A stretch of DNA of 64,000 nt. Origin: Labilithrix sp. GTDB taxonomy: Bacteria > Myxococcota_A > Polyangia > Polyangiales > Polyangiaceae. This document shows, in pieces, positions 1-64,000 of the stretch. Made by a program: the position numbers and the translations under genes. A model generated the notes under the pieces. That model was not told the origin of the DNA and ran no database searches. It saw only the letters and a program-made list of their open reading frames with translations. The stretch is taken from positions 1-64,000 of the forward strand of contig JAHBWC010000039.1 of the NCBI GenBank assembly GCA_019637225.1, given 5' to 3'. Numbering within the stretch: the stretch's first letter is position 1; the number at the start of each line of letters is the position of its first letter.

Positions 1-2
1 CG

Positions 3-932
3 CCGGTCCACGCGCCCGCGCCGCCGCGAGCGTCGTCGATCCCGCCGTCTCCGTTCTCGCTCGAGTCGGGAAAGGACGACGACGTCGCGCTGGTCCTCGA
101 CGCGCGGACGGGTTTCTCGCACCTCCTCCCCGGTCGGCCGTCGCTCGCGATGGCGCGCCCGGGCGATCCCCCGGCCGACGCGACGGTGCACCTCCAGGAC
201 GCGCCGGTCACCATCCGCTACAAGCTCGAGCAGCCGAGCCTGCACGCGTCGTCGCTCGGGGAGCTCGCGCGCCTGACGGCCGAGCGCTTCGCCTGCTGGC
301 GCGCCCAGGCGCACGTCACCGTGGACTTCGCGAATCCGAGCTGGCTGCTCTCCTGGGGCGCGGAGGCCGCCGCGGTCGCCACGTACGACGTCGCGCCCGG
401 CTCGAGCCCGCCCGCGCGCGAGGACCTCTTCGTCCTCGTCCGCCAGGGCATGGTCTACCTCGTGACGTGGACGTATCCGCGGGGCTTCAACGACGATCCG
501 GCGTACGCGAGCTTCGCGTCGGTCGCCGAGGCGACGATGATCTGGGACCCGATGCGGTGGGAGCAGCGCGGGCGCGTCTGGCCCGAGAGCGCCTTCGTCG
601 GCGCGGGGATCTACGCGCAGCCGAAGCCGCGGCACGCCGAGACCGCGCGCTGGCTGTCGAGCGTGACGCTCCCGGACGACGAGCGCGCCCACGTCCTCGG
701 CGTCCTCGCGAGCGTCGTCAGCAACGCCGGCGCGCCGTGGGTCGAGCTCCGGCCGGACGTCCTCGAGCGGAGCCAGAGCGCCGTGGTCGCCGCGTTCCGC
801 GCGCCGGAGCTCCAGGCGTTCGTGCGGGGCGCGTTCGCCGAGGTCAGGACCGCGCACGATCTCCGCGGGCTCGCCGTCATCCTCGGGCGCGCGCTCGACG
901 CGCGCCGCTCGTCCCGACCGAGCCCGCGCTAG
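3..932 (+). CDS. hypothetical protein, 5' end outside window
   Basis: The frame is open from the left edge of the window to the TAG at 930-932, so this is the C-terminal part (about 309 residues) of a longer protein. An internal ATG at 150 exists, but the reading upstream of it is Pro/Ala-rich and protein-like with no stop, so the gene probably begins before base 1. The visible part has no signal peptide, membrane segment or motif that I recognise. It is a soluble alpha/beta-looking sequence with several Trp residues (for example SWLLSWG and TWTYPRGF). The next gene is convergent. The function is unknown. Confidence 0.65.
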   Translation, partial: PVHAPAPPRASSIPPSPFSLESGKDDDVALVLDARTGFSHLLPGRPSLAMARPGDPPADATVHLQDAPVTIRYKLEQPSLHASSLGELARLTAERFACWRAQAHVTVDFANPSWLLSWGAEAAAVATYDVAPGSSPPAREDLFVLVRQGMVYLVTWTYPRGFNDDPAYASFASVAEATMIWDPMRWEQRGRVWPESAFVGAGIYAQPKPRHAETARWLSSVTLPDDERAHVLGVLASVVSNAGAPWVELRPDVLERSQSAVVAAFRAPELQAFVRGAFAEVRTAHDLRGLAVILGRALDARRSSRPSPR

Positions 933-966
933 TCTGGCAGCGGCGCGACCGCGCAGCCGCCGCGAC

Positions 967-1968
967 TCAGCGCATGACGGCGTAGCGCGTGCCGCCTGCG
1001 ACCCACGTGCGGAGGCGCGGCGGCGGGCCGAGCTCGGGTCCGGCGCCGATCGCGGTCGCCGTCGCTGGCGTCGCGAGCATCCACGCTTGCTGGAGACCGC
1101 GGTCCATCGCCGGCGGCGCCGGGACGTCGTGCGCGCGGAAGCCGAGGCGCTCGGGGCTCGGCGCGCCCGCCGGATCGGTCGTGTACGCGACGGCGAGGGC
1201 CGCCGCCGCCGGGAGGAGCCTCGCCCCGAGGTCGGGCGCGAAGACGTCGCGCGCGCGCGCGTACGTGTACGGCGTCGCGAACGCGGCGTAGGGGACCGGA
1301 ACGATCCGCGCGTCGCGCGGGTCGAGCGGACCGTCGACGCGCGCGCGCGTCGGGCGCGGGCCCGGCGAGATGCGCCAGACGTGCGCCGGCGGAGTCGGTC
1401 CCCAGCCGATGACGCCGTCGTCGCCCGCGCCGTGCGGCGCGCGCCAGTCGACCCACGCGCCCGCGTAGCGACGCCCGGCGACCCAGGCCCAGCCGCGATC
1501 GCCGGTGAAGGCCCAGCGACCGTAGTGGAACGTGACCCAGCCCCAGGGCAGATCGCTCACCCAGGTCCACTCGTGGAACGGAGCGTGGCCGGACTCCGTC
1601 ACCGCCGCGAGCTCGCGGTGCGTCCAGCGGCCGTGCGTGCCGTACGGAACGAACGCCTCGCCGATCGCGTCACGCGACGGGATCCACACCAGGCCGAGGC
1701 GTGAGTCGTCGCTCCACACGCCGTACGGCGCGAGCACGTCGTGGAACAGGCGCACGGCGTCCGCGTCCGCGTCGTCGAACTGCGGCGGCGCGCGGCGCAC
1801 CGGCGGCCTCATCGAGACGCCCACCGAGTCCTCGTCGAGCCCGCGCTCGAGCGCCGCGACCGTGCGCGCGGGCGGCGCCGTCTCGGCGTGCTCGGCGCAC
1901 GCGAGGACGAACACCGGCAGCGCGAGGACGCAGGAGCGAAGCGGCGTGAGGTGGGCGAGGAACTTCAT
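967..1968 (-). CDS. DUF6600-like WG-rich lipoprotein
   Basis: A 333-residue exported lipoprotein. The first 24 residues form a signal peptide ending in the lipobox VLAC (Cys24). From about residue 75 to 200 there is the Trp/Gly-rich pattern seen in DUF6600 proteins, with LAPYGVW, WIP, GRW, WGWVTFHYGRW, GWAWVAG and GAWVDWR. These are usually envelope proteins of unknown function in proteobacteria and myxobacteria. The ATG at 1968 was chosen because it places the signal peptide correctly. The reading frame continues upstream without any signal-like sequence. No good Shine-Dalgarno is visible. It is divergent from the endonuclease I gene, so 1969-2179 should carry both promoters. Confidence 0.75.
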   Translation of the reverse strand: MKFLAHLTPLRSCVLALPVFVLACAEHAETAPPARTVAALERGLDEDSVGVSMRPPVRRAPPQFDDADADAVRLFHDVLAPYGVWSDDSRLGLVWIPSRDAIGEAFVPYGTHGRWTHRELAAVTESGHAPFHEWTWVSDLPWGWVTFHYGRWAFTGDRGWAWVAGRRYAGAWVDWRAPHGAGDDGVIGWGPTPPAHVWRISPGPRPTRARVDGPLDPRDARIVPVPYAAFATPYTYARARDVFAPDLGARLLPAAAALAVAYTTDPAGAPSPERLGFRAHDVPAPPAMDRGLQQAWMLATPATATAIGAGPELGPPPRLRTWVAGGTRYAVMR

Positions 1969-2179
1969 CGAGAGGAGAGTCGACGGCTGTGCGCTGGAGG
2001 TGTCAATGAGGAGCAGACGGGATCCCGTGGGCCGTGACAGGGAGCCGACGAACGGTGTTCCCGGTATGCTGACCCGAGTGGACGATGCGCGCGCGGGGCA
2101 GACGGAGTTAGAGCGTCGGCGGTGGAGAGCGAGGGAGCGGTGGAGGCAAGGGCTCCCGCGACCGCCGACGAAGACGCCC

Positions 2180-3073
2180 TTGCAAGGAGCGCGCTTCGCT
2201 CTCATCGCTCTCGCCGTCTCGGTTTTTGCCTGCGTGCCGAGCTCCGAGCCGCGCCCGCCGTCAACGCCCGGATACGACGACGTTGCAGGAAGCGACGACG
2301 ATCGCGTCGACGACGGAGCACCGGCCCCCGCGCCGGTGGGGCCTGTCGGTCCGAGCGGCAATCAGCGCATTCGATCGTTCGACGAGGCGAAGCGCGCGCT
2401 CAATCAAATCTACGAGCGGCATCGCGTCGATCTCTATTGCGGCTGCGCGTTCGTTCCCGAGCAGGGCCGCGGGCTCCGCGTCGACCTCGTCGGATGCGGC
2501 TACACCGTCGCCCGCGACGCCACGCGCGCGGGCCGCATCGAGTGGGAGCACGCCGTGGCCGCGTCCAGCTTCGGCCGGACGTTCACCGAGTGGACCGCCG
2601 GCGACGAGCGGTGCGTCGACGGCAAGGGCAAGCGCTTCAAGGGCCGCCGGTGCGCCGGCAAGTCCGCGGAGTTCGCGCGGATGGAGGGCGACCTCCACAA
2701 CCTGTTCCCCGTCGTGGGCGAGGTGAACGCGATCCGGAGCGATCTCCCGATGGGCGTCCTCGATCCTCCGGATCGCGCGCCCGCCCATCGCAAGCCGACG
2801 AGCGACGTCTTCACCTTCGGGGCGTGCAAGAGCACGATCGACCGCGGCGTCTTCCTGCCGCGTCCCGAGGTGCGCGGCGACCTCGCGCGCGCGGCGCTCT
2901 ACATGGACGGCGCTTATCCGTCGCGCCGCATCCTCGACGACGCCCACCGCGCCCTGTTCGATCGCTGGAGCGCCGACGACCCTCCCGACGACTGGGAGCG
3001 CGAGCGGAACCGCGCGATCCTCGCGCGCCAGGGCAACGGCAACCCGTTCATCGGCGCCGGCGCGCCCGAGTGA
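2180..3073 (+). CDS. endonuclease I (EndA/Dns family) lipoprotein
   Basis: A secreted or surface-anchored non-specific nuclease of the EndA/Dns/Vvn family. Using the TTG at 2180, the protein has 297 residues and a signal peptide ending in VFAC (Cys18). The family core is clear: EWEH at 121-124, with His124 as the presumed general base, then GDLHNL (170-175) and GEVN..RS (180-187), which in the family help bind the metal and phosphate. Many cysteines (87, 89, 106, 145, 158) suggest disulphides. An ATG at 2066 is in frame but would put about 50 charged residues before the signal peptide, so TTG is preferred. It probably degrades extracellular DNA for nutrient uptake. Confidence 0.82.
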   Translation: MQGARFALIALAVSVFACVPSSEPRPPSTPGYDDVAGSDDDRVDDGAPAPAPVGPVGPSGNQRIRSFDEAKRALNQIYERHRVDLYCGCAFVPEQGRGLRVDLVGCGYTVARDATRAGRIEWEHAVAASSFGRTFTEWTAGDERCVDGKGKRFKGRRCAGKSAEFARMEGDLHNLFPVVGEVNAIRSDLPMGVLDPPDRAPAHRKPTSDVFTFGACKSTIDRGVFLPRPEVRGDLARAALYMDGAYPSRRILDDAHRALFDRWSADDPPDDWERERNRAILARQGNGNPFIGAGAPE

Positions 3074-3091
3074 GCGGGCGATCGGTCGAGC

Positions 3092-4213
3092 TCAGCCGCT
3101 GACGACGCGGGCGACGAACCAGATGCCGCCCGCGAGCGCCACCGCGCCGCTGAGGAGCCGAGCGCCGCGCGGCTCGAACCAGGTCTTTTCCCGGAGGAAC
3201 AGGACGAGCGGCAGGAGGAGCGCGAGCACCGCGAGCTGGCCCGCCTCGACGCCCAGGTTGAACGAGACGAGCGCGGTCGGGACCGCCGCGCGCGGCAGCG
3301 CGATCTCCTGGAGCGCGCCGGCGAAGCCGAAGCCGTGGATGAGCCCGAACGGGAACGTGATCTTCCAGCGTCGGCTCGCGTCCTTGACGAAGAAGTTCTC
3401 GACGCCGACGTAGGCGATGGAGAGCGCGATCGCGGGCTCGACGATCCGCGAGCTCGGCGCCCATACGTCGAGGACGGCGAGCGCGAGCGTGATCGAGTGC
3501 GCGAGCGTGAACGCCGTGACGATCGTGAGGAGCGAGCGGAGGCGCGCCCGCGCGAGGACGAGCCCGAGGATGAAGACGAGGTGATCGTAGCCCGTGAGGA
3601 TGTGCTCGATGCCCATCCGGAAGAACGACCCGAACCCGGCGCCATGCTCGGCCGCGCGCTCGGGTGCCCCCCCGCCCGCCGCCGGCGCGGCGCTCTCGGC
3701 GGCCACGGTGAACCTGCGCTGATCGCCGTAGAGGACCTCGTCGTGCGTCGCGGCGCCGGTGACGGCGCGCGCGACGTGGCGATGACCGCGCGCGAGATCG
3801 TCGAGCAGCGCGACCTCGACCTCGAACGGAGCGTCGGCGCGCGCGCAGTCCCATCGGGCGGAGAGGAGCAGGCCATCCTCCTCCGTGAGGGCGGCGTCCG
3901 TGAGCACGGCCGGGCAGCGCTCGGCCCCCGCGCCGACGACGATGCGCCCGAGCACCTTCTCCTTCAACACGCCGCGCGCGGACGCCACCTCCGCAGGAGT
4001 CAGGTGCCCGTCCCGGTTCGCGTCGACGCTCGGCGCGAGCGAGGCGACCTCGCCGCGCGCGAAGGCGAGCGTCGCCACCACGCTCGACCCCCTCGCCGTG
4101 TACTCGCCCGTCGAGAGCCCGATCGCGTGCGCCTCGGCGCGCGGCGCCCAGAAGAGCCCGACCGCGATCGTCACCACGGCGACGAAGGCCATGGCAGCCA
4201 TCCTCTTCCCCAT
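3092..4213 (-). CDS. HupE/UreJ-like membrane protein
   Basis: A 373-residue protein with a signal peptide (cleavage after AEA, about residue 28), an extracytoplasmic N-terminal half, and a C-terminal half of about seven membrane helices. The membrane part carries the HupE/UreJ_2 signature: HILTGYDHLVF, TAFTLAHSITL and FGLIHGFGFAG. Conserved His residues there are thought to bind nickel or another metal in the family. Residues 64-75 (DANRDGHLTPAE) form a canonical EF-hand loop, so calcium may bind in the periplasmic part. Start choice is uncertain, because ATG codons lie at both 4213 and 4201. No hydrogenase or urease genes are nearby, so the transported ion is not known. Confidence 0.8.
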   Translation of the reverse strand: MGKRMAAMAFVAVVTIAVGLFWAPRAEAHAIGLSTGEYTARGSSVVATLAFARGEVASLAPSVDANRDGHLTPAEVASARGVLKEKVLGRIVVGAGAERCPAVLTDAALTEEDGLLLSARWDCARADAPFEVEVALLDDLARGHRHVARAVTGAATHDEVLYGDQRRFTVAAESAAPAAGGGAPERAAEHGAGFGSFFRMGIEHILTGYDHLVFILGLVLARARLRSLLTIVTAFTLAHSITLALAVLDVWAPSSRIVEPAIALSIAYVGVENFFVKDASRRWKITFPFGLIHGFGFAGALQEIALPRAAVPTALVSFNLGVEAGQLAVLALLLPLVLFLREKTWFEPRGARLLSGAVALAGGIWFVARVVSG

Positions 4214-4485
4214 GCACACGCTACGCGTCAGCGCGCTCGCTGGCTGCACCACCTGGGCTCTCACCGACTACCAGACGTAGAGATAGCGCAATCTCCGCGG
4301 GGAGAGGGCACACCTGCCACAGCCGACCCGGCGGTCTCGGCGCCACGTGCCCCACCTGCAGCACTCTCAGGCGCGCCGATGGAGCGGCGAGCTGCCCGAA
4401 GCCACCGATCTGCGGAGCGAAATCGGCGCGGCCAGCAGGACGGTACGGCGGTTGCTGCATGGGGGCAGAGAGAAAGGAAACGACC

Positions 4486-4779
4486 ATGTCCGTGCTCGAG
4501 CTTCTTCTCCTCCTCCTCATCGCAGGCGTCTGCGGCGCCGCTGGCAAGGCCATCGCGGGGTATTTCCCCGGAGGCTTCCTCGCGTCGGTCGGCGTCGGCT
4601 TCATCGGTGCGCTGCTCGGGACCTGGCTCGCGAAGCTCATCGGCCTGCCCGAGCTCTTCTCGGTGAACCTCGGCGGGACCGCGTTCCCGATCATCTGGTC
4701 GATCCTCGGCTCGGCGCTCTTCGTCGCCCTCATCGGGCTCATCAGCGGGCGCTTCTTCCACCGCCGTTCGTACGTCTGA
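4486..4779 (+). CDS. GlsB/YeaQ/YmgE-like small membrane protein
   Basis: A 97-residue hydrophobic protein with three predicted membrane helices and glycine-rich turns (GYFPGGFLASVGVGFIGALLG, slightly split here). This is the pattern of the transglycosylase-associated/GlsB family of stress-linked inner-membrane proteins. The ATG at 4486 follows an AAAGGAAA Shine-Dalgarno at a good distance, which decides it over the in-frame ATG at 4459. It stands alone between two convergent or divergent genes. The molecular function of the family is not established, and assignment rests on length and helix pattern. Confidence 0.72.
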   Translation: MSVLELLLLLLIAGVCGAAGKAIAGYFPGGFLASVGVGFIGALLGTWLAKLIGLPELFSVNLGGTAFPIIWSILGSALFVALIGLISGRFFHRRSYV

Positions 4780-4827
4780 CGGACGACGCGACCGGCGGTC
4801 CACGTCGGGGCCGAGGCGCCGCGGCCG

Positions 4828-6192
4828 TCAGCGCGCGGCGAGACGCTCGCCGAGGAGCGCCTCGGCTTCCTTCACGCCGGTCGCGTCGAAAGCAGGGTTC
4901 ATCTTCAGCGCCTGCGCGACGAGCGCCTCGCCCTTCTTCTTCTCGCCTGCCGCGCGGCGGATCGCCCCCTCGTGGAAGACGAGCCGCGCGTCCGGCGTCC
5001 CGAGGCGCCGGGCGCGAACGATGCTCGCCCTCGCCTCGTCGATCTCGCCGCTCCGGTAGAGCGCCCACGCGAGCGCGTCCTCCGTGAGGATGTCCTTCCT
5101 GCTCGCGTACTCCTGACGCGCGAGCTGGAGGGCGCCGGCCGCGTCCGTGCCCTTCGTCGAGAGGAACAGCGAGAGCGTGCGCGGATCGGTCCTTCGGCCG
5201 TCGCGTTCGACGCGCGCGTACGCCTCCTCGGCGCCCTTCGCGTCGCCCGCGAGCGCCCGCGCGTCTCCGAGGAGCCACGCGGTCTCGACGAGCGGGCTCA
5301 CCGCGAACGCGCGCCCGAAGAGCTCGGCGGCGCGCCGGTGCTCGCGGCGCGCCATGGCGACGCGGCCCTTGCCGACGTTCGCGGGCGCGTAGTCGGAGAT
5401 GCGCTCGAGCGCCCTGTCGAAGCCGGCCTCGGCGCCGTCGAAGTCGCCCTCGTTCCAGAAGATCATCGCCGCCTGCACCAGCACCCAGGCGCCGGGCTCG
5501 GGATCGCGCTTCGCGTCACGGCCGGCGTCGAGCGCCGCGCGCACGGTCTGTTTCGCGTTCGCCACGTCGCCGCGGAGCCACTGCAGATGCGACGCGCGGC
5601 TGTACGACGGCAGGTTCGGCTTGAGGTCGACCATGCGCTGCGCGGCGACCGCGGCCTCGTCGTAGCGTCCCATCTCGAGCAGCGCGTCGCTCGACGTGCC
5701 CCACGCCATCGGATCGTCGGGGTGCTTCGAGACGATCTTCGCGGCGAGGTCGGCGGCCTCCGCGAACTCGTGCCCGTTGAGCAAGACGAGGCCGCGCAGG
5801 CCGAGCGCGAGCGCGTGATCGGGGTTCTGCTCGAGGACGACGGCCGCGCAGGCGTCGGCGTTCAGGTAAAAGCCGGGATCGTTGCTCTCGCGGGCCTTCC
5901 GGATCCAGGCGCGACCGAGGACGATCCAGCCGTCGTCCTTCGTCATCTGCCGGCGAACGGCCGCCTTCGCGTCCTCGACCGCCTTGTCCGCGCCGCTCGT
6001 CCCGGTGAGCTTCTGGAGCGCGAGCCGCGCCTTCGGCGACAGCTCCGCGTCCGCGTCGTCCGCCGCCGCCTTCTTCGCCTCCGTCGCGGCACCGGTGGTC
6101 GTCGCCGGCGCGGCCTTCTCGGGCTTGCCGCCGCAAGCCGCCGCGGTCAGGAGGAGCGCCAGGGAAACGAACGCCGAACGGGTGCGCGTCAT
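4828..6192 (-). CDS. TPR-repeat lipoprotein
   Basis: A 454-residue lipoprotein: signal peptide with lipobox AAAC (Cys20), then an Ala/Thr/Lys-rich linker. The rest, from about residue 90, is alpha-helical with tetratricopeptide repeats (for example the stretch NPDHALALGLRGLVLL and later copies ending in AEEAYARVERDG and DEARASIVRAR). Such proteins act as scaffolds in envelope complexes. The start at 6192 has a weak GGAG just upstream. The region upstream to the NlpC/P60 gene holds a strong terminator, so this gene probably has its own promoter. The exact partner is not known. Confidence 0.75.
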   Translation of the reverse strand: MTRTRSAFVSLALLLTAAACGGKPEKAAPATTTGAATEAKKAAADDADAELSPKARLALQKLTGTSGADKAVEDAKAAVRRQMTKDDGWIVLGRAWIRKARESNDPGFYLNADACAAVVLEQNPDHALALGLRGLVLLNGHEFAEAADLAAKIVSKHPDDPMAWGTSSDALLEMGRYDEAAVAAQRMVDLKPNLPSYSRASHLQWLRGDVANAKQTVRAALDAGRDAKRDPEPGAWVLVQAAMIFWNEGDFDGAEAGFDRALERISDYAPANVGKGRVAMARREHRRAAELFGRAFAVSPLVETAWLLGDARALAGDAKGAEEAYARVERDGRRTDPRTLSLFLSTKGTDAAGALQLARQEYASRKDILTEDALAWALYRSGEIDEARASIVRARRLGTPDARLVFHEGAIRRAAGEKKKGEALVAQALKMNPAFDATGVKEAEALLGERLAAR

Positions 6193-6341
6193 GCTCCGAG
6201 GTACGCGCCTCGCTCGCTCCTGGATCGGGCCTCCCGGTCCGCGTCCGCGCTCGAACCGTGCGGCCGAGAGGCCTTCGCCGGCGGCCGAGGCCTCCGCCCG
6301 GATCCGGCGCGACGACCGAGCGGGCGCCACAAATAGACAAA

Positions 6342-6369
6342 CCCCCGAACGAACCATTTCGTCCGGGGG
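6342..6369 (-). terminator. intrinsic terminator after the NlpC/P60 gene
   Basis: The arms 6342-6353 and 6358-6369 pair over 12 bases with a 4-base loop. Read on the minus strand, the only imperfect pair is a G-U wobble, whereas on the plus strand it is an A-C mismatch. A T-rich tail (TTTGTCTATTTGT) follows on the minus strand. It therefore ends minus-strand transcription coming from the NlpC/P60 gene at 6996-6538. It is the only feature I see in the 345-base gap 6193-6537. Confidence 0.85.
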
Positions 6370-6537
6370 CCCCAACCACGCTACGCCTGCCAACGCAGCA
6401 GGGCTGTTCTGTCGGAGCTACGCGTCGACGCGGCGAGCGGATCGCCCGGTCCGGCGCTCCTCGTTCAGGGGGCTTCGGCTGCACCGGTCCGACCGATCCG
6501 CGAACGCGAGCCCGGCGAGTCCGGACGAGGGCGCCTC

Positions 6538-6996
6538 TTACCGCGGGACGACGCGGAGGACCCGCTGCGGGACGGCGACAGGCCGGCGGACGACGCCCGC
6601 GCGCGAGTGGTAGGCGTCGATCATCTCGCCGTTGCCGATGTAGAGGCCGACATGGTTTCTCCACCACAGGATGTCGCCGGGCTGCATCCGCTCGAAGGGC
6701 ACGTCGACGAGCGCGCGCCCTTGCGCAGCGCTCGTCCGAGGGAGCTTGACGCCGCCCGATCGCCACGCCGCCTGGACGAGCCCGGAGCAGTCGAAGCAGT
6801 CGGGCCCGGTGCCGCCCCAGCAGTAGCGCTTCCCGACCTGCGCGTGCGCGAACCCGAGCGCGGCCGACGCGCGCGGGTCCGCGGTCAGCTCCGGCCAGGA
6901 GGCCGTCCACGCGCCCGGCGCGCTGCGCGTCGACGGCGACGAGCAGCCGAGCGCTGCGATCGCGAGGAGCAGCGTGAGGGCTACCCGACGAACCAT
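6538..6996 (-). CDS. NlpC/P60 cell-wall peptidase lipoprotein
   Basis: A 152-residue lipoprotein with lipobox ALGC (Cys18) followed by a single NlpC/P60 domain that fills the protein. The catalytic cysteine is Cys70 in DCSGLVQAAW. The catalytic histidine is His115 in NHVGLYIG, preceded by the usual GDILWW segment, and DAYHSR near the end completes the family pattern. Such enzymes cleave the D-Glu-diaminopimelate bond of peptidoglycan peptides. The ATG at 6996 sits directly before the signal peptide. A rho-independent terminator lies 170 bases downstream, so it appears to be transcribed alone. Confidence 0.88.
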   Translation of the reverse strand: MVRRVALTLLLAIAALGCSSPSTRSAPGAWTASWPELTADPRASAALGFAHAQVGKRYCWGGTGPDCFDCSGLVQAAWRSGGVKLPRTSAAQGRALVDVPFERMQPGDILWWRNHVGLYIGNGEMIDAYHSRAGVVRRPVAVPQRVLRVVPR

Positions 6997-7242
6997 CCGG
7001 CGATCGTCGTCGTCCGACGCCCGACGGGCCAAGTCCGTTGCAGCTCCAACGACGGGGGCGGGCCGTCCACGGGCCTGGCCCGATCTGGCGCGGGCCAGGC
7101 CGCCGCCCGCCCAACTGCGCGATGACCCATGCCGCGATCGCGGCACGCGATGTGCGGAGCCGTCGACGTGACCGCGCCGCCGCCGCAGGCATGGGGGCCT
7201 CGACGCCGTGACGGACGGATGGTCCCAGCCTACGCTGGGGTC

Positions 7243-8064
7243 ATGCGAGCTCCGAAGCGACCGGTCGCGATCTACCCGGAGAGCGACGACATGGGCGAGC
7301 ACGAGCTCCAGCGCTTCATCGCCGAGCTCCTGCGGCCGATGCTCGCACGCTTCCTCGCCGCGCGCGGCGTCGTCGCGCATGCCGGCGCCGATCAGTTCTT
7401 CTACTGGGCTCCGGGAAACCCGACGAAGCGCGTCGCGCCGGACATCTACGTGCTCCCGCGCGTCCGGCAGGACATCGCGATCCGATCCTGGAAGACCTGG
7501 GAGACCGAAATCGTCCCGAGCTTCGTGCTCGAGGTGGCGAGCGACGACGTCACCAAGGACTACGAGGACAACCCGGTCCTCTACGACGAGCTCGGTGTCG
7601 ACGAGCTCGTCATCTTCGATCCGCACGCGCGGCCTGGCTCGCGGAGCCGCCGCGTCCGCTGGCAGGTCTACCGGCGGATCCGCGGGCGCGGCTTCGTTCG
7701 CGTCGAGGTGTCCCAGAGCGACCGCGTGCGCTCGAAGGTCCTCGGCGCATGGCTGCGCGCCGTCGGCACCGGTGACGCGATGCGCGTCCGTCTCGGGATC
7801 GGTCCTCGGGGAGAGGAGCTCGTTCCGACCGAAGCGGAGGAGGAGCGCGCCGCCAAAGAAGCCGAGCGCGCCGCGAAGGAAGCGGAACGCGCCGCCAAAG
7901 AAGCAGAGCGCGCTGCGAAGGAAGCGGAACGCGCCGCCAAAGAAGCAGAGCGCGCGCGACGCGTTCGCGTCGAGGCCGAGAACGCTCGCCTGCGAGCGCT
8001 CCTCGCGAAGGAACCCGCTGTCCGGAGCGGCGCGTCCAAGAAGCCGAAGCGAGCGCCGCGCTGA
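7243..8064 (+). CDS. Uma2-family (DUF820) putative nuclease with coiled-coil tail
   Basis: A 273-residue protein. Residues 15-190 match Uma2/DUF820, a PD-(D/E)XK-fold family, with Asp67 in APDIYVLP, Glu97 in LEVASDD, then YEDNPVLYDELGVDELVIFDP. The tail from about residue 200 is a charged coiled coil of repeated AAKEAER heptads, encoded by 42-bp DNA repeats. Uma2 proteins occur in large families in cyanobacteria and myxobacteria, and their biological role is unsettled. The ATG at 7243 was chosen because the fold starts just after it, and another in-frame ATG lies at 7219. One base separates its stop from the hydrolase start, so the two are probably translated together. Confidence 0.8.
   Translation: MRAPKRPVAIYPESDDMGEHELQRFIAELLRPMLARFLAARGVVAHAGADQFFYWAPGNPTKRVAPDIYVLPRVRQDIAIRSWKTWETEIVPSFVLEVASDDVTKDYEDNPVLYDELGVDELVIFDPHARPGSRSRRVRWQVYRRIRGRGFVRVEVSQSDRVRSKVLGAWLRAVGTGDAMRVRLGIGPRGEELVPTEAEEERAAKEAERAAKEAERAAKEAERAAKEAERAAKEAERARRVRVEAENARLRALLAKEPAVRSGASKKPKRAPR
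7842..7953 (+). repeat. 42-bp tandem repeat inside the Uma2 gene
   Basis: Two and a fraction nearly identical 42-base units, each made of two slightly different 21-base halves, encode consecutive AAKEAER heptads. The alternation of the halves shows that the array grew by duplication of the 42-base unit. It encodes the coiled-coil tail. Confidence 0.8.
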
Positions 8065-8065
8065 C

Positions 8066-8968
8066 ATGACGACAGCCCCTTCGTCTCGCAGCGACGTCAC
8101 GTTCGAGTCCGACGGCGCTCGCTGCGCCGCCTGGCTCTATCGCCCGCGCGGCGGCCCGACGCCGGCTCCGTGCGTCGTGCTCGCGCACGGGTTCTCGGGG
8201 CTTCGAGGCCATCGACTCGCCGCGTTCGCCGAGCGCTTCGTCGACGCGGGCCTCGCCGCGCTCGTCTTCGACTATCGCCATTTCGGCGCGAGCGAGGGAG
8301 AGCCGCGCAGCCTCATCGACATCGACCTCCAGCTCGCCGACTGGCGCGCCGCCATCGCCTACGCGCGCTCGCTCGAAGGCGTCGACCCCGGCCGCGTCGC
8401 GATCTGGGGCTGCTCGATGGGAGGCGGCCACGTCCTGAAGACCGCCGCCACGACGCCGGACCTCGCCGCTGTGGTCGCCCTGGCGCCGTTCGGCGACGGG
8501 CGCCTGGTCGCGTCCCGGACCCCGGCGCTCGCGGCGCTTCGGATGATCCGCGAGGGGCTCCGCGATCGAATCGGCTCGTGGTTCGGCCGACCGCCTCACA
8601 TGATCGCGGTCGCGGGCCCGCCGGGCTCGGTCGCGATGCTCACCTCCCCCGACGCCGAGCCGGGCATCCTCGCGCTCGCCTCGGAGGACGCGCCCGTCGA
8701 CAACCGCGTCGCCGCGCGCATCGCGCTGCACATCGCGACCTACCGACCTGCGAGCACGGCCGGCGAGATCGCGGCGCCGGTCCTCCTCCAGGTCTGCGAC
8801 GACGACGTCGTGGCGCCGCCCGAGCCGATCGTCGAGGCCGCGAGGACGATGCAGCGCGCCGAGCTTTTCCGCTACCCGTACGGGCACTTCGACGTCTACC
8901 TCGGCGAGCCGTTCGAACGCGTCGTGGTCGATCAGGTCGCGTTCCTCCGCCGCCACCTGCTCCCGTAG
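8066..8968 (+). CDS. alpha/beta hydrolase (dienelactone hydrolase-like)
   Basis: A 300-residue cytoplasmic alpha/beta hydrolase. The nucleophile is Ser117 in GCSMGGG, the acid is probably one of Asp245-247 in CDDDVVAP, and the histidine is His274 in YPYGHFDVY. AHGFSG near residue 40 supplies the oxyanion-hole region. The layout, with a lid from about 150 to 200, resembles X-Pro/acetyl-xylan-type or dienelactone hydrolase-like esterases, and the substrate cannot be read from sequence. The ATG at 8066 overlaps the end of the Uma2 gene in the pattern TGACATG, suggesting an operon. Confidence 0.85.
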   Translation: MTTAPSSRSDVTFESDGARCAAWLYRPRGGPTPAPCVVLAHGFSGLRGHRLAAFAERFVDAGLAALVFDYRHFGASEGEPRSLIDIDLQLADWRAAIAYARSLEGVDPGRVAIWGCSMGGGHVLKTAATTPDLAAVVALAPFGDGRLVASRTPALAALRMIREGLRDRIGSWFGRPPHMIAVAGPPGSVAMLTSPDAEPGILALASEDAPVDNRVAARIALHIATYRPASTAGEIAAPVLLQVCDDDVVAPPEPIVEAARTMQRAELFRYPYGHFDVYLGEPFERVVVDQVAFLRRHLLP

Positions 8969-8995
8969 CGGCGCCCGGCGAGCACCGATCGGCAG

Positions 8996-9019
8996 AAAAA
9001 CGCCCGACCCGTGTCGGGC
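8996..9019 (-). terminator. terminator-like hairpin, minus-strand polarity
   Basis: A perfect 7-base stem (9002-9008 with 9013-9019, 4-base loop) is followed on the minus strand by GTTTTT (8996-9001 on the plus strand is the A-run). The flanking genes are both on the plus strand, and no T-tract follows in that direction. It may stop antisense transcription or be part of the leader of the next gene. Confidence 0.5.
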
Positions 9020-9060
9020 TCCTGCGCCCTTTCGCGGACGGAGAGGAGCAGGAGAAAGTC

Positions 9061-10065
9061 ATGCATACGTCCTCTCGATCACTGCTTCGTCCGCCGCCCG
9101 ATCTCGCAGTCCTCGGGATGCGCGCGATGCGCATGGTCGGCGCCGCGGGCGGTCCGCTCCTCCCGGGAGCACGTCGGCTCATGCTCGCGGCGCAGCGCAC
9201 CTTCCTCGACGTCGACATCCCCGTCGACGACCTCGCGCCGATCGAGCCCGCCGAGCTCGCGCGGTCGTTCCCCCAGCCGCTGCGCGAGCAGATCGTCCGC
9301 GCGATGATCGTCGCGACGCTCGTCGACGGCGAGCCGAGCGCCGCGGCCACCGCCGTCGTCCGTCGGTTCGCGGAGGAGCTCGGCGTCGAAGAGCCGGCGC
9401 TCCGCACCGTGGAGCTCTTCGCGCACCGCCACTTCGCGCTCGGCAAGGTCGACTTCCTCCGGCGATCGAACGTCGGCAGGATGGTCCGGACCGAGATCGA
9501 GGAGCACGGGCTCATCGAGGGTGCGCTTCGCCTCCTCGGATCGCGCGGCTACCGCGAGGATCCGATGGTCGCCGCGCCCTTCCTCGCGCTCGAGGACTTG
9601 CCGGAGGGCTCGCTCGGCCGCGCGCTCTTCGCGCACTACCGGACGAACGGGTTCGCCCTCCCTGGCGAGCGCAACGGCTTCCCCGAGGCAGGCGTCTACC
9701 ACGACCTCACCCACGTCCTCGGCGGCTACGGGACCGATCCTCTCGGCGAGCTCCAGATCGGCGCGTTCACCGCGGGGTACATCCGGGACAACCCCTTCTA
9801 CGTCGCGATGCTCCCCTTGCTCCTCTTCTGCGCGGAGATCAACGTGACGCCCATCCCGCACGATCGCGTCGATCACCTCTTCAGCCAGCCCGGAGTCGCC
9901 GAGCGGTACCTCCGCGCGTTCGAGCGCGGAGCCAAGGTGACGCGCGACCTGTCGGACCGATGGGACTTCTGGCCCGAGCTGCGGCGGCCCATCGATGACG
10001 TCCGACGCGATCTCGGCATCGAGCCGCTCGAAGCGCCGTCCGACGCGGAGGTGTCGCCTGCCTGA
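9061..10065 (+). CDS. COQ4-like metal-site protein with TerB-like N-terminal region
   Basis: A 334-residue protein. Residues 75-130 form a short helical region resembling TerB (REQIVRAMIVATLVDGE then RRFAEELGV). Residues 185-310 contain HDLTH (214-218) followed by eleven residues and Glu230, which is exactly the HDxxHx(11)E zinc or metal motif of COQ4, a protein of ubiquinone biosynthesis. LFAHYRTNGFALPGERNGFPEAG, just before it, also fits the family. The ATG at 9061 has a good AGGAG upstream. No other quinone genes are nearby, so a role in ubiquinone synthesis is only suggested. Confidence 0.68.
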   Translation: MHTSSRSLLRPPPDLAVLGMRAMRMVGAAGGPLLPGARRLMLAAQRTFLDVDIPVDDLAPIEPAELARSFPQPLREQIVRAMIVATLVDGEPSAAATAVVRRFAEELGVEEPALRTVELFAHRHFALGKVDFLRRSNVGRMVRTEIEEHGLIEGALRLLGSRGYREDPMVAAPFLALEDLPEGSLGRALFAHYRTNGFALPGERNGFPEAGVYHDLTHVLGGYGTDPLGELQIGAFTAGYIRDNPFYVAMLPLLLFCAEINVTPIPHDRVDHLFSQPGVAERYLRAFERGAKVTRDLSDRWDFWPELRRPIDDVRRDLGIEPLEAPSDAEVSPA

Positions 10066-10132
10066 GCCCTCGCGCGGGGCCCGCGAGCGGCTCGCGCCCC
10101 CAGGATTGCCGGCGCACCTCGCCTCGACGACC

Positions 10133-10687
10133 ATGGCCTCGATGGACGCCGACCGACCGCGGAGCGCCGCCGAGCTGTTGCCGCTGCTCTATGACGAGCT
10201 GCGCAGGCTCGCCGGCGCCCACATGGCGCGCCTTCGCCCGGGACAGACGTTGCAGCCGACGGCCCTGGTCCACGAGGCGTACCTCAAGCTCGTCGGCGAC
10301 GCCGATCCCGGCTGGAACGGCAGGGGCCACTTCTTCGGCGCGGCGGCGCGAGCGATGCGCGAGATCATCGTCGATCACGCGCGCCGTCGCGGCGCGCGAA
10401 AGCGCGGCGGCGGTCAAGAGCCTCTCCGCCTCGACACGGGTCTCGAGCTCGCCGACGCCGGGGCTCCGGCGCCGGACGACGTCCTCGCGATCGATGCGGC
10501 GCTCACGAGGCTCGAGCGGGACTACCCGCGCAAGGCGGAGATCGTGATCATGCGCTACTTCGGAGGTCTGACGATGGACGAGATCGCCGACGCCCTCGGC
10601 ATCGCGACGCGCACCGCCGAGCGCGAGTGGCGCTTCGCGCGGGCCGTACTCGCAGAGGAGCTCTCACGAGACGAGCGAGCGCCGTGA
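10133..10687 (+). CDS. ECF-type RNA polymerase sigma factor
   Basis: A 184-residue sigma-70 family factor of the ECF type (Sigma70_ECF, PF07638-like). Region 2 is around LLPLLYDELRRLAGAHMARL to AYLKLVGD and FFGAAARAMREIIVDHARRR. Region 4 is near the end (KAEIVIMRYFGGLTMDEIADALGIATRT, split here) as a helix-turn-helix. ATG codons at 10133 and 10142 are both possible. Its TGA stop overlaps the GTG start of the kinase that follows. This is a known module type in planctomycetes and myxobacteria, in which the kinase controls the sigma factor or its output. Confidence 0.87.
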   Translation: MASMDADRPRSAAELLPLLYDELRRLAGAHMARLRPGQTLQPTALVHEAYLKLVGDADPGWNGRGHFFGAAARAMREIIVDHARRRGARKRGGGQEPLRLDTGLELADAGAPAPDDVLAIDAALTRLERDYPRKAEIVIMRYFGGLTMDEIADALGIATRTAEREWRFARAVLAEELSRDERAP

Positions 10688-12405
10688 GCGCCGCGAGGGT
10701 GGACGCCGAGCTCGTGGAGGTGCTCTTCGACGCCGCCGCGGACCTCGAAGAGACCGAGGCCAGACGCCTGCTCGACGCCACCTGCAAGGACGCACCCGAC
10801 CTCCGCGCCGCCGTCGAGCGCTTGCTCGCGCGCGATCGCGCCGCGCCGTCCGGCTTCCTCGCCCCCGACGCCGAGCACGCGGCGCGCGCGCTGCGCGAGC
10901 ACGTCGCGGCCCTCGAGGACGGCGTGACCGACACGGCCGCGAGCACCTTCACCGAGGGTGCGCGGAGAGCGAGCGGTCCGGAGCCGACCGACGCGCGCCG
11001 AGGCGCGAGCGAGGCCCGGCGACGGGACGGAGCGCACCGGCGGGAGCGCGCGCGCGCCGGCGCGCTCCGCGAGTCGGCCCCTGTCGGTCGCTACCTCGTC
11101 CTGCGAAAGCTGGGCGAAGGCGGGATGGGCGACGTCTACGTCGCGTACGACGAGTCGCTCGATCGGCGCGTGGCGCTGAAGGTGCTGCGCTCGAGCTGGA
11201 TCCCCGAGGCGTCGCTGCGCCGGGAGGCGCAGGCCCTCGCGCGGCTCTCGCACCCCAACGTCGTGCAGATCCACGAGATCGGCGACCACGACGGACGCCC
11301 CTACGTCGCGATGGAGCTCGTCGACGGCGTCACGCTCCGCCGTTGGCTCGAAGACGAGGAGCGGAGCGCGGACGACATCCTCCGGATGTTCGTCCAGTGC
11401 GGTCGAGGGCTCGTCGCGGCGCACGAGGCCTCGCTCGTCCATCGCGACTTCAAGCCCGCGAACGTGATCGTCGGCACCGACGGCCGCGCGCGCGTGCTCG
11501 ACTTCGGGATCGCCGCGCTGCGCGAGGCCAAGGACGGAGGCGGCGACGGCGACGCAGGCCCCGCGCGGGACGACAGCGACGTCATGCTCGCCGGTACGCC
11601 GCAGTTCATGTCGCCGGAGCAGCTCGCGGGGGAGCGCGTGACGCCGGCGAGCGATCAGTTCAGCTTCTCCGTCGCGCTCTATCGCGCGCTCTACCGCGCG
11701 CCGCCGTTCGCCGGCGACGATCTCCTCACGCTTCGACGGAACGTCCTCGCCGGTGCGCTGCGCCGCCCGCCTCCGGCGCAGGTTCCCGAGTGGGTCGCTC
11801 CCATCCTCCTTCGCGGCCTCGCGCGCCACGCGGCCGCGCGGTACGAGTCGCTGGCAGACCTGCTCGCGGCGATCGAGAACAGGCTGCCCCGCGATCCGGA
11901 GCTCGATCCGAGCGTGAGCCGGCGCGGGCGACGCTACCTCGCGATGCTCATGCTCGGCTGCGCGGGGCTGATCATCGCGGGGATCCAGCTCCGCGGCGGC
12001 TTCGGCGCGCTGACGGCGCGCCATCTCATCGTCGTCTCGGCGCTCGTGTTCGGCATCGCGACCGGCGGCGTGGTCGTCTTCCGACGGCACGTGCTCGCCA
12101 ATCGCTTCGGCGCGCGCGTGGCGGCGGTCGTCGTCGTGGGCACCGGAACGCTCCTCGTGCACCGGGTGCTCGCGGTCAAGTTCGGCCAGCCGCTCGCGCA
12201 GATGCTCGCGGTCGACATGCTCGTGCTGGGCTTCGAGGTCGCGCTCGCGGCGCTCCTCGTGCAGCGCTGGTTCGCGTGGAGCGCCGCGTTCCTCTTCGGC
12301 GGCGCGCTCGTCGCGACGTTCGCGCCCGCGTGGTCGATGACGGCCATGGTCGCGGCCGTCATGGCGACGCTCGCGGGCGGGGTCGTCGCCTGGCGCCGGG
12401 ACTGA
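10684..12405 (+). CDS. Ser/Thr protein kinase with membrane C-terminus
   Basis: A 573-residue Hanks-type kinase. Residues 137-400 hold the kinase domain: GEGGMGDV (144-151), Lys166 in VALK, HRDFKPAN with catalytic Asp255, DFG with Asp273, and a GTPQFMSPEQ activation/P+1 segment. The catalytic residues are all present. After it, about five or six membrane helices (from about 420 to 570) replace the sensor domain of other kinases. The 100-residue N-terminal region is Ala/Arg-rich with a helical start like ECF-linked kinases. The GTG start at 10684 overlaps the sigma stop (GTGA), implying translational coupling and a joint regulatory role. Confidence 0.9.
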   Translation: MSAARVDAELVEVLFDAAADLEETEARRLLDATCKDAPDLRAAVERLLARDRAAPSGFLAPDAEHAARALREHVAALEDGVTDTAASTFTEGARRASGPEPTDARRGASEARRRDGAHRRERARAGALRESAPVGRYLVLRKLGEGGMGDVYVAYDESLDRRVALKVLRSSWIPEASLRREAQALARLSHPNVVQIHEIGDHDGRPYVAMELVDGVTLRRWLEDEERSADDILRMFVQCGRGLVAAHEASLVHRDFKPANVIVGTDGRARVLDFGIAALREAKDGGGDGDAGPARDDSDVMLAGTPQFMSPEQLAGERVTPASDQFSFSVALYRALYRAPPFAGDDLLTLRRNVLAGALRRPPPAQVPEWVAPILLRGLARHAAARYESLADLLAAIENRLPRDPELDPSVSRRGRRYLAMLMLGCAGLIIAGIQLRGGFGALTARHLIVVSALVFGIATGGVVVFRRHVLANRFGARVAAVVVVGTGTLLVHRVLAVKFGQPLAQMLAVDMLVLGFEVALAALLVQRWFAWSAAFLFGGALVATFAPAWSMTAMVAAVMATLAGGVVAWRRD

Positions 12406-12461
12406 GCACGAACGGCCCCCGACCGGAGGCCGAGAGCCGCTCGAGCACGACGACGCGGCGG

Positions 12462-12494
12462 CGGATCGCTCGGCGCGGAGGCACGAGCGATCCG
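12462..12494. terminator. 11-bp inverted repeat between convergent genes
   Basis: CGGATCGCTCG (12462-12472) and CGAGCGATCCG (12484-12494) are perfect complements around an 11-base loop, between the ends of the kinase gene and the DUF4331 gene. There is no T-tract on either side. A bidirectional terminator stem is the simplest reading, as is usual in very GC-rich genomes, but an operator is not excluded. Confidence 0.5.
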
Positions 12495-12508
12495 GCGCTC
12501 GCGGCGGA

Positions 12509-13924
12509 TCACTTGTCGGTCGCCGTCCCGTGGCCGCCCGAGAAGCCCTCGTGGGGAAGCGCGAGGTAGGGGAAGCCGGCGAGGTAAGGCTTGTCGTTCG
12601 ACTGCGCGCCGTCGGAGATCGCGACGGTGCCCTTCGAGAGGATCACCGAGAGGAGCACGTCGGTGACGTCGGCCTGCTCCTTGTTGGGCGCGGCGCCGTA
12701 CGGGATCGGACGGCCGTTCGGGAAGCGCGAGTCGAGGCCGAGGTCGACGCGGAGGACGTCGCCCGTCGCGCTGAGGGGAATGTCGTGGCCCGAGGCCTTC
12801 AGGTTGATGGTGTCGATGATGTCGAGGCGGTTCGACTTGAGCGACGTGACGACGTCGTCGGGGACGCCGAGCGCCTTGTAGATGCCGACGGCCTCGGCGT
12901 CGCGGACGACGACCGGGTTCAGGAAGTAGGCGCCGAAGTTCGCCACGTCCTTCGCCGGGCGGGTGCGATTGTACTTGTCCTTGTCCTGGAGGCCGATGAG
13001 CGCCTCGTTCACGAGCGGGAGGCCGAGCCGCGAGACCTGGACCCACGAGCCGAAGTTCGACTCGCCGGGGCCCTGGTGCAGGACGCGGACCTGACGGCGG
13101 CTCGCCGAGGCCCAGACGCCGATCGTGTTCGCGTCGCTCGCGCCGGCCTTCGGAGCTTGCTTGTCGGCGGTGAGCGAGGCGGTCGGGATCTCGAGGGCGA
13201 TCGCGTGGCAGTTGTAGCCCGCGACGTTGTCGCGCGGCGTTCCGCCGAGCAGGTTCGCGAGGTCGAAGATGCGACCGATGTCGACGTAGAAACCGTCGTC
13301 GCGCGGGCCGGCGAAGACGCGGCCCTCGCCGCCGTTGAAGCCGAGGCCGTGGACGAACTTGCCGGCGAAGGCGTCGTCGTACTTCTCGGTGCCGTAGACG
13401 ATCTTGTTCGTGTTGGGTCCGATGTTGACCGGCGCGACGGCGAGGCCCTGCCCGAGCACGGTGCGCGTGGTCTTGCCCTTCGCGTCCCTCTCGACCTTCG
13501 TCAGCCAGTAGGTCTGCTTGCGACCGGAGAGCTGCGAGAAGAACTCCTTGCCGCCGCCGACGGGCGCGCTGAGGTTCGCGGGATCGACGCGCGGGTAGTC
13601 CGTCGACGAGAACTGGATCTGGTAGGTGACCACGTCCTCGAGGCTCTTGTTGCCGCGCGTGATGTGGACCTCGTAGAGCACGTCGTCCGAAAACTCGTGG
13701 TAGTTCGGGCCGCCGCTCGGCTCTTCGAGCGGGTTGTAGGCGGCGACGATCGTGAGCTTGTCGTGCGCGCCGTCGTTGACCCAGGCCCAGACGTCGGTGT
13801 TGTCGGCGGCGGGGTCGAAACCGATCGCCGGCGCCTCGCGGTGGCTGGATGCGCCCGCGGTGGCGACGACTCCGGTGAAGGCAATTGCGGAAAGCGCGCC
13901 TGTGGCGATGTGCCGAAGCTTCAT
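12509..13924 (-). CDS. DUF4331 family secreted protein
   Basis: A 471-residue protein with a signal peptide (about residues 1-26, ending ATAGA before SSHREAP) and then a DUF4331 domain over the whole length. The family hallmarks are SSHREAPAIGFDPAADNTDVWAW (start), DVLYEVHITRG, the GYNCHAIALEIP segment and NRTRPAKDVANF. DUF4331 proteins are extracytoplasmic and of unknown function. The ATG at 13924 has a GGAGGA upstream. It lies 40 bases after the propeller lipoprotein gene and probably forms an operon with it. Confidence 0.88.
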   Translation of the reverse strand: MKLRHIATGALSAIAFTGVVATAGASSHREAPAIGFDPAADNTDVWAWVNDGAHDKLTIVAAYNPLEEPSGGPNYHEFSDDVLYEVHITRGNKSLEDVVTYQIQFSSTDYPRVDPANLSAPVGGGKEFFSQLSGRKQTYWLTKVERDAKGKTTRTVLGQGLAVAPVNIGPNTNKIVYGTEKYDDAFAGKFVHGLGFNGGEGRVFAGPRDDGFYVDIGRIFDLANLLGGTPRDNVAGYNCHAIALEIPTASLTADKQAPKAGASDANTIGVWASASRRQVRVLHQGPGESNFGSWVQVSRLGLPLVNEALIGLQDKDKYNRTRPAKDVANFGAYFLNPVVVRDAEAVGIYKALGVPDDVVTSLKSNRLDIIDTINLKASGHDIPLSATGDVLRVDLGLDSRFPNGRPIPYGAAPNKEQADVTDVLLSVILSKGTVAISDGAQSNDKPYLAGFPYLALPHEGFSGGHGTATDK

Positions 13925-13964
13925 TGTCCTGATCCTCCCAAACGGGTTCCGAGAAAACTTTCGT

Positions 13965-14975
13965 TCACTGGCCGCGCAGCACGTAGACCGTGCCGGTGCC
14001 GTTGGCGTGGCTGTCCGCCCACGCGAAGACGTCCGCGTTGCGCGCGCGGTGGAGACCGGCAGACTCCGAGAACTCGGAGATGCCGTCGGTGAACCGACCG
14101 ACGGCGCGCGACGCGGCGTCGATCGTGAAGACGACGTCGGTGCCCTGGGCGGGGTCGAAGCCGCTCACGTAGATCGTCTTGTCGTCGTTCGACAGCGCGA
14201 TGCCGGCCGGGTGGCCGACCGAGAGCCCGTCCATCACGATCTCGGTGCGGCCGTCGGGGAACACCTTGACGACCGACGCCATCGCCGCGCCGTGGACGGC
14301 GCTGCCGGAGTCGACGACGTACGCCTCGCCGCTCCGCGCGATCGCGACGCCGCTCGGATCGACGAACATGTCGCCCGCGGCGACCTCCGTGACCGCGCCG
14401 CCGGCGAAGCCGGTCTTGTAGAGGCCGGGCTTCCCGTCGCGCTTGCCGGTGATGAAGAGCGCGTCGCCCATCACCTCGACGCCGCCGGGCGCGAGCCCGT
14501 CGGTGCCGGAGAGCGGCGTCGGGGAGCCGCCGCCGACGCCCATCGAGTAGACGCGGCCGTCGGACCGCTCCTCGCTCGTCACCGCGCCGGAGTCGGCGAT
14601 GTAGAGCGTCTGGCCGTCGTTCGAGATCGCGATCCCGAAGGGCGCGACGAGCGGCTCTCCCTGGAAGAGCTTCGTGATGGCGCCGCCGGCGGCGGAGACC
14701 CTGTAGATGGCGGCCTGGCGGAAGGCCCCGATGCCGTCTTCGTCTGGCACCTTCGAGTTGGCGATGAAGTAGACGTCCTTGCCGTCCGGCGACGGCGTCG
14801 CGTCGACGGGCATCTCGATGTCGGGATCGTTCGCGACGGGTCCGATGCTCGGCGCCCCTCCGCTCTCTGTCGTCTCGTCGGCGCACGCCGCGCTCGCGAT
14901 GACCGCCGTGGCGACCGCCCCCAGGATCAGCGCGACTCGAGCGATGCGTCGAGCCTTGTTCACGTTGGCTTCCAT
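13965..14975 (-). CDS. beta-propeller (NHL/SMP-30-like) lipoprotein
   Basis: A 336-residue lipoprotein with lipobox SAAC (Cys31). The mature part consists of repeated blades such as PFGIAISNDGQTLYIAD, DPSGVAIARSGEAYVVD and PAGIALSNDDKTIYVSG, typical of six-bladed NHL/SMP-30-like propellers. The ATG at 14975 is preceded by AAGGAGGG at 14979-14986 and is favoured over the ATG at 14990. It probably is transcribed together with the DUF4331 gene, so both may work in the same envelope process. The ligand is unknown. Confidence 0.8.
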   Translation of the reverse strand: MEANVNKARRIARVALILGAVATAVIASAACADETTESGGAPSIGPVANDPDIEMPVDATPSPDGKDVYFIANSKVPDEDGIGAFRQAAIYRVSAAGGAITKLFQGEPLVAPFGIAISNDGQTLYIADSGAVTSEERSDGRVYSMGVGGGSPTPLSGTDGLAPGGVEVMGDALFITGKRDGKPGLYKTGFAGGAVTEVAAGDMFVDPSGVAIARSGEAYVVDSGSAVHGAAMASVVKVFPDGRTEIVMDGLSVGHPAGIALSNDDKTIYVSGFDPAQGTDVVFTIDAASRAVGRFTDGISEFSESAGLHRARNADVFAWADSHANGTGTVYVLRGQ

Positions 14976-15201
14976 GAGCCCTCCTTGCACCCCACCTACG
15001 CCGGCCCGCGAGGGGCGGTTGCACCCGAGGGTGCGTTCTCACCGCGAAGAACGAAGCCGAGCGGCGCGCGCACTTTCCGGCGATCCGGCGCGCCGTCAGG
15101 CGCGTTGCTCGGCCCCGCGACGCGACAGTCGCTCCTCCCGGAGCCCGTCCGCGCGCCCCGCAGGCGCGGCGCGGGCGCCACGTCCGTGCTATCCAGCGGC
15201 C

Positions 15202-15978
15202 GTGAAGGAGCTCGTCGTCCGGCCCGTCGGGTTCGTCCGCTCTCCCTTCCGCGAGAAGGTCGAGGCGCCACGGCAAGGCACGGCCCCCGGCGGCGCGGCG
15301 GGCACGGTGGAGCTCCTCTCCGAGTACAAGGACGCGCTCGCCGACCTCGACGGCTTCGACCGCATCTGGCTCGTCTTCTGGTTCGATCGGGCCGAGGGCT
15401 GGCGCCCGAAGGTCCTCCCGCCCCGAAGCGAGGACAAGCGCGGCGTCTTCGCGACGCGCTCCCCTCACCGGCCGAACGCGATCGGCATGACCGCGGTGCG
15501 CCTCGAGCGCGTCGACGGGCTCGTCCTCCACGTCCACGATCTCGATCTCGTCGACGGCACGCCCGTCCTCGACATCAAGCCGTACATCCCGTACGCCGAC
15601 GCGTTCCCCGAGGCGAAGAGCGGCTGGCTCGAGGCTCCCGACGCGCGCGCGGCCTGGACGGTGGACGTCGAGCCCGCGGCGGCGCTCGAGCTCGCGTGGA
15701 TCGCGACCGAGACCGGCAAGGACCTCCGCGCCCGCGTCGAGGCGGCGCTCTCGCTCGGCCCGCAGCCGCACGCCTACCGCCGGATCAAGGAGACGGCCGA
15801 CGGCGGCCGCGTCCTCGCAGTGAAGGAGTGGCGCGCCCGGTTCCGTGTCGAGGACGAGGCACGGCGCATCGTCGTCGAGCGCGTCCTCTCCGGCTACCGC
15901 CCGCGCGAGATCGAGCAGGGGCGCGAGCCCGTGCACGCCGTCCACCGCGCGTTCGTCGAGCGCTTCGGCGCCCCGTGA
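15202..15978 (+). CDS. trmO: tRNA N6-t6A37 methyltransferase TrmO (TsaA)
   Basis: A 258-residue protein of the TsaA/YaeB/VirR family. The family signature SPHRPNAIG is near residue 90, preceded by RGVFATR, and PVGFVRSPF is at the start and FDRIWLVFWF at 55. TrmO methylates t6A at position 37 of tRNA-Thr using SAM. The GTG at 15202 is chosen because the conserved PVGFVRSPF follows directly; upstream sequence in this frame is antisense to the propeller gene. It stands alone, convergent with the FGE-like lipoprotein. Confidence 0.88.
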   Translation: MKELVVRPVGFVRSPFREKVEAPRQGTAPGGAAGTVELLSEYKDALADLDGFDRIWLVFWFDRAEGWRPKVLPPRSEDKRGVFATRSPHRPNAIGMTAVRLERVDGLVLHVHDLDLVDGTPVLDIKPYIPYADAFPEAKSGWLEAPDARAAWTVDVEPAAALELAWIATETGKDLRARVEAALSLGPQPHAYRRIKETADGGRVLAVKEWRARFRVEDEARRIVVERVLSGYRPREIEQGREPVHAVHRAFVERFGAP

Positions 15979-16003
15979 GGGTCGCCGCCGGCGATCGAGC
16001 GCG

Positions 16004-17668
16004 TCACTTCCAGCGCATGCAGCGGCCGCCGGAGTAGCCGGCCTTGTACTCCGGGTTGAGGAACTTCGCCGGCGGTCCGTTGTTGCCGCCGGCGCGCGCG
16101 CTGCTGTAGCCGATGCCGCGGTACTTCAGGCCGAAGTTGCCGGTGAACGTCGCGCCCGTCATGTCGAGGACGATCTCGTGGACGTTGCCGTGGAGATCCA
16201 TCCAGGGCTCGTCGCCGGCGTTGATCCGAACGACGTCGCCGACGATACGCCCCGGCGTGGCGATGCGGGGCGATCCGTCGTTGGTCACCCCGTTCGGATA
16301 GAACGGAAAGTTGTAGCGGTTGCCCGCGTTGCCGGAGTCGCTCGACTGGTGGACGTCGTTGATCGGCGCGCAGCGACTTCCGCAACCCGCGGCGTTCCCG
16401 ACGTTGGCGGGCGTGTTCGTGATGAAATCGAGGACCTCGTCGGTCGCGAGCTGCCCTCCGTCCCAGTGACAGAAGGCCGCGAGGAGCGCGCTCGGGATGC
16501 ACGTCATCGACTTCACGTCGAGCGCCTCCTGCGCCGGGATCATCCCGCCGGCGCCGTCGAATCCCGCCGGGCGCGCGGCTTCGCCCCGTGCGGTCAGGAC
16601 CGCATCCGGATACCAGAAGGTCGGAAAGCCGTAGTCGCCCACCGCGTTCGCGCAGTTGTGACCGTGGACGTAGATGTAGAGCGGGCCGCCGAAGACGAAG
16701 TCCGCTCCGACGTTCCGGTTCCACGGCTGCGCCTGCGGCGGGTTCGTCGGCTGGCGCGGCACGGTCACGCTCGCGGCGTTGTTGCCGCTCGGCATGAAGA
16801 GGCTCCAGTCGTCGCTCCAGATGGGCGGCTTGTTCGCCGTCACCCACGCCTTGATGTCCGGCTGGCCGTTGTTCGCGGTCGCGATCGCCGCGACGAACGC
16901 GCGGACGCGCCCGGCGGTGACCTCGTACTTGTCCACGAAGACGGTCTTGCCCGGGTTCTTCGGATCCGTGTACCCGGTGACCGGCAACGTCCGGCAGCAG
17001 CTCTCGTTCGTCGCGGTCGCGGACATGTCGCCCTGCTCACCGGGATGGAGTGGCTTGCCACCGCAGGTGTCGCCGCCGAAGTGAGGCTTGCAGCTCTTCA
17101 CGTCGACGCACTTGTCGGCGTAGTTGCACGCGCCGTTGCAGTCGGTGTCCGCGAGGCACGCGAGGCCCTCGTCGCATTTCTTGCCGCTCTCGCCGCCGCA
17201 GTCGACGTCGGTCTCGGTGCCGTTCTTCACGCCGTCGTCGTTGCGCGGCGCGACGCACTTGTTCTCCTCGGGCTTGCACCACCCGGTGGCGCAGTCCTTG
17301 TCGACCGCACAGGACTTGCCGTCGGCGCACGCGGGCGCGTTCGGACCACCGCAGTCGACGTCGGTCTCGTCGTTGTTCTTCTTGCCGTCGGTCGCGCTCG
17401 GAGGGCCCTCGCCCGGACCGGTCGGCTCCTGGCAGACGTTGTTCTCGCACGAGCCGCTCCCGCAGTCCGCCCCACCGGTGCACGGCTCGCCGGGGCACTT
17501 CCCGCACGCGCCGCCGCAGTCGACGCCGCTCTCGCCCTCGTCGCGTACGCCGTTCTGGCACGCCGACTTCGCCGGGTCGCCGTTCGATGCGGGATCGCTC
17601 GCGCACGCGGCGTGGCCGACGACGAGAGCGAGGAGCGTGACCGCGAACACACCGCGTGCGTTGAGCAA
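16004..17668 (-). CDS. Cys-rich lipoprotein with FGE-like (sulfatase-modifying) domain
   Basis: A 554-residue exported protein. The start is a TTG at 17668 with GGAGGT at 17673-17678. The first 22 residues form a signal peptide with a weak lipobox (HAAC, Cys22). Residues 37-200 contain three or four copies of a Cys-rich motif (DG.KN..ETDVDCGG), common in myxobacterial surface proteins. Residues 210-554 look like a formylglycine-generating/SUMF1-type fold: VDKYEVTAGR, DLHGNVHEIVLD and a final GGRCMRWK. The family often acts as a carbohydrate or ligand-binding domain, so enzymatic activity is not claimed. Confidence 0.75.
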   Translation of the reverse strand: MLNARGVFAVTLLALVVGHAACASDPASNGDPAKSACQNGVRDEGESGVDCGGACGKCPGEPCTGGADCGSGSCENNVCQEPTGPGEGPPSATDGKKNNDETDVDCGGPNAPACADGKSCAVDKDCATGWCKPEENKCVAPRNDDGVKNGTETDVDCGGESGKKCDEGLACLADTDCNGACNYADKCVDVKSCKPHFGGDTCGGKPLHPGEQGDMSATATNESCCRTLPVTGYTDPKNPGKTVFVDKYEVTAGRVRAFVAAIATANNGQPDIKAWVTANKPPIWSDDWSLFMPSGNNAASVTVPRQPTNPPQAQPWNRNVGADFVFGGPLYIYVHGHNCANAVGDYGFPTFWYPDAVLTARGEAARPAGFDGAGGMIPAQEALDVKSMTCIPSALLAAFCHWDGGQLATDEVLDFITNTPANVGNAAGCGSRCAPINDVHQSSDSGNAGNRYNFPFYPNGVTNDGSPRIATPGRIVGDVVRINAGDEPWMDLHGNVHEIVLDMTGATFTGNFGLKYRGIGYSSARAGGNNGPPAKFLNPEYKAGYSGGRCMRWK

Positions 17669-17672
17669 ACCT

Positions 17673-17678
17673 ACCTCC
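17673..17678 (-). promoter_or_regulatory. Shine-Dalgarno that sets a TTG start
   Basis: The sequence reads GGAGGT on the minus strand, a few bases before the TTG at 17668-17666. It decides the unusual start codon of the Cys-rich FGE-like lipoprotein gene, because no ATG lies nearby before the signal peptide. Confidence 0.65.
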
Positions 17679-17845
17679 AGGGCTCGACCGCGAGGCTACA
17701 CTCAACGGTGACACGCCGAGCGGAGCGCTGTCGAGCGTCAAACCGCACCGGGACGCTCCGGAGCCGGGTGGATCGCCGACGGCGCAGGCTCGGCCGAGAC
17801 GACGTCTTCGCGCCCCGCGGGCCGGCGGCGCGTTACGCTGCGCGC

Positions 17846-19009
17846 ATGGCCGAGCCGATCGAACAAGGCGCCGTCCTCGTCCTCGATGAAATCGTCCGGC
17901 GCGCCGTCCGCGCCAAGGCGAGCGACGTGCACCTCGAGCCGAAGCGCGATCGGCTGAACGTCCGCTTCCGCGTCGACGGCGAGATGGTCGAGGAAGAGAG
18001 CGTCCCCGTCGACGTCGCGCTCGAGGTCGTCTCGCGCGTGAAGGTCCTCGCGCGGATGGACATCGCGGAGCGAAGGCTCCCCCAGGACGGGCAGCTCACG
18101 CTCTCGCCGAACGGCGAGCTCGTTCACCTCCGAGCCTCGACGTTCCCGAGCTCGCTCGGCGAGAAGGTGGTGCTCCGCATCCTCTCCGGACAGACGCTCA
18201 TCGTCTTCGACCGGCTGGGGCTCGAGCCGGCGTCGCAGATGATCGTCCGCGAGCTCGTCGATCGCCCGCAGGGGTTCATCGTCGCGAGCGGTCCGACCGG
18301 CGCGGGCAAGACGTCGACGCTCTACTCGTTCATCCGCCTCATCGACACGCGACGCACGAACGTGATGACGCTCGAGGACCCCATCGAGATCGAGCTTGCG
18401 TCGATCACGCAAGGTCAGACGAACCTCAAGGCAGGCTTCACGTTCGCGACCGGCCTCCGCGCGATCTTGCGCCAGGACCCGGACGTCATCATGGTGGGCG
18501 AGATCCGCGACGCCGAGACCGCCGGCATCGCGCTCCAGGCGTCGCTGACGGGCCACCTCGTCCTCTCGACGCTGCACACGTCGGACGCGGTCGAGAGCAT
18601 CGTCCGCCTGGTCGACCTCGGCGTGGAGCCCTGGATCATCGCCAACGCGCTCACCGCCGTGCTCGCGCAGCGCCTCGTGCGCATCGTCTGCAAGGGGTGC
18701 CAGGAGGAGGTGACCCTGACGCATCCGATCGTCGACGGCGACGAGACGGTCATCCCGGCCGGCGCGAAGGTCATGCGCCCGCGCGGATGCGCGCAGTGCC
18801 TGAAGACCGGCTACAAGGGGCGCACGGGCATCTTCGAGCTCGTCGTCGTCGACGACGACATGCGCGAGCTGGTCAAGGCGAAGGCGAGCACGCGCGAGTA
18901 CCGACAGCTCCTCAAGAAGCGCGGGATCCAGAGCCTCCGACGCGTCGGCCTCCAGCTCGTGAAGGCGGGCCTCACGACGGTCGACGAGGTCGTGCGCGTC
19001 ACGACGTAG
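17846..19009 (+). CDS. GspE/PilB-type secretion ATPase
   Basis: A 387-residue ATPase of the type II secretion/type IV pilus family. The order is the PAS-like N2 region (ASDVHLEP at 25-32, FRVDGEM at 41-47), Walker A GPTGAGKTS (149-157, Lys155), Asp box TLEDPIE (175-181), Walker B DPDVIMVGEIRD (211-222), His box GHLVLSTLHT, and a zinc site with Cys282, 285, 315 and 318. It lacks the N1 domain of full GspE/PilB proteins. No pilus or secretion genes are adjacent, so its partner is elsewhere. The ATG at 17846 is directly before the conserved start. Confidence 0.88.
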   Translation: MAEPIEQGAVLVLDEIVRRAVRAKASDVHLEPKRDRLNVRFRVDGEMVEEESVPVDVALEVVSRVKVLARMDIAERRLPQDGQLTLSPNGELVHLRASTFPSSLGEKVVLRILSGQTLIVFDRLGLEPASQMIVRELVDRPQGFIVASGPTGAGKTSTLYSFIRLIDTRRTNVMTLEDPIEIELASITQGQTNLKAGFTFATGLRAILRQDPDVIMVGEIRDAETAGIALQASLTGHLVLSTLHTSDAVESIVRLVDLGVEPWIIANALTAVLAQRLVRIVCKGCQEEVTLTHPIVDGDETVIPAGAKVMRPRGCAQCLKTGYKGRTGIFELVVVDDDMRELVKAKASTREYRQLLKKRGIQSLRRVGLQLVKAGLTTVDEVVRVTT

Positions 19010-19030
19010 TCGAGCGAGCGCGAATCGCGA

Positions 19031-20167
19031 TCACGCTCGGCGGAGCGCCGGGAGCGCCTTCGGCAGCCCGGGCGCGTCCGGATCGACGATCGGCGCGAGC
19101 TGCTCGATCCGAGCGCGGAGCTCCTCGCGGCTCTCGGCGCGGATGGTCACGTGCCCGAGCTTGCGCCCGGGCGACGCGTCCTTGCCGTAGGCGTGGAGGT
19201 GCGCGCCCTCGACCGCGAGGACGCGCTCCCTCGGCGGGAGCTTTCCGATCGCGTTGAGCATCGCCGAGCGACCGACCATGCGTGTCGAGCCGAGCGGGAG
19301 CCCGAGGATCGCGCGGACGTGGTTCTCGAACTGGCTCGTCTCGGCGCCCTCGATCGTCCAGTGCCCGGAGTTGTGGACGCGAGGCGCCATCTCGTTCGCG
19401 ACGAGGTCGTCGCCGCTCATGAAGAGCTCGATCGCCAGCACGCCGACGTAATCGAGCGCGTTCATCACGCGCGCGGCGTGCGCCTCGGCGCGGCGCTGGA
19501 GCTCGGGCGTCCACGCGTCGCTCTCCGGGACCGAGACGCGGAGGACGCCGTCGCGGTGCTCGTTCTCGACGAGCGGCCAGAAGCGCGTCTCGCCGGTCGT
19601 GCCGCGCACGCCGAGGATCGACAGCTCGCGCTCGAAGGGGACGAGGCCCTCGACGATCAAGGACGCGGCGCCGAGCGCCTCCCACGCGCGCGCGACGTCC
19701 GCCTCGGTGCGGAGGACCATCTGACCCTTGCCGTCGTAGCCGAAGCGCCGCGTCTTGATCACCATCGGCAAGCCGATGTGCCGGACGGCGGCGTCGAGCT
19801 CCTCGCGCGAGGAGACCGGCGCGAACGGCGGCGTCGGGATCCCGAGGCGCTCGAAGAACTGCTTCTCGTCGAGCCGGTCCTGGCTGACCTCGAGCGCGGC
19901 CGGCGGTGGGTACACCGGGACGAGCTCGTTCAGGAAGCGCGCCGAGCCGACGGGGACGTTCTCGAACTCGTACGTGACGACGTCGCTCTTGCGCGCGAGC
20001 TCGGAGAGACGCTCCTCGTCGTCGTAGGCCCCGACGCGGAGGCTCCCGACATGGCCCGCGGACGACTCGGCGCCGGGGTCGAGGAACACGAAGCGCTGCC
20101 CGAGCTTGTAGCCCGCGAGCGCGATCATCCTTCCGAGCTGACCACCCCCGAGGACGCCGACGGTCAC
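19031..20167 (-). CDS. purK: N5-carboxyaminoimidazole ribonucleotide synthase PurK
   Basis: A 378-residue ATP-grasp enzyme of de novo purine synthesis that converts AIR, ATP and bicarbonate to N5-CAIR. Family marks are [11 protein letters not shown] at the start, FENVP near 70, the ATP-grasp segment [14 protein letters not shown], and [17 protein letters not shown] with the carboxylate-binding residues. The start is GTG at 20167, overlapping the purE stop in the GTGA pattern, so the two are translationally coupled. Length is usual for the family. Confidence 0.95.
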
Positions 20168-20760
20168 GTCCCCGCCTGCTCGGGCTCGTCGGCGTCGTCG
20201 AGCGACGTCGCGCTCCGCCGGTCGGAGTCGGGCGTGGACAGAGAGCCGGGCGCGGACTCCTCGGCGTCGGGCGGGACGCGCGGATCGGGCCGGTCGAGGA
20301 CGCTCTGCGTCTGGGCGTCGCGATGCCGCGCGAGCGCGGCGCGGGTCGCGCCGTCGCGCCGAGCGAGCAGCTGTGCGGCGAAGAGCGCGGCGTTGATCGC
20401 GCCGGCCTTTCCGATCGCGAACGTCGCCACCGGCACGCCCGACGGCATCTGGACGATCGAGAGCAGCGAGTCGACGCCGCGGAGGACCTTCGACTCGACG
20501 GGGACCCCGAGCACCGGGAGGAGCGTCTTTGCGGCGGTCATTCCGGGCAGATGAGCCGCGCCGCCGGCGCCCGCGATGATGACCTCGAGGCCGCGGCTCT
20601 CGGCCTTCGAGGCGTAGTCGAACAGGAGGTCAGGCGTCCGGTGGGCCGACACCACCCGCGTCTCGAACGAGACGCCGAGGCTGTCGAGCATCGCCGCGGC
20701 GTGGCTCATCGTCTCCCAATCCGACACCGAACCCATGATGATGCCGACCTTGGCGCTCAT
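20164..20760 (-). CDS. purE: N5-CAIR mutase PurE (class I)
   Basis: A 198-residue protein, of which residues 1-158 are a normal class I PurE that converts N5-CAIR to [13 protein letters not shown] at the start, [18 protein letters not shown] and [16 protein letters not shown]. The last 40 residues are an extra Arg/Asp/Ser-rich, probably disordered tail. The ATG at 20760 is chosen over the upstream in-frame ATG at 20784 because the family begins with a few residues before VGIIMGS. It precedes and overlaps purK. Confidence 0.93.
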
Positions 20761-20836
20761 GTAGCGCGCGAGGATACCACGCACCGACCCGGAACGGCGC
20801 TCCCGTCACCGTGCGCGCTTCGGATATCCTCGGCGA

Positions 20837-22042
20837 ATGCACTTGGGCTTTGGTCAGCTGGGCTCTCGACGGTCGGGGACGGGACTCGGTCGAGCGATCT
20901 TGTTCGTCGCGCCGGCGTGCGCGATCGCGTGGGGCGCCGGGTGCGCCGACGACCCGAGCCCGGTCGGGCCCGACGACAGCGACGCCGGAGACGCCGGGGT
21001 GATCGAGGCGAGCCCCGTCGAGGACGCCGGGCCCGACGCCTCCGAGCTCGACTGCGCGAAGGATCTCGACGCGGACGAGATCTGGAAGCACCTCGAGTGC
21101 TCGGGGCTCTACGCGTCGTTCGCCGACAAGACCGTCGCGCCCGACGTGAAGCCCTACAAGCCGGGCGTCGAGTTCTGGAGCGACGGGGCCGAGAAGCAGC
21201 GCTGGGTCTACCTCCCGCCCGGCTCGAAGATCGACATCAGCGACTGGAACGAGTGGACCTACCCGCGCGGCACCAAGCTCTGGAAGGAGTTCAAGGTCGG
21301 CGGCAAGCGCATCGAGACGCGCCTCTTCAAGAAGCTCGCCGACGACACCTGGGTGCACACGACCTACCGCTGGAACGCCGACGAGACCGACGCCGTGCGG
21401 AAGGACGGCGGCGAGGTCGTCGCCGGCCTCGGCCCCGACGCGGGCCCCTACGAGGTCCCGAGCACCGGGCAGTGCGATCAGTGCCACATGGGTCGCAAGG
21501 ATCAGGTGCTCGGCTTCGACGCCGTCGGCCTCGGGCTCGCGACCGCGACGGGAGAGACGCTCGCGAAGCTCGCCGCCGACGGGGCGCTCTCGGCGGCGCC
21601 GCCGGCCACGACGCTCGCGTTTCCGGGCGACGCCGTCGCGAGCTCAGCCATCGGCTGGGTCAACACCAACTGCGGGTCGTGTCACAACGCGAACGCGGGC
21701 GCGAGCGCCGGGTTCAAGAGCCACTTCCTCGTCCGCGCGAGTGATCTCGCGCCCGCCGACGGCGGCGCGCCAAAGGCCGTCGAGGAGCTCGACCTCTGGA
21801 CGCAGGGCTACTGCGTCGACGCCTTCCGCGCGGATCCCGACGGCAACACCTACATGTACATCCGGGGCGGCGCCCCCGAGCGGAGCTTGATGTCGATCCT
21901 CGCCGGGAGCCGCGTACCCGCCGGCGAGCTCCCGACCGCCGGGGTTCAGATGCCGCCGATCGTCAGCCGCGCCGTCGATCACGCCGGCGTCAAGCTGTTC
22001 GACGACTGGATCGCGACGCTCGACGCGTGCCCGCCGCCCTGA
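20837..22042 (+). CDS. di-haem c-type cytochrome lipoprotein (SO2930-like)
   Basis: A 401-residue exported protein. The signal peptide ends in GAGC (Cys36) and is followed by an Asp/Ala/Pro-rich linker. Two haem-binding motifs, CDQCH (213-217) and CGSCH (279-283), mark it as a c-type cytochrome. The preceding part (FWSDGAEKQRWVYLPPGSKI, WTYPRGTKLWKEF, IETRLF) matches the pattern of SO2930-type di-haem proteins. It would act in the periplasm or on the cell surface in electron transfer, but its partner is not visible. It is divergent from purEK with a 76-base gap. Confidence 0.8.
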   Translation: MHLGFGQLGSRRSGTGLGRAILFVAPACAIAWGAGCADDPSPVGPDDSDAGDAGVIEASPVEDAGPDASELDCAKDLDADEIWKHLECSGLYASFADKTVAPDVKPYKPGVEFWSDGAEKQRWVYLPPGSKIDISDWNEWTYPRGTKLWKEFKVGGKRIETRLFKKLADDTWVHTTYRWNADETDAVRKDGGEVVAGLGPDAGPYEVPSTGQCDQCHMGRKDQVLGFDAVGLGLATATGETLAKLAADGALSAAPPATTLAFPGDAVASSAIGWVNTNCGSCHNANAGASAGFKSHFLVRASDLAPADGGAPKAVEELDLWTQGYCVDAFRADPDGNTYMYIRGGAPERSLMSILAGSRVPAGELPTAGVQMPPIVSRAVDHAGVKLFDDWIATLDACPPP

Positions 22043-22089
22043 GCGGCCAGCGCGCGGCTCGTCGACGAGATCCGGTCGCCGGAAAAGGC

Positions 22090-22121
22090 AGCGGGCCCCC
22101 GCCGGTCGGCGAGAGCCCGCT
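22090..22121 (-). terminator. strong intrinsic terminator, minus strand
   Basis: The arms pair over 14 bases with a GACC loop on the minus strand, where the two non-Watson-Crick pairs are G-U. On the plus strand they would be A-C mismatches. GCCTTTTCC follows. No protein-coding gene lies upstream of it on the minus strand for more than 2 kb, so it should end a non-coding transcript coming from the 22122-22470 gap. Confidence 0.85.
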
Positions 22122-22245
22122 AGACGTTCCTTACCGGCTGGGTCGTGTGCGGATTGTCATGAACCCCTAGCCCGAAGGCTAGGTGGGCGGCTCTGACCGC
22201 GCTTCAGGCTTCCGAATTATCCAGAGCTCCGGAGAGATGGTCCGG
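22122..22245 (-). ncRNA. candidate structured non-coding RNA, family unknown
   Basis: The 428-base gap 22043-22470 has no credible gene but has clear RNA structure ending at the terminator 22090-22121. A perfect hairpin with 7-base arms (22166-22172 and 22177-22183) closes a 4-base loop that reads TTCG on the minus strand. GCTCTG and CAGAGC pair around an inner loop, and CCGGA...TCCGG forms another stem near 22240. The GC content is lower than the surroundings. I could not match it to 6S, tmRNA, RNase P, SRP RNA or a riboswitch. The strand is inferred from the terminator polarity, and the 5' end is a guess. Confidence 0.42.
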
Positions 22246-22470
22246 CGTGCACAACGAGCGGTCGCTTGCCTCCCTGGTTCATTTACATAAGGGGATCATG
22301 AAAACCGCGAAGCACGAACCCGACAGAGGGAACGAATCACAGCGTAGGAAGCTCCTTCGGATCGGTCAACGGGCGCCGCTCCTTTCCGACGCTCGCGGCG
22401 CGTTCCCACCGCGGTCGCGACGCATCGCAAGAAAGTGGGCCAAACGGCGCCGAATCGGCACATCTCGAGC

Positions 22471-24609
22471 ATGCAGCAAGAGGAGCTCGACTGGGGTGAC
22501 GGTTACCGACTCTCGCGCGACGTCGTGTCCGGCGGACGAGCGCACGGCGGGCGGGAAGAGCTCCGCGGCGCAGTGGTGTTCGCGAGCGTGGAGCAGCAGT
22601 CGCAGCGGTGCACCGAGCTCCTCGGAGCCGGAGCGCTCCTCGTCATGGTGCCGCCTCCCGCGAAGGAGATGCGCGGCCGGCTCGGCGAGGTGCTCGAGGA
22701 GCTCGTCGAGCGCGAGCTCGCGCGCATGGGCGCGCCTTCTCCTTACCTCGCGGCGTGGTCCGCGATGCCGGAGGATGCCCAGGCGCGCCTCGCCGATCAG
22801 CTCTTTCGGGCGCGCACCGTCGGCGCGACCGGGCTCGCGATCGCGATCGGATCGCTGGGCGCGATCGCCTCCGCGGCGCTGACGCCCGACGACAGCGCGA
22901 CGCTGCGGTGGCTCGCCGACACGGCGGAGGACGCGCCGCTCGTCCTCCTCGTCGACGACTCCGATCTCGGGCTGCTCGGCTACGCCGCGCCGGTCCCGCT
23001 CGGCGCGCTCCTCGCCGCGCGGGAGGCGATCTGGGAGACGGCGCCGTCCTCGAGCGGGAGCTTGGCTCCGCCGCCGAGCTCGGGCTTCGCCCTCGACGTC
23101 GAGGTCGCGAGCGGCGGCGTCGCGGCGAGCGGCGACGTCGACGTGGCGACGGGGATCGACGAGGTGGCGACGGGGATCGACGAGGTGGCGAGCGACGACG
23201 TCGGCGCGGGCGCGATGGGGATGGACGACGTCGCGGCGGAGATGGGGATCGACGCCATCGCGGCGGCCGCCGCGGCGATCGACGACGACGACGACGGGCC
23301 GCTCGTGCTCTCCGGCGACGACGCCACGACGAACGACACGCGGGTGTCGTCGATCGACGCCGGCGAGGCGATCGTGCTCGCTGCCGCGCCTCCGCCGAGC
23401 CTCGCGGACGTGCCTGCCGCGGCCGAGCCGCCGGCCGAGCCGCTGATCGTTCCCGGCGTCGTCGCCGAGACGGTCCGCGCCGCGACGACGCACGCCGAGC
23501 CGCGCGAAGCGACCGACGCCGTGACGCCCGAGCCCGCCGCAATGCCCGAGGCCGCCGCGACGGCGGAGGCCGCCGCGACGACCGAGGCCGCTACAGCGAC
23601 GGAGACCGCTACGACGACGGAGGCCGCTACGACGACGGAGGCCGCTGCGACGACGGAGACCGCTACGACGACGGGGGCCGCTACGACGACGGAGTCCGCC
23701 GCGACGACGGAGACCGCTACGACGACGGGGGCACGGACGTCAGCGCGCGAGCGCCGCGCCTCGCGTCGCGTGAGCGCCGGCGTCCCGATGAGCGGGCCGA
23801 GCGACGCGTGGCGGAGCTGGGCGATCGCCCTCTCCGCGGCGCGCGGAGCGCAGTCGCTCGCCGCGTTCGAGCGCCTCTTCGCCGAGAGCTACGTCCCGCT
23901 CGCGAACGCCATCGCGGCGGGACTCGACGATCCCCGCGCCGTCCGGGCGTTCGACGACTTCCGCCGATCGTTCGAGCGCTCGTACACCGACGCGTTCACG
24001 GCGTTCGGCGCGACCAATCGCCGTCCGCGCCTCGTGATGGACGCGTACGACGTCGCGTCGAAGCAGGCGCGGCTCTCGAACGCGCGGTCGTCGCACGTCC
24101 TCGTCGTGGACTCGATGCGCTACGACCTCGGGTGCCTCGTCCGCGACGCCCTGTCTCGCGAGGCGACGGGCATCGCGACGCTGACGTCGGAGACCATCCT
24201 GTGGAGCGCGCTGCCCACCACGACGATGCGCCAGATCGAGACGTTCGCGCGCGGCCTCGACGCGCTCCGCGCTCCGGCGCGCGAGGAACCGACCGAGTCG
24301 CTGCGCGGACGCGCGGCCGAGGTCGTTCGCCGGCTCCGCGTCGGCTCGCGCGAGCTCTACAAGCTCGACCTCGTGCCCTCGTTGCTCGCGGGGGCGGCCG
24401 ACGTCGTCGGATCGCTCGAGGGGATCGCGACCGCGACCGCCGAGGCGCTCGCCCGCCACGTCTCGACGCTCCCGCCGAGGACGCTGCTCTTCGTCGTCGG
24501 CGATCACGGCTTCAGCGTCGACCGCCGCGGCGAGATCCGCACCGGCGGCGCCTCACCCGAGGAGGTGCTCGTGCCTGCGTTCTCCTGGCTCGTCGGCGAT
24601 CTCCACTGA
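22471..24609 (+). CDS. PglZ-like phosphoesterase-fold protein with low-complexity linker
   Basis: A 712-residue protein of three parts. Residues 1-190 are a folded region I do not recognise. Residues 190-430 are a low-complexity, Ala/Thr/Glu/Asp-rich linker that includes ten tandem hexapeptides (360-419). Residues 430-712 resemble the PglZ domain of the alkaline phosphatase superfamily: HVLVVDSMRYD with Asp547 as presumed metal ligand, TSETILWSALPTTT, VVGDHGFSVD with Asp678-His679, and GASPEEVLVPAFSWLVG. PglZ is known from BREX/Pgl phage defence, but no other genes of those systems are near. The ATG at 22471 is the last before the conserved-looking part. Confidence 0.68.
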   Translation: MQQEELDWGDGYRLSRDVVSGGRAHGGREELRGAVVFASVEQQSQRCTELLGAGALLVMVPPPAKEMRGRLGEVLEELVERELARMGAPSPYLAAWSAMPEDAQARLADQLFRARTVGATGLAIAIGSLGAIASAALTPDDSATLRWLADTAEDAPLVLLVDDSDLGLLGYAAPVPLGALLAAREAIWETAPSSSGSLAPPPSSGFALDVEVASGGVAASGDVDVATGIDEVATGIDEVASDDVGAGAMGMDDVAAEMGIDAIAAAAAAIDDDDDGPLVLSGDDATTNDTRVSSIDAGEAIVLAAAPPPSLADVPAAAEPPAEPLIVPGVVAETVRAATTHAEPREATDAVTPEPAAMPEAAATAEAAATTEAATATETATTTEAATTTEAAATTETATTTGAATTTESAATTETATTTGARTSARERRASRRVSAGVPMSGPSDAWRSWAIALSAARGAQSLAAFERLFAESYVPLANAIAAGLDDPRAVRAFDDFRRSFERSYTDAFTAFGATNRRPRLVMDAYDVASKQARLSNARSSHVLVVDSMRYDLGCLVRDALSREATGIATLTSETILWSALPTTTMRQIETFARGLDALRAPAREEPTESLRGRAAEVVRRLRVGSRELYKLDLVPSLLAGAADVVGSLEGIATATAEALARHVSTLPPRTLLFVVGDHGFSVDRRGEIRTGGASPEEVLVPAFSWLVGDLH
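23548..23727 (+). repeat. 18-bp minisatellite, ten units
   Basis: Exactly 180 bases made of ten 18-base units of the type GAG(A/G)CCGCTACGACGACG, with point differences. Each encodes E-(A/T)-A-(A/T)-T-T. There are no spacers, so it is not a CRISPR. It forms part of the linker of the PglZ-like protein and is likely to vary in copy number. Confidence 0.85.
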
Positions 24610-24655
24610 GCTCGACCGCGAGCGCGCGGGCGAAGCGAACCGTGTCGCCGGCGGC

Positions 24656-24973
24656 TCAGGGCTGCTTGAAGCACGCGAGGCGGGCGCCGGGGACGCCGGC
24701 CGCCTTGCAGACGTAGTTGAGCGGACACGGGCAGGCGTGCGTGCACACCTGCTTGCCCGAGTCGGTCCTCATGCACGACAGCCCATCCTGGCACTGTCCC
24801 TGATCGCCGTCGCAGTCTGCCTGCCCGTTGCTGCACCGGCACTCGGCGCCGAGGGAGCCGACCGGTCCTCGCGAGGCGGCGATGCCGTCCGTGGGGTCGA
24901 CCGCGCACCCCGCGACGAGCGCGACGACGACGACGACGAGGGAGACGAGGCTGCTGCGGACGACGGTGGTCAT
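24656..24973 (-). CDS. small Cys-rich lipoprotein
   Basis: A 105-residue lipoprotein with lipobox VAGC (Cys23). The mature part contains about ten cysteines in a spaced pattern (CRCSNGQADC, GQCQDGLSC, CTHACPCPLNYVC), similar to short disulphide-rich myxobacterial surface proteins. The ATG at 24973 begins the signal peptide. It is convergent with the PglZ-like gene and alone. No function can be assigned. Confidence 0.68.
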   Translation of the reverse strand: MTTVVRSSLVSLVVVVVALVAGCAVDPTDGIAASRGPVGSLGAECRCSNGQADCDGDQGQCQDGLSCMRTDSGKQVCTHACPCPLNYVCKAAGVPGARLACFKQP

Positions 24974-25286
24974 GGATGTCTCACGAGGTGCTGAGGAACG
25001 CGATCGCGCGGCTTCCGCCTGCTCCGACGGTGTCGATGCAGGGTGCAAGCAAGCGTGCCCTATCTTGCGTCCGGATTCGAGAGTCCGCTTGCGGAGAGCC
25101 CCACGCTGGAGCTGCGCCGCGCGGCGCCGATGGGCTGCCTACGAGAAAGCAGAGTCCGTGCCGCATGTCACGGTCTGGGGGGAGGCTCAAATGCCGGGCG
25201 AAACGCGCGCGGCGCGCGCGACGGCGGCGCGGCCCGCGAATCGCGCTTCACAGGTCGGGCGTTCACGATCGTTCGTTCGAGAGCGC
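24974..25286. other. intergenic region, nothing recognised
   Basis: This 313-base stretch lies between the small lipoprotein and the EamA transporter, both on the minus strand. I see no gene, no hairpin with a T-tract and no clear promoter. It must hold the promoter of the small lipoprotein gene and the end of the transporter transcript. Confidence 0.5.
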
Positions 25287-26534
25287 TCACGAGCGTGTCG
25301 GCGCTCGGTCGTCGGGGGCGAGGTCGGGGGCGAGGTCGGGGTCGGGGTCGGGGGCGGGGGCGGGGGCGAGGGCGCGGGCGGGGTCGGGGGCGTGAGAGTG
25401 GGCGCGGGCGTCGACGTGCTCGTGCTCGTGGGAGTGAGCGTCGGCGTGCTCGTGCCCGTGAGCGTGATCGTGGGAGTGAGCGTCGGCGTGCTCGTGGTCG
25501 TGGTGGAGGTCCGGGACGTGCGGGTGGTCGTGGACCTGCCGCTCGTGGCGATGCGCGTGGGTGTGCTCTCCCTCCGGCATCGGCTCGTGTGTGTGATCGT
25601 GGTGTCCGTCGTCGTGGCGATGGGCGTGCTCGTGCTCGAGCGGCTCGTGCACGTGCGCGTGGCCGTGGCGCTCCGTCAGGTGGAGCACGAGGCCGGCGAT
25701 CATCGCGATCGCCGAGACGGCCGTGACGACGCTCGCGGGCTCGCCGAGAGCAGACGCGAGGGCGGCTCCCCAGAACGGCCCCGAGGCGAAGACGGACGCC
25801 GTTCGCCCGGCGCCGATCGCGCGCTGCGCGCGGAGGTAGAGCTGCAAGCTCGCGCCGTAGCCCGTCGCGCCGACGAGCACGAGGCCGGCGGCCGCGAGCG
25901 CCGGCGGCCATGCTTCACGGAGGGCGAGCGCCGCGCCGAGGGAGAGCGCCGCGCCGATGGCCCCCTTCCCGGCCACCACCGCGGCCGGATCGAGCGCGGA
26001 GAGCGGCTTCGCGAGCGCGTTGTCGAACGCCCACGCGAGCGCCGCGCCGGCGATCGCGGCGAGCCCGACGACGCTCGACGCGCCGCCCGCTTCGCCCGCG
26101 CGATCGAGCACGAGGAGCGCGCCTCCGGCGAGCAAGACGAGCGCGGCCGCCGCGACGCGCCGACCGACGTGCTCGCGGTAGAGCAGGCGCGCGAGCGCGA
26201 TCGTGAAGAGCGCTTCGAGGTTCAGCATCAACGACGCCGCGATTCCGCTCGTCCGCGCGAGGCCCCAGGCGAGCAGCGCCGGCGCAACGGCGGCGCCGGC
26301 GAGCGCGACCGCGAAGAGACGCGGGACGTGCGTCCGCCCGAGCGGCGCCTCGGCCCTCGAACGCGCGCCGGCGCCGACGAGCGCGGCGCCGGCGTAGAGG
26401 AGGAGCGCGATCGCGAACGGGCCGGCCCCCCGGCCAAGCCGCTGCACGAGCGGCGTCGTCACGCCGAACGCGAGCGCAGACGCCAGCGCGAGCAACGTGC
26501 CGCGGAGAGCCGGACCCGCACCCACCGCGGGCAT
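25287..26534 (-). CDS. EamA (DMT) transporter with His-rich tail
   Basis: A 415-residue membrane protein. Residues 8-288 contain two EamA domains and about ten membrane helices. Residues 290-381 are a tail extremely rich in His (EHAHRHDDGHHDH, HEPMPEGEHTHAHRH, HDHPHVPDLHHDHEH), the sort of segment that binds zinc, nickel or cobalt ions. It ends in an Asp/Pro/Ala-rich stretch. Related EamA proteins with similar tails (HEPLEH..., DLHH...) occur in other bacteria, so it is a family feature. The substrate is unknown; a link to metal sensing or export is inferred. The ATG is at 26534. Confidence 0.85.
   Translation of the reverse strand: MPAVGAGPALRGTLLALASALAFGVTTPLVQRLGRGAGPFAIALLLYAGAALVGAGARSRAEAPLGRTHVPRLFAVALAGAAVAPALLAWGLARTSGIAASLMLNLEALFTIALARLLYREHVGRRVAAAALVLLAGGALLVLDRAGEAGGASSVVGLAAIAGAALAWAFDNALAKPLSALDPAAVVAGKGAIGAALSLGAALALREAWPPALAAAGLVLVGATGYGASLQLYLRAQRAIGAGRTASVFASGPFWGAALASALGEPASVVTAVSAIAMIAGLVLHLTERHGHAHVHEPLEHEHAHRHDDGHHDHTHEPMPEGEHTHAHRHERQVHDHPHVPDLHHDHEHADAHSHDHAHGHEHADAHSHEHEHVDARAHSHAPDPARALAPAPAPDPDPDLAPDLAPDDRAPTRS
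25314..25390 (+). repeat. G-run-rich tract (possible G-quadruplex)
   Basis: On the plus strand this 77-base stretch has ten runs of three to five G, separated by one to seven bases. It is the template strand of the end of the EamA gene, where it codes the DPDPD/APDLAPD tail. The spacing meets the usual G-quadruplex pattern. Confidence 0.6.
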
Positions 26535-26725
26535 CGTAGCCCCTCGGCCGCGCCACCGCGCGCGCCGCGGTTGCGCGAGGCGCTGCGCACACGTGCGCCG
26601 AGCGCGGATCCGTCGCGCCCCGCCCGGACCTGATGCGCCGGCGCACCAGGGTGATCCACTTACGTGGCGGATGCAGGTTTCCCCGGACGCCCGCGCGCGG
26701 CACGCGCCTTGCGCATCGGGCGATC

Positions 26726-28399
26726 ATGAGCTCGCGCAGCCGAATCCTCCTTCTGCTGACGCTGGCGGCGTCCGCCGTCGCTGGATGCAACGACGTCGCC
26801 GACTCCCTGCGGGGCGATCGCGCAGGTTCGGGCGACGAGGATCCCGCCGTCGCGAAGCTCCGCGAGGCGCTCACCGCCGGCCCCGCGATGACGCGGAACC
26901 TCTCGAACCGCGAGTACCTCAACGCGGTCTCGGACCTGATCGGCGAGCGCCTCCCGCTCGATCTCCAGAAGGCCTGGACCGCGACGACGCAGTTCTCGGG
27001 CTTCGACGCCGTGCCGTGGACGAACCTCGACACGAAGGCCGTGCGCGATCTCTCCGAGGCGCTCGAGGCGATCCTCGACCGCGCCGTGGCGTCGCCGAAG
27101 GTCGTGACGTGCACGGCCGCTTCCGCCGATCGGCTCCCGTACGACGTGTGCGCGAGGTCGATCGTCGAGGCCTTCGCGCTCCGGGCCTACGGCCGCCCGC
27201 TCGCGCCCGCCGAGACCGCGGCGCTCGCGCAGCGCTACGAGGCCGGCGTCGCGCTCGCGAAGGGTGCGCTCACGGAGCCGAGCGCGATCTTCCTCGACGG
27301 CGTTCGCGCGGCGCTCGGGAGCGTCCTGCTCGCGCCGCAGCTCGTCACGCGGATCGAGGCGCCGCCCACGCCGGACTTCACCGGCGAGCGCGACCTCGAC
27401 CCCTACGAGCTCGCGAGCCGCCTCTCGTTCATGTTCGTCGCGTCGATCCCCGACGACGAGCTCTGGGCGAAGGCCGTCGACGGCACGCTCGTCGAGCCCG
27501 AGATCCTCGGCGCACAGGTCGCGCGCCTCGTCGACACGCGAACCGACGTCTTCGTCCAGAGCTTCATGGGGCAGTGGTTCGACTTCCGCGCGTACGACAG
27601 CACCGCGCCCGGATCGCTCGAGCACGCGATGTGGAACGAGAGCTGGCGCGTCATGGCGGACGTCCTCAAGGAGGACCTGCCCGTCACGGCGATCGTCCAG
27701 CCGGGCTTCACCTACCTCAATCAGGATCTCGCCGCGCACTACAACGTCGTCGGTCAGTTCTCGACCGAGCTCACGCGCGTCGCGATCGCCGAGCGCGGCG
27801 GCGTCCTCCAGCAGGGCAGCTGGCTGTCGCTCAGCGCCTCGCCGCTGAAGACGAGCCCGATCCACCGCGGCCGGCTCGTCCAGGACCGCCTCCTCTGCAA
27901 GGTGGTCCCGCCGCCGGACTCCGCGCTCTTCGAGCAGATCCAGAAGGTCTCCGAGTCGATCCCCGCGAACGCGTCGGTGAAGGAGCGACTCGAGGTCCAC
28001 CGGAACGCCGGCCCGGCCTGCGCCGGCTGCCACGAGTACATGGACCCTCTCGGCCTCGGCCTCGAAGGCTTCGACATGCGCGGCCGCCTCCGCAACGCGT
28101 ACGCCGACACCGGCAGGCCGGTCGAGACGGAGAGCACGCTGCTCGGCAAGCCGTTCAGCCGGTTCGGCGAGCTCAACACGATGATCGCGGCGCTCCCCGA
28201 CTATCACCGGTGCGCGGCGGAGAAGCTGACGGTCTACGCGACGCGGCGAATCCTCGACGCGGCGTCGAAGCCGGACGGAGACCTCCTCGCGTACCTGACC
28301 TACCCGGTGGCGGGCGCGCCGCCGAGCCTCCGCGCGATGATCACGCGACTCGTGACGAGCAAGGCCTTCCTCAAGGTGAACCACGGAGGCGCGAGGTGA
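26726..28399 (+). CDS. DUF1592-family lipoprotein (planctomycete-type cytochrome-like)
   Basis: A 557-residue lipoprotein with lipobox VAGC (Cys21). It holds the DUF1587/1592/1588/1585 series: RNLSNREYLNAVSDLIG at about 58, YDVCARSIVEAFALRAYGRPLAP, ELASRLSFMFVASIPDDEL, and HRNAGPACAGCHEYMDPLGLGLEGFD (split here) with a single CAGCH haem-like motif at 432-436. In myxobacteria such genes pair with a DUF1552 gene, as here. The role is unknown but extracytoplasmic. The ATG at 26726 starts the signal peptide. The stop is three bases from the next ATG. Confidence 0.88.
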   Translation: MSSRSRILLLLTLAASAVAGCNDVADSLRGDRAGSGDEDPAVAKLREALTAGPAMTRNLSNREYLNAVSDLIGERLPLDLQKAWTATTQFSGFDAVPWTNLDTKAVRDLSEALEAILDRAVASPKVVTCTAASADRLPYDVCARSIVEAFALRAYGRPLAPAETAALAQRYEAGVALAKGALTEPSAIFLDGVRAALGSVLLAPQLVTRIEAPPTPDFTGERDLDPYELASRLSFMFVASIPDDELWAKAVDGTLVEPEILGAQVARLVDTRTDVFVQSFMGQWFDFRAYDSTAPGSLEHAMWNESWRVMADVLKEDLPVTAIVQPGFTYLNQDLAAHYNVVGQFSTELTRVAIAERGGVLQQGSWLSLSASPLKTSPIHRGRLVQDRLLCKVVPPPDSALFEQIQKVSESIPANASVKERLEVHRNAGPACAGCHEYMDPLGLGLEGFDMRGRLRNAYADTGRPVETESTLLGKPFSRFGELNTMIAALPDYHRCAAEKLTVYATRRILDAASKPDGDLLAYLTYPVAGAPPSLRAMITRLVTSKAFLKVNHGGAR

Positions 28400-28401
28400 C
28401 C

Positions 28402-29751
28402 ATGAGCTCTCGACTGTCACGACGCAACGTCCTCCGCGGCCTCGGCGTGTGCATCGCGCTCCCGCTCTTCGAGTCCGCCCTCCCCGTCCGCCTCGCGCAC
28501 GCACAACCGGCGCCGACGAAGAAGCGCTTCATCGGCTGCTTCTTCGGGAGCGGCGCCCCGATGCCCGACGCCGCGAACGGCGACTGGGGCTACGCCGGCG
28601 CGCGAGGAGGCGCGCTCAAGCCCCTCGCGGATCTCGGCGTCTCGCCGAACGTCGCCGTCATGCGCGGCTTCAAGGCCGTGAACAACTTCGACGTGCACTG
28701 GTCGGGGACGGCGGGCTTCCTCTCGTCGACGCCCGTGGGCACGACGAACGCGCAGAACCCGAGCTCGGACCCGAACTACCAGCGCTGCGCCAAGTCGCTC
28801 GACCAGATCATCGCCGACACCGAGCCGAAGGCGGCGATCCGGAGCCTGCACGCGGGCTTCAACCAGGTCCCGAGCTGGGACGAGGGGCACGATCGCGTCG
28901 GCTCGATCAACTACGTCAACTCGATCGCGTGGCGCGACGCGACCAGCCCCATCTCGAACATCATCGATCCGCTCCAGATGTTCACGCGCGTCTTCGGCTC
29001 GAGCGACAAGCTCTCGAACGCGCAGGCCGCCTACCTCCTCGCGCGGCGCAAGAGCATCCTCGACGGCGTCCTCGACCAGTACAACCACCACAAGTCGACG
29101 CTCTCCGCGGCCGACAAGCAGCGCCTCGAGGCCTACGCGCAGAGCATCCGCGAGGTCGAAGGCGAGCTCACGAGCGCCGCGAGAGCGACCACCTGCGTGA
29201 AGCCGGCGGCGGAGACCGCGGGCGAGAGCTACGTCCGAAACTTCCGCACGATGCAGAAGATCATCATCGCCGCGATGCAGTGCGGGCTCACCCGCTCGGC
29301 GACCATCATGTACAACGACGGCATCGGACCGAACAGCCCGACCACGACGGTCCCCGCGGAGCAGCACGACTCGGCGCACAACAACTGGGCGACGCTGATT
29401 CAGATCAACCAGGTGCAGGTCGGTCTCTGGGGCGAGCTCATCGCCGGCCTCAAGGCGGCGAACCTGCTTCGCGAGACGGTGACGATCCTCGGCAGCAACA
29501 TGTCCGACGGACGGACGCACAACTCCGCCAACGTCCCGCTCCTCGTCGCTAGCGAGAACGTCGCGGGGGAGATGAAGCTCGGTGGAGAGGTCTACGGGAC
29601 GCCCACCCCCGCGGGCGTGACGGAGCTCGGGCAGAACCGGAACATGTCCGACCTGCACGTCGATCTCCTGAAGCTCTACGGCGTCAGGGTGACGAGCCTC
29701 GGCGAGGGGGCGTACAAGAGCACGGGCCGGCCCTCTGGTATCCTGACCTGA
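28402..29751 (+). CDS. DUF1552 protein with Tat signal
   Basis: A 449-residue protein with a twin-arginine signal (SRRNVLRGLG at residues 7-16, then a hydrophobic stretch ending AHAQ). The rest is the DUF1552 domain with KRFIGCFFGSGAPMP, SLDQIIAD, RRKSILDGVLDQ and SDGRTHNSANVPLLV. DUF1552 proteins are predicted to be alkaline-phosphatase/DUF1501-like. A Tat route implies export in folded form, perhaps with a metal. The ATG at 28402 has GGAGG upstream and follows the DUF1592 gene within an operon. Confidence 0.9.
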   Translation: MSSRLSRRNVLRGLGVCIALPLFESALPVRLAHAQPAPTKKRFIGCFFGSGAPMPDAANGDWGYAGARGGALKPLADLGVSPNVAVMRGFKAVNNFDVHWSGTAGFLSSTPVGTTNAQNPSSDPNYQRCAKSLDQIIADTEPKAAIRSLHAGFNQVPSWDEGHDRVGSINYVNSIAWRDATSPISNIIDPLQMFTRVFGSSDKLSNAQAAYLLARRKSILDGVLDQYNHHKSTLSAADKQRLEAYAQSIREVEGELTSAARATTCVKPAAETAGESYVRNFRTMQKIIIAAMQCGLTRSATIMYNDGIGPNSPTTTVPAEQHDSAHNNWATLIQINQVQVGLWGELIAGLKAANLLRETVTILGSNMSDGRTHNSANVPLLVASENVAGEMKLGGEVYGTPTPAGVTELGQNRNMSDLHVDLLKLYGVRVTSLGEGAYKSTGRPSGILT

Positions 29752-29756
29752 CCGCC

Positions 29757-30620
29757 TTGAACCTCCTCTCGAAGAAGCGCGCTGGCGTCGTCGTCATCCT
29801 CCTCGGGGCCGGCATGCTCGCAGGCGCGTGCGCGCCGGACGAGCCCACGTCGCCGCGCCTCCTCGTCGGGCGAAGGACCGCGGACGCGGACGCCGGCACG
29901 GCCGCCGACGTCGACGCCGGCGACGCGGCGCCGGCGGGCCCGTCGTGCTCGAACGGCGTCCGCGACGGCGACGAGACCGACACGGACTGCGGCGGCGCCA
30001 CGTGCCCGGCGTGCGCCAACGGTCGCGCGTGCGCCCTCGCGCGCGACTGCGTGAGCCGCGTCTGCGCCGACGCGAAGTGCACCAACGACGCCGGCTGCGC
30101 CGACGGCACGCGCGAGGGCTTCGCCTCGGCGGCGACGTTCCCGAACATCGCCGCGTGCGCGGGCGGCTGGTCCGTGCCGGGCCTCGGCACGACCACGACG
30201 CCGGCGTGCGGGCGCGCTTCCGGCAACGACAGCGCGAACCCCACGGGCCAGGGCTGCAACGTCGCCGATCTCTGCCAGGTCGGATGGCACGTCTGCGAGA
30301 CCCCGGCCGCCGTCGCGACGAAGTCCGGCGGAGAGGGCTGCGCCGTCTCCGGCATCGCCGATCAGAGCGCGTTCTTCGCCGTCCGGCAGGCGGGCTCCGG
30401 CGGCGCCGCGTGCGGCCCCGGCTCGAACGATCTGTTCGGCTGCGGCGACGTCGGCGAGGCGCCCGACGCGACCACGTGCGCGCCGCTCGATCGCTTCTCG
30501 AACGATCTCTGCGTCTCGCTCCCCGCCACCTGGGCGTGTGGAGCCGACGGCGAGAACGAGCTCGGCAACGTCACGAAGACGGCGAGCGAGGGCGGCGGCG
30601 TCCTCTGCTGCCGCGACTGA
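29757..30620 (+). CDS. Cys-rich lipoprotein
   Basis: A 287-residue protein starting at TTG 29757, five bases after the DUF1552 stop. It has a signal peptide ending AGAC (Cys25) and an Asp/Ala linker, then one copy of the Cys-rich motif (CSNGVRDGDETDTDCGG). The remaining half has many paired cysteines and ends in GGVLCCRD. The absence of an ATG before the signal peptide supports the TTG start. It probably belongs to the DUF1592-DUF1552 operon and converges on the CphA-like ligase gene with a 15-base gap. The function is unknown. Confidence 0.75.
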   Translation: MNLLSKKRAGVVVILLGAGMLAGACAPDEPTSPRLLVGRRTADADAGTAADVDAGDAAPAGPSCSNGVRDGDETDTDCGGATCPACANGRACALARDCVSRVCADAKCTNDAGCADGTREGFASAATFPNIAACAGGWSVPGLGTTTTPACGRASGNDSANPTGQGCNVADLCQVGWHVCETPAAVATKSGGEGCAVSGIADQSAFFAVRQAGSGGAACGPGSNDLFGCGDVGEAPDATTCAPLDRFSNDLCVSLPATWACGADGENELGNVTKTASEGGGVLCCRD

Positions 30621-30635
30621 TCCGGCGCCGGCGGC

Positions 30636-32381
30636 TCACGCGAGCAGCGCGCGCACAGCGTCTTCCTCGAGGTGCACGAGGAGCACGACGAAGTCGGCAG
30701 GGCGCGCGGTCGCGAGCGCGCCACGCAGCGCGTCGACCTCCGACGCTGCGATGGTGACGGCTTCGGGCGCGAGCCCGAGCGCGAGAAGCGCGCGGCGGAA
30801 CACCTCCGGGACCTCGCCCGGCGCACGCCCGCGGAGGTAGTCGGGCAGCTCGCGGAGGACGACGCGATCGGCGCCGGCCTCGACCACGGCGCGGGCCACG
30901 GCGGCGATGTCGCGATCGCTCCGGTCGCCCGGGCTGCCCGTGATCACCGTGAGCGCGCCGCGCGCGGGCGAACCGCGGAGCGACGTGACGAGCCGCATCA
31001 CGGCGCGCACGCCCTCGGCGTTGTGGCCGAAATCCAGCACGATTCGCACACCGTCACGCTCGACGACCACGCTCCGGCGAGGATTGTCTTCCGCGGTGAA
31101 CCCCTCGAGCGCCCGCGCGATCGCCGCCGCGGGCAGCCCGAGCGCGAGCGCCGCGGCCGTCGCGCCGAGGGCGTTCTCGACGTTGAAGCGCGCCGAGCCG
31201 CCGAACGCGATCGGGATCGCGGCGACGTCGGCCAGCGCGGTCTCCTGCTCCCCCCGCGCGTGGACGATCCGCCCGGCCGCGGCGAACACGACGTCCCCTC
31301 CGGACGCGCGGTGCCGCGCAATCACGCCGCGCGCCGCGTCGGTCTCGGGCCCGTCGGCGTCGAGGTCGGCGAAGAACGTGACCCGCGGACGTCCGCCTCC
31401 GAGCGCGACGAGCCGCGGATCGCGCGCGTTGAGGACGGCGGTGCCGCTCGGCAGCAGCGCCTCGACGATCACCGCCTTCGCGCGCGCCATCGCATCGAGA
31501 TCGTCGATGCCGTAGCCGCCGACGTGATCGTCGCTCACGTTGGTGACGAGCGCCACGTCGCACCCGTCGACGGCGAGCCCGCGCCGCAGGATCCCGCCGC
31601 GCGCGGTCTCGAGCACCGCGAGGTCCACGTCCGGCCGCTGGAGGACGACGCGCGCCGCGGCCGGCCCGGTCCAGTCGCCTTCGTCGATCACGTCGGTCCC
31701 GATCGTGATCGCGTCGCTCGAGGTCGAGCCCACGCGCAGGTTCGCCTCCCGCCCCATGCGAGCGAGCAGCCGCGTCGAGGTGGTCTTGCCGTTCGTCCCC
31801 GTGACGAGGGCGACCGGAACGCGGCCGAGGCGCTCCCAGTCGACGGCGTCCGCCGCCGGGAGCGCGCCGCGCGGCCACGTCTGCGAGCGCGCCCCGAGGC
31901 CGAGGCTGACCTGCGCGTCGTCCCACAGGAGAGGGACGTCACGCCGCGCCGCCTCCTCCGCGAGCCGAGAGAGCGCGGCGCTCCGATCGCGCGCGAGCAT
32001 CGCCGCGATCTCCGCGCGCTTCGGCTCGAGCGCGAGCGGTGCCCTGCCGAGGACCCGCTCGCACGCGGAGAGCGCCGCCCACTCGCTCATCTCGGCGCAG
32101 GCGAGCATCACGTCGATCGGCGCGGCGTAGCCGAGCACGGTGCCGCCCGCGTGAGGCCGCTCGATCGGCGAGACCTCCGGCGAAAAGCCGAGGGCCTCGC
32201 GCATCCTCCCGAGCTCCTCGAGGTACGTCGCGCGCACGCGCGCGCGATCCTCCCCTTCGTCGATCGCCAGCTCGACGATCACGAGCGGCGAGCGCGAGAG
32301 GAGGTTCGGCCCCGTCAACCGCCGAGCGTCGACGAGCCGGGCGCCGGCGGCCACCGGGGTAGCGTCCTCGGGTGCGGTCAC
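30636..32381 (-). CDS. CphA-like Mur ligase lacking the ATP-grasp domain
   Basis: A 581-residue protein. Residues 15-185 correspond loosely to the N-terminal domain of CphA (RLVDARRLTGPNLL at the start, WDDAQVSLGLGARSQTW near 153-169). Residues 186-560 are a Mur ligase domain with P-loop GTNGKTT (195-201), LETARGGILRRG, VTNVSDDHVG, and a FGHNAEGVRAV motif. The central ATP-grasp module that adds Asp in full CphA is missing. It is encoded directly after cphA (GTG 32381, six bases after its stop). It may add one amino acid, make primers or help CphA, and this is inference. Confidence 0.85.
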   Translation of the reverse strand: MTAPEDATPVAAGARLVDARRLTGPNLLSRSPLVIVELAIDEGEDRARVRATYLEELGRMREALGFSPEVSPIERPHAGGTVLGYAAPIDVMLACAEMSEWAALSACERVLGRAPLALEPKRAEIAAMLARDRSAALSRLAEEAARRDVPLLWDDAQVSLGLGARSQTWPRGALPAADAVDWERLGRVPVALVTGTNGKTTSTRLLARMGREANLRVGSTSSDAITIGTDVIDEGDWTGPAAARVVLQRPDVDLAVLETARGGILRRGLAVDGCDVALVTNVSDDHVGGYGIDDLDAMARAKAVIVEALLPSGTAVLNARDPRLVALGGGRPRVTFFADLDADGPETDAARGVIARHRASGGDVVFAAAGRIVHARGEQETALADVAAIPIAFGGSARFNVENALGATAAALALGLPAAAIARALEGFTAEDNPRRSVVVERDGVRIVLDFGHNAEGVRAVMRLVTSLRGSPARGALTVITGSPGDRSDRDIAAVARAVVEAGADRVVLRELPDYLRGRAPGEVPEVFRRALLALGLAPEAVTIAASEVDALRGALATARPADFVVLLVHLEEDAVRALLA

Positions 32382-32386
32382 GCGCG

Positions 32387-35194
32387 TCAGTCGTCCGTCT
32401 CGCGCGCGAGTCGGACGCCGCGCTCGTCCTGGATCATGGCGGCGCCGTCGAGGAGGCCGTCGCCGAGGGTGAGCGACGAGCCGAGCGCCGGCGGGAGGGC
32501 GCCGCTCTGCGCCGGCGGCGGCGACGAGCCCCCTGTCGCCTCGACCCACTCGGGCTTGAAGTAGATGACCTGCTTCCAGGTGCGCGAGACCTTGTCCGCG
32601 AAGAGCAGGAGCAGGTCGCCGCGCTTCGCCGAGCGGAGGGCCGCGTCGATCGCCGCCTGCTCGTCGGGGACGACCTCGAGGCTCTCGCGCGGAAACCCGC
32701 CGGCGAGGAGCTCGGCCTCCATCATGCGCGGGATCTCGTCCGACCCGCGCCCGCGCAGATCGTCGTCGCGGCGGAGGATGATGCGGTCGAACACCTTGCC
32801 TGCCGCGCGCGCGATCGCCCGGATGTCCTCGTCGCGCCGGTCTCCCGGACCCGACAGGACGCACACGCGCTGACCGGTGCACTCGAGCCGCTGCGCGAAG
32901 TCGCTCATCGCCTGCACGGCGGCCGGGTTGTGCCCGTAGTCGACGATCACCTTGAACGGCAGCTCGTCGTAGACGTTCGTGCGGCCCGGCACCTGGAAGT
33001 ACGAGGTGTCGAACGTGCGGAGGCCCTGACGGATGTTCTCGACCTTGACGCCCATCGCGTACGCCATGACCGCGGCGAACATGGCGTTCTGCACGTTGTG
33101 CATCGCCTTGCCCTCGAAGGTCGCCGGGACGAGGTGCGTCCAGAGCAGCGGCAGGTGCGCGCCCTTGTCGTAGAGCGTGATCATGTGGCCGTTGATGCCC
33201 TCCTCGAGGACGACCGCGAGCCCGCCGGCGCGGAGATGCTTGCGCACGAGCTCGTGGCGCGGGTTCATCGTCACGTAGGCGATGCGCGCCGCCTTCGTGT
33301 GATCGGCCATCCGGAGGCAGTGGAGATCGTCGGCGTTGAGCACCGCGCAGTCGCGCGCGACCTCGACGACGATGCGCTTCACCTCGGCGAGCTGCTCGAG
33401 CGTGTCGACGCCCTTGGTCCCGAGGTGGTCCTCGGCGATGTTGAGCACCGCGCCGACGTTGCACGTCCGGTAGCCCATGCCCGCGCGGAGCAGCCCGCCG
33501 CGCGCGGTCTCGAGGACGGCGAGGTCGACCGAGGGATCGCGGAGGACGATCTGCGCGGACTGCGGGCCGGTCATGTCGCCGACGACCGTGCGCTCGCCGT
33601 CGATGTAGACGCCGTCGGTAGTCGTGAGGCCGACGGTGTGCCCGTTCATCTTCTGGATGTGCGCGAGCATGCGCGCGGTGGTCGTCTTGCCGTTCGTGCC
33701 GGTGAGCGCGGCGATCGGGATCCGCGCCGGAGCCCCGGCCGGGAACAGCATGTCGAGCACGGGGCCGGCGACGTCCCGCGGCTTGCCCTCCGTCGGCGCG
33801 ACGTGCATTCGGAAGCCGGGCGCCGCGTTGACCTCGCAGATGCCGCCGCCCACCTCGCGGTAGCTCTCGGAGATGTCGGACGTGATGAAGTCGACACCGC
33901 AGACGTCGAGGCCGATCGCCTTCGCCGCGCGGACGGCCATCTCGCGGTTGTCGGGGTGCACCACGTCGGTGAGGTCGATCGCGGTGCCGCCCGTCGAGAG
34001 GTTCCCCGTCCCGCGCAGGTAGAACACCTCGCCGCGCGGCAGCACGGTGTCCTTCGTCACGCTCTTCGCGGTCATCAGGCGCTCGGCCTGCGCGTCGAGC
34101 TCGAGCCGCGTCAGCACCTTCTCGTGGCCGATGCCGCGGCGCGGATCGGCGTTCACGAGCTCGACGAGCTCGGCGATCGTGCGCTCGCCGTCGCCGACGA
34201 CGTGTCCGGGGACGCGCTTCGCGACCGCGATGAGCTCGCCGCCGACGACGAGCATGCGGTGATCGAAGCCGGTGAGAAACGTCTCCACGACCACGCTGCG
34301 GGCGTGCTCGCGCGCGCGCTCGAAGGCGACGCGCACTTCTTCGTCGGTCTTGAGGTCGAGCGACACGCCGCGGCCGTGGTTGGCGTCGAGCGGCTTGACG
34401 ACGACGGGGTAGCCGAGGCGGTTCGCGACGGACACGGCGCCGTCAGCCGTGCGGACGAGACGCTGGCGCGGCACCGGGAGGCCGAGATCGCCGAGGATGC
34501 GGTTCGTCTCCTCCTTGTCGGAGGCGATCGACACCGCGATGTGGCGCGTCTCCGAGGTCACGGTCGCCTGGATCCGCTTCTGGTACTTGCCGTGCCCGAA
34601 CTGGACGAGGCTGTAGTCGTTCAGCCGGAGCCACGGGATGTCACGCGCCTCGGCTGCGCGGACGAGCGAGCCCGTCGACGGGCCGAGCTGCCGGCGCTGC
34701 GCGTAGTCGATCAGCTCGACGAGCTCGGTCTTGAAGTCGAACGGCCTCGCGTCGGCGCCGGCTGCGGGCCGGAGCTCCTCGGGCAACAGATCGTAGAGGA
34801 GCTTGATCGCGAGATCGCCCGCGGCCTCGCCGACGCGCTCCTCTTCGTACTCGTAGACGACGTGGTAGCGGCCCGGAGTCCCCTCGCCGCGCGTCTTGCC
34901 GAACGAGACGCTCGCGCCCGTCAGGACCTGGAGCTCGATCGCGACGTGCTCGAGGACGTGCCCGAGCCACGTGCCGCCGTCCTCCGAGAGACGCCGGAGG
35001 AAGCCGCCCTCCACGCCGAACGAGCACGTGTGCGCCTGGAGGCTCGGGAGCGCGCGCACGAGCCCCTCGTTGAAGCCGGGGATCTTCGCGCTCGGCCAGG
35101 CCTCGAGCGGGCCGAGGTCGATCGTGAGGCGCATCACGGGGAAGTGCGCGTAGAGGCTGGGACCGCGGTAGATGCGACGTTCGAGCAGATCCAT
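32387..35194 (-). CDS. cphA: cyanophycin synthetase CphA
   Basis: A 935-residue enzyme that builds multi-L-arginyl-poly-L-aspartate without ribosomes. The N domain (1-165) has GPLEAWPSAKIPGF and LEHVAIELQ. The ATP-grasp domain (about 215-480), which adds Asp, has VVKPLDANHGRGVS and GGGICEVNAAPGFRMH. The Mur-ligase domain (490-880), which adds Arg to the side chain, has GTNGKTT (499-505, Lys503), ETARGGLLRAG, NIAEDHLG and VDYGHNPAA. All modules are complete. The ATG at 35194 follows cphB by three bases. It is the third gene of the iadA-cphB-cphA-ligase run. Confidence 0.96.
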   Translation of the reverse strand: MDLLERRIYRGPSLYAHFPVMRLTIDLGPLEAWPSAKIPGFNEGLVRALPSLQAHTCSFGVEGGFLRRLSEDGGTWLGHVLEHVAIELQVLTGASVSFGKTRGEGTPGRYHVVYEYEEERVGEAAGDLAIKLLYDLLPEELRPAAGADARPFDFKTELVELIDYAQRRQLGPSTGSLVRAAEARDIPWLRLNDYSLVQFGHGKYQKRIQATVTSETRHIAVSIASDKEETNRILGDLGLPVPRQRLVRTADGAVSVANRLGYPVVVKPLDANHGRGVSLDLKTDEEVRVAFERAREHARSVVVETFLTGFDHRMLVVGGELIAVAKRVPGHVVGDGERTIAELVELVNADPRRGIGHEKVLTRLELDAQAERLMTAKSVTKDTVLPRGEVFYLRGTGNLSTGGTAIDLTDVVHPDNREMAVRAAKAIGLDVCGVDFITSDISESYREVGGGICEVNAAPGFRMHVAPTEGKPRDVAGPVLDMLFPAGAPARIPIAALTGTNGKTTTARMLAHIQKMNGHTVGLTTTDGVYIDGERTVVGDMTGPQSAQIVLRDPSVDLAVLETARGGLLRAGMGYRTCNVGAVLNIAEDHLGTKGVDTLEQLAEVKRIVVEVARDCAVLNADDLHCLRMADHTKAARIAYVTMNPRHELVRKHLRAGGLAVVLEEGINGHMITLYDKGAHLPLLWTHLVPATFEGKAMHNVQNAMFAAVMAYAMGVKVENIRQGLRTFDTSYFQVPGRTNVYDELPFKVIVDYGHNPAAVQAMSDFAQRLECTGQRVCVLSGPGDRRDEDIRAIARAAGKVFDRIILRRDDDLRGRGSDEIPRMMEAELLAGGFPRESLEVVPDEQAAIDAALRSAKRGDLLLLFADKVSRTWKQVIYFKPEWVEATGGSSPPPAQSGALPPALGSSLTLGDGLLDGAAMIQDERGVRLARETDD

Positions 35195-35197
35195 GGC

Positions 35198-36025
35198 TCA
35201 CTCCCCGGGTGCGCTCGCGCGGCGCGTCTCGAGATCGAAAGACCCGCCCGCCGTGAGGACGTGGAGGCGGACGTTGGTGAGACACACCGGGCGGCCCTCC
35301 TTCGTCTCGGCGATCGACGAGTGCGTGAGCTCGGAGGCGTCGACGATCGTGAGCGCGCCGGTGCCGACCACGGTGAGCTTGCGCGTGTGGTCGATGAACG
35401 CCGCGGTGTCCTCGTCGAGCCCGACGCCGACGGCGAACGGGTTGTAGGCGAGCGCCGTGAGGAGGCGCCCGAGGCGGTCGCGCTGCCGGAAGTGCTGGTC
35501 GATCATGATGCGGTTCGTCAGGCCGAAGCCGGGGACGAGCGCCACGGCGCCGGCGTGCGGCGTGTGACCCTCGGCGCCGAACGCGATCATGTGCTCGCTG
35601 AGGATGGCGGCCCCGGCGCTCGTCCCGCCGACGGCGACGCCGCGCGCGTTGGCGCGGCGGATCGCCTTCGCGATGGCGGTGCCGCCGAGGATCGTCGTCA
35701 GGCGGAGCTGGTTTCCGCCGGTCACGAAGATGCCGTCGGCCTTCTCGATGTAGTCGAGCCACTCGTCCTTGCCGGCGTCCTCGCGCGAGGCGAGCGGCAG
35801 CGCCTTCGCCTCGTCGGCGCCGAGCTTGCGAAAGAGCTTCTCGTAGCGGCGGCCCGTGTCCTCGAGCTTCGACGCGGTCGGGATGATGACGATCCGCGAG
35901 CCGGCGCCGCCCGACACGTCGACGAACTTGCGGAGGATCGTGGTCGTCCCCTCTTTGTCTTCGGCGCCGCCGATGGGGACGATGAAGCCGCGCTTGTTGT
36001 CGGCCTCCACTCTTGCTGGGCTCAT
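35198..36025 (-). CDS. cphB: cyanophycinase CphB
   Basis: A 275-residue serine peptidase of family S51 that cuts cyanophycin to beta-Asp-Arg dipeptides. The nucleophile is Ser136 in GGTSAGAAI. VTGGNQLRLT at 101-110 and IDQHFRQRDRLGRL near 175 are family marks. No signal peptide is present, so it acts in the cytoplasm on stored granules. The ATG at 36025 is just before the conserved RGFIVPIGGAEDK; longer in-frame starts lie upstream but the extra sequence is Arg-rich and unconserved-looking. It is next to cphA and downstream of iadA. Confidence 0.95.
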   Translation of the reverse strand: MSPARVEADNKRGFIVPIGGAEDKEGTTTILRKFVDVSGGAGSRIVIIPTASKLEDTGRRYEKLFRKLGADEAKALPLASREDAGKDEWLDYIEKADGIFVTGGNQLRLTTILGGTAIAKAIRRANARGVAVGGTSAGAAILSEHMIAFGAEGHTPHAGAVALVPGFGLTNRIMIDQHFRQRDRLGRLLTALAYNPFAVGVGLDEDTAAFIDHTRKLTVVGTGALTIVDASELTHSSIAETKEGRPVCLTNVRLHVLTAGGSFDLETRRASAPGE

Positions 36026-36174
36026 GTCGAAGGTGCTCTCGGTCCGCGGGACGGAAGCGTCCGCGCGCCCTCCAGTCTCGCATGCTCCGACTCCCGTCAA
36101 GGGGAACGAATCGAGGCGCCCGCCCGCGCCGGTCGGCAGCGGGTCGCCTCGTCGCGATCGGGAGCCTCCCCGGC

Positions 36175-37362
36175 CTACCGGGCCGGGGCCCGGCGCTCGA
36201 ACGTGCCCTCGACGACGGGGATCCCCCGGCGCACCAGGAAGCGGCCGCGGGCCATCACGTCGCGGGGGCCGCCGCGGTCGTCGAGCGCGACCAGGTCCGC
36301 GTCGGCTCCGAGCGCGATCCGGCCCTTCGACGCCAAGCGGAGGACGGAGGCCACGTTGCTCGTGAAGACGGGGAGCACGTCCTCGAGCGCGTGACCGCGC
36401 GCGAGCAGGAGAGAGAGCGTCTCGGCGAGGGCGCCCGGGCGTCCGACGTCCATCGCCGCGATCCGCCCGTCGGCGTCGAAGGTCGGGAGGCAGCCCCCGC
36501 CGTCCGAGCTGCACGTGAGGAGCTCTCGCGGCGCTCCGCTCGCGAGGTACGCCGCGACGGCGTCGGGCGCGGAGAGCGCGTCTTCGCCCTCCTCGACGGG
36601 GAACGCGGTGACGTCGACCGGAACGCCGTCCTTCGCGAGGGAGAGCGCCTCGTCGAAGAGCCGCTTCTTCCGGTTCACGTGGGTCGGATAGAACGTGCTC
36701 GGAGGCAGCTCGGTCTCGTCGAGCGCGCGCCGAACGAGCGCGAGCCCGCGCGGGCCGTCGCCGAGGTGGAGGTGGAGGACCCCCGCCTTGCCGCTCATCA
36801 TGCCGGCGACGTGGCAGTCGGCGGCGACGCGCACGAGCTCGTCGAACGTCGGCTGCGACGAGCGGTGATCGCTGATCGCGAGCTCGCCGACCCCGAGGAT
36901 GGGATCGACGAACACGACGTCCGAGCGCACCGAGCCGGTGAGGGTCAAAGGCGGCATGGCGTAGCCGCCCGTCCAGCAGTGCGCCGAGAGCCCTTCGGCG
37001 CGGAGCCCGAGCGTGGCGGCCACGAGCGACGCCATCGTGCGCGTCGTGCCGTCGGTCCCGAGGACGCCGATCGCCGTCGTGATCCCGGCGGTCGAGAGCT
37101 CCGACAGGAGCACGCGCGGGACGCGCGAGGCCGGTCCCGACTCGCCTCCGCCGCCCGTCAGGTGCACGTGCGCGTCGACGAAGCCGGGGACGAGCCGCGC
37201 CCCGTCGAGGTCGACGACCTCGCAGCCAGGGACGGCGACGGCGTCGATGCGCTCTTCGATCGCGAGGATCGCGCCGCCGCCGAGGAGCAGATCGCGGCGG
37301 CCGAGCCGAGCGGGCGCGTAGACCTCGGCGTTGCGGAGGAGCGTGAGGGCAGGCGTCGTCAC
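36175..37362 (-). CDS. iadA: beta-aspartyl (isoaspartyl) dipeptidase IadA
   Basis: A 395-residue metallo-dipeptidase of the amidohydrolase superfamily that splits beta-Asp-Arg, the product of CphB, into Asp and Arg. Metal-binding parts are DAHVHLTGGGGES (His65, His67, Glu74), HLHLG (His199), YPTHVNR (His228) and SSDGGG (Asp287). Glu160 in GVGELAISDHRS is near the position of the carbamylated Lys162 of the E. coli enzyme. The start is GTG 37362. It is the first gene of the cyanophycin run, 149 bases before cphB, and is divergent from the acyl-CoA synthetase gene. Confidence 0.93.
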   Translation of the reverse strand: MTTPALTLLRNAEVYAPARLGRRDLLLGGGAILAIEERIDAVAVPGCEVVDLDGARLVPGFVDAHVHLTGGGGESGPASRVPRVLLSELSTAGITTAIGVLGTDGTTRTMASLVAATLGLRAEGLSAHCWTGGYAMPPLTLTGSVRSDVVFVDPILGVGELAISDHRSSQPTFDELVRVAADCHVAGMMSGKAGVLHLHLGDGPRGLALVRRALDETELPPSTFYPTHVNRKKRLFDEALSLAKDGVPVDVTAFPVEEGEDALSAPDAVAAYLASGAPRELLTCSSDGGGCLPTFDADGRIAAMDVGRPGALAETLSLLLARGHALEDVLPVFTSNVASVLRLASKGRIALGADADLVALDDRGGPRDVMARGRFLVRRGIPVVEGTFERRAPAR

Positions 37363-37455
37363 GCGTCCCGTGTTAGCCGAGGCCGCGGCCGGCGGCCATG
37401 GGCGGCTGTCCTCGCTGCGGCCGGGCCGGCCGAGTCGTAGTAAGGAGGACCCTCG

Positions 37456-39024
37456 ATGAGCCAGCTGCTCGCACGCTTCGCCGCACGCGCGGACGATCCC
37501 CGCGCCGCCGTCCTCGAAGAGCCCCTCGACGCCGGAGCGCGCGGAGGCGCGACGCACTCGTACGCGAGCGTCGTCCGCGGCGCCGTCGCGATCGCCGCGG
37601 CGCTCACGAGCGAGGGCCCGCTCGCGCCGGGCGAGCGCGTCGCCCTGCTCGTTCATCCGAGCGCCGGCTTCGTCTCCGCGTTCTTCGGCGTCCTCTACGC
37701 GGGCGGCTGCGTGGTGGTGCTGTCGCCGCTGCACCCCGCGCCCGAGACCGCGTACTTCTGCGCAGACGCCGGCGTCCGCACGGTGCTCGTGTCGGCGCCG
37801 ATGCGCGAGCTCGCCGCGCCGTTGTCGAGCGCGTGCGCGATCCGCGAGCTCGAGCCGATGCTCGCGACGCCGGCGAAGGGCGACGCACGGACCCTCGCCG
37901 ACGCCGTGGCCGAGAGCGCGCCCGCGCTCCAGCTCTACACGAGCGGCACGACCGGCAAGCCGAAGGGCGCCGTCCTCACCCACGCGAACATCGGCGTGCA
38001 GCAGGAGCTCGTCGGCCGCGCGTGGGGGTTCTCGGAGAGCGACGTCCTCCTCCACGCGCTACCGCTCCACCACATGCACGGCCTCGCCATCGCGCTGCTC
38101 ACGGCGCTCGGCGCCGGCGCCGCCGCGCATCTGCGGAGCTTCGACGCGCGGGCCGTATGGGACGACATGGCGCGCGCCACGGTCTTCATGGGCGTGCCCG
38201 CGATGTACCACCGGCTCTTCCTCGCGTTCGACGCCGCGACCGACGACGAGCGCGCGCGCTGGTCCGCGAGCGCGGCGAAGCTCCGTCTCGCGACGAGCGG
38301 CAGCGCGGCGCTCCCGGTGACGCTGGCCGAGCGCTGGCGCGGCGTGACCGGGCTCATCCCGCTCGAGCGCTTCGGCATGACCGAGATCGGCGTGGGGATC
38401 ACCAACGCGCTCCATGGTCCGCGCTTCGCGGGCTCGGTCGGCCTCCCGCTGCCGACGGTCGAGACGAAGATCGTCGGCGAGGGTCCGGCCCACGAGGACG
38501 CCGACACGGGCGAGCTCTGGATCCGCGGGCCGAGCGTCTTCGCCGGCTACCACCGCAAGGAAGCCGAGACGGCGAGCGCGTTCGTCGCCGATCCGCGCGG
38601 CGGCGCGCCGTGGTTTCGCACGGGCGACACCGTCACGCGCGACCTCGCGCTCGAGGGCGCGCCGTTCAGGATCCTCGGGCGTACGAGCGTCGATATCCTC
38701 AAGAGCGGCGGCTACAAGCTGAGCGCCCTCGAAATCGAGGAGGTGCTCCGCGAGCACGCCGCCGTCGCCGAGGTCGCCGTGGTCGGGATCGCGGACGAGG
38801 CCTGGGGTGAACGTGTCGTGGCGTGCGTGGTTCGACGCGGTGACGCGGCGTGCGAGCCCGCCGATCTCCGCGCGTTCGCCCGCGAGCGGCTCGCGCCGTA
38901 CAAGGTGCCGAAGGACGTGATTTTCCTCACGGAGCTCCCGAAGAACGCGCTCGGCAAGGTCGTGAAGCCGGCGCTCGTCGCCGAGCTCGCAGCGCACCTA
39001 CCTTCACCTACCCCCTCCTCCTGA
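37456..39024 (+). CDS. acyl-CoA synthetase, MatB/ACSF3-like
   Basis: A 522-residue adenylate-forming enzyme. It has the P-loop YTSGTTGKPKG (161-171), the A5 motif FGMTEIG (306-312), the A7/A8 part TGDTVTRD and RTSVDILKSGGYKLS, and the catalytic lysine near 501 in NALGKVVK. The region LPLHHMHGLAIALL and GSAALP plus GPRFAGSVGLPLP resemble malonyl- or methylmalonyl-CoA synthetases (MatB, ACSF3), so it probably activates a dicarboxylic or short acid; the substrate is inferred. A perfect AAGGAGGA sits before the ATG at 37456. No obvious link to cyanophycin besides being divergent from it. Confidence 0.88.
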   Translation: MSQLLARFAARADDPRAAVLEEPLDAGARGGATHSYASVVRGAVAIAAALTSEGPLAPGERVALLVHPSAGFVSAFFGVLYAGGCVVVLSPLHPAPETAYFCADAGVRTVLVSAPMRELAAPLSSACAIRELEPMLATPAKGDARTLADAVAESAPALQLYTSGTTGKPKGAVLTHANIGVQQELVGRAWGFSESDVLLHALPLHHMHGLAIALLTALGAGAAAHLRSFDARAVWDDMARATVFMGVPAMYHRLFLAFDAATDDERARWSASAAKLRLATSGSAALPVTLAERWRGVTGLIPLERFGMTEIGVGITNALHGPRFAGSVGLPLPTVETKIVGEGPAHEDADTGELWIRGPSVFAGYHRKEAETASAFVADPRGGAPWFRTGDTVTRDLALEGAPFRILGRTSVDILKSGGYKLSALEIEEVLREHAAVAEVAVVGIADEAWGERVVACVVRRGDAACEPADLRAFARERLAPYKVPKDVIFLTELPKNALGKVVKPALVAELAAHLPSPTPSS

Positions 39025-39077
39025 GACGCGGTCGATCGTTGCGAGGTCGAGCGCTTGCGCTAGGTTCCGGCCCGCCC

Positions 39078-39956
39078 ATGGTCGCGCCCCGCTCGCTCTT
39101 CGCTCTTGGCCTGGTTTTCACGCTCGCCGGCTGCGCTTCGAGCGCGGAACGCAAGGGCTTCGACGAGACGAAGCCGCCCGCGGGCAACGACGACACGCCG
39201 GCGCCGACGCCGACGGGTGACTTCGGCACCGAGCCGCCGCCGGAGGCGCCCGAGCTGCCGGAGGTGCACGAGGTCTTCGGTCAGAGCGCCACCACGCTCT
39301 ACAAGCTCGAGCCCGCGACGAAGGCCGTCACGGTCGTCGGCGACTTCAAGAACTGCGAGCGCATCATCGACATCGCCCTCGACGAGAAGTCGACGCTCTA
39401 CGCGGTCTCGGACAACACGCTCTACACCGTCGACAAGACCACGGCGGCCTGCACGAAGCTCCACAGCGGAAACTACCCGAACTCGCTCTCGTTCGTCCCG
39501 AAGGGCACGCTCGATGCGAACGAGGAGGCGCTCGTCGGCTACGACGGCGGCGACTACGTCCGCATCGACGTGAACGACGGCACGCGCACCGTGGTCGGCA
39601 AGCTCGGCGGAAACCTCGTCTCGAGCGGCGACATCGCCTCCGTGAAGGGCGGCAAGACGTTCCTCACGGTCAAGGGTGGGAGCTGCAACACGTACGACTG
39701 CCTCGTCGAGATCGATCCGACGACGGGAAAGCTCGTCAAGAACTGGGGCTCGGTCGAGCACAAGAAGGTCTTCGGCCTCTCGTTCTGGGGCGGCAACGTC
39801 TACGGGTTCGACGAGCAGGGCAACCTCTTCGAGGTGGTCTTCGGTTCGAACAAGATCGTCACGACGACGATCCCGATCCCGCAGAAGCCGGCGGGCCTGA
39901 GCTTCTGGGGCGCCGGCTCCTCGACCTCCGCCCCGCTCGTCGCCGAGCCGCAGTGA
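39078..39956 (+). CDS. lipoprotein, propeller-like
   Basis: A 292-residue lipoprotein with lipobox LAGC (Cys19) and then a Pro/Glu/Asp linker. The mature part has repeats of the form TTLYKLEPATKAVTVVGDF, STLYAVSDNTLYTVDK and GNLFEVVFGSNKIV, which look like beta-propeller blades. The ATG at 39078 is right before the signal peptide. It is the first of four plus-strand lipoprotein genes. No ligand or function can be assigned. Confidence 0.72.
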   Translation: MVAPRSLFALGLVFTLAGCASSAERKGFDETKPPAGNDDTPAPTPTGDFGTEPPPEAPELPEVHEVFGQSATTLYKLEPATKAVTVVGDFKNCERIIDIALDEKSTLYAVSDNTLYTVDKTTAACTKLHSGNYPNSLSFVPKGTLDANEEALVGYDGGDYVRIDVNDGTRTVVGKLGGNLVSSGDIASVKGGKTFLTVKGGSCNTYDCLVEIDPTTGKLVKNWGSVEHKKVFGLSFWGGNVYGFDEQGNLFEVVFGSNKIVTTTIPIPQKPAGLSFWGAGSSTSAPLVAEPQ

Positions 39957-40017
39957 CCGAGGCCGCCCGCAGGGCGGCGAGCTCATCCGTTCGCGCTTCA
40001 CGAAATCGTCGCGCGCC

Positions 40018-40043
40018 GTGATCGGTCTCGTTACCTCGATCAC
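40018..40043. promoter_or_regulatory. inverted repeat, possible operator or terminator
   Basis: GTGATCG (40018-40024) and CGATCAC (40037-40043) are perfect inverted arms around 12 bases, inside the 157-base gap before the IgGFc-binding-like gene. The dyad size is like a dimeric regulator site. No T-tract follows, which weakens the terminator reading. Confidence 0.3.
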
Positions 40044-40113
40044 ACTGGACGGCGCCTGCAGGTAGGCCGGGGCAGCACCGTCGTGCCTCGCGTCGCTCGC
40101 GGCGACTCGAACC

Positions 40114-41901
40114 ATGCTTCACACGATGCCGAAGGCCCGCGCCGCGGGAGCTCTCGCTGCGTTCACGCTGGCGCTCCTCGCGGCGTGCGCGAACGGCGGC
40201 AACGAGCTGCTCGGTACGATCGACACGCCGTCGGACGCGGGGCCGGCCTTCGAGCCGCCGTTCTGTCCCGCGCGGTGCACCGAGGACAAGCGCGCGATCG
40301 TCAACGGCTGCAACGACGCCGCGTTCGTGGCGTGCGGCCCCACCGAGGAGTGTCGCGACGATCGGTGCGTCGACGCCTGCAAGCAGGCGGAGGAGCAGAA
40401 GTCGTCGGTCGGCTGCGACTACTACGCGGTGATGATGGACATCCTCGCGCCGGACGGCCTCGGTTCGTGCTTCGTCTCCTTCGTAACCAACACCTTCAGC
40501 ACGAACGCTCACATCACCGCGAGCTTGTACGGCAAGCCGATCGACCTCGCCAAGTACGCGAAGCTCCCCGTTGGGCAGGGGCGATCGCTCGACTACGCGG
40601 ACTACGATCCGGAGCGGGGCCTCGCGCCCGGCGAAGTGGCGATCCTCTTTCTCTCGAACTGGGGCGGAGTTCAATGCCCCGTGCCCGCCCCGCGATCGAC
40701 GGGCGCCTTCGTGAGGGGCTCCGGGATCGGACAGGCCTTCCACATCCAGAGCGACGTGCCCGTCGTCGCCTACCAGATGCTCCCCTACGGAGGCGGCAAC
40801 GCGGCGATCACGGGCGCTTCATTGCTGCTCCCGACGAGCTCGTGGGGAACGAACTACGTCGCGGTCAATGCGTACAAGGCGCTCGGACAGGGCGCGAGCC
40901 CGTCGCTCGACATCGTGGCCTACGAGGACCGGACGAGCGTCCAGATCACGCCGCGCGTCGACATCAAGGGCGTGCAGGGCCTCCTGCCGGGTGGGCCCGC
41001 CGGGGTCTCGATCACGTACACCCTGAACGAGGGCGAGGTCCTCCAGCTCACGCAGCTCGAAGAGCTCACCGGCAGCCCGATCATCTCCGACAAGAAGGTC
41101 GGCCTCTTCGGCGGACACCAGTGCATGAACGTCCCAACCGACGTCGGCTACTGCGATCACGCCGAGCAGCAGATCGCTCCGGTGCAAGCGCTCGGCAACG
41201 AGTACGTCGCCGCCCCGCACCGCCCGCGCCAGACGACGAAGGCGGAGAAGTACCTCTGGCGCATCGTCGGCGCCGCCGACGGCACGACGCTCACCTACGA
41301 CCCGCCGCTGCCCGGCGCGCCCACGACGCTCGAGCTCGGCGCCTTCGTCGAGCTCGAGACCGACGGCCCGTTCGTCGTGAAGAGCCAGGACATGAAGCAC
41401 CCGTTCATGTTGTTCGGCTACATGAGCGGCGGCGACCCCTTCGATCAGTACGGCGATCCCGATTTCGTGCGGGCCGTCCCGCCGCCGCAGTGGCTCGACC
41501 GGTACCTCTTCTTCACGGATCCGACGTACCCGGAGACGAACCTGGTCGTCGTTCGCAAGCGGACGCAGGCCGGCACGTTCGAGGACGTCACGCTCGACTG
41601 CCACGGCAAGCTCGAGGGCTGGACGTCGCTCGGTCCCGACTACGAGATCACGCGAACGGATCTCGTCCGCCACGACTTCGCGCCCCAGGGCAAATGCGAC
41701 AACGGCGTGCAGTCGATGACGTCGAACGCTCCGTTCGGGGTCACCGTGTGGGGTTGGGGGACGCCCGAGACGTCCAAGGGCGTCTGCGACGCCACGACGG
41801 ACCCGCTGAGCTTCACCTGCAACGTCAGCTACGCCTACCCGGCCGGCGAGCGCGTCCTCGACGTCAACGACGTCATCGCCGGCCCTCCCATCGTCAAGTG
41901 A
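40114..41901 (+). CDS. IgGFc-binding-like lipoprotein
   Basis: A 595-residue lipoprotein with lipobox LAAC (Cys25). Residues 45-95 are Cys-rich (CPARCTEDKRAIVNGC, CGPTEECRDDRCVDAC). From about 100 to 590 the sequence fits the myxobacterial version of the IgGFc-binding protein N-terminal domain: DYYAVMMD near 100, FHIQSDVPVVAYQMLPYGG at 210-235, LLLPTSSWGTNYVAV, KKVGLFGGHQCMNVP and APFGVTVWGWG. The natural ligand of the bacterial versions is unknown. ATGs at 40114 and 40126 are both possible starts. Confidence 0.82.
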   Translation: MLHTMPKARAAGALAAFTLALLAACANGGNELLGTIDTPSDAGPAFEPPFCPARCTEDKRAIVNGCNDAAFVACGPTEECRDDRCVDACKQAEEQKSSVGCDYYAVMMDILAPDGLGSCFVSFVTNTFSTNAHITASLYGKPIDLAKYAKLPVGQGRSLDYADYDPERGLAPGEVAILFLSNWGGVQCPVPAPRSTGAFVRGSGIGQAFHIQSDVPVVAYQMLPYGGGNAAITGASLLLPTSSWGTNYVAVNAYKALGQGASPSLDIVAYEDRTSVQITPRVDIKGVQGLLPGGPAGVSITYTLNEGEVLQLTQLEELTGSPIISDKKVGLFGGHQCMNVPTDVGYCDHAEQQIAPVQALGNEYVAAPHRPRQTTKAEKYLWRIVGAADGTTLTYDPPLPGAPTTLELGAFVELETDGPFVVKSQDMKHPFMLFGYMSGGDPFDQYGDPDFVRAVPPPQWLDRYLFFTDPTYPETNLVVVRKRTQAGTFEDVTLDCHGKLEGWTSLGPDYEITRTDLVRHDFAPQGKCDNGVQSMTSNAPFGVTVWGWGTPETSKGVCDATTDPLSFTCNVSYAYPAGERVLDVNDVIAGPPIVK

Positions 41902-41977
41902 TCGCGATCGCGCTCGTCGAGCGCTCGCGACGCTCCTGTCCCTTGCTTGCTGTTCCGCCTACGGAGGTCACCTGATC

Positions 41978-44233
41978 ATGCGACGCCACATCATGCTCGC
42001 CGCTTTCCTCTCCGCGCCGATCGGCCTCGCCGCGGCGGGCTGTTCGTCCGACGAGTCCGACGCGCTCGCTCCGGGGCCGGACGCCTCGCCGGACTCGACA
42101 CCCGGTCCGAAGGAGGACGCCTCGGTGCCCGACGCGCCGGGGCCGAAGCCCGACGCGGGGCCGCACGAGCCCGGGTGGGACCCGAGCTTCTCGCTCCCCG
42201 GCGTCTCGGGCCGACTCGGTCCGGCCGTCAACGCGATCGCGCGCATCGCGAACCGGCAGATCGCCCTCGCCGGTAACTTCGAGCAGGCAGGCTCGATCCC
42301 GACCAAGTTCGTCGCTCTGTGGAACGGAAACCAGTGGCTCTCGATCAGCACCGGCCTCACCGGCGCGATCGACAAGATGGTCGCCACGCCGACCGGCGAG
42401 CTCTTCGGGACCGTCCGCACCGATACGGGCGCCACGCTCTTCAAGTGGAACAAGACCGTCTGGACCGAGGTCGCCCAGTTCGACGGCCACGTCACCGGAA
42501 TCGACATGGCGCCCGACGGCACGCTCTACGCGAGCGGCGCCTTCACCACCATCGGTGCCAGCGCCATCGCAGACCTCGCCAAGTTCTCGAACAACACCTG
42601 GTCGGCCGTCCCGAACGCGCCCGAGGGCGCGGAAGTCGTCCGCGTCGTCGGAACGTCGATCTGCGTCGGAGGACGCTTCAATCCGTGGAGCGGCGGGCTC
42701 GGCGTGCAGTGCCTCGAGAACGGGACGTGGCAGGACAAGCCGTTCGGCCCGGACGCGAACGGCAACATCGCCGATATCGGCGTCCAGAACGGTACGCTGG
42801 TCGCCGCCGGACAGTTCACCCTCGACATGATGAGCGACGCGGGGAGCCTCGCGCGATGGAGCGGCTCCGAGTGGGAGCTCATCGGCGGCGGCCTCGAGGG
42901 GATCGGCGCCGCCAACGTCGTGGACATGGAGATCGACGGCGACAAGATCTACGTGACCGGCGGCATCCGGTTCGCGGGCGGACAGCAGGTCAGTCACGCA
43001 GCGATGTGGGACGTGACGGCGCAGCGATGGTCGTCGCTCAACGACGGCATCTTCGGCAGCTCGGGTGGCGTCGGCCTCCTCGGGGCGCCGCCGGGTCGAG
43101 TCCTCGCGCTCGATCAAGGAGGCGAGCTCTACGTCGGAGGGCAGTTCTCGCTCATCGGCGGACGCAACGCGCTCGCCATCGCGCGCTGGGACGGCAACCA
43201 GTGGAACCCCGTCGACGATCCGAAGGCGAAGCGGCTCGGCGTCAACGGCGGCGTGAGCGCGTTCGCCGAGACCTCGAGCGGCGCTCTCTACGTGGGCGGC
43301 TCGTTCGTGTTCACCGGCGGAGACGTGGCGGCCTCGTCCGTGGCCCGCATCGAGAACGACGTCTGGTCCGCGCTCGGCGCCGGCTTCGACGGCGAGGTGA
43401 GCGCCCTGGCTGCCGGCGCGGGGGTCGTCTACGCCGGCGGCGACTTCATGCGGAGCGGCGTGGTCCTCACGAAGAACGTCGCCGCGTGGAACGGGTCGAC
43501 CTGGACCGGCATCGGCTCGGGCCTCGACGGAAGCGTGGCGGCCCTCGCCGTGGGCCCGGACGGCAACCTCTACGCGGGCGGCGACTTCACCGAGGCCGGG
43601 AGCGTCGTCGTGAACCACGTCGCGAAATGGAACGGCACGAGGTGGTCGGCGCTCGGCGCCGGCTTCGATGGTGCGGTTCGCTCGCTCTTCTTCGACGCGA
43701 GCGGCAAGCTCTACGCGGGCGGCGACTTCGCCAAGTCGGGCAACACCGACGTGAAGCACATCGCCGCGTGGAGCGGCACGAGCTGGAGCCAGGTCGGCCC
43801 GGGTCTCGACGCCGACTACGGGGCGAGCGTGAGCGCGATCGTCACGTACGACGGCAAGCTCACCATCGGCGGGAGCTTCGACAAGTCGGGGACGACCACC
43901 ATCGGACACGTCGCCAGCTTCGACGGAACCGCGTGGCGCGCGGTGGGCGGCGGCATCGCCCAGGGCGGCGTCGCGGGCCTCGCCGTACGCGGGAAGGAGC
44001 TGCTCGTCGCCGGCCGGTTCCAGGCGGCGGGCGCAGACGACGGCGGCGCCGCCACCGCGTTCGGTCACGTGGCATCGTGGAACGGCGCGAGCTGGTCCAA
44101 CCTCGGCGGGGGCCTCGCGGACACAGCCAACGCGATCCTCGCGACGAAGGACGCCTTCTGGGTCGGCGGCACGTTCACGTTCGCCGGCGACTACGGCTCG
44201 CACCACATCGCCCGGTTCTGGTTCACGCCCTGA
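41978..44233 (+). CDS. multi-blade beta-propeller lipoprotein
   Basis: A 751-residue lipoprotein with lipobox AAGC (Cys22), then a Pro/Asp/Ala-rich linker to about residue 65. The rest is ten or more repeats with the pattern LYAGGDF..SG....HVA.W.G..W...G.G.DG.V..L, as in delta-60-like or kelch-like propellers of myxobacterial surface proteins. The SD GGAGG lies ten bases before the ATG at 41978. It is 76 bases after the IgGFc-binding-like gene and 29 before the MopE-motif gene, so they may share a transcript. Confidence 0.82.
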   Translation: MRRHIMLAAFLSAPIGLAAAGCSSDESDALAPGPDASPDSTPGPKEDASVPDAPGPKPDAGPHEPGWDPSFSLPGVSGRLGPAVNAIARIANRQIALAGNFEQAGSIPTKFVALWNGNQWLSISTGLTGAIDKMVATPTGELFGTVRTDTGATLFKWNKTVWTEVAQFDGHVTGIDMAPDGTLYASGAFTTIGASAIADLAKFSNNTWSAVPNAPEGAEVVRVVGTSICVGGRFNPWSGGLGVQCLENGTWQDKPFGPDANGNIADIGVQNGTLVAAGQFTLDMMSDAGSLARWSGSEWELIGGGLEGIGAANVVDMEIDGDKIYVTGGIRFAGGQQVSHAAMWDVTAQRWSSLNDGIFGSSGGVGLLGAPPGRVLALDQGGELYVGGQFSLIGGRNALAIARWDGNQWNPVDDPKAKRLGVNGGVSAFAETSSGALYVGGSFVFTGGDVAASSVARIENDVWSALGAGFDGEVSALAAGAGVVYAGGDFMRSGVVLTKNVAAWNGSTWTGIGSGLDGSVAALAVGPDGNLYAGGDFTEAGSVVVNHVAKWNGTRWSALGAGFDGAVRSLFFDASGKLYAGGDFAKSGNTDVKHIAAWSGTSWSQVGPGLDADYGASVSAIVTYDGKLTIGGSFDKSGTTTIGHVASFDGTAWRAVGGGIAQGGVAGLAVRGKELLVAGRFQAAGADDGGAATAFGHVASWNGASWSNLGGGLADTANAILATKDAFWVGGTFTFAGDYGSHHIARFWFTP

Positions 44234-44262
44234 TCCGTCCCGACCGGAGAACGGCAGAGAGC

Positions 44263-45453
44263 ATGTCTTCGCACCGCCGCCTGCTCGCCCTCGTCCCGAT
44301 CGCGCTCGCCGTCGCGTGCGCGATCGGCGACGACGCCGGCGAGGCCAACCCCACGCCCGCGCCGTCGCTCCCGACGTTCGACGCGGACCTCGACGCCGAT
44401 CCGACCAAGTGCCGCGAGTCGAACGGCGTCGACGACGACGGCGACGGCTACACCGAAGCCGAAGGCGACTGCGACGACTGCAGGCGGGCGATCAACCCCG
44501 GCGCGTACGACTATCCCGGCAACAAGACCGACGAGGACTGCAGCGGAACGCCGGACGACGAGCCGGCGGGCTGCGACGTCGGCGCGGCGCTGGACGATCC
44601 CGACGCGCGGGCCGCCGTGCGCGCGCTCGGGCTCTGCCGGTGGTCGACCGCCGGCGCCGCGGGCAAGGACAAGACCTGGGGCGTCGTCGCGGCGAGGTAC
44701 GTCAAGCCGGACGGCACCCCGCTGACGGAGCCGCTCTCGCACGGCATCCTGTCGTCGTTCGGCGTGAACGAGCCGCGCGACGGCAAGTCTTTCCTCGCGC
44801 TCTCGAGCGGCACCGCGCGCGCCCCCGACATGCCGGGGTACAAGGACATCCTCGGCTTCCGAAAGGGGTACACGAGCGGCGTCCCCGCGGGCTACCCGAA
44901 GGAATCGCCGGCGTGTCCGGGCACGGTCTCGGGCCTCGCTCACGACGGCGCGGCGCTCGAGCTCGAGATCCGCGTGCCGACGAACGTGAAGTCGTTCCAC
45001 GTCGATCAGAACTTCTTCACCGTCGAGTTCCCAGGGTACGTCTGCAGCAAGTACAACGACTTCTACGTGCTCGACATGGACCCCAAGGTCCCCGACTACC
45101 CCGACGGCAACGTCGCCTTCGACAGCGCCGGCAATCCCATCAGCGTGAACAACGCGCTCCTCCAGGTCTGCAAGGCGCGCACGATCGACGGACGACGGTA
45201 CGACTGCCCGCTCGGCCCCTCGTCCCTCACGGGCACCGGCTTCGACACGGTGCACGACGACTACTCCCCTGCCCCGCACGCCGCCACCGGCTGGCTCACC
45301 ACCTACGCGCCGGCTCCGCCGGGCAAGGTCATCCGCCTCCGCTTCGCGATCTGGGACTCGTCGGACGGAAACCTCGACTCGACCGTCCTCGTCGATCGCT
45401 TCGAGTGGTCGGACAGCGAGCAGCGCGGGACGACTCCGTCCGGCCCGCGCTGA
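44263..45453 (+). CDS. lipoprotein with MopE-type metal-binding motif
   Basis: A 396-residue lipoprotein with lipobox AVAC (Cys19). Residues 55-94 form the MopE/PF11617 putative metal-binding motif: GVDDDGDGYTEAEGDCDD, NPGAYDYPGNKTDEDC. After it comes a beta-rich region (about 120-380) resembling a choice-of-anchor-type domain, with VKSFHVDQNFFTVEFPGYVC and KVIRLRFAIWDSSDGNLDSTVLVDRF (split here). This type is common in myxobacterial surface proteins. The ATG at 44263 precedes the signal. It is last in the run of four lipoproteins. Confidence 0.8.
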   Translation: MSSHRRLLALVPIALAVACAIGDDAGEANPTPAPSLPTFDADLDADPTKCRESNGVDDDGDGYTEAEGDCDDCRRAINPGAYDYPGNKTDEDCSGTPDDEPAGCDVGAALDDPDARAAVRALGLCRWSTAGAAGKDKTWGVVAARYVKPDGTPLTEPLSHGILSSFGVNEPRDGKSFLALSSGTARAPDMPGYKDILGFRKGYTSGVPAGYPKESPACPGTVSGLAHDGAALELEIRVPTNVKSFHVDQNFFTVEFPGYVCSKYNDFYVLDMDPKVPDYPDGNVAFDSAGNPISVNNALLQVCKARTIDGRRYDCPLGPSSLTGTGFDTVHDDYSPAPHAATGWLTTYAPAPPGKVIRLRFAIWDSSDGNLDSTVLVDRFEWSDSEQRGTTPSGPR

Positions 45454-45472
45454 CAGAGACCGTTCGCGCCCG

Positions 45473-46633
45473 TCACGGCCGGATCAGATCGCCGACGAGC
45501 GAGAGCCTCAGGCCAGGACGGAGATCGAAGGGCGCGAGCACGTCGCGCTCGACGCCCTGCTCGCGGACGACGTACGCGCGATTGAGGAGCGCGTGTTCGA
45601 GCACGCCGGTGAGGACGACGTGCGCGGACGACGTGACCCGCACGTCGAGCCCGACCGACCAGCGAAGCACCGGCGTGACGCGCGAGCGCTTCGCCTCCAC
45701 GACGATCGTCGTCGCCGTACCTTCGACGCTCCCGACCGACGCGCGCGGCTCGATCTCGTTGACGTCGACCCCAGGTCCGACGCCGGCGCGCAGCGCGAGG
45801 CGCGGCGCGACCTCCCACGCGGCGTCGACGGCGAGACGGAGCGCCTTCGTGTCGAGGCGCAGGCCGATCGGATCACGCTCGACGACGACCGGCGCGCGCC
45901 ACTGGGCGGCGACCTCCAGGCCGACGACGAGGCGCCCCGCGGGGAGCGTTCCGCGCAGGGAGGTCGACGGCCCGTGCGCGATCACGCCGCTCGCGAACGC
46001 GATCGCCTCGTACCCCGCGCCGAGGCTCGCGCCCGGCCTCGACGGAGCCGGAGCCCGCGGCGGCGGCGCGAGCGGCGGCGCGAGCGGCGGCGACGGCCGG
46101 GGGCCCGGCTTCGACGGGACGGGGGGCGCGACCTCGGCGCGCGCGACGCCGATCACGCCACCGGCGAGCATCGCCTCGACGGCGGAGATGACGATCTGCG
46201 CGGTCTCTTCGCGCGTCACTCCGTCGTTCCCCGGTGGGCGCGGGATGATCCGCTGGTGGATTCGCTCCCACGGCGCGTCCGCGATCGAGACGACGCAGGT
46301 GTCGGCGCGCATGTCGATCCATGCGCGCGCGAACGCCGGAGGCGGCCGCGCGGGCGGCGCGGTGATCGAGGCCGGGTCGAGCTCGGGCACGACCGTGACG
46401 TCGAGCGCCACCGGCGGCAGCCCCTCGGGGAGGTGCCCGAAGAGGTCCCTCAGCGTCGCCTCGGTCGCGCCGGGATCGGAGTCGCCCGCGATCGTCACCC
46501 GCACCAGGCGTGGCGCGACGTTCGCGGCTCGAGCGGTCTCCGACGGCGCATCGGGCGCGGGCATCTGGGCGTGCGCGGCTCCGATCGACGACAGGACGAC
46601 GCCCAGGACGGCGGGCGCTACGAGCGGGCGCAC
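45473..46633 (-). CDS. outer-membrane beta-barrel-like exported protein
   Basis: A 386-residue protein with a signal peptide (about 1-22, AHA cleavage). Residues 40-165 form an alpha/beta domain that contains DMRADTCVVSIADAPWERIHQR. Next is a Pro-rich hinge (170-205). The last 180 residues alternate hydrophobic and polar residues with no helical TM segment, and end in LSLVGDLIRP, as in small outer-membrane barrels. The start is GTG 46633. It lies after the ECF sigma/anti-sigma pair on the same strand and could be its target. This type of gene is frequent in Polyangiales; the role is unknown. Confidence 0.65.
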   Translation of the reverse strand: MRPLVAPAVLGVVLSSIGAAHAQMPAPDAPSETARAANVAPRLVRVTIAGDSDPGATEATLRDLFGHLPEGLPPVALDVTVVPELDPASITAPPARPPPAFARAWIDMRADTCVVSIADAPWERIHQRIIPRPPGNDGVTREETAQIVISAVEAMLAGGVIGVARAEVAPPVPSKPGPRPSPPLAPPLAPPPRAPAPSRPGASLGAGYEAIAFASGVIAHGPSTSLRGTLPAGRLVVGLEVAAQWRAPVVVERDPIGLRLDTKALRLAVDAAWEVAPRLALRAGVGPGVDVNEIEPRASVGSVEGTATTIVVEAKRSRVTPVLRWSVGLDVRVTSSAHVVLTGVLEHALLNRAYVVREQGVERDVLAPFDLRPGLRLSLVGDLIRP

Positions 46634-46645
46634 GGTCCGAGCGTA

Positions 46646-47506
46646 TCAGTTGCCGAGATCGACGAGCCGCTGACGCGCACGCTCGGCGTGGAGCGACCCT
46701 GGATGCCGCTCGAGCAGCTCGAGCCACGCCGCCGCCTCCCCGGCGCGATCGCCGAGGCGCATGAGCGCGAGCGCGCGCCCCGCACGCGCCTCCTCGGCGA
46801 GCGAGCCCGACGGCTCGTCCGCGAGGTAGCGGTCGAACGCCGCCCGAGCCCGCGCGGGCTCGTCGGCGCGATCGAGCAACAGGCGGCCGAGCGCGACGCG
46901 CGACGTCGACGCCTCGCGCGAGCCGGGGAACCGCGTCTGGAGCTCCTCGTACAGCGTGATCGCGCGCTTGGTCTCGTTCGCGCGGCGGGCTTCGTTGGCG
47001 AGGGCGAAGAGCCCCGCTGCACCGAGCGACGGAGTCTCCGGCGCGAGCTCGCCCGCGCTCTTCGCGGAGGCCGGCGCCGCGGCCAGCGACGGGCGCGTCA
47101 CCGGCGCGCTCGCCGCCGGGAGCGACTCCGGTGACGCGACCTCGGCGGGAGGGGGCACGGCGCTGACCGGCTCGAGGGGCGGACTCACGCGGGAGGGGCC
47201 CTCGGCGACGGGGCTCGGCGCCGTCGTCGGGATGTCCGTCGAGGACGAGCTCGGGCCGGTCTCGCGGTGCCCCGCTGCGTAGGCGAGCGCACCGACGGCG
47301 AGCGCCGCGGCCACCAGGTACACGAGGGAGCGATGCAGAGGCCCCCGCCGCGCGCGCCGCGGCGCGCCGAGCGTCCGCCCGATCGCCGCCTCGATCCGGG
47401 CGTCGTCGTCGTCCCGCGGCGCGAGCTCGTCCGAGAACGCGCGACGAAGCGTCCGATCGAGCTCGCCTCCGGCGTCCGCCGCGCCCCCTTGATCGTCTCG
47501 CGTCAC
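46646..47506 (-). CDS. anti-sigma-like membrane protein with TPR domain
   Basis: A 286-residue protein: an acidic cytoplasmic N-terminus (1-60), one membrane helix (61-79), a Pro/Ala/Ser-rich linker to about 150, and a helical TPR/outer-membrane-lipoprotein-like region (163-286; RAITLYEELQTRFPGSREA, ARARAAFDRYLADEPSGSLAEEA, split here). This layout and its overlap with the sigma gene (GTG at 47506 within the stop TGA, 47503-47505) point to an anti-sigma factor that senses the periplasm. A classical zinc anti-sigma HxxxCxxC motif is not present. Confidence 0.72.
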   Translation of the reverse strand: MTRDDQGGAADAGGELDRTLRRAFSDELAPRDDDDARIEAAIGRTLGAPRRARRGPLHRSLVYLVAAALAVGALAYAAGHRETGPSSSSTDIPTTAPSPVAEGPSRVSPPLEPVSAVPPPAEVASPESLPAASAPVTRPSLAAAPASAKSAGELAPETPSLGAAGLFALANEARRANETKRAITLYEELQTRFPGSREASTSRVALGRLLLDRADEPARARAAFDRYLADEPSGSLAEEARAGRALALMRLGDRAGEAAAWLELLERHPGSLHAERARQRLVDLGN

Positions 47507-48132
47507 GGCGCGCCCTCGAGGAGCTGCTGCAGCTCCGGATCGGCCTCGATCCGCGCGCGGAGCGCCTCGCGCGCGAGGCGCACGCGGCTGCGGATCGTGT
47601 TGACGAGCGCGCCGGTGACCGCCGCGATCTCCTCGAGCGAGTACTCGAAGACGACGCGCAGCGCGAGCGCCTCGGCCTGATTCTCGGGAAGCTCGTCGAG
47701 GAGCATGCGGAAGGCCTCCCGCCGCCGCACGTTGAGGAGATCGTCGGACGGCGACGACGGCGAAGCGACGAGCGGCTCGGTCGCCTCGACGTGACGCTCG
47801 AAGAGGCCGCTGCGCGCGCGCTCGCGCCGTCGCGCGGCGAGCGCCGTCCGGATGCCGATGCGCAGCGCGTACCGACGGAGGTTGGTCTCGCCGCGGTAGC
47901 CGGGGAGCGCGTCGACGAACGCGAGCAGCGACTCCTGGAGCGCGTCGTCGATGTCCGTGGTGCCGAGCATCGAGCGGAGGGCGCGCAGCACCGACGGAGA
48001 GACGTGCCGGAGAAGCACCTCGAGGGCCGCGCGGTCTCCGTCGACGGCGCGCGCGAGGACGGGGGCGAGCGGCTCGACATCGCCACGCGCCGACATCACG
48101 TCGAGCGGACCTCTGGCCACGGACATCGTCAT
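47503..48132 (-). CDS. ECF-family sigma factor
   Basis: A 209-residue sigma-70 type factor when read from the ATG at 48132. The frame extends to a GTG at 48216, which would add 28 residues, and another ATG lies at 48096. Region 2 runs from DRAALEVLLRHVSPSVLR through DIDDALQESLLAFVDAL. Region 4 is LPENQAEALALRVVFEYSLEEIAAV (split) and NTIRSRVRLAREALR, a helix-turn-helix. It is coupled by a 4-base overlap to the membrane protein with TPR. The barrel-like gene follows. It likely directs an envelope regulon. Confidence 0.85.
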   Translation of the reverse strand: MTMSVARGPLDVMSARGDVEPLAPVLARAVDGDRAALEVLLRHVSPSVLRALRSMLGTTDIDDALQESLLAFVDALPGYRGETNLRRYALRIGIRTALAARRRERARSGLFERHVEATEPLVASPSSPSDDLLNVRRREAFRMLLDELPENQAEALALRVVFEYSLEEIAAVTGALVNTIRSRVRLAREALRARIEADPELQQLLEGAP

Positions 48133-48378
48133 CTTCGTAGCGCTCTTCGCCGGTGCCGGCCTCACCGAATCGCTGCCAGCCCGCTCTCGTAGGAACGACG
48201 CGAGCAAATCGATCACCGCGCCTGGCGAAATCGTCGGTCGAGCTTGCGGTCGCGAGCGTCCGAGCCTCGCGCGAGCGCCGGTTCGACCGATGTAGTCAAC
48301 CCACCCGCATGTCGGCGGCGCAGAGCCGCTCGGCGAACGGATGGCCCCGTTCGCTTCTGGGGGCCGCGAAGGGAGCGC

Positions 48379-49230
48379 TCAGCGAAGCTTCAGCGTCTCC
48401 GAGGCGTACGTCTCGTAGCGCGCGACCACCGCGTAGGGTCCCGCGCGGACCTCCGCCCGCCGCGACGCCACGACCTGGAGCCAGAGGCAGTCGTCGCAGT
48501 CCGGTGTCCCGGGCGCCGCGGAGACGGCGCGCACCAGCTCGCTCGGGACGACGACGTTCCTCGCCGAGGCCTCGAGCGGGCACAGGGCCATGTGTCGTGT
48601 ACCGCCGAGGCTGACCCAGACGAGATCGTCCTCGCTGTCCGCGTCGCTCTCCCACCGGACGGTGAGCGGCCCTTCGCCGTCGAGGCTCGCGCCTCGTTGC
48701 GGAACGAGCTTCACGTCTTCGAGCGCGAAGAGCCACACCTCGAAGGGGGGTACTTCGGCGCCCGGAGCCGAGAGTCTGAGCGGCGTCCCGGCGGGCGGAG
48801 TCGGCGCCACCATGCCGCGCGCGTAGCTCGTGTACTCCGCAGGCTCGAACGTGAAGACGGGCGACGCGCTCGCGCCCACCCCGAGCGTGATCGCACCGGC
48901 GCTCAGCGAGGCGGTCTCTACCGCGTTCTTGAGCTCGACGAGACGGCACGCGCCGGGGGACGGGTCCGCGGGCGGCGGCTCGCGCGTGAACGCCACGCTC
49001 AACGCCAGCTGGCCGTCGTGCGACATCACGCGGATGTCTCCCCACCCCGTCGCGGGCGGACGCTGCACGGGCTCGGACGGAGTCGGCTCGACGATCGAGC
49101 GGTTACCGGAGGCGCCGCCGGGCGGGTTCTCGGCGAGCCCGCACGAAGCAGAGAAGAGGACGACCCCGCAAGCGAGCACGAACCAACCACGACGGGCACC
49201 GAGCACGGTGCCTCGCGCTGCAACGCACAT
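48379..49230 (-). CDS. hypothetical lipoprotein
   Basis: A 283-residue lipoprotein. The ATG at 49230 has an AAGG at a suitable distance and starts the signal peptide with lipobox SASC (Cys30). The mature part is beta-rich, with a cysteine pair DCDDC near 250 and no motif that I recognise. It is on the minus strand, downstream of the trypsin-like gene with a 205-base gap. The function is unknown. Confidence 0.62.
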   Translation of the reverse strand: MCVAARGTVLGARRGWFVLACGVVLFSASCGLAENPPGGASGNRSIVEPTPSEPVQRPPATGWGDIRVMSHDGQLALSVAFTREPPPADPSPGACRLVELKNAVETASLSAGAITLGVGASASPVFTFEPAEYTSYARGMVAPTPPAGTPLRLSAPGAEVPPFEVWLFALEDVKLVPQRGASLDGEGPLTVRWESDADSEDDLVWVSLGGTRHMALCPLEASARNVVVPSELVRAVSAAPGTPDCDDCLWLQVVASRRAEVRAGPYAVVARYETYASETLKLR

Positions 49231-49435
49231 GCCGCGACCTTCGTACGGAAAGTCGGAGGTTCGCGCTCGCGACGTGCGTGTGCTGACGCGAGGCCGTTGC
49301 ACAATGCACGATCCTCCCGCGAAGAAACGACGCGCCTCGCAGGGCGCTTCGCGTCCGCACGACGCACGGCCGGCAGCTGACGCCGGGAGAGACCGCTCGT
49401 GGCCGAGCCGCAGTGACCTGAGCGCTCGCCGCGAG

Positions 49436-51409
49436 CTACTTCGCGCGCGGGGGCGTGAGCTTGCGCGACGGGCGTCGCGATCCCGGAGGCGGACCGGGCG
49501 GCGGCAGCTTCTTCGGCGACGCAGGCTTCGGCGGGGCCGCGCTCGACGCCGCGAAGCCGTCGACCTTCCAGCGTCCGTGCTCCCAGCGGAGCGCGACGTC
49601 GCGCGTCTCGAAGTTGCCGAGGCGCACGTGGTACTTCGCCTGATCGTCGCTCGCGACGGCTTCGTCGGGCTCGCCGCACGTCTCGAGCACGCTCGGCCCG
49701 CCGCCGAGCATGAACGCGGCGCGGACCTGGACGAGCGTCGCGATCCGCATCGCGCGCACCGAGTCGGTGTTCCAGAGGTGCTCGAATGCCTCCTCGCCGC
49801 CGAGCGCCGACGCCGCGTCGAGCCCGGCGGCGCCGACGAGGTGGTTCGAGATCATCTGCTCGAGCACGAGCATCCGCGGCTCCGCGGCGCCGAGCTCTCC
49901 GAGGAACGCCAGGCACGCGAGGCGCGCCGACCTCTTGCGGTCGGCCGCGGAAGCATGCCGCGACGCCACGGTCGACGCGGTGCGGAGCGTGTCGAGCACG
50001 AAGCGCGACGGCACCGCGAGGCCCACGGAGTCGCGCCCGGTCACCTTCAGCGTGTTGACTCCGAGCACGCGGCCGGACTCGTCGGTGAGCGGGCCGCCGC
50101 TCGATCCGGGATCGATCGGCGCCGTGTGCTGCAGGTACGTGAGCGGACGCGACCCGTCGTCGAGCTTGAAGCTCTCGTTCGACACGTAGCCCTTGGTCGT
50201 CTGATAGGACGGACGGCCGACGAGGCCGGGGAAGCCCGTCGCGATCACGACCTGCTGATCCTTCGCCGGCGCGCGCGAGAACGCGAAGCCCTCGCGCACG
50301 GCGAGCGCCGTGGTCGGCCGGAGGACCGCGAGGTCGTGGGTCGGGCTCGAGTACACGACTTCCGCGGCGCCGAGCGACGTGCCGTCGGCGAGCTCGAGCG
50401 CCGCGCGATCGCCGAGCTCCACGACGTGGCGGTTCGTGACGACGAGGACCTCGCTCCCGCCCTTGTCCGTCCGCTGCACGAGGACGAAGCCGCTCCCGAA
50501 CGCGCCCTCGGCGCGCGCCTTGTAGAAGTCCCGCTCGTCCTCGTCGGTCGACGCCGTGGCGAGCGAGAGGAGCGCGCGCTCCACACCCGCCGGAGGCTTC
50601 ACGTGCACGAGCACGGTCAGCTTGCGCGGATCGGGGCGCTCGGCGGCGACGAGCTCCGCCGAGCGCGGCGCCTCGCCCTTGCACGCCCCGACGAGGCCGT
50701 CCATCGCGCCCGCGAGGTCCTTCTGCACCGACGCCCACTGCTTCGGCAGCGTCGCCGAGGCGTCGGCGCGTGCCTTCGCCGCCGTCTGGATCGCCTTGCT
50801 CGCGGCGACCGCGCGGTCGCGGACGCGCACGATCGGCGGCGACGAGAGCTTGAGCGCCGCGAGCTCCGTGACGGCCCGCTCGTGATCCGCCGGCGTCTCC
50901 GCGGCGTCGAACTTCCCGACCACTCCGCGGACGCCCGCGCAGTCGGCCGGCGGGCGCTTCGCGTCGCACGCCGCGCGGAGGAGGGCCCACGCGCGCTGCG
51001 TCTCCTTGGCCAGCGGCGCGATCTCCTTCGCGTGCTTCTCGAGGGCGTCGCGCTCGCCGCGCGCGAAGCCGCCGGACCGGTCGAGCGCGTCGCGCGCGGT
51101 CCGGAGCGGCGCCTCGAGCTCGTGGCCCTGGCTCGGGTGGAGCGCGCCGAGCGCGTCGTGGAGCGCGCCGGCGGCGCCCTCGAACGACAAGAGGAGCTCG
51201 AGCCTGCCCGCGTAGCTCACGCCGCGCGTCTTCGCGTCCGCGGACGCCGTCTCGAGCGCCTCGCCGAAGGTCGCGAGCTCGGCGGTCACCGCGGCGCATG
51301 TCACGACCGCAGGCGTGGCGCCGCCCGCGCGCGGGTCCTTGCTCGCTCCGCCCCTGCACGCCGCGAGCGCGAGGGAGGCCGCGAGGACGGGCGCGAGGCG
51401 AAGGCGCAT
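49436..51409 (-). CDS. trypsin-like (S1C) protease lipoprotein
   Basis: A 657-residue lipoprotein with lipobox LAAC (Cys18). Residues 20-290 are helical (coiled-coil-like) and unassigned. Residues 300-470 are a trypsin-like serine protease: GSGFVL, His328 in TNRHVV, Asp359 in THDLAVLRP, and Ser437 in DPGSSGGPL. After this come about 150 further residues and a Pro/Lys-rich tail (PPPGPPPGSRRPSRK). No PDZ domain is present, unlike DegP. It would act in the periplasm. It is encoded after the redoxin gene, eight bases apart. Confidence 0.88.
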   Translation of the reverse strand: MRLRLAPVLAASLALAACRGGASKDPRAGGATPAVVTCAAVTAELATFGEALETASADAKTRGVSYAGRLELLLSFEGAAGALHDALGALHPSQGHELEAPLRTARDALDRSGGFARGERDALEKHAKEIAPLAKETQRAWALLRAACDAKRPPADCAGVRGVVGKFDAAETPADHERAVTELAALKLSSPPIVRVRDRAVAASKAIQTAAKARADASATLPKQWASVQKDLAGAMDGLVGACKGEAPRSAELVAAERPDPRKLTVLVHVKPPAGVERALLSLATASTDEDERDFYKARAEGAFGSGFVLVQRTDKGGSEVLVVTNRHVVELGDRAALELADGTSLGAAEVVYSSPTHDLAVLRPTTALAVREGFAFSRAPAKDQQVVIATGFPGLVGRPSYQTTKGYVSNESFKLDDGSRPLTYLQHTAPIDPGSSGGPLTDESGRVLGVNTLKVTGRDSVGLAVPSRFVLDTLRTASTVASRHASAADRKRSARLACLAFLGELGAAEPRMLVLEQMISNHLVGAAGLDAASALGGEEAFEHLWNTDSVRAMRIATLVQVRAAFMLGGGPSVLETCGEPDEAVASDDQAKYHVRLGNFETRDVALRWEHGRWKVDGFAASSAAPPKPASPKKLPPPGPPPGSRRPSRKLTPPRAK

Positions 51410-51416
51410 GTGCCGG

Positions 51417-52025
51417 TCAGAGCCCGCGCATGTGGCCGCGGAGCTCGTCGTTCTTGGCGAGCCCCGTGTGCTTCCAGACGATGCGGCCCTCGCGATCGAG
51501 GATGACGACCGTGGGGACGGCGGGGATCTCGCCGAAGGGCCCCGCGGCGTTCGTCGCCGAGTGATCGCCGAGCGCGACGGGGAAGTCGACGCCGAGCGTC
51601 GTCCGGTAGGCGTCGACGAGCACGATCTCCTTGCGCGGGTGCAGCGCGACGACGGCGTAGTTGACGCGATCCGCGTCGTTCTTCGCCATGTGAACGAGGT
51701 AGCTCACCTGCGCCTGCCCGATGATGTCGCCGGTGGTGACGAAGACGATGACCGTGGGCTTGCCGCGGTTGGCCTCCGACGACACCGGCCGCTCGTCGAT
51801 CGGGTCGAAGGCGTAGTGCGTCGCCTTCTCCGGCGAAGGGAGCGGCGCACCGTCCTTCGTCGACACCCCGATCGGCGGCCCGCCCGCCTGCTTTGGACCG
51901 CAAGCGAGCAGCGCGCCGGCGAAGAGCGCGGAGACGAAGAGGCCGCGCGGCGAGATCCATCCCCGCGCCCCCCTGCTCTCGGCGCTCGCGACCGCGACGG
52001 CCCGCGGAGTCGCTCGGCAACGCAC
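51417..52025 (-). CDS. thioredoxin-fold lipoprotein lacking active-site cysteines
   Basis: A 202-residue protein starting at GTG 52025. The signal peptide ends in LLAC (Cys42). Residues 60-200 are a thioredoxin-like/AhpC-TSA-type fold (GKPTVIVFVTTGD, VPTVVILDREGRIVWKHTG). The place of the CxxC is TTGDIIGQAQ, so no redox cysteines remain. A non-redox role such as chaperone or binding is more likely. It sits in a minus-strand run with two conserved unknown genes upstream and the protease downstream. Confidence 0.75.
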   Translation of the reverse strand: MRCRATPRAVAVASAESRGARGWISPRGLFVSALFAGALLACGPKQAGGPPIGVSTKDGAPLPSPEKATHYAFDPIDERPVSSEANRGKPTVIVFVTTGDIIGQAQVSYLVHMAKNDADRVNYAVVALHPRKEIVLVDAYRTTLGVDFPVALGDHSATNAAGPFGEIPAVPTVVILDREGRIVWKHTGLAKNDELRGHMRGL

Positions 52026-52027
52026 GC

Positions 52028-52681
52028 TCAGTCGTCGCCTTTCTGACCCACGAACTGATCCCCCTTCTCGGCGAAGAGCACGTTGAACGTGGTCAGCGAG
52101 CCGTAGCAGCCGGTCACGTACTGCTGCATCTGAACCTTCTCTTCGGCGGAGAGCTTCCCGTTGCCGTTGATCTTCTGCTCGAGCACGCGGAGTCGATCGC
52201 GGATCATCACGATCTTCGCGAAGAGCGCCTCGATCGGGATCCGCTTCTCCTGGGTGCCTTCCTTCCCAGGCTTGAGGACCACCTCGCCGCCTTGCCAGCG
52301 GCCGCCGAGCTCGACCTCGGCGACGCCGAGCTCGTCACGGATGACCTCACGCAGGACCTCGCGGAATTCGTCAGCGTTCATGTCCAGAAGCTCCTCGGGC
52401 AGCTCGAAGGTGAAGGGAACACGGGGTTCGCCGGGACGCGCGGCGGCGCGCGGAGACGTTCGCGGGGTTCGGGCGACGCGCGCCTTCGGCACGGGCTTGC
52501 CGGTGAAGGTGCCTCGCTTCACGTACTGCGAGCACGTGTTGTGCTCGTAGAGCGGCGGCGGCCACACCATGAGGAGGCACTCGCCCTTGCGCTTCACCTC
52601 GCCGTTCTCGTCGAACGTCTCGATCACGCGAACGAAGCGCGCGCAGCTACCGCATCGCTTGTCGAGCTCGGGGCGGTCCAT
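52028..52681 (-). CDS. hypothetical protein with N-terminal Cys cluster
   Basis: A 217-residue cytoplasmic protein. Four cysteines at 10, 13, 35 and 50 (CGSC...C...C) look like a small zinc or iron-sulphur site. Residues 90-215 are helical, with LPEELLDMNADEFREVLREVI and KIVMIRDRLRVLEQKI. I do not recognise the family. It lies between two genes on the same strand with gaps of two and eight bases, so these likely are co-transcribed. Confidence 0.72.
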   Translation of the reverse strand: MDRPELDKRCGSCARFVRVIETFDENGEVKRKGECLLMVWPPPLYEHNTCSQYVKRGTFTGKPVPKARVARTPRTSPRAAARPGEPRVPFTFELPEELLDMNADEFREVLREVIRDELGVAEVELGGRWQGGEVVLKPGKEGTQEKRIPIEALFAKIVMIRDRLRVLEQKINGNGKLSAEEKVQMQQYVTGCYGSLTTFNVLFAEKGDQFVGQKGDD

Positions 52682-52689
52682 GGCTTCGC

Positions 52690-53379
52690 CTACTCGTCAG
52701 GGTCGCCGTCTCTCACGGGATGCGCAAGGTCGGGCGCGAACAAATCGATGTAGCGCACCAGCGAGGGCGGCGCCGTCCTCCCACCGCGACGGTCGGCCAC
52801 GACGGCGTGCGCGAGCTCTTCCACCACCTCGGGCAGCGGCCCCTCGCGCATGGCGACGCCGACCTCGGCCGCACACGTCGCGACGTCGCTCGTGTGAGCG
52901 AGCCACTTGTGCCAGGCGTCGCGAATGCCGACGTCGGGATCGTAGCGGCAGAAGAGGATCTCCACGAAGTCGAGGTAGAGCGGCGTCACGATGAGGCAGA
53001 CGCGGTCCTCGCCGTGCGTCGCCACGAGCGCGCGAGGCGGCGTGCTCTTGCGCGCGGCGCCGACGACGTTCAGGACGATGCGCGCGCGTCGCTCGTCGTC
53101 GTCTTCCACGCCGAGCAAGGGCGCGTAGAGCGCGATCTTCGGGACGTCGACCTCGGGCGCGTCGTGGTCGAGCGCGTCGAGCCAGGCGTCGCGCCCCTCC
53201 GGCCCGAGCGACTCGTAGGCGAGTGCGGCGGCGGTGACGGCGTCGGCGTCCTTCGCCAGCGCCGCGAGCCACGTACGCCACGCGGCGTGGGCGCGGGGAT
53301 CGACCGACCCGACGCGCTCGCTCGCGGCAAGGCGGACGGAGGACACGTCCTGGTCGCTCGGCTTCTGGCGATCGGTCAT
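52690..53379 (-). CDS. hypothetical protein
   Basis: A 229-residue protein without signal or membrane segment. It has helical segments (AWRTWLAALAKDADAVTAAALAYE) and acidic patches. No family is recognised. The ATG at 53379 is preferred because the sequence before it in this frame is Pro/Arg/Ser-rich and would be antisense to the next gene's promoter. It starts the minus-strand run that ends with the protease, and it is divergent from the FliA-like sigma gene. Confidence 0.65.
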   Translation of the reverse strand: MTDRQKPSDQDVSSVRLAASERVGSVDPRAHAAWRTWLAALAKDADAVTAAALAYESLGPEGRDAWLDALDHDAPEVDVPKIALYAPLLGVEDDDERRARIVLNVVGAARKSTPPRALVATHGEDRVCLIVTPLYLDFVEILFCRYDPDVGIRDAWHKWLAHTSDVATCAAEVGVAMREGPLPEVVEELAHAVVADRRGGRTAPPSLVRYIDLFAPDLAHPVRDGDPDE

Positions 53380-53567
53380 CTTTGGGAGGGCGTGTCCAAC
53401 GCGGGGAGACCTCGACGTGGACGCGGGAACGAGTGAGCCTTTCGGGGGAGGTGCTCCGAGAACGAGGGGCACACTAGCATCACCGCGGCCGACCGGAAGA
53501 GACGATGGGGACAAGCGATCGACGTCTTGGAGCGGAAGTCTTGACTTGAGGTAGAGGGCCAAGGATC

Positions 53568-54293
53568 GTGGAACACATCGTGGGGAGCGAAGCGAAAGCC
53601 ACCGATCCGCCGGAGGTGCTCGCGCGGGTGACCGAAGGGCTCGCCCTCGTCGACATCATCGCGCGGCAGATGCGCCGGCAGTTCGGCGCCCACGTGCAGG
53701 TGGACGATCTGGCATCGCAGGGGCGCGAGGCGCTCCTCGCGGCGGCGCGCTCGTTCGACGCCGAGCGCGGGGTCCCCTTCCGGCGCTGGGCGAACCTCCG
53801 CATCCGCGGCGCGATGATCGACGCCGTCCGGCAGGGCGGCAACCTCCCGAAGCGCGTTTACCGGAAGCTCCGCGCCGTCCAGGCGGCCGACCAGGTCCAT
53901 GACGCCGCGAACGAGGAGCAGGCCGCGGCCCCGCCCGCGACGCCGGAGGCCGCGGACGCGCGCGTCGGCGATCAGCTCGCCTCCGCGGCGATGGCGATGG
54001 CCCTCGGCTTCCTCGCCCCGCGCCGCGGCGAGGCTGTCGAGACCGCGAAGGATCCGGATCACAGCCCGGAGTCGAACGTCGGCCACGTCCAGCTCGTCGT
54101 CCGGATCAAGCAAGCCATCAGCGAGCTGCCCGACCAGGAGCGCACGCTCCTGACGCGGCACTACTTCGACGAGGTCAGCCTCGACGAGGCCGCGCGCGAG
54201 CTCGGCCTGTCGAAGTCGTGGGCGAGCCGCCTCCACGCGCGCGGCATCGAGGCCCTCGCGCGGTACTTCAAGCGGGCGCGCATCGATCCGTGA
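53568..54293 (+). CDS. FliA/WhiG-like sigma-70 factor
   Basis: A 241-residue sigma factor starting at GTG 53568. Region 2 is HVQVDDLASQGREALLAAARSFD with RWANLRIRGAMIDAVRQGG (typical of FliA-type factors), region 3 has LPKRVYRKL, and region 4 has LPDQERTLLTRHYFDEVSLDEAARELGLSKSW (split). A TTGACT at 53541-53546 lies close upstream. Its stop TGA overlaps the GTG of the inner-rod-like gene. No flagellar genes are near; myxobacteria normally lack flagella, so it may serve a type III secretion-like or gliding system. Confidence 0.85.
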   Translation: MEHIVGSEAKATDPPEVLARVTEGLALVDIIARQMRRQFGAHVQVDDLASQGREALLAAARSFDAERGVPFRRWANLRIRGAMIDAVRQGGNLPKRVYRKLRAVQAADQVHDAANEEQAAAPPATPEAADARVGDQLASAAMAMALGFLAPRRGEAVETAKDPDHSPESNVGHVQLVVRIKQAISELPDQERTLLTRHYFDEVSLDEAARELGLSKSWASRLHARGIEALARYFKRARIDP

Positions 54294-54736
54294 CCTCGCG
54301 AGCGCCGCCCGGCGAACGCGACGCTCCGCCACGGGCCGCGACGGCATCGAAAGACACGCAACCTCGCGCTCGGGCGGCCGAAGAGCCGCTCATGCGAGTC
54401 GGTGACGCCAGCACACGTGACGGCAAGCTCACGACCGATCGACCGGACGCCAGGTCGAGGCGCGAGGCGCCGGCGCGCGCGAGCCCTCCTCCGCCTCGCG
54501 AGGCCGACGCCCCGAGCCCGTTCGCGCGCATCCTCCACGGGCTCGGCCGCGAGGTCGACCGAGGCGAAGCGCTCGTGAAGCGGGTCGTCGGAGGCGGCGG
54601 CGGCAAGGAGATCGGCAACCTCGAGCTGCTCGCGCTCCAGGCCGGCGTCTACCGCTACAGCGAGGCCGTCGATCTCTCGGCCAAGCTCGTCGATCGCGCC
54701 GCGAGCGGGGTCAAGACCGTGCTCCAGGGGCAGTGA
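54290..54736 (+). CDS. type III secretion inner-rod (SctI/EscI)-like protein
   Basis: A 148-residue protein when read from GTG 54290 (GTGA overlap with the sigma gene); an ATG at 54392 would give 114 residues, closer to the usual size. The N-terminal 70 residues are Arg/Pro/Ala-rich. The C-terminal 70 (FARILHGLGREVDRGE, LELLALQAGVYRYSEAVDLS) resemble inner-rod/needle proteins of type III secretion: a helix that ends in the pattern ...SAKLVDRAASGVKTVLQGQ. The match is by pattern only and no other secretion gene is in the window. Confidence 0.58.
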   Translation: MTSRAPPGERDAPPRAATASKDTQPRARAAEEPLMRVGDASTRDGKLTTDRPDARSRREAPARASPPPPREADAPSPFARILHGLGREVDRGEALVKRVVGGGGGKEIGNLELLALQAGVYRYSEAVDLSAKLVDRAASGVKTVLQGQ

Positions 54737-54757
54737 TGCGCTAGAGAGTGCCGCGCC

Positions 54758-55858
54758 ATGAGCAGCGGCACGACGAATCAACGGTCGCGGGTCCTCGTCG
54801 CGATGAGCGGCGGGGTGGACTCCGCCGTGGCCGCGGCGCGCCTCGTCGACGCCGGGCACGACGTCGTCGGCGTGACGCTGCACCTCTGGGACTACCCGGA
54901 GGCCGGCGCCGGCGCCCACGGGCGCTGCTGCGCGCCGGAGGACCAATACGACGCACGGCGGACCGCCGACGCGCTCGGCATCCCCCACTTCACGTTCGAT
55001 CGGCGCGAGCTCTTCGCGAAGACCGTCGTCGAGCCCTTCGTCGAGGCGTACCTCGCGGGCGAGACGCCGAGCCCGTGCGCCGCGTGCAACCGAGGCGTGA
55101 AGATCCGCGAGCTCACCGCGCTCGCGGACCGGCTCGACGCCGCGCACGTCGCGACGGGCCACTACGCGCGGCTCGGCCGAGCCGACGACGGCACGCCGTT
55201 CATCCGCGAGGGAGCCGACGGCTCGAAGGACCAGAGCTACTTCCTCTACGCCACCGAGCGTGCGGAGCTCGAGCGGCTCATGTTCCCGCTCGGCGACAGC
55301 ACGAAGGCCGAGGTCCGCGCCGAGGCCGTCGAGCGCCGCCTCCCCGGCGCGACCAAGGGCGAGAGCCAGGAGCTCTGCTTCGTCGGCGCGGGCGCCGGCG
55401 CCTACGCGTCGTTCGTCGAGGAGCGCGCCAAGGGCCGCCTCCGTCCGGGGCCGATCGTCGACTCCGACGGGCGCGTCGTCGGCGGGCACGACGGCGTCCA
55501 TCGCTTCACCATCGGCCAGCGCAAGGGCCTCGGCGTCGCCCTCGGCAAGCCGGCGTTCGTCACGTCGATCGATCCCGAGACCGCGACGGTTCGCCTCGGC
55601 GACGAAGACGACCTCGCCGCGAGCGAGGCGCGCATCGAGGACATCGTCGTCGCCCCCGGCGTCGATCTCCCGCTCGACGCGCGCGTGCGCGTCCGCTACC
55701 GCCACGAGGGCGCGCTCGGCCGCGTCGCGCGATCGAGCGCGGGACGCGAGCGCTCGGGGACGATCCGCTTCACGACGCCGGTGCGCGCGGTGAGCCGCGG
55801 TCAGATCGCGGTCTTCTACGACGGCGACCGTGTGCTCGGCGGCGCGCGCATCTGTTAG
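54758..55858 (+). CDS. mnmA: tRNA-specific 2-thiouridylase MnmA
   Basis: A 366-residue enzyme that thiolates U34 in the wobble position of tRNA-Lys/Glu/Gln. It has the PP-loop SGGVDS (17-22), Cys107 in PCAAC as the nucleophile and Cys207 in ELCFVG as the persulfide-carrying residue. Other marks are GHYARL, DQSYFLY and HRFTIGQRKGLGV. The length is normal. The ATG at 54758 is the first before the PP-loop. It follows the rod-like gene by 21 bases and precedes a lipoprotein gene by 11, so the four genes form an apparent operon. Confidence 0.95.
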   Translation: MSSGTTNQRSRVLVAMSGGVDSAVAAARLVDAGHDVVGVTLHLWDYPEAGAGAHGRCCAPEDQYDARRTADALGIPHFTFDRRELFAKTVVEPFVEAYLAGETPSPCAACNRGVKIRELTALADRLDAAHVATGHYARLGRADDGTPFIREGADGSKDQSYFLYATERAELERLMFPLGDSTKAEVRAEAVERRLPGATKGESQELCFVGAGAGAYASFVEERAKGRLRPGPIVDSDGRVVGGHDGVHRFTIGQRKGLGVALGKPAFVTSIDPETATVRLGDEDDLAASEARIEDIVVAPGVDLPLDARVRVRYRHEGALGRVARSSAGRERSGTIRFTTPVRAVSRGQIAVFYDGDRVLGGARIC

Positions 55859-55869
55859 ACTCCGCGCTC

Positions 55870-56679
55870 GTGAGGAGCCCTCGGCCAGACGGGCGCGCGC
55901 GTGCGCGCCGGATCGGTCCGCGTTGCGCGAGCCTCGCCGCCGTCGCGCTGTCGCTCGCCGCCGCCGCGCCGGCGTGCTCCCAGGGCGAGGGCGAGGGACG
56001 CATCGTCGGCACGCTCGACGCGCCGGACTGCTGGACCGGCGCGTTCGAGCTCGAGCCGAGCTTCCTCGCGGCGGTGCCGTACCGCAACGCGATCACGCTG
56101 CGCATCCAGAGCGGCAGCGATTTTCAGAACTTCTCCGACGGCCTCACCATCCTGATCAACGATCGGACGCAGATCCGTCCGGATCCGGGCCGGGGCTTCG
56201 CGGGGCGCTACCGGGAGCCGCTGCGCGTCGACCTCCCACCCGAGGTCACCCCGCCCGGCACGCCCGTGAAGGCCGACAGCACCCCGGCGCTCGTGAACAT
56301 GACGCTCTACCTCCAGCGAAGCTGCCGGACGCAGACGGTCACCCTCCAGGCGGTCGACGAGGTCACGATCGCCAACGACGGCACCTGCAACGCGCCGCCC
56401 CTCCGCGGCGCCGACCCCACCCAGGGCTGCGCGCCCGACAAGGAGGCGCCGGGAGGCGTCGGGAGCGGCAGGAGCGTCATCGCGTTCTCGAGCATCTCGA
56501 ACGGGAAGGTCGACGAGGAGACGGCGGCCGAGCGCCTCAACGCGGGCTGCTTCGACGTGTATCTCGCCGATCCGCGCGAGGCCTCGCCGGGCGGTCCGCC
56601 GCCTCCGTGCCGCGGCCACCTCCGCGGCTCGTTCTCGTTCTTCTTCGAGCGCGGGCGACCGAGCCAGCCCTTCCCGTGA
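55870..56679 (+). CDS. hypothetical lipoprotein
   Basis: A 269-residue protein starting at GTG 55870, eleven bases after mnmA. It has a long Arg-rich n-region, a signal peptide and lipobox APAC (Cys36). The mature part (IVGTLDAPDCWTGAFEL, ITLRIQSGSDFQNFSDGLTI, LYLQRSCRTQTVTLQAV) is beta-rich with several cysteines and ends in a hydrophobic-polar pattern SFSFFFERGRP. It resembles conserved myxobacterial hypothetical lipoproteins. The function is unknown. Confidence 0.72.
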   Translation: MRSPRPDGRARARRIGPRCASLAAVALSLAAAAPACSQGEGEGRIVGTLDAPDCWTGAFELEPSFLAAVPYRNAITLRIQSGSDFQNFSDGLTILINDRTQIRPDPGRGFAGRYREPLRVDLPPEVTPPGTPVKADSTPALVNMTLYLQRSCRTQTVTLQAVDEVTIANDGTCNAPPLRGADPTQGCAPDKEAPGGVGSGRSVIAFSSISNGKVDEETAAERLNAGCFDVYLADPREASPGGPPPPCRGHLRGSFSFFFERGRPSQPFP

Positions 56680-56761
56680 TCCCGACATTGACGCGGGGAC
56701 TGCTGTAGGTGGGTGGCGACCTCACAGCGCGTCACGCCTTCGGGCCAAGGGTGATGCTTGC

Positions 56762-57778
56762 GTGCCTCTGCCGAGGCCGATAGCTTTTTCGGTAGTGGAA
56801 AGATCTGGCGCCCTGCATGCGTTCGGCTCGTGCGTCCCGCCGTCGGCGGGTCCGCGCCGATCCACATCGCGACGCGCGTGGTGCGCGACGGCGATTGGCG
56901 CGTTCGCGCTCCTCGGCGTGGCGGCGGGCGAGGCGCACGCGGCCGAGGCCCCGTCCGGCGGGCCTGCGCTCCGGCAGGCGCGCGCCGCGTGGGATCGCCG
57001 CTCGCTCGAGACCGCCGAGCCGCTCTACCGCGAGGCGCTCGAGAAGGGCGGCCTCGCGCCGAACGAGGTCCTCGAGGGGTACGTCCGCCTCGGCTCGATC
57101 CGCGCGGCGCTGGGGAAGAAGGACGCCGCCGTCGCCGCGTTCCGCGCGGCGTCGATCCTCGACTCGGGCTTCGTCGTCCCGAGCGAGGCGGGGACGAAGG
57201 GCGCGAACCTCGCCGAGAAGGCCAAGCGGGACACCGCGCGGATCGGGAGCATCCAGCTCGCCGTGCAGACGCCGCGCGAGGTGCAGCCTGGAAAATCCTT
57301 CACGATCACGGCGACGCTCGACAAGGGTCACCTCCCGATCGTGAGCCGGATCGGCGTCATCGCGAAGGACGGGACGACCGGCAAGGAGGTCACGCTCGAC
57401 GCAAAGCCCGACGAGGCCGTCGAGTTCGACATCGACTCCGACATCACGCTCCCCGGCGCGAGCATCCTCGTCCGCGTCGACGCGCTCGACGGTCACGACA
57501 ACCGCCTCGCCTCCGCCGAGGAGCGCGTGCGCGTGCCCGAGAAGGACACCGAAAAGGGGGCGGTCGCGAGCGGCGCCAAGGAGACCGGGGGCACTAGCTT
57601 CGGGAACAAGCCGCCCGGCGGAGACTCGGAGGTGCGAAAGGGGGGCGCCTTCTGGTCGTCGCCTTGGCCCTACGTCATCGGCGGCATCGCCCTCGTCGGG
57701 GCGGGGACCGCGGTATTCTTCGGGACACGCCCGACGCCGAACGTCTCGGTCGGACAGGTCGGAGTCCGCGAGCAGTGA
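56762..57778 (+). CDS. exported TPR-like protein with C-terminal membrane anchor
   Basis: Up to 338 residues from GTG 56762; the start is uncertain because several GTG codons follow. A hydrophobic segment (WCATAIGAFALLGVAAGEAHA) is followed by TPR-like helices (RSLETAEPLYREALEKGG, KKDAAVAAFRAASILD), then a beta-rich part from 165 to 265 and a membrane helix near the C-terminus (PYVIGGIALVGAGTAVFFG). This layout often goes with myxobacterial kinases. It lies 31 bases before the kinase gene, so they are likely co-transcribed. Confidence 0.62.
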   Translation: MPLPRPIAFSVVERSGALHAFGSCVPPSAGPRRSTSRRAWCATAIGAFALLGVAAGEAHAAEAPSGGPALRQARAAWDRRSLETAEPLYREALEKGGLAPNEVLEGYVRLGSIRAALGKKDAAVAAFRAASILDSGFVVPSEAGTKGANLAEKAKRDTARIGSIQLAVQTPREVQPGKSFTITATLDKGHLPIVSRIGVIAKDGTTGKEVTLDAKPDEAVEFDIDSDITLPGASILVRVDALDGHDNRLASAEERVRVPEKDTEKGAVASGAKETGGTSFGNKPPGGDSEVRKGGAFWSSPWPYVIGGIALVGAGTAVFFGTRPTPNVSVGQVGVREQ

Positions 57779-57809
57779 TGGACCGTATGATCCGAAGGAG
57801 GAGAGCGAC

Positions 57810-60260
57810 GTGCCGCAGGATCGCGCCCATCGTCCGGACATGAGCTCGGGCCCCTCGAGCCACGACGGCGGCGTGCCCTCGCAGGTGCCCTCGAGCTCCA
57901 TGCCGGACATCCGCAACGGCGGCACCTACTTCCTCGGGCGCTACCGCGTCGTCGACGAGATCGGCATCGGCGGCATGGCCAGCGTGCACCTCGCGCGCAT
58001 GGACGGGCCGGGCGGCTTCCAGAAGTGGGTCGCGATCAAGAAGATCCACTCGCACCTCGTCGAGGACGAGTCGTTCGTCCAGATGTTCCTCGACGAGGCC
58101 CGCGTCGCCGCGCGGATCTCGCACCCCAACGTCGCGACGGTCTTCGACCTCGGCAAGCACGAGGACACGTACTGGATCGCGATGGAGTACCTCCACGGCG
58201 AGCCGCTCCGCGAGGTGATGCGGCGGACCGAGGAGCTCGGCACCGCGATGCCGCCCGAGATCGCGTGTCGTGTCATCGCCGACGCGGCCGAGGGCCTCCA
58301 CGCCGCCCACGAGCTGCTCGGCAAGAACGGCGAGAAGCTGAACCTCGTCCACCGCGACGTCACCCCGCACAACCTGTTCGTCACCTACGACGGCGTCACG
58401 AAGGTCGTCGACTTCGGCATCGCGAAGTTCAGCTCGCGCATGAGCCACACGCGCGCCGGCACCCTCAAGGGCAAGCTCGCGTACATGTCGCCCGAGCAGG
58501 TGCACGGCGAGGGGATCGACCGGCGCACCGACATCTTCGCGCTCGGCGTCGTGCTCTGGGAGCTCACCACCGGGCAGCGCCTCTTCCGCATGGAGAGCGA
58601 TCTCGACACGCTCGCCAAGGTGCAGGAGTGCAACGTCCCGCGGCCCTCGACGCTCATCCGCGGCTACCCGGTCGACCTCGAGAAGATCGTGATGAAGGCG
58701 CTCGCGAAGAACCGCGGCGAGCGCTTCCGCACGGCGCGCGAGCTCTCGCGTGCGCTCCAGTCGCTCCTCATGCGGCGCGGCCTCTTCATCGCGTCCGATG
58801 AAGTCGCGGCCTACACGCAGTCGATCTTCACCGATCGCATCCAGAAGCGCGAGGCGCACCTCCGCTGGGCGGCGGAGGTCACGCAGACGATCAACGTCGA
58901 CCAGCTGCTCTCGAAGCCGAAGATCGGCCCCGAGTTCACCAACTCGGAGGTGCAGCCGTCGTCGCCGGGGATGCCGGCCGCGAAGCCGGCGCCGGCCGCC
59001 GGCGCCCCGCCGCGACCGCTACCCGCGGCGGGGATGCCGCCGCAAGGACAGATGCCCCCGCTCGGGCCGCAGATCCTGCCGGACGAGGCGAAGGAGACCG
59101 GCGTCTCGCTGACGACGCCGCGCGGGCCGGCGCCGATGCCCGCGGGCGGGCCGCCGAAGGGTCGCGCCCCTGCCCCGCCGCGTCCGGCCGCGGGCGCTCC
59201 GGTCACGCTGCCGCCGCCGGCGATCGAGGAGCCTCACCCCGCCGACGGCGACGGGCCCACGATCCAGGCGGGACCGATGATGGAGGAGGCCCTCGCGGCG
59301 CGCGCCGCGGGCCTCAGCGAGCCGCCGACGTTGATGGAGATCTCGGCGCAGGACCGCCCGCGCCACGGAAGCGCCGCGCGCGGCGTCGAGCTGATCGAGC
59401 CGGAGGACTTCGAGGAGGAAGAGGACGGCGACGCGACGATCGTCGCGAACACGCGCGAGCAGGGGCACGCGCACGAGAGCAGCCCGGCCTTCCCGCAGCC
59501 GCCGCCCGCGGCCGGCCGCAACCCCGGCGCGCCGATGCCGCCCGGTCCCGCGCCGGCTCCGCCGCGGCCCATGCCGCAGCGCTTCGGCGCGACGGTGCCG
59601 CAGACGTCGCCGCTCGGACCGCCTCCGGGCTACGGGGCTCCGCCGTCGTTCACGGGCGAGGTGCCGTTCGCCGAGCCGATGCCGATGTCGGGGCACACCC
59701 CGATGGGCATGCAGCAGCCCGGCTACGACTACGGCCAGCAGCCGATGCACCACGGCGACGGCGGCTACCCGCGCCAGGGCCCGCACCCGACCGGGCAGAG
59801 CGGCGAGTTCATTCACCGCGGGCATCCGTCGAACCGGATGCAGCCGCACCTCGGGCGCGACAACCGCACGATGACGGCCCAGCGCTTCAAGCGCCGCCCG
59901 CCGATGTGGGTCGTCGCCGCGCTCTCGTGCTCGATCGCGCTCCTCATCGCGGGTGTCGTCATCGCGATCATCTCGACGACGAGCCCGGCGCCACGCGCTC
60001 AGCAGGGCGGCGGCGCCTCGACCGCGGCGACCGCCGGCGCGGTCGCGGGTCCGTTCACCGCCGCCCGCACCGCGTTCAACACCGTCGTGTCCGCGGCGCC
60101 TCCGGCCCCGGCCACGCCCGGCGGGATCACCCCGCCGCCGACGGCGATCACGCCGCCGCCGCCCGCGCACACCGGCGACCCCTCCGCGTCACTGGATTTC
60201 CAGCAGATCGTCCTCTTCTTGACCGCGCGCTGGATGCTGACTTTACGCCTGTTCAGTTGA
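57810..60260 (+). CDS. Ser/Thr protein kinase, C-terminal PEGA domain separated
   Basis: An 816-residue kinase starting at GTG 57810 (SD AAGGAGG). Residues 44-320 are the kinase domain: GIGGMASV, Lys77 in VAIKK, HRDVTPHN with Asp183, DFG with Asp201, AYMSPEQVHG. Residues 370-690 are Pro/Gly/Ala-rich with an acidic patch. A membrane helix starts at about 699. The last 30 or so residues (LDFQQIVLFLTARWMLTLRLFS, split) are unlike the rest and end in a TGA at 60258. About 100 bases later the expected PEGA domain resumes in the same frame, so the gene appears interrupted. Confidence 0.85.
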   Translation: MPQDRAHRPDMSSGPSSHDGGVPSQVPSSSMPDIRNGGTYFLGRYRVVDEIGIGGMASVHLARMDGPGGFQKWVAIKKIHSHLVEDESFVQMFLDEARVAARISHPNVATVFDLGKHEDTYWIAMEYLHGEPLREVMRRTEELGTAMPPEIACRVIADAAEGLHAAHELLGKNGEKLNLVHRDVTPHNLFVTYDGVTKVVDFGIAKFSSRMSHTRAGTLKGKLAYMSPEQVHGEGIDRRTDIFALGVVLWELTTGQRLFRMESDLDTLAKVQECNVPRPSTLIRGYPVDLEKIVMKALAKNRGERFRTARELSRALQSLLMRRGLFIASDEVAAYTQSIFTDRIQKREAHLRWAAEVTQTINVDQLLSKPKIGPEFTNSEVQPSSPGMPAAKPAPAAGAPPRPLPAAGMPPQGQMPPLGPQILPDEAKETGVSLTTPRGPAPMPAGGPPKGRAPAPPRPAAGAPVTLPPPAIEEPHPADGDGPTIQAGPMMEEALAARAAGLSEPPTLMEISAQDRPRHGSAARGVELIEPEDFEEEEDGDATIVANTREQGHAHESSPAFPQPPPAAGRNPGAPMPPGPAPAPPRPMPQRFGATVPQTSPLGPPPGYGAPPSFTGEVPFAEPMPMSGHTPMGMQQPGYDYGQQPMHHGDGGYPRQGPHPTGQSGEFIHRGHPSNRMQPHLGRDNRTMTAQRFKRRPPMWVVAALSCSIALLIAGVVIAIISTTSPAPRAQQGGGASTAATAGAVAGPFTAARTAFNTVVSAAPPAPATPGGITPPPTAITPPPPAHTGDPSASLDFQQIVLFLTARWMLTLRLFS

Positions 60261-60362
60261 CCAAGGTGCTTGCCCGCTGCTGCCCGCTCCCGGCGTTGAC
60301 TGCCTGCGACGACCGTGTGGCCAACCTGACGCCCGTCCGCCAGCCCGCGCCGACGTTTAAAG
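60190..60362 (+). other. anomalous segment interrupting a kinase gene
   Basis: This stretch is clearly less GC-rich than its flanks, with TTTAAA, GACTTTACG and GTTCAGTTGACC. It separates the kinase's Pro/Ala linker from its PEGA domain. Both sides are in the same frame, but the segment brings in-frame TGA stops at 60258, 60297 and 60327. No inverted terminal repeats are visible. It may be a small insertion or an assembly artefact. Confidence 0.6.
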
Positions 60363-60587
60363 AAGGCGGCTGCGCTCGGCGCCCTCACGGTCGTCTGCAT
60401 GCCGAAGTGCGACCAGATCATCGACAACGGCACGCCGCTCGGACCGGGACACATCTTCAACCGGCCCGTCGCCTCGGGCCGGCACGCCCTCACCCTCTCC
60501 GCTCCCAACGGCGTGAAGAAGACGCTTCAGGTCGAGGTCATCCCGGAGCAGACGAAGGAAGTCCGCATCTCGATGGACAAGCCCTGA
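60363..60587 (+). pseudogene. detached PEGA domain of the kinase
   Basis: Translation from 60363 gives KAAALGALTVVCMPKCDQI and then GPGHIFNRPV..GRHALTLSAPNG, which is a PEGA domain (a surface-layer-like beta domain common at the C-terminus of myxobacterial kinases). It has no signal, no plausible own start other than ATG 60399, and is in the frame of the kinase. It is most likely the severed C-terminus of the kinase rather than a gene. Confidence 0.7.
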
Positions 60588-60607
60588 GCGCGGCGTCCGA
60601 GCCCTGA

Positions 60608-60628
60608 GCCGCGCGCCTCGCGCGCGGC
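60608..60628 (+). terminator. GC-only hairpin after the kinase locus
   Basis: A perfect 9-base stem (60608-60616 with 60620-60628) and a 3-base loop, 20 bases after the PEGA stop. There is no T-tract. A stem-loop terminator of the kinase transcript is the likely role. Confidence 0.45.
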
Positions 60629-60728
60629 GGGACGCCCGCGTCCGAACGGGGCTGTTGCCCGGAGCGCCGTCTCGGCCCAGTATTGCCGGTGGCCCGGCTG
60701 CGTGCCGGGCACGGCTTTCGAGCTTCCG

Positions 60729-62420
60729 ATGAGGATCGTCCGCGCGCTCGCTTTCTGTCTCGTGCTCGGCGCGGCTTGCAAGGGCAATCGCCAGATCGGG
60801 CTCGAGATCACGCTGCCGGGCGATCTCGTCGCCACGACCGCGTGGTTCGAGGTCGGCGCGTACAAGGACGCGAGCTGCGCCGCGGTCGCGCCGATGCTCG
60901 GCGACGGCGTCCCCGAGGGTGCCACCGCGCGCGTCGCGTTCCGCCGTCAGGACGCGATCGGCCCGAAGTTCGGCGACATCCCGAACGGCAAGTACGCGTT
61001 CGCGGCGGTCGCCCGCGACGAGGAGTGCACGATCCTCGCGCGCGGCTGCCGGGAAGCGGACGTCGGCGACGTCGACAAGGTCGCGGTTCGAATGGACGCG
61101 GCGGAGGACGAGACCGGCCGGTGCGCCGTCGGCGCGTCGTGCCAGGCCGCGAAGTGCGTGCCGGCAAACGACAACACGGACCCGAGCGTCGGCGCGGGCT
61201 GCTCGCTCGAGCTGCTCGGCGCGGGCCCGCTCGTCAACGCGGCAGGCGGCCAGGGCACGCTCGTGAGCGCGCCGGCGATCGCGGCGACGACCACCGGTTT
61301 CGTGATCGTCTACCGCGAGCTCGACCCCAACGGCGCCTCGGCGCGGCTCATCCTCCTGCCGCTCGACGCGTCCGGCGGAGCGCTCGCTCCGGAGAAGCCC
61401 GGTCTGCCCGATCGCTGCGCGAGCTCGGACGAGACCGACGGCGTCGGCCTCGTCGTGAAGGGCGAGTCCGGGATGATCGCGCTCGCGCGCGCGCCGTGCG
61501 ACGGCGAGGCCGCGCTCGAGCTGCTCAACTTCAAGACCACGAGCGACGCCGCGCCGGGCGCGCCCGCGCTCGGCAAGTTCCTCGTGTCGAGGTCGCCCAC
61601 GGGCGTCCGCGTCGGGCTCGGTCCGGCGCGCGCGTCGGCCCTCCGCCCGCAGGGCGGCCTCGTCGTCTTCAGCGAGGGTGGCGCGGGCCGCATCGCGAGC
61701 ATGGATCCCGTGAGGGGCATCGTCGGACCGAACGGCAGCTTCGGCGGCACGAGCGGCGTGACCGACGCGTGGGTCGCCGCGAGCGACAGAGTGCTCGCGC
61801 TGCTCGCCGTGGGCGTCGGCGGGCTCCCGCCGCCCACCGGCGGCGACGGCGGCGCCGACGAAGACCCCGTCGATCCGGGGACGGAGTCCGCGCTGCGCCT
61901 CCTCATGCTGCCCGTGAACACCGCGGTCGAGTCGATCAACGCGGCGACGAGCTCGCCGCGCGCGCCCGTCACGTTCCCCGGCGAGTGGGGCTCGATCGCC
62001 GCGCTGTCGGGCCGGGTCATCGTGCTCAGCGACGGGAGCGGTCCGGGGCGCTCGGTGACATACCGCGCGTTCGACCTCAATCGAGACAGCCCCGCGGACA
62101 CGAGCGGCTTCTCCGTCGAGGGCTCCGGCAAGGTCACCGCCGGCGACGTGACCATCCTCGGCAACCGCGCCTACTTCGCCGCGCTCAAGCAAGGCGCGAT
62201 CGGCCTCCACGTCTACGACAACGCGTCGACGACGCTCACCCCGCTGAGCAGCGTCTCGTTCGGCCGTGAGCCGCGCATCTCCGCGATCAGCAACGTCCGC
62301 GACGGTCGCGTCTCCGTCGCCGCGACGTCATCGCGCGTCGCGGTGGCGTGGACGACCGCGAAGGTGCTCGGGGGCAACGATCCCGCCGGCGGCTACGCGG
62401 TCTTCGCCTGCACGAACTGA
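60729..62420 (+). CDS. hypothetical lipoprotein, propeller-like
   Basis: A 563-residue lipoprotein with lipobox GAAC (Cys17). Residues 18-160 are a beta domain with several cysteines (ARDEECTILARGCREAD, CAVGASCQAAKC). The remainder resembles beta-propeller blades (APAIAATTTGFVIVYRELDP, PQGGLVVFSEGGAGRIASMD, SSRVAVAWTTAKVLGG). This type is frequent in Polyangiales. The ATG at 60729 is directly before the signal; an in-frame ATG at 60702 would add nine residues. The function is unknown. Confidence 0.75.
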   Translation: MRIVRALAFCLVLGAACKGNRQIGLEITLPGDLVATTAWFEVGAYKDASCAAVAPMLGDGVPEGATARVAFRRQDAIGPKFGDIPNGKYAFAAVARDEECTILARGCREADVGDVDKVAVRMDAAEDETGRCAVGASCQAAKCVPANDNTDPSVGAGCSLELLGAGPLVNAAGGQGTLVSAPAIAATTTGFVIVYRELDPNGASARLILLPLDASGGALAPEKPGLPDRCASSDETDGVGLVVKGESGMIALARAPCDGEAALELLNFKTTSDAAPGAPALGKFLVSRSPTGVRVGLGPARASALRPQGGLVVFSEGGAGRIASMDPVRGIVGPNGSFGGTSGVTDAWVAASDRVLALLAVGVGGLPPPTGGDGGADEDPVDPGTESALRLLMLPVNTAVESINAATSSPRAPVTFPGEWGSIAALSGRVIVLSDGSGPGRSVTYRAFDLNRDSPADTSGFSVEGSGKVTAGDVTILGNRAYFAALKQGAIGLHVYDNASTTLTPLSSVSFGREPRISAISNVRDGRVSVAATSSRVAVAWTTAKVLGGNDPAGGYAVFACTN

Positions 62421-62581
62421 CGCGCGGACGCGGCGTCGACCACGAGCCCATCCGCGCGCGCCTGCGCCCGCGGCGGGACCGGAGCCGCAGGCGCTTCGGT
62501 CCCCCTGCCCTCCTCGGCCTCCGCGTCGATTCCTCCTCCGCGCCCGCCTCCGCGAGCGGCATCGGTGCTAAGGCGTCGGGC

Positions 62582-63940
62582 ATGCGAACGCTCACGGTCG
62601 AAGCCGAGATCGGCGAGCTGGCGCCCGGCGGCGAGGGCGTCGCGATCTGCACGATCGACGGCGAGCGACGCGCGGTCTTCGTTCCTGGCGTGCTGACCGG
62701 CGAGCGCGTGCGCGCCGAGGTCGACCTCGAGCGGCGGCCCGCGCGCGGACGCCTCCTCGCGGTGCTCGAGCCGAGCGCGTCGCGCGTGACTCCGCCGTGC
62801 GCGCACGTCGCGCGGTGCGGCGGCTGCGATTGGATGTCCCTCTCGCCCGAGGCGCAAGCGCGCGAGCACGCCGCCATCGTCGGGCGCCTGCTCGGGGGCG
62901 CTCCGCCGAGGAGCCACCACGCCGTCCGTGCCCTCGGCTACCGGACGCGCGCGCGGGTGCACGCCGAGTCGAAGCGCGGCCGCGTCATCGTCGGGATGTT
63001 CGGCCGGCGCTCGCACGAGCCGGCCGCCGTCGACACCTGCGTCGTGCTCGATCCGGTGCTCGACCGGGCGCGCGACGCGCTCGCCGGCTGGCTCGAAGGC
63101 GCGACGGGTCGAGGCGAAGCGGAGCTCGGGCTCGGACGTCCCGGCGAGCCGCGCAAGGCCGTGCTCGACCTCCGGTGGAGCGCCGAGCTTCCCGGCGCGG
63201 TGTTCGGTCGACTCGAGCGCGCCGTGAAGGAGGGCGCGCTCGCGGGCGCGCGCGTCTTCTCCGGCGGAGCCTCGGCGCCCGGCCGCGATCGCGAGCCCCG
63301 GCGGGGCGCGGCCACGCGCTTCGCGGGAGCGCCGGCGAAGATCGGCGACCCGACGCCGTTCATCGTGGGCGCCGACGACGCGCCGCTCCGCCTCGCGCCG
63401 GGCGGCTTCTCGCAAGCGACGGAGGCCGGCAACCAGCTCCTCGCGCGCCGCGTCGCCGAGCTCGCGCGCGAGCTCGCGCCAGGTCCCTGCGTCGAGCTCT
63501 ACGCCGGCGCGGGCAACCTCACCGTGCTGCTCGCGCGCGATCGCGAGGTCGTCGCGGTCGAGCAAGACCACGACGCCTGCGAGGCCGCGCGCGAGAACGT
63601 CGCCGCGCGCGGGCTCTCGGCGCGCGTCGTCGAGGCGGACGCGAGCGCGTACGCGATCCCGCGCAGCGCGAGGCTCGTCGTGCTCGATCCCCCGCGCGAG
63701 GGCGCGCGCGCGGTCGCCGAGGCGCTCGCGGCGCGCGCGGCCAAGGGCGCCGCGGGCCGCGCGCCCGCCGTGGTGTACGTGGCGTGCGATCCGCCCACCC
63801 TCGCACGCGACGCGAAGACGCTCACGGCGGCGGGCTATGCGGTGCGCACGGTCGAGACGTTCGAGATGTTCCCGCAGACGAGCCACGTCGAGACCGTGGT
63901 GGTCTTCGATCCGCCCGCGCGACCGGCGAGCGGCGCGTGA
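62582..63940 (+). CDS. 23S rRNA (uracil-5-)-methyltransferase, RlmD/RumA family
   Basis: A 452-residue SAM-dependent enzyme. A TRAM domain (5-62) precedes the 4Fe-4S ligands Cys73, Cys79, Cys82 and Cys153 (PCAHVARCGGCDW and VDTCVVLDP). SAM-binding motif ELYAGAGNLT is near 305. The catalytic nucleophile is Cys402 in YVACDPPTLARD, with Glu437 in SHVETVVVF. Family members methylate U1939 or U747 in 23S rRNA; which one is not decided here. The ATG at 62582 opens the TRAM domain. A gene may follow with a GTGA overlap. Confidence 0.9.
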   Translation: MRTLTVEAEIGELAPGGEGVAICTIDGERRAVFVPGVLTGERVRAEVDLERRPARGRLLAVLEPSASRVTPPCAHVARCGGCDWMSLSPEAQAREHAAIVGRLLGGAPPRSHHAVRALGYRTRARVHAESKRGRVIVGMFGRRSHEPAAVDTCVVLDPVLDRARDALAGWLEGATGRGEAELGLGRPGEPRKAVLDLRWSAELPGAVFGRLERAVKEGALAGARVFSGGASAPGRDREPRRGAATRFAGAPAKIGDPTPFIVGADDAPLRLAPGGFSQATEAGNQLLARRVAELARELAPGPCVELYAGAGNLTVLLARDREVVAVEQDHDACEAARENVAARGLSARVVEADASAYAIPRSARLVVLDPPREGARAVAEALAARAAKGAAGRAPAVVYVACDPPTLARDAKTLTAAGYAVRTVETFEMFPQTSHVETVVVFDPPARPASGA

Positions 63941-64000
63941 CGGCGCGCGGGCCGACGTCGAAGGGAGCGAAGCGCGCGTCGCTGTCGACGATCGTGCGCC
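63937..64000 (+). CDS. possible next gene, 3' end outside window
   Basis: A GTG at 63937 overlaps the methyltransferase stop (GTGA) and opens a frame to the window edge reading MTARGPTSKGAKRASLSTIV, with an N-terminus rich in Lys/Arg. The overlap pattern occurs four other times in this window, which supports it, but only 21 residues are visible. Confidence 0.35.
   Translation, partial: MTARGPTSKGAKRASLSTIVR

Follow-up and report, generated by a model that had tools for sequence, protein, structure and literature searches.

The window analysed here, 64,000 nt of Labilithrix sp. contig JAHBWC010000039.1, carries on its minus strand a cph operon in the order iadA-cphB-cphA-cphA', which occupies the stretch between 37.4 kb and 30.6 kb. 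The last gene, here designated cphA' (product CphA'), is a real open reading frame with exactly the limits originally predicted (30636-32381), read from 32381 to 30636. Its GTG start at 32381 is separated by a gap of 5 nt from the stop of cphA, the end of which lies at 32387. The genes of the operon and the parts of cphA' are as follows.

36175..37362, minus strand: iadA-like gene, putative isoaspartyl dipeptidase by its family; a conserved neighbour, start uncertain
35198..36025, minus strand: cphB, cyanophycinase, 275 aa; homologues carry the name cyanophycinase
32387..35194, minus strand: cphA, 935 aa, a complete cyanophycin synthetase 1 in which the zinc site, the ATP-grasp and the M domain are all present
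30636..32381, minus strand: cphA', G-less cyanophycin-synthetase-like Mur ligase, 581 aa, GTG start; from sequence and domain searches
32046..32345, minus strand: shrunken CphA-type N domain (residues 13-112), zinc-peptidase helix absent; from hhalign, model and structural alignment
31857..32030, minus strand: stump of the ATP-grasp (G) domain (residues 118-175), RDVPLLWDDAQVSLGLG (in CphA: RDIPWLRLNDYSLVQFGHG); from hhalign
31098..31826, minus strand: M core (residues 186-428), with P-loop, LETARGG and SDDHVG; from Pfam and alignment
31779..31802, minus strand: P-loop TGTNGKTT (residues 194-201), conserved in alignments
30639..31097, minus strand: M lid (residues 429-581); from Pfam, alignment and structural alignment
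30825..30839, minus strand: YLRGR (residues 515-519), the remodelled amino-acid loop, where CphA1 has DDxxRGR and MurE has DNPR

Elsewhere in the window (25287-26534, minus strand), a membrane-transporter-like protein is encoded whose long His/Asp-rich tail (HDHAHGHEH repeats) possibly binds metal.

The CphA encoded immediately upstream of cphA' scores 1150 bits against TIGR02068 and has 7lgn and 7lgm as its nearest solved structures. Both the Cys and the HxxEH of the primer-making site are there, and the catalytic residues of the M domain are intact. With its M domain intact, this enzyme should make cyanophycin alone, as the related enzymes of Acinetobacter and Tatumella do; in M-domain trees, the CphA1 of these two genera fall inside the clade of CphAs that are partnered by cphA'.

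CphA' had been described at the outset as a 581-residue protein with a CphA-type N-terminal region and a Mur-ligase domain with a P-loop but no Asp-adding ATP-grasp module, and this description was borne out in each of its parts. Pfam recovers both Mur domains complete (Mur_ligase_M at residues 193-411, with the P-loop, and Mur_ligase_C at 436-567) and gives no match to an ATP-grasp domain, of which a stump of about 60 residues is left according to hhalign. The TIGR02068 match (351 bits against a cut-off of 850) is confined to the M part, and PF18921, the Pfam model of the CphA N region, is blind to the N region of cphA' and gives no match. Profile-profile alignment with hhalign pairs residues 14-167 of cphA' with residues 1-206 of CphA (E 3e-7, P 93%); the value is similar against the solo CphA set and weaker (E ~0.002) when the comparison is narrowed to the partner CphAs. 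Because the profile match covers the first part of the ATP-grasp, the remainder of G must be gone between the stump and the M domain.

Structure prediction and alignment, which had been proposed as a check, gave an AlphaFold model (pLDDT 94.6, pTM 0.93) that superposes on SuCphA1 except for the G domain (model residues 13-580 against SuCphA1 1-867; 544 residues, Z ~36, rmsd 4.5). As modelled, CphA' is an end-to-end match to cyanophycin synthetase minus the G domain, and its predicted fold keeps the N-M arrangement of SuCphA1, in which cyanophycin binds between the N and M domains (PMC9427784). Alignment and model both suggest that the helix bearing the zinc ligands is absent, and in a pattern count the C..HxxEH primer-making zinc site was found in 0 of 58 cphA' sequences and in 48 of 52 partner CphAs. 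The partner CphAs of loci L077, L117, L038 and L039, in which a pattern search finds no C..HxxEH, might depend on primers. An alignment of 26 cphA' sequences contains 46 invariant columns; these columns, and the recurrence of the gene pair across phyla, exclude a chance origin of the pattern. In some Lysobacteraceae (L162, L163, L164, L165), about 200 residues are inserted in frame into cphA' between the N domain and the G stump; the insertion (e.g., in L165:4374-6620) contains an endonuclease-like DUF559 domain (PF04480, 103 bits) and is accompanied by SSALRAPSP-type repeats.

Among the cphA' sequences, Lys199 (P-loop), Glu258, Asp285/His286, Lys302, Arg436, Asp450 and His453 are 98-100% conserved. 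M-domain residues tied to ATP/Mg or to activity in CphA1 are K499, E558, D585/H586, R731 and H748, and several of the matching CphA1 residues bind ATP/Mg in TeCphA1 or, when mutated, inactivate the SuCphA1 M domain (numbering and data of PMC9427784 and PMC9262961); their counterparts in cphA' are likewise 98-100% conserved. The amino-acid loop of the lid is remodelled. Residue D801 of SuCphA1, which lies in DDxxRGR, is Asp in 96-100% of CphA1, whichever class is taken, and has been lost from cphA', the loop of which reads (K/R)(E/D)xxxYLRGR and is one residue longer than that of CphA1. The D801 motif aligns with the DNPR motif of MurE, which reads the amino acid in that enzyme. At the position of E857 of SuCphA1, most CphA1 have Glu or Asp, whereas 85% of cphA' have His; going by the alignment with MurE, D801 and E857 would both contact arginine. 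In the M core, R244 and R267 of cphA' are 100% conserved at two positions that are variable in CphA. A conserved core with a remodelled loop would fit an active ligase with an altered choice of amino acid.

CphA1 (TIGR02068; 7lg5, 7lgq, 7wae, 7lgm, 7lgn) and cphA' thus have N and M domains in the same order and of the same fold, the same ATP-site residues, and the same locus; unlike CphA1, cphA' is without the Asp-adding ATP-grasp and the zinc-peptidase site and has an altered amino-acid loop, and its M domain is 35% identical to that of SuCphA1. Of the features that define CphA1, it possesses the N domain and an M domain with catalytic residues, and it lacks the G domain, C..HxxEH, DDxxRGR and a TIGR02068 score above 850. 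Cyanobacterial CphA2, a shortened CphA paralogue (PMC9262961, PMC9427784), retains an active G domain but no longer has the M lid or the Arg step, whereas cphA' is the reverse, with G absent and both Mur domains complete. Tandem cphA copies in Betaproteobacteria and activated-sludge bacteria (Accumulibacter, Tetrasphaera) (PMC10687191) resemble the cphA-cphA' pair in being two adjoining cphA-type genes, and one of the Tetrasphaera copies is the shorter; in the betaproteobacterial tandems (L111, L126, L134, L136, L138, L143), however, both proteins have a G domain and the first M domain is degraded. ATP-grasp is also found in both proteins of the tandems L056-L059 and L062, and in the cases read, the first protein of the double-ATP-grasp tandems has a degraded M domain with no recognisable P-loop.

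MurE, MurT and FPGS share the Mur-ligase middle and C-terminal domains with cphA', but the CphA N domain sets cphA' apart from them. The best NCBIfam match of cphA' outside CphA reaches only 76 bits, and the scores fall below the cut-offs for murE (70.6 vs 257.3), MurT (16.5 vs 800) and folC (35.1 vs 162.65). Trees join cphA' to the CphA M domains and place it at a great distance from two MurE-type proteins encoded in its own genome; together with the hhalign match of the N domain and the structural alignment to SuCphA1, they count against the view that the protein is simply MurE/FPGS-like. On sequence grounds, cphA' belongs neither to CphA1 nor to CphA2 nor to MurE/MurT/FPGS.

About 155 of some 1,235 sampled genomes from six groups contain cphA' (counts taken by eye from the listed rows), nearly always directly after a complete cphA. 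In the window's phylum it is present in 27 of 141 genomes, directly beside cphA in 25 and with CphA elsewhere in the genome in the remaining 2. The order of Lysobacter sp. Root916 has it in about 79 of 250 genomes, and a second CphA-type match accompanies it in 69 of the 70 genomes with a full-length cphA'. The same pairing with cphA is seen in Acidobacteriota (7/247 genomes), Planctomycetota (16/199), Gemmatimonadota (19/150) and Roseobacteraceae (7/248). A scan of genome contigs found hosts in Myxococcota, Gemmatimonadota, Acidobacteriota, Planctomycetota, Neomarinimicrobiota, Rhodothermales and Gammaproteobacteria (Dyella, Rhodanobacter, Lysobacter), as well as one Octadecabacter MAG. In RefSeq, plasmids of Ruegeria, Shinella and Roseateles each show the order cyanophycinase, cphA, Mur ligase, and among cultured strains, Shinella zoogloeoides ATCC 19623 and two Ruegeria strains carry the cphA-cphA' pair on complete plasmids.

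Exceptions to the pairing are either unlinked, at contig ends or ambiguous (G033, G039, G169, G892, G790, G819, G487), and one genome, G159 (L159), from the order of Lysobacter sp. Root916, is the single clear case of cphA' in which no CphA was found; its contig ends nearby. Some CphAs of the partner clade are without cphA' (L060, L064-L066). In the cphA' loci read, the only conserved neighbours found were cphB and iadA or a beta-aspartyl peptidase gene. The distance from the cphA stop to the cphA' start is -4 to +28 nt in most loci, which suggests coupled translation; translational coupling of the two genes is probable. The original prediction had proposed that the two proteins share a task, and the occurrence of cphA' across several phyla almost only with a complete cphA, with G159 and a few contig-end or ambiguous cases aside, supports that proposal.

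Two trees of the M domain recover cphA' as a single group that includes neither the partner CphAs nor the other classes of CphA1; the group is moderately supported (FastTree 0.49; SH-aLRT 89 from a quick IQ-TREE run), and branches are long. We considered a recent duplication of the neighbouring cphA and set it aside: the trees place cphA' apart from the partners, while an AU test does not reject cphA' and partners as one clade (p 0.14). To judge from these data, cphA' has likely not arisen from its neighbour by recent copying. CphA and cphA' show correlated pairwise identities in the M domain (r = 0.81, with 0/2000 permutations as high), indicating that the two have been co-inherited. The median M-domain identity is 41% for cphA' vs 63% for CphA; cphA' thus changes faster, which is also compatible with weaker constraint. 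A Chloroflexia MAG (L133:1712-3475) encodes, upstream of cphB-cphA, a distant cphA'-like protein that has the N region, the M domain and YLRGR. It has no visible G stump, and for this reason the two-domain N-M form may be old.

Our preferred reading, to which we assign a probability of about 0.42, is that CphA' is an active Mur-type ligase with the polymer from CphA as its substrate, and that it adds an amino acid probably other than arginine, or another one besides arginine. CphA would build the poly-Asp backbone through its ATP-grasp domain; the N domain of CphA' would hold this chain, and its M domain would use ATP to phosphorylate a free Asp side-chain carboxylate and would then join the phosphorylated side chain to an amino acid, giving cyanophycin with mixed side chains. 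Action on the CphA-made chain we infer from the linkage to cphA and the kept N-M arrangement, and it is the remodelling of the lid loop that makes arginine, at least as the only substrate, improbable. The original prediction had also raised the use of a different amino acid; the loop favours that choice, while the ligation itself is a step that we infer. Alternatively, CphA' may attach arginine in another way. In favour of the preferred reading are the near-exclusive occurrence with cphA, the co-inheritance, the conserved catalytic residues, the two invariant arginines of its own and the retained N-M fold, besides the loop; against it stand the intact M domain of the partner, the partner-clade CphAs that lack cphA', and the faster change of cphA'. 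In a wider form of the preferred reading, N-M cphA' may be an old lineage, split off before or near the origin of the known CphA1 M domains, and several phyla may make mixed cyanophycin, with backbone and Arg from CphA and a second amino acid from CphA'. This we regard as possible, with the odds somewhat against it.

Gene neighbourhoods point to no particular amino acid with confidence. Lysine was considered and is a weak lead. In the Ruegeria-type loci L171, L174 and L185, a lysine-dehydrogenase-like gene and an L-piperidine-6-carboxylate dehydrogenase gene lie just upstream of cphB, but lysine-catabolism genes are absent from beside cphB in the other Roseobacteraceae loci read. Some Lysobacteraceae (L163, L164, L203) likewise have an L-piperidine-6-carboxylate dehydrogenase gene after cphA'; in 60 control Lysobacteraceae genomes, however, most of which have no cphA' match, the dehydrogenase gene is near pyrD in most, so that its link to cphA' probably reflects a mere insertion site. 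The pyrD control and the other Roseobacteraceae loci thus undercut the neighbourhood link to lysine.

An extra arginine ligase, filling Asp residues skipped by the M domain of CphA or speeding the Arg step, would also suit the conserved catalytic core and LRGR arginines, the coupling of cphA' to cphA, and the presence in the same operon of CphB and IadA, the normal cyanophycin-degrading enzymes. We consider it unlikely, since cphA' has an altered lid loop where CphA1 carries its nearly invariant acidic residue, and one would not expect a simple dosage copy to branch apart from all CphA1 M domains. A mainly structural or regulatory CphA', forming mixed tetramers with CphA and tuning chain length, granule form or solubility, seems quite improbable: conservation of catalytic residues over several phyla is unexpected of a scaffold, and the genes are unlinked in two genomes of the window's phylum and in G169, even though probable translational coupling and co-inheritance suit assembly, the N-M architecture is retained, and the M core of CphA1 takes part in contacts between subunits (PMC9427784). 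The absence of the Asp-adding domain, together with the new invariant R244 and R267, could mean a small or different acceptor, with CphA' making a separate small molecule (e.g., a beta-aspartyl dipeptide) or capping chain ends and adding no polymer side chain; this is very doubtful, given that the N domain is retained, though shrunken, and that cphA' is almost never found without cphA. Primer making, another of the tasks first proposed, would match the coupling to cphA and the known bottleneck of primer supply in CphA1 (PMC9262961), but is highly improbable because nearly all partner CphAs already have the primer-making site, of which cphA' has neither the motif nor the helix.

CphA1, CphA2 and tandem pairs of G-containing cphA are known already (PMC9262961, PMC9427784, PMC10687191). 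Our literature search found no description of a G-less CphA companion; the tandem-cphA papers of 2002-2013 lay outside its scope, and a prior mention is possible. Tandem cphA genes are reportedly the topic of work by Krehenbrink (2002), Fuser and Steinbuchel (2007) and Adames (2013). Cyanophycin is regarded as the product of one self-sufficient enzyme, and here the cph operon holds a widespread, co-inherited putative second ligase that RefSeq annotates only as 'Mur ligase family protein'. If CphA' is such a ligase, it would be a natural tool for making modified cyanophycin. If the preferred reading is true, bacteria with cphA' may make a modified cyanophycin so far undescribed, and the polymer of many non-cyanobacteria may differ from the cyanophycin that has been assumed.
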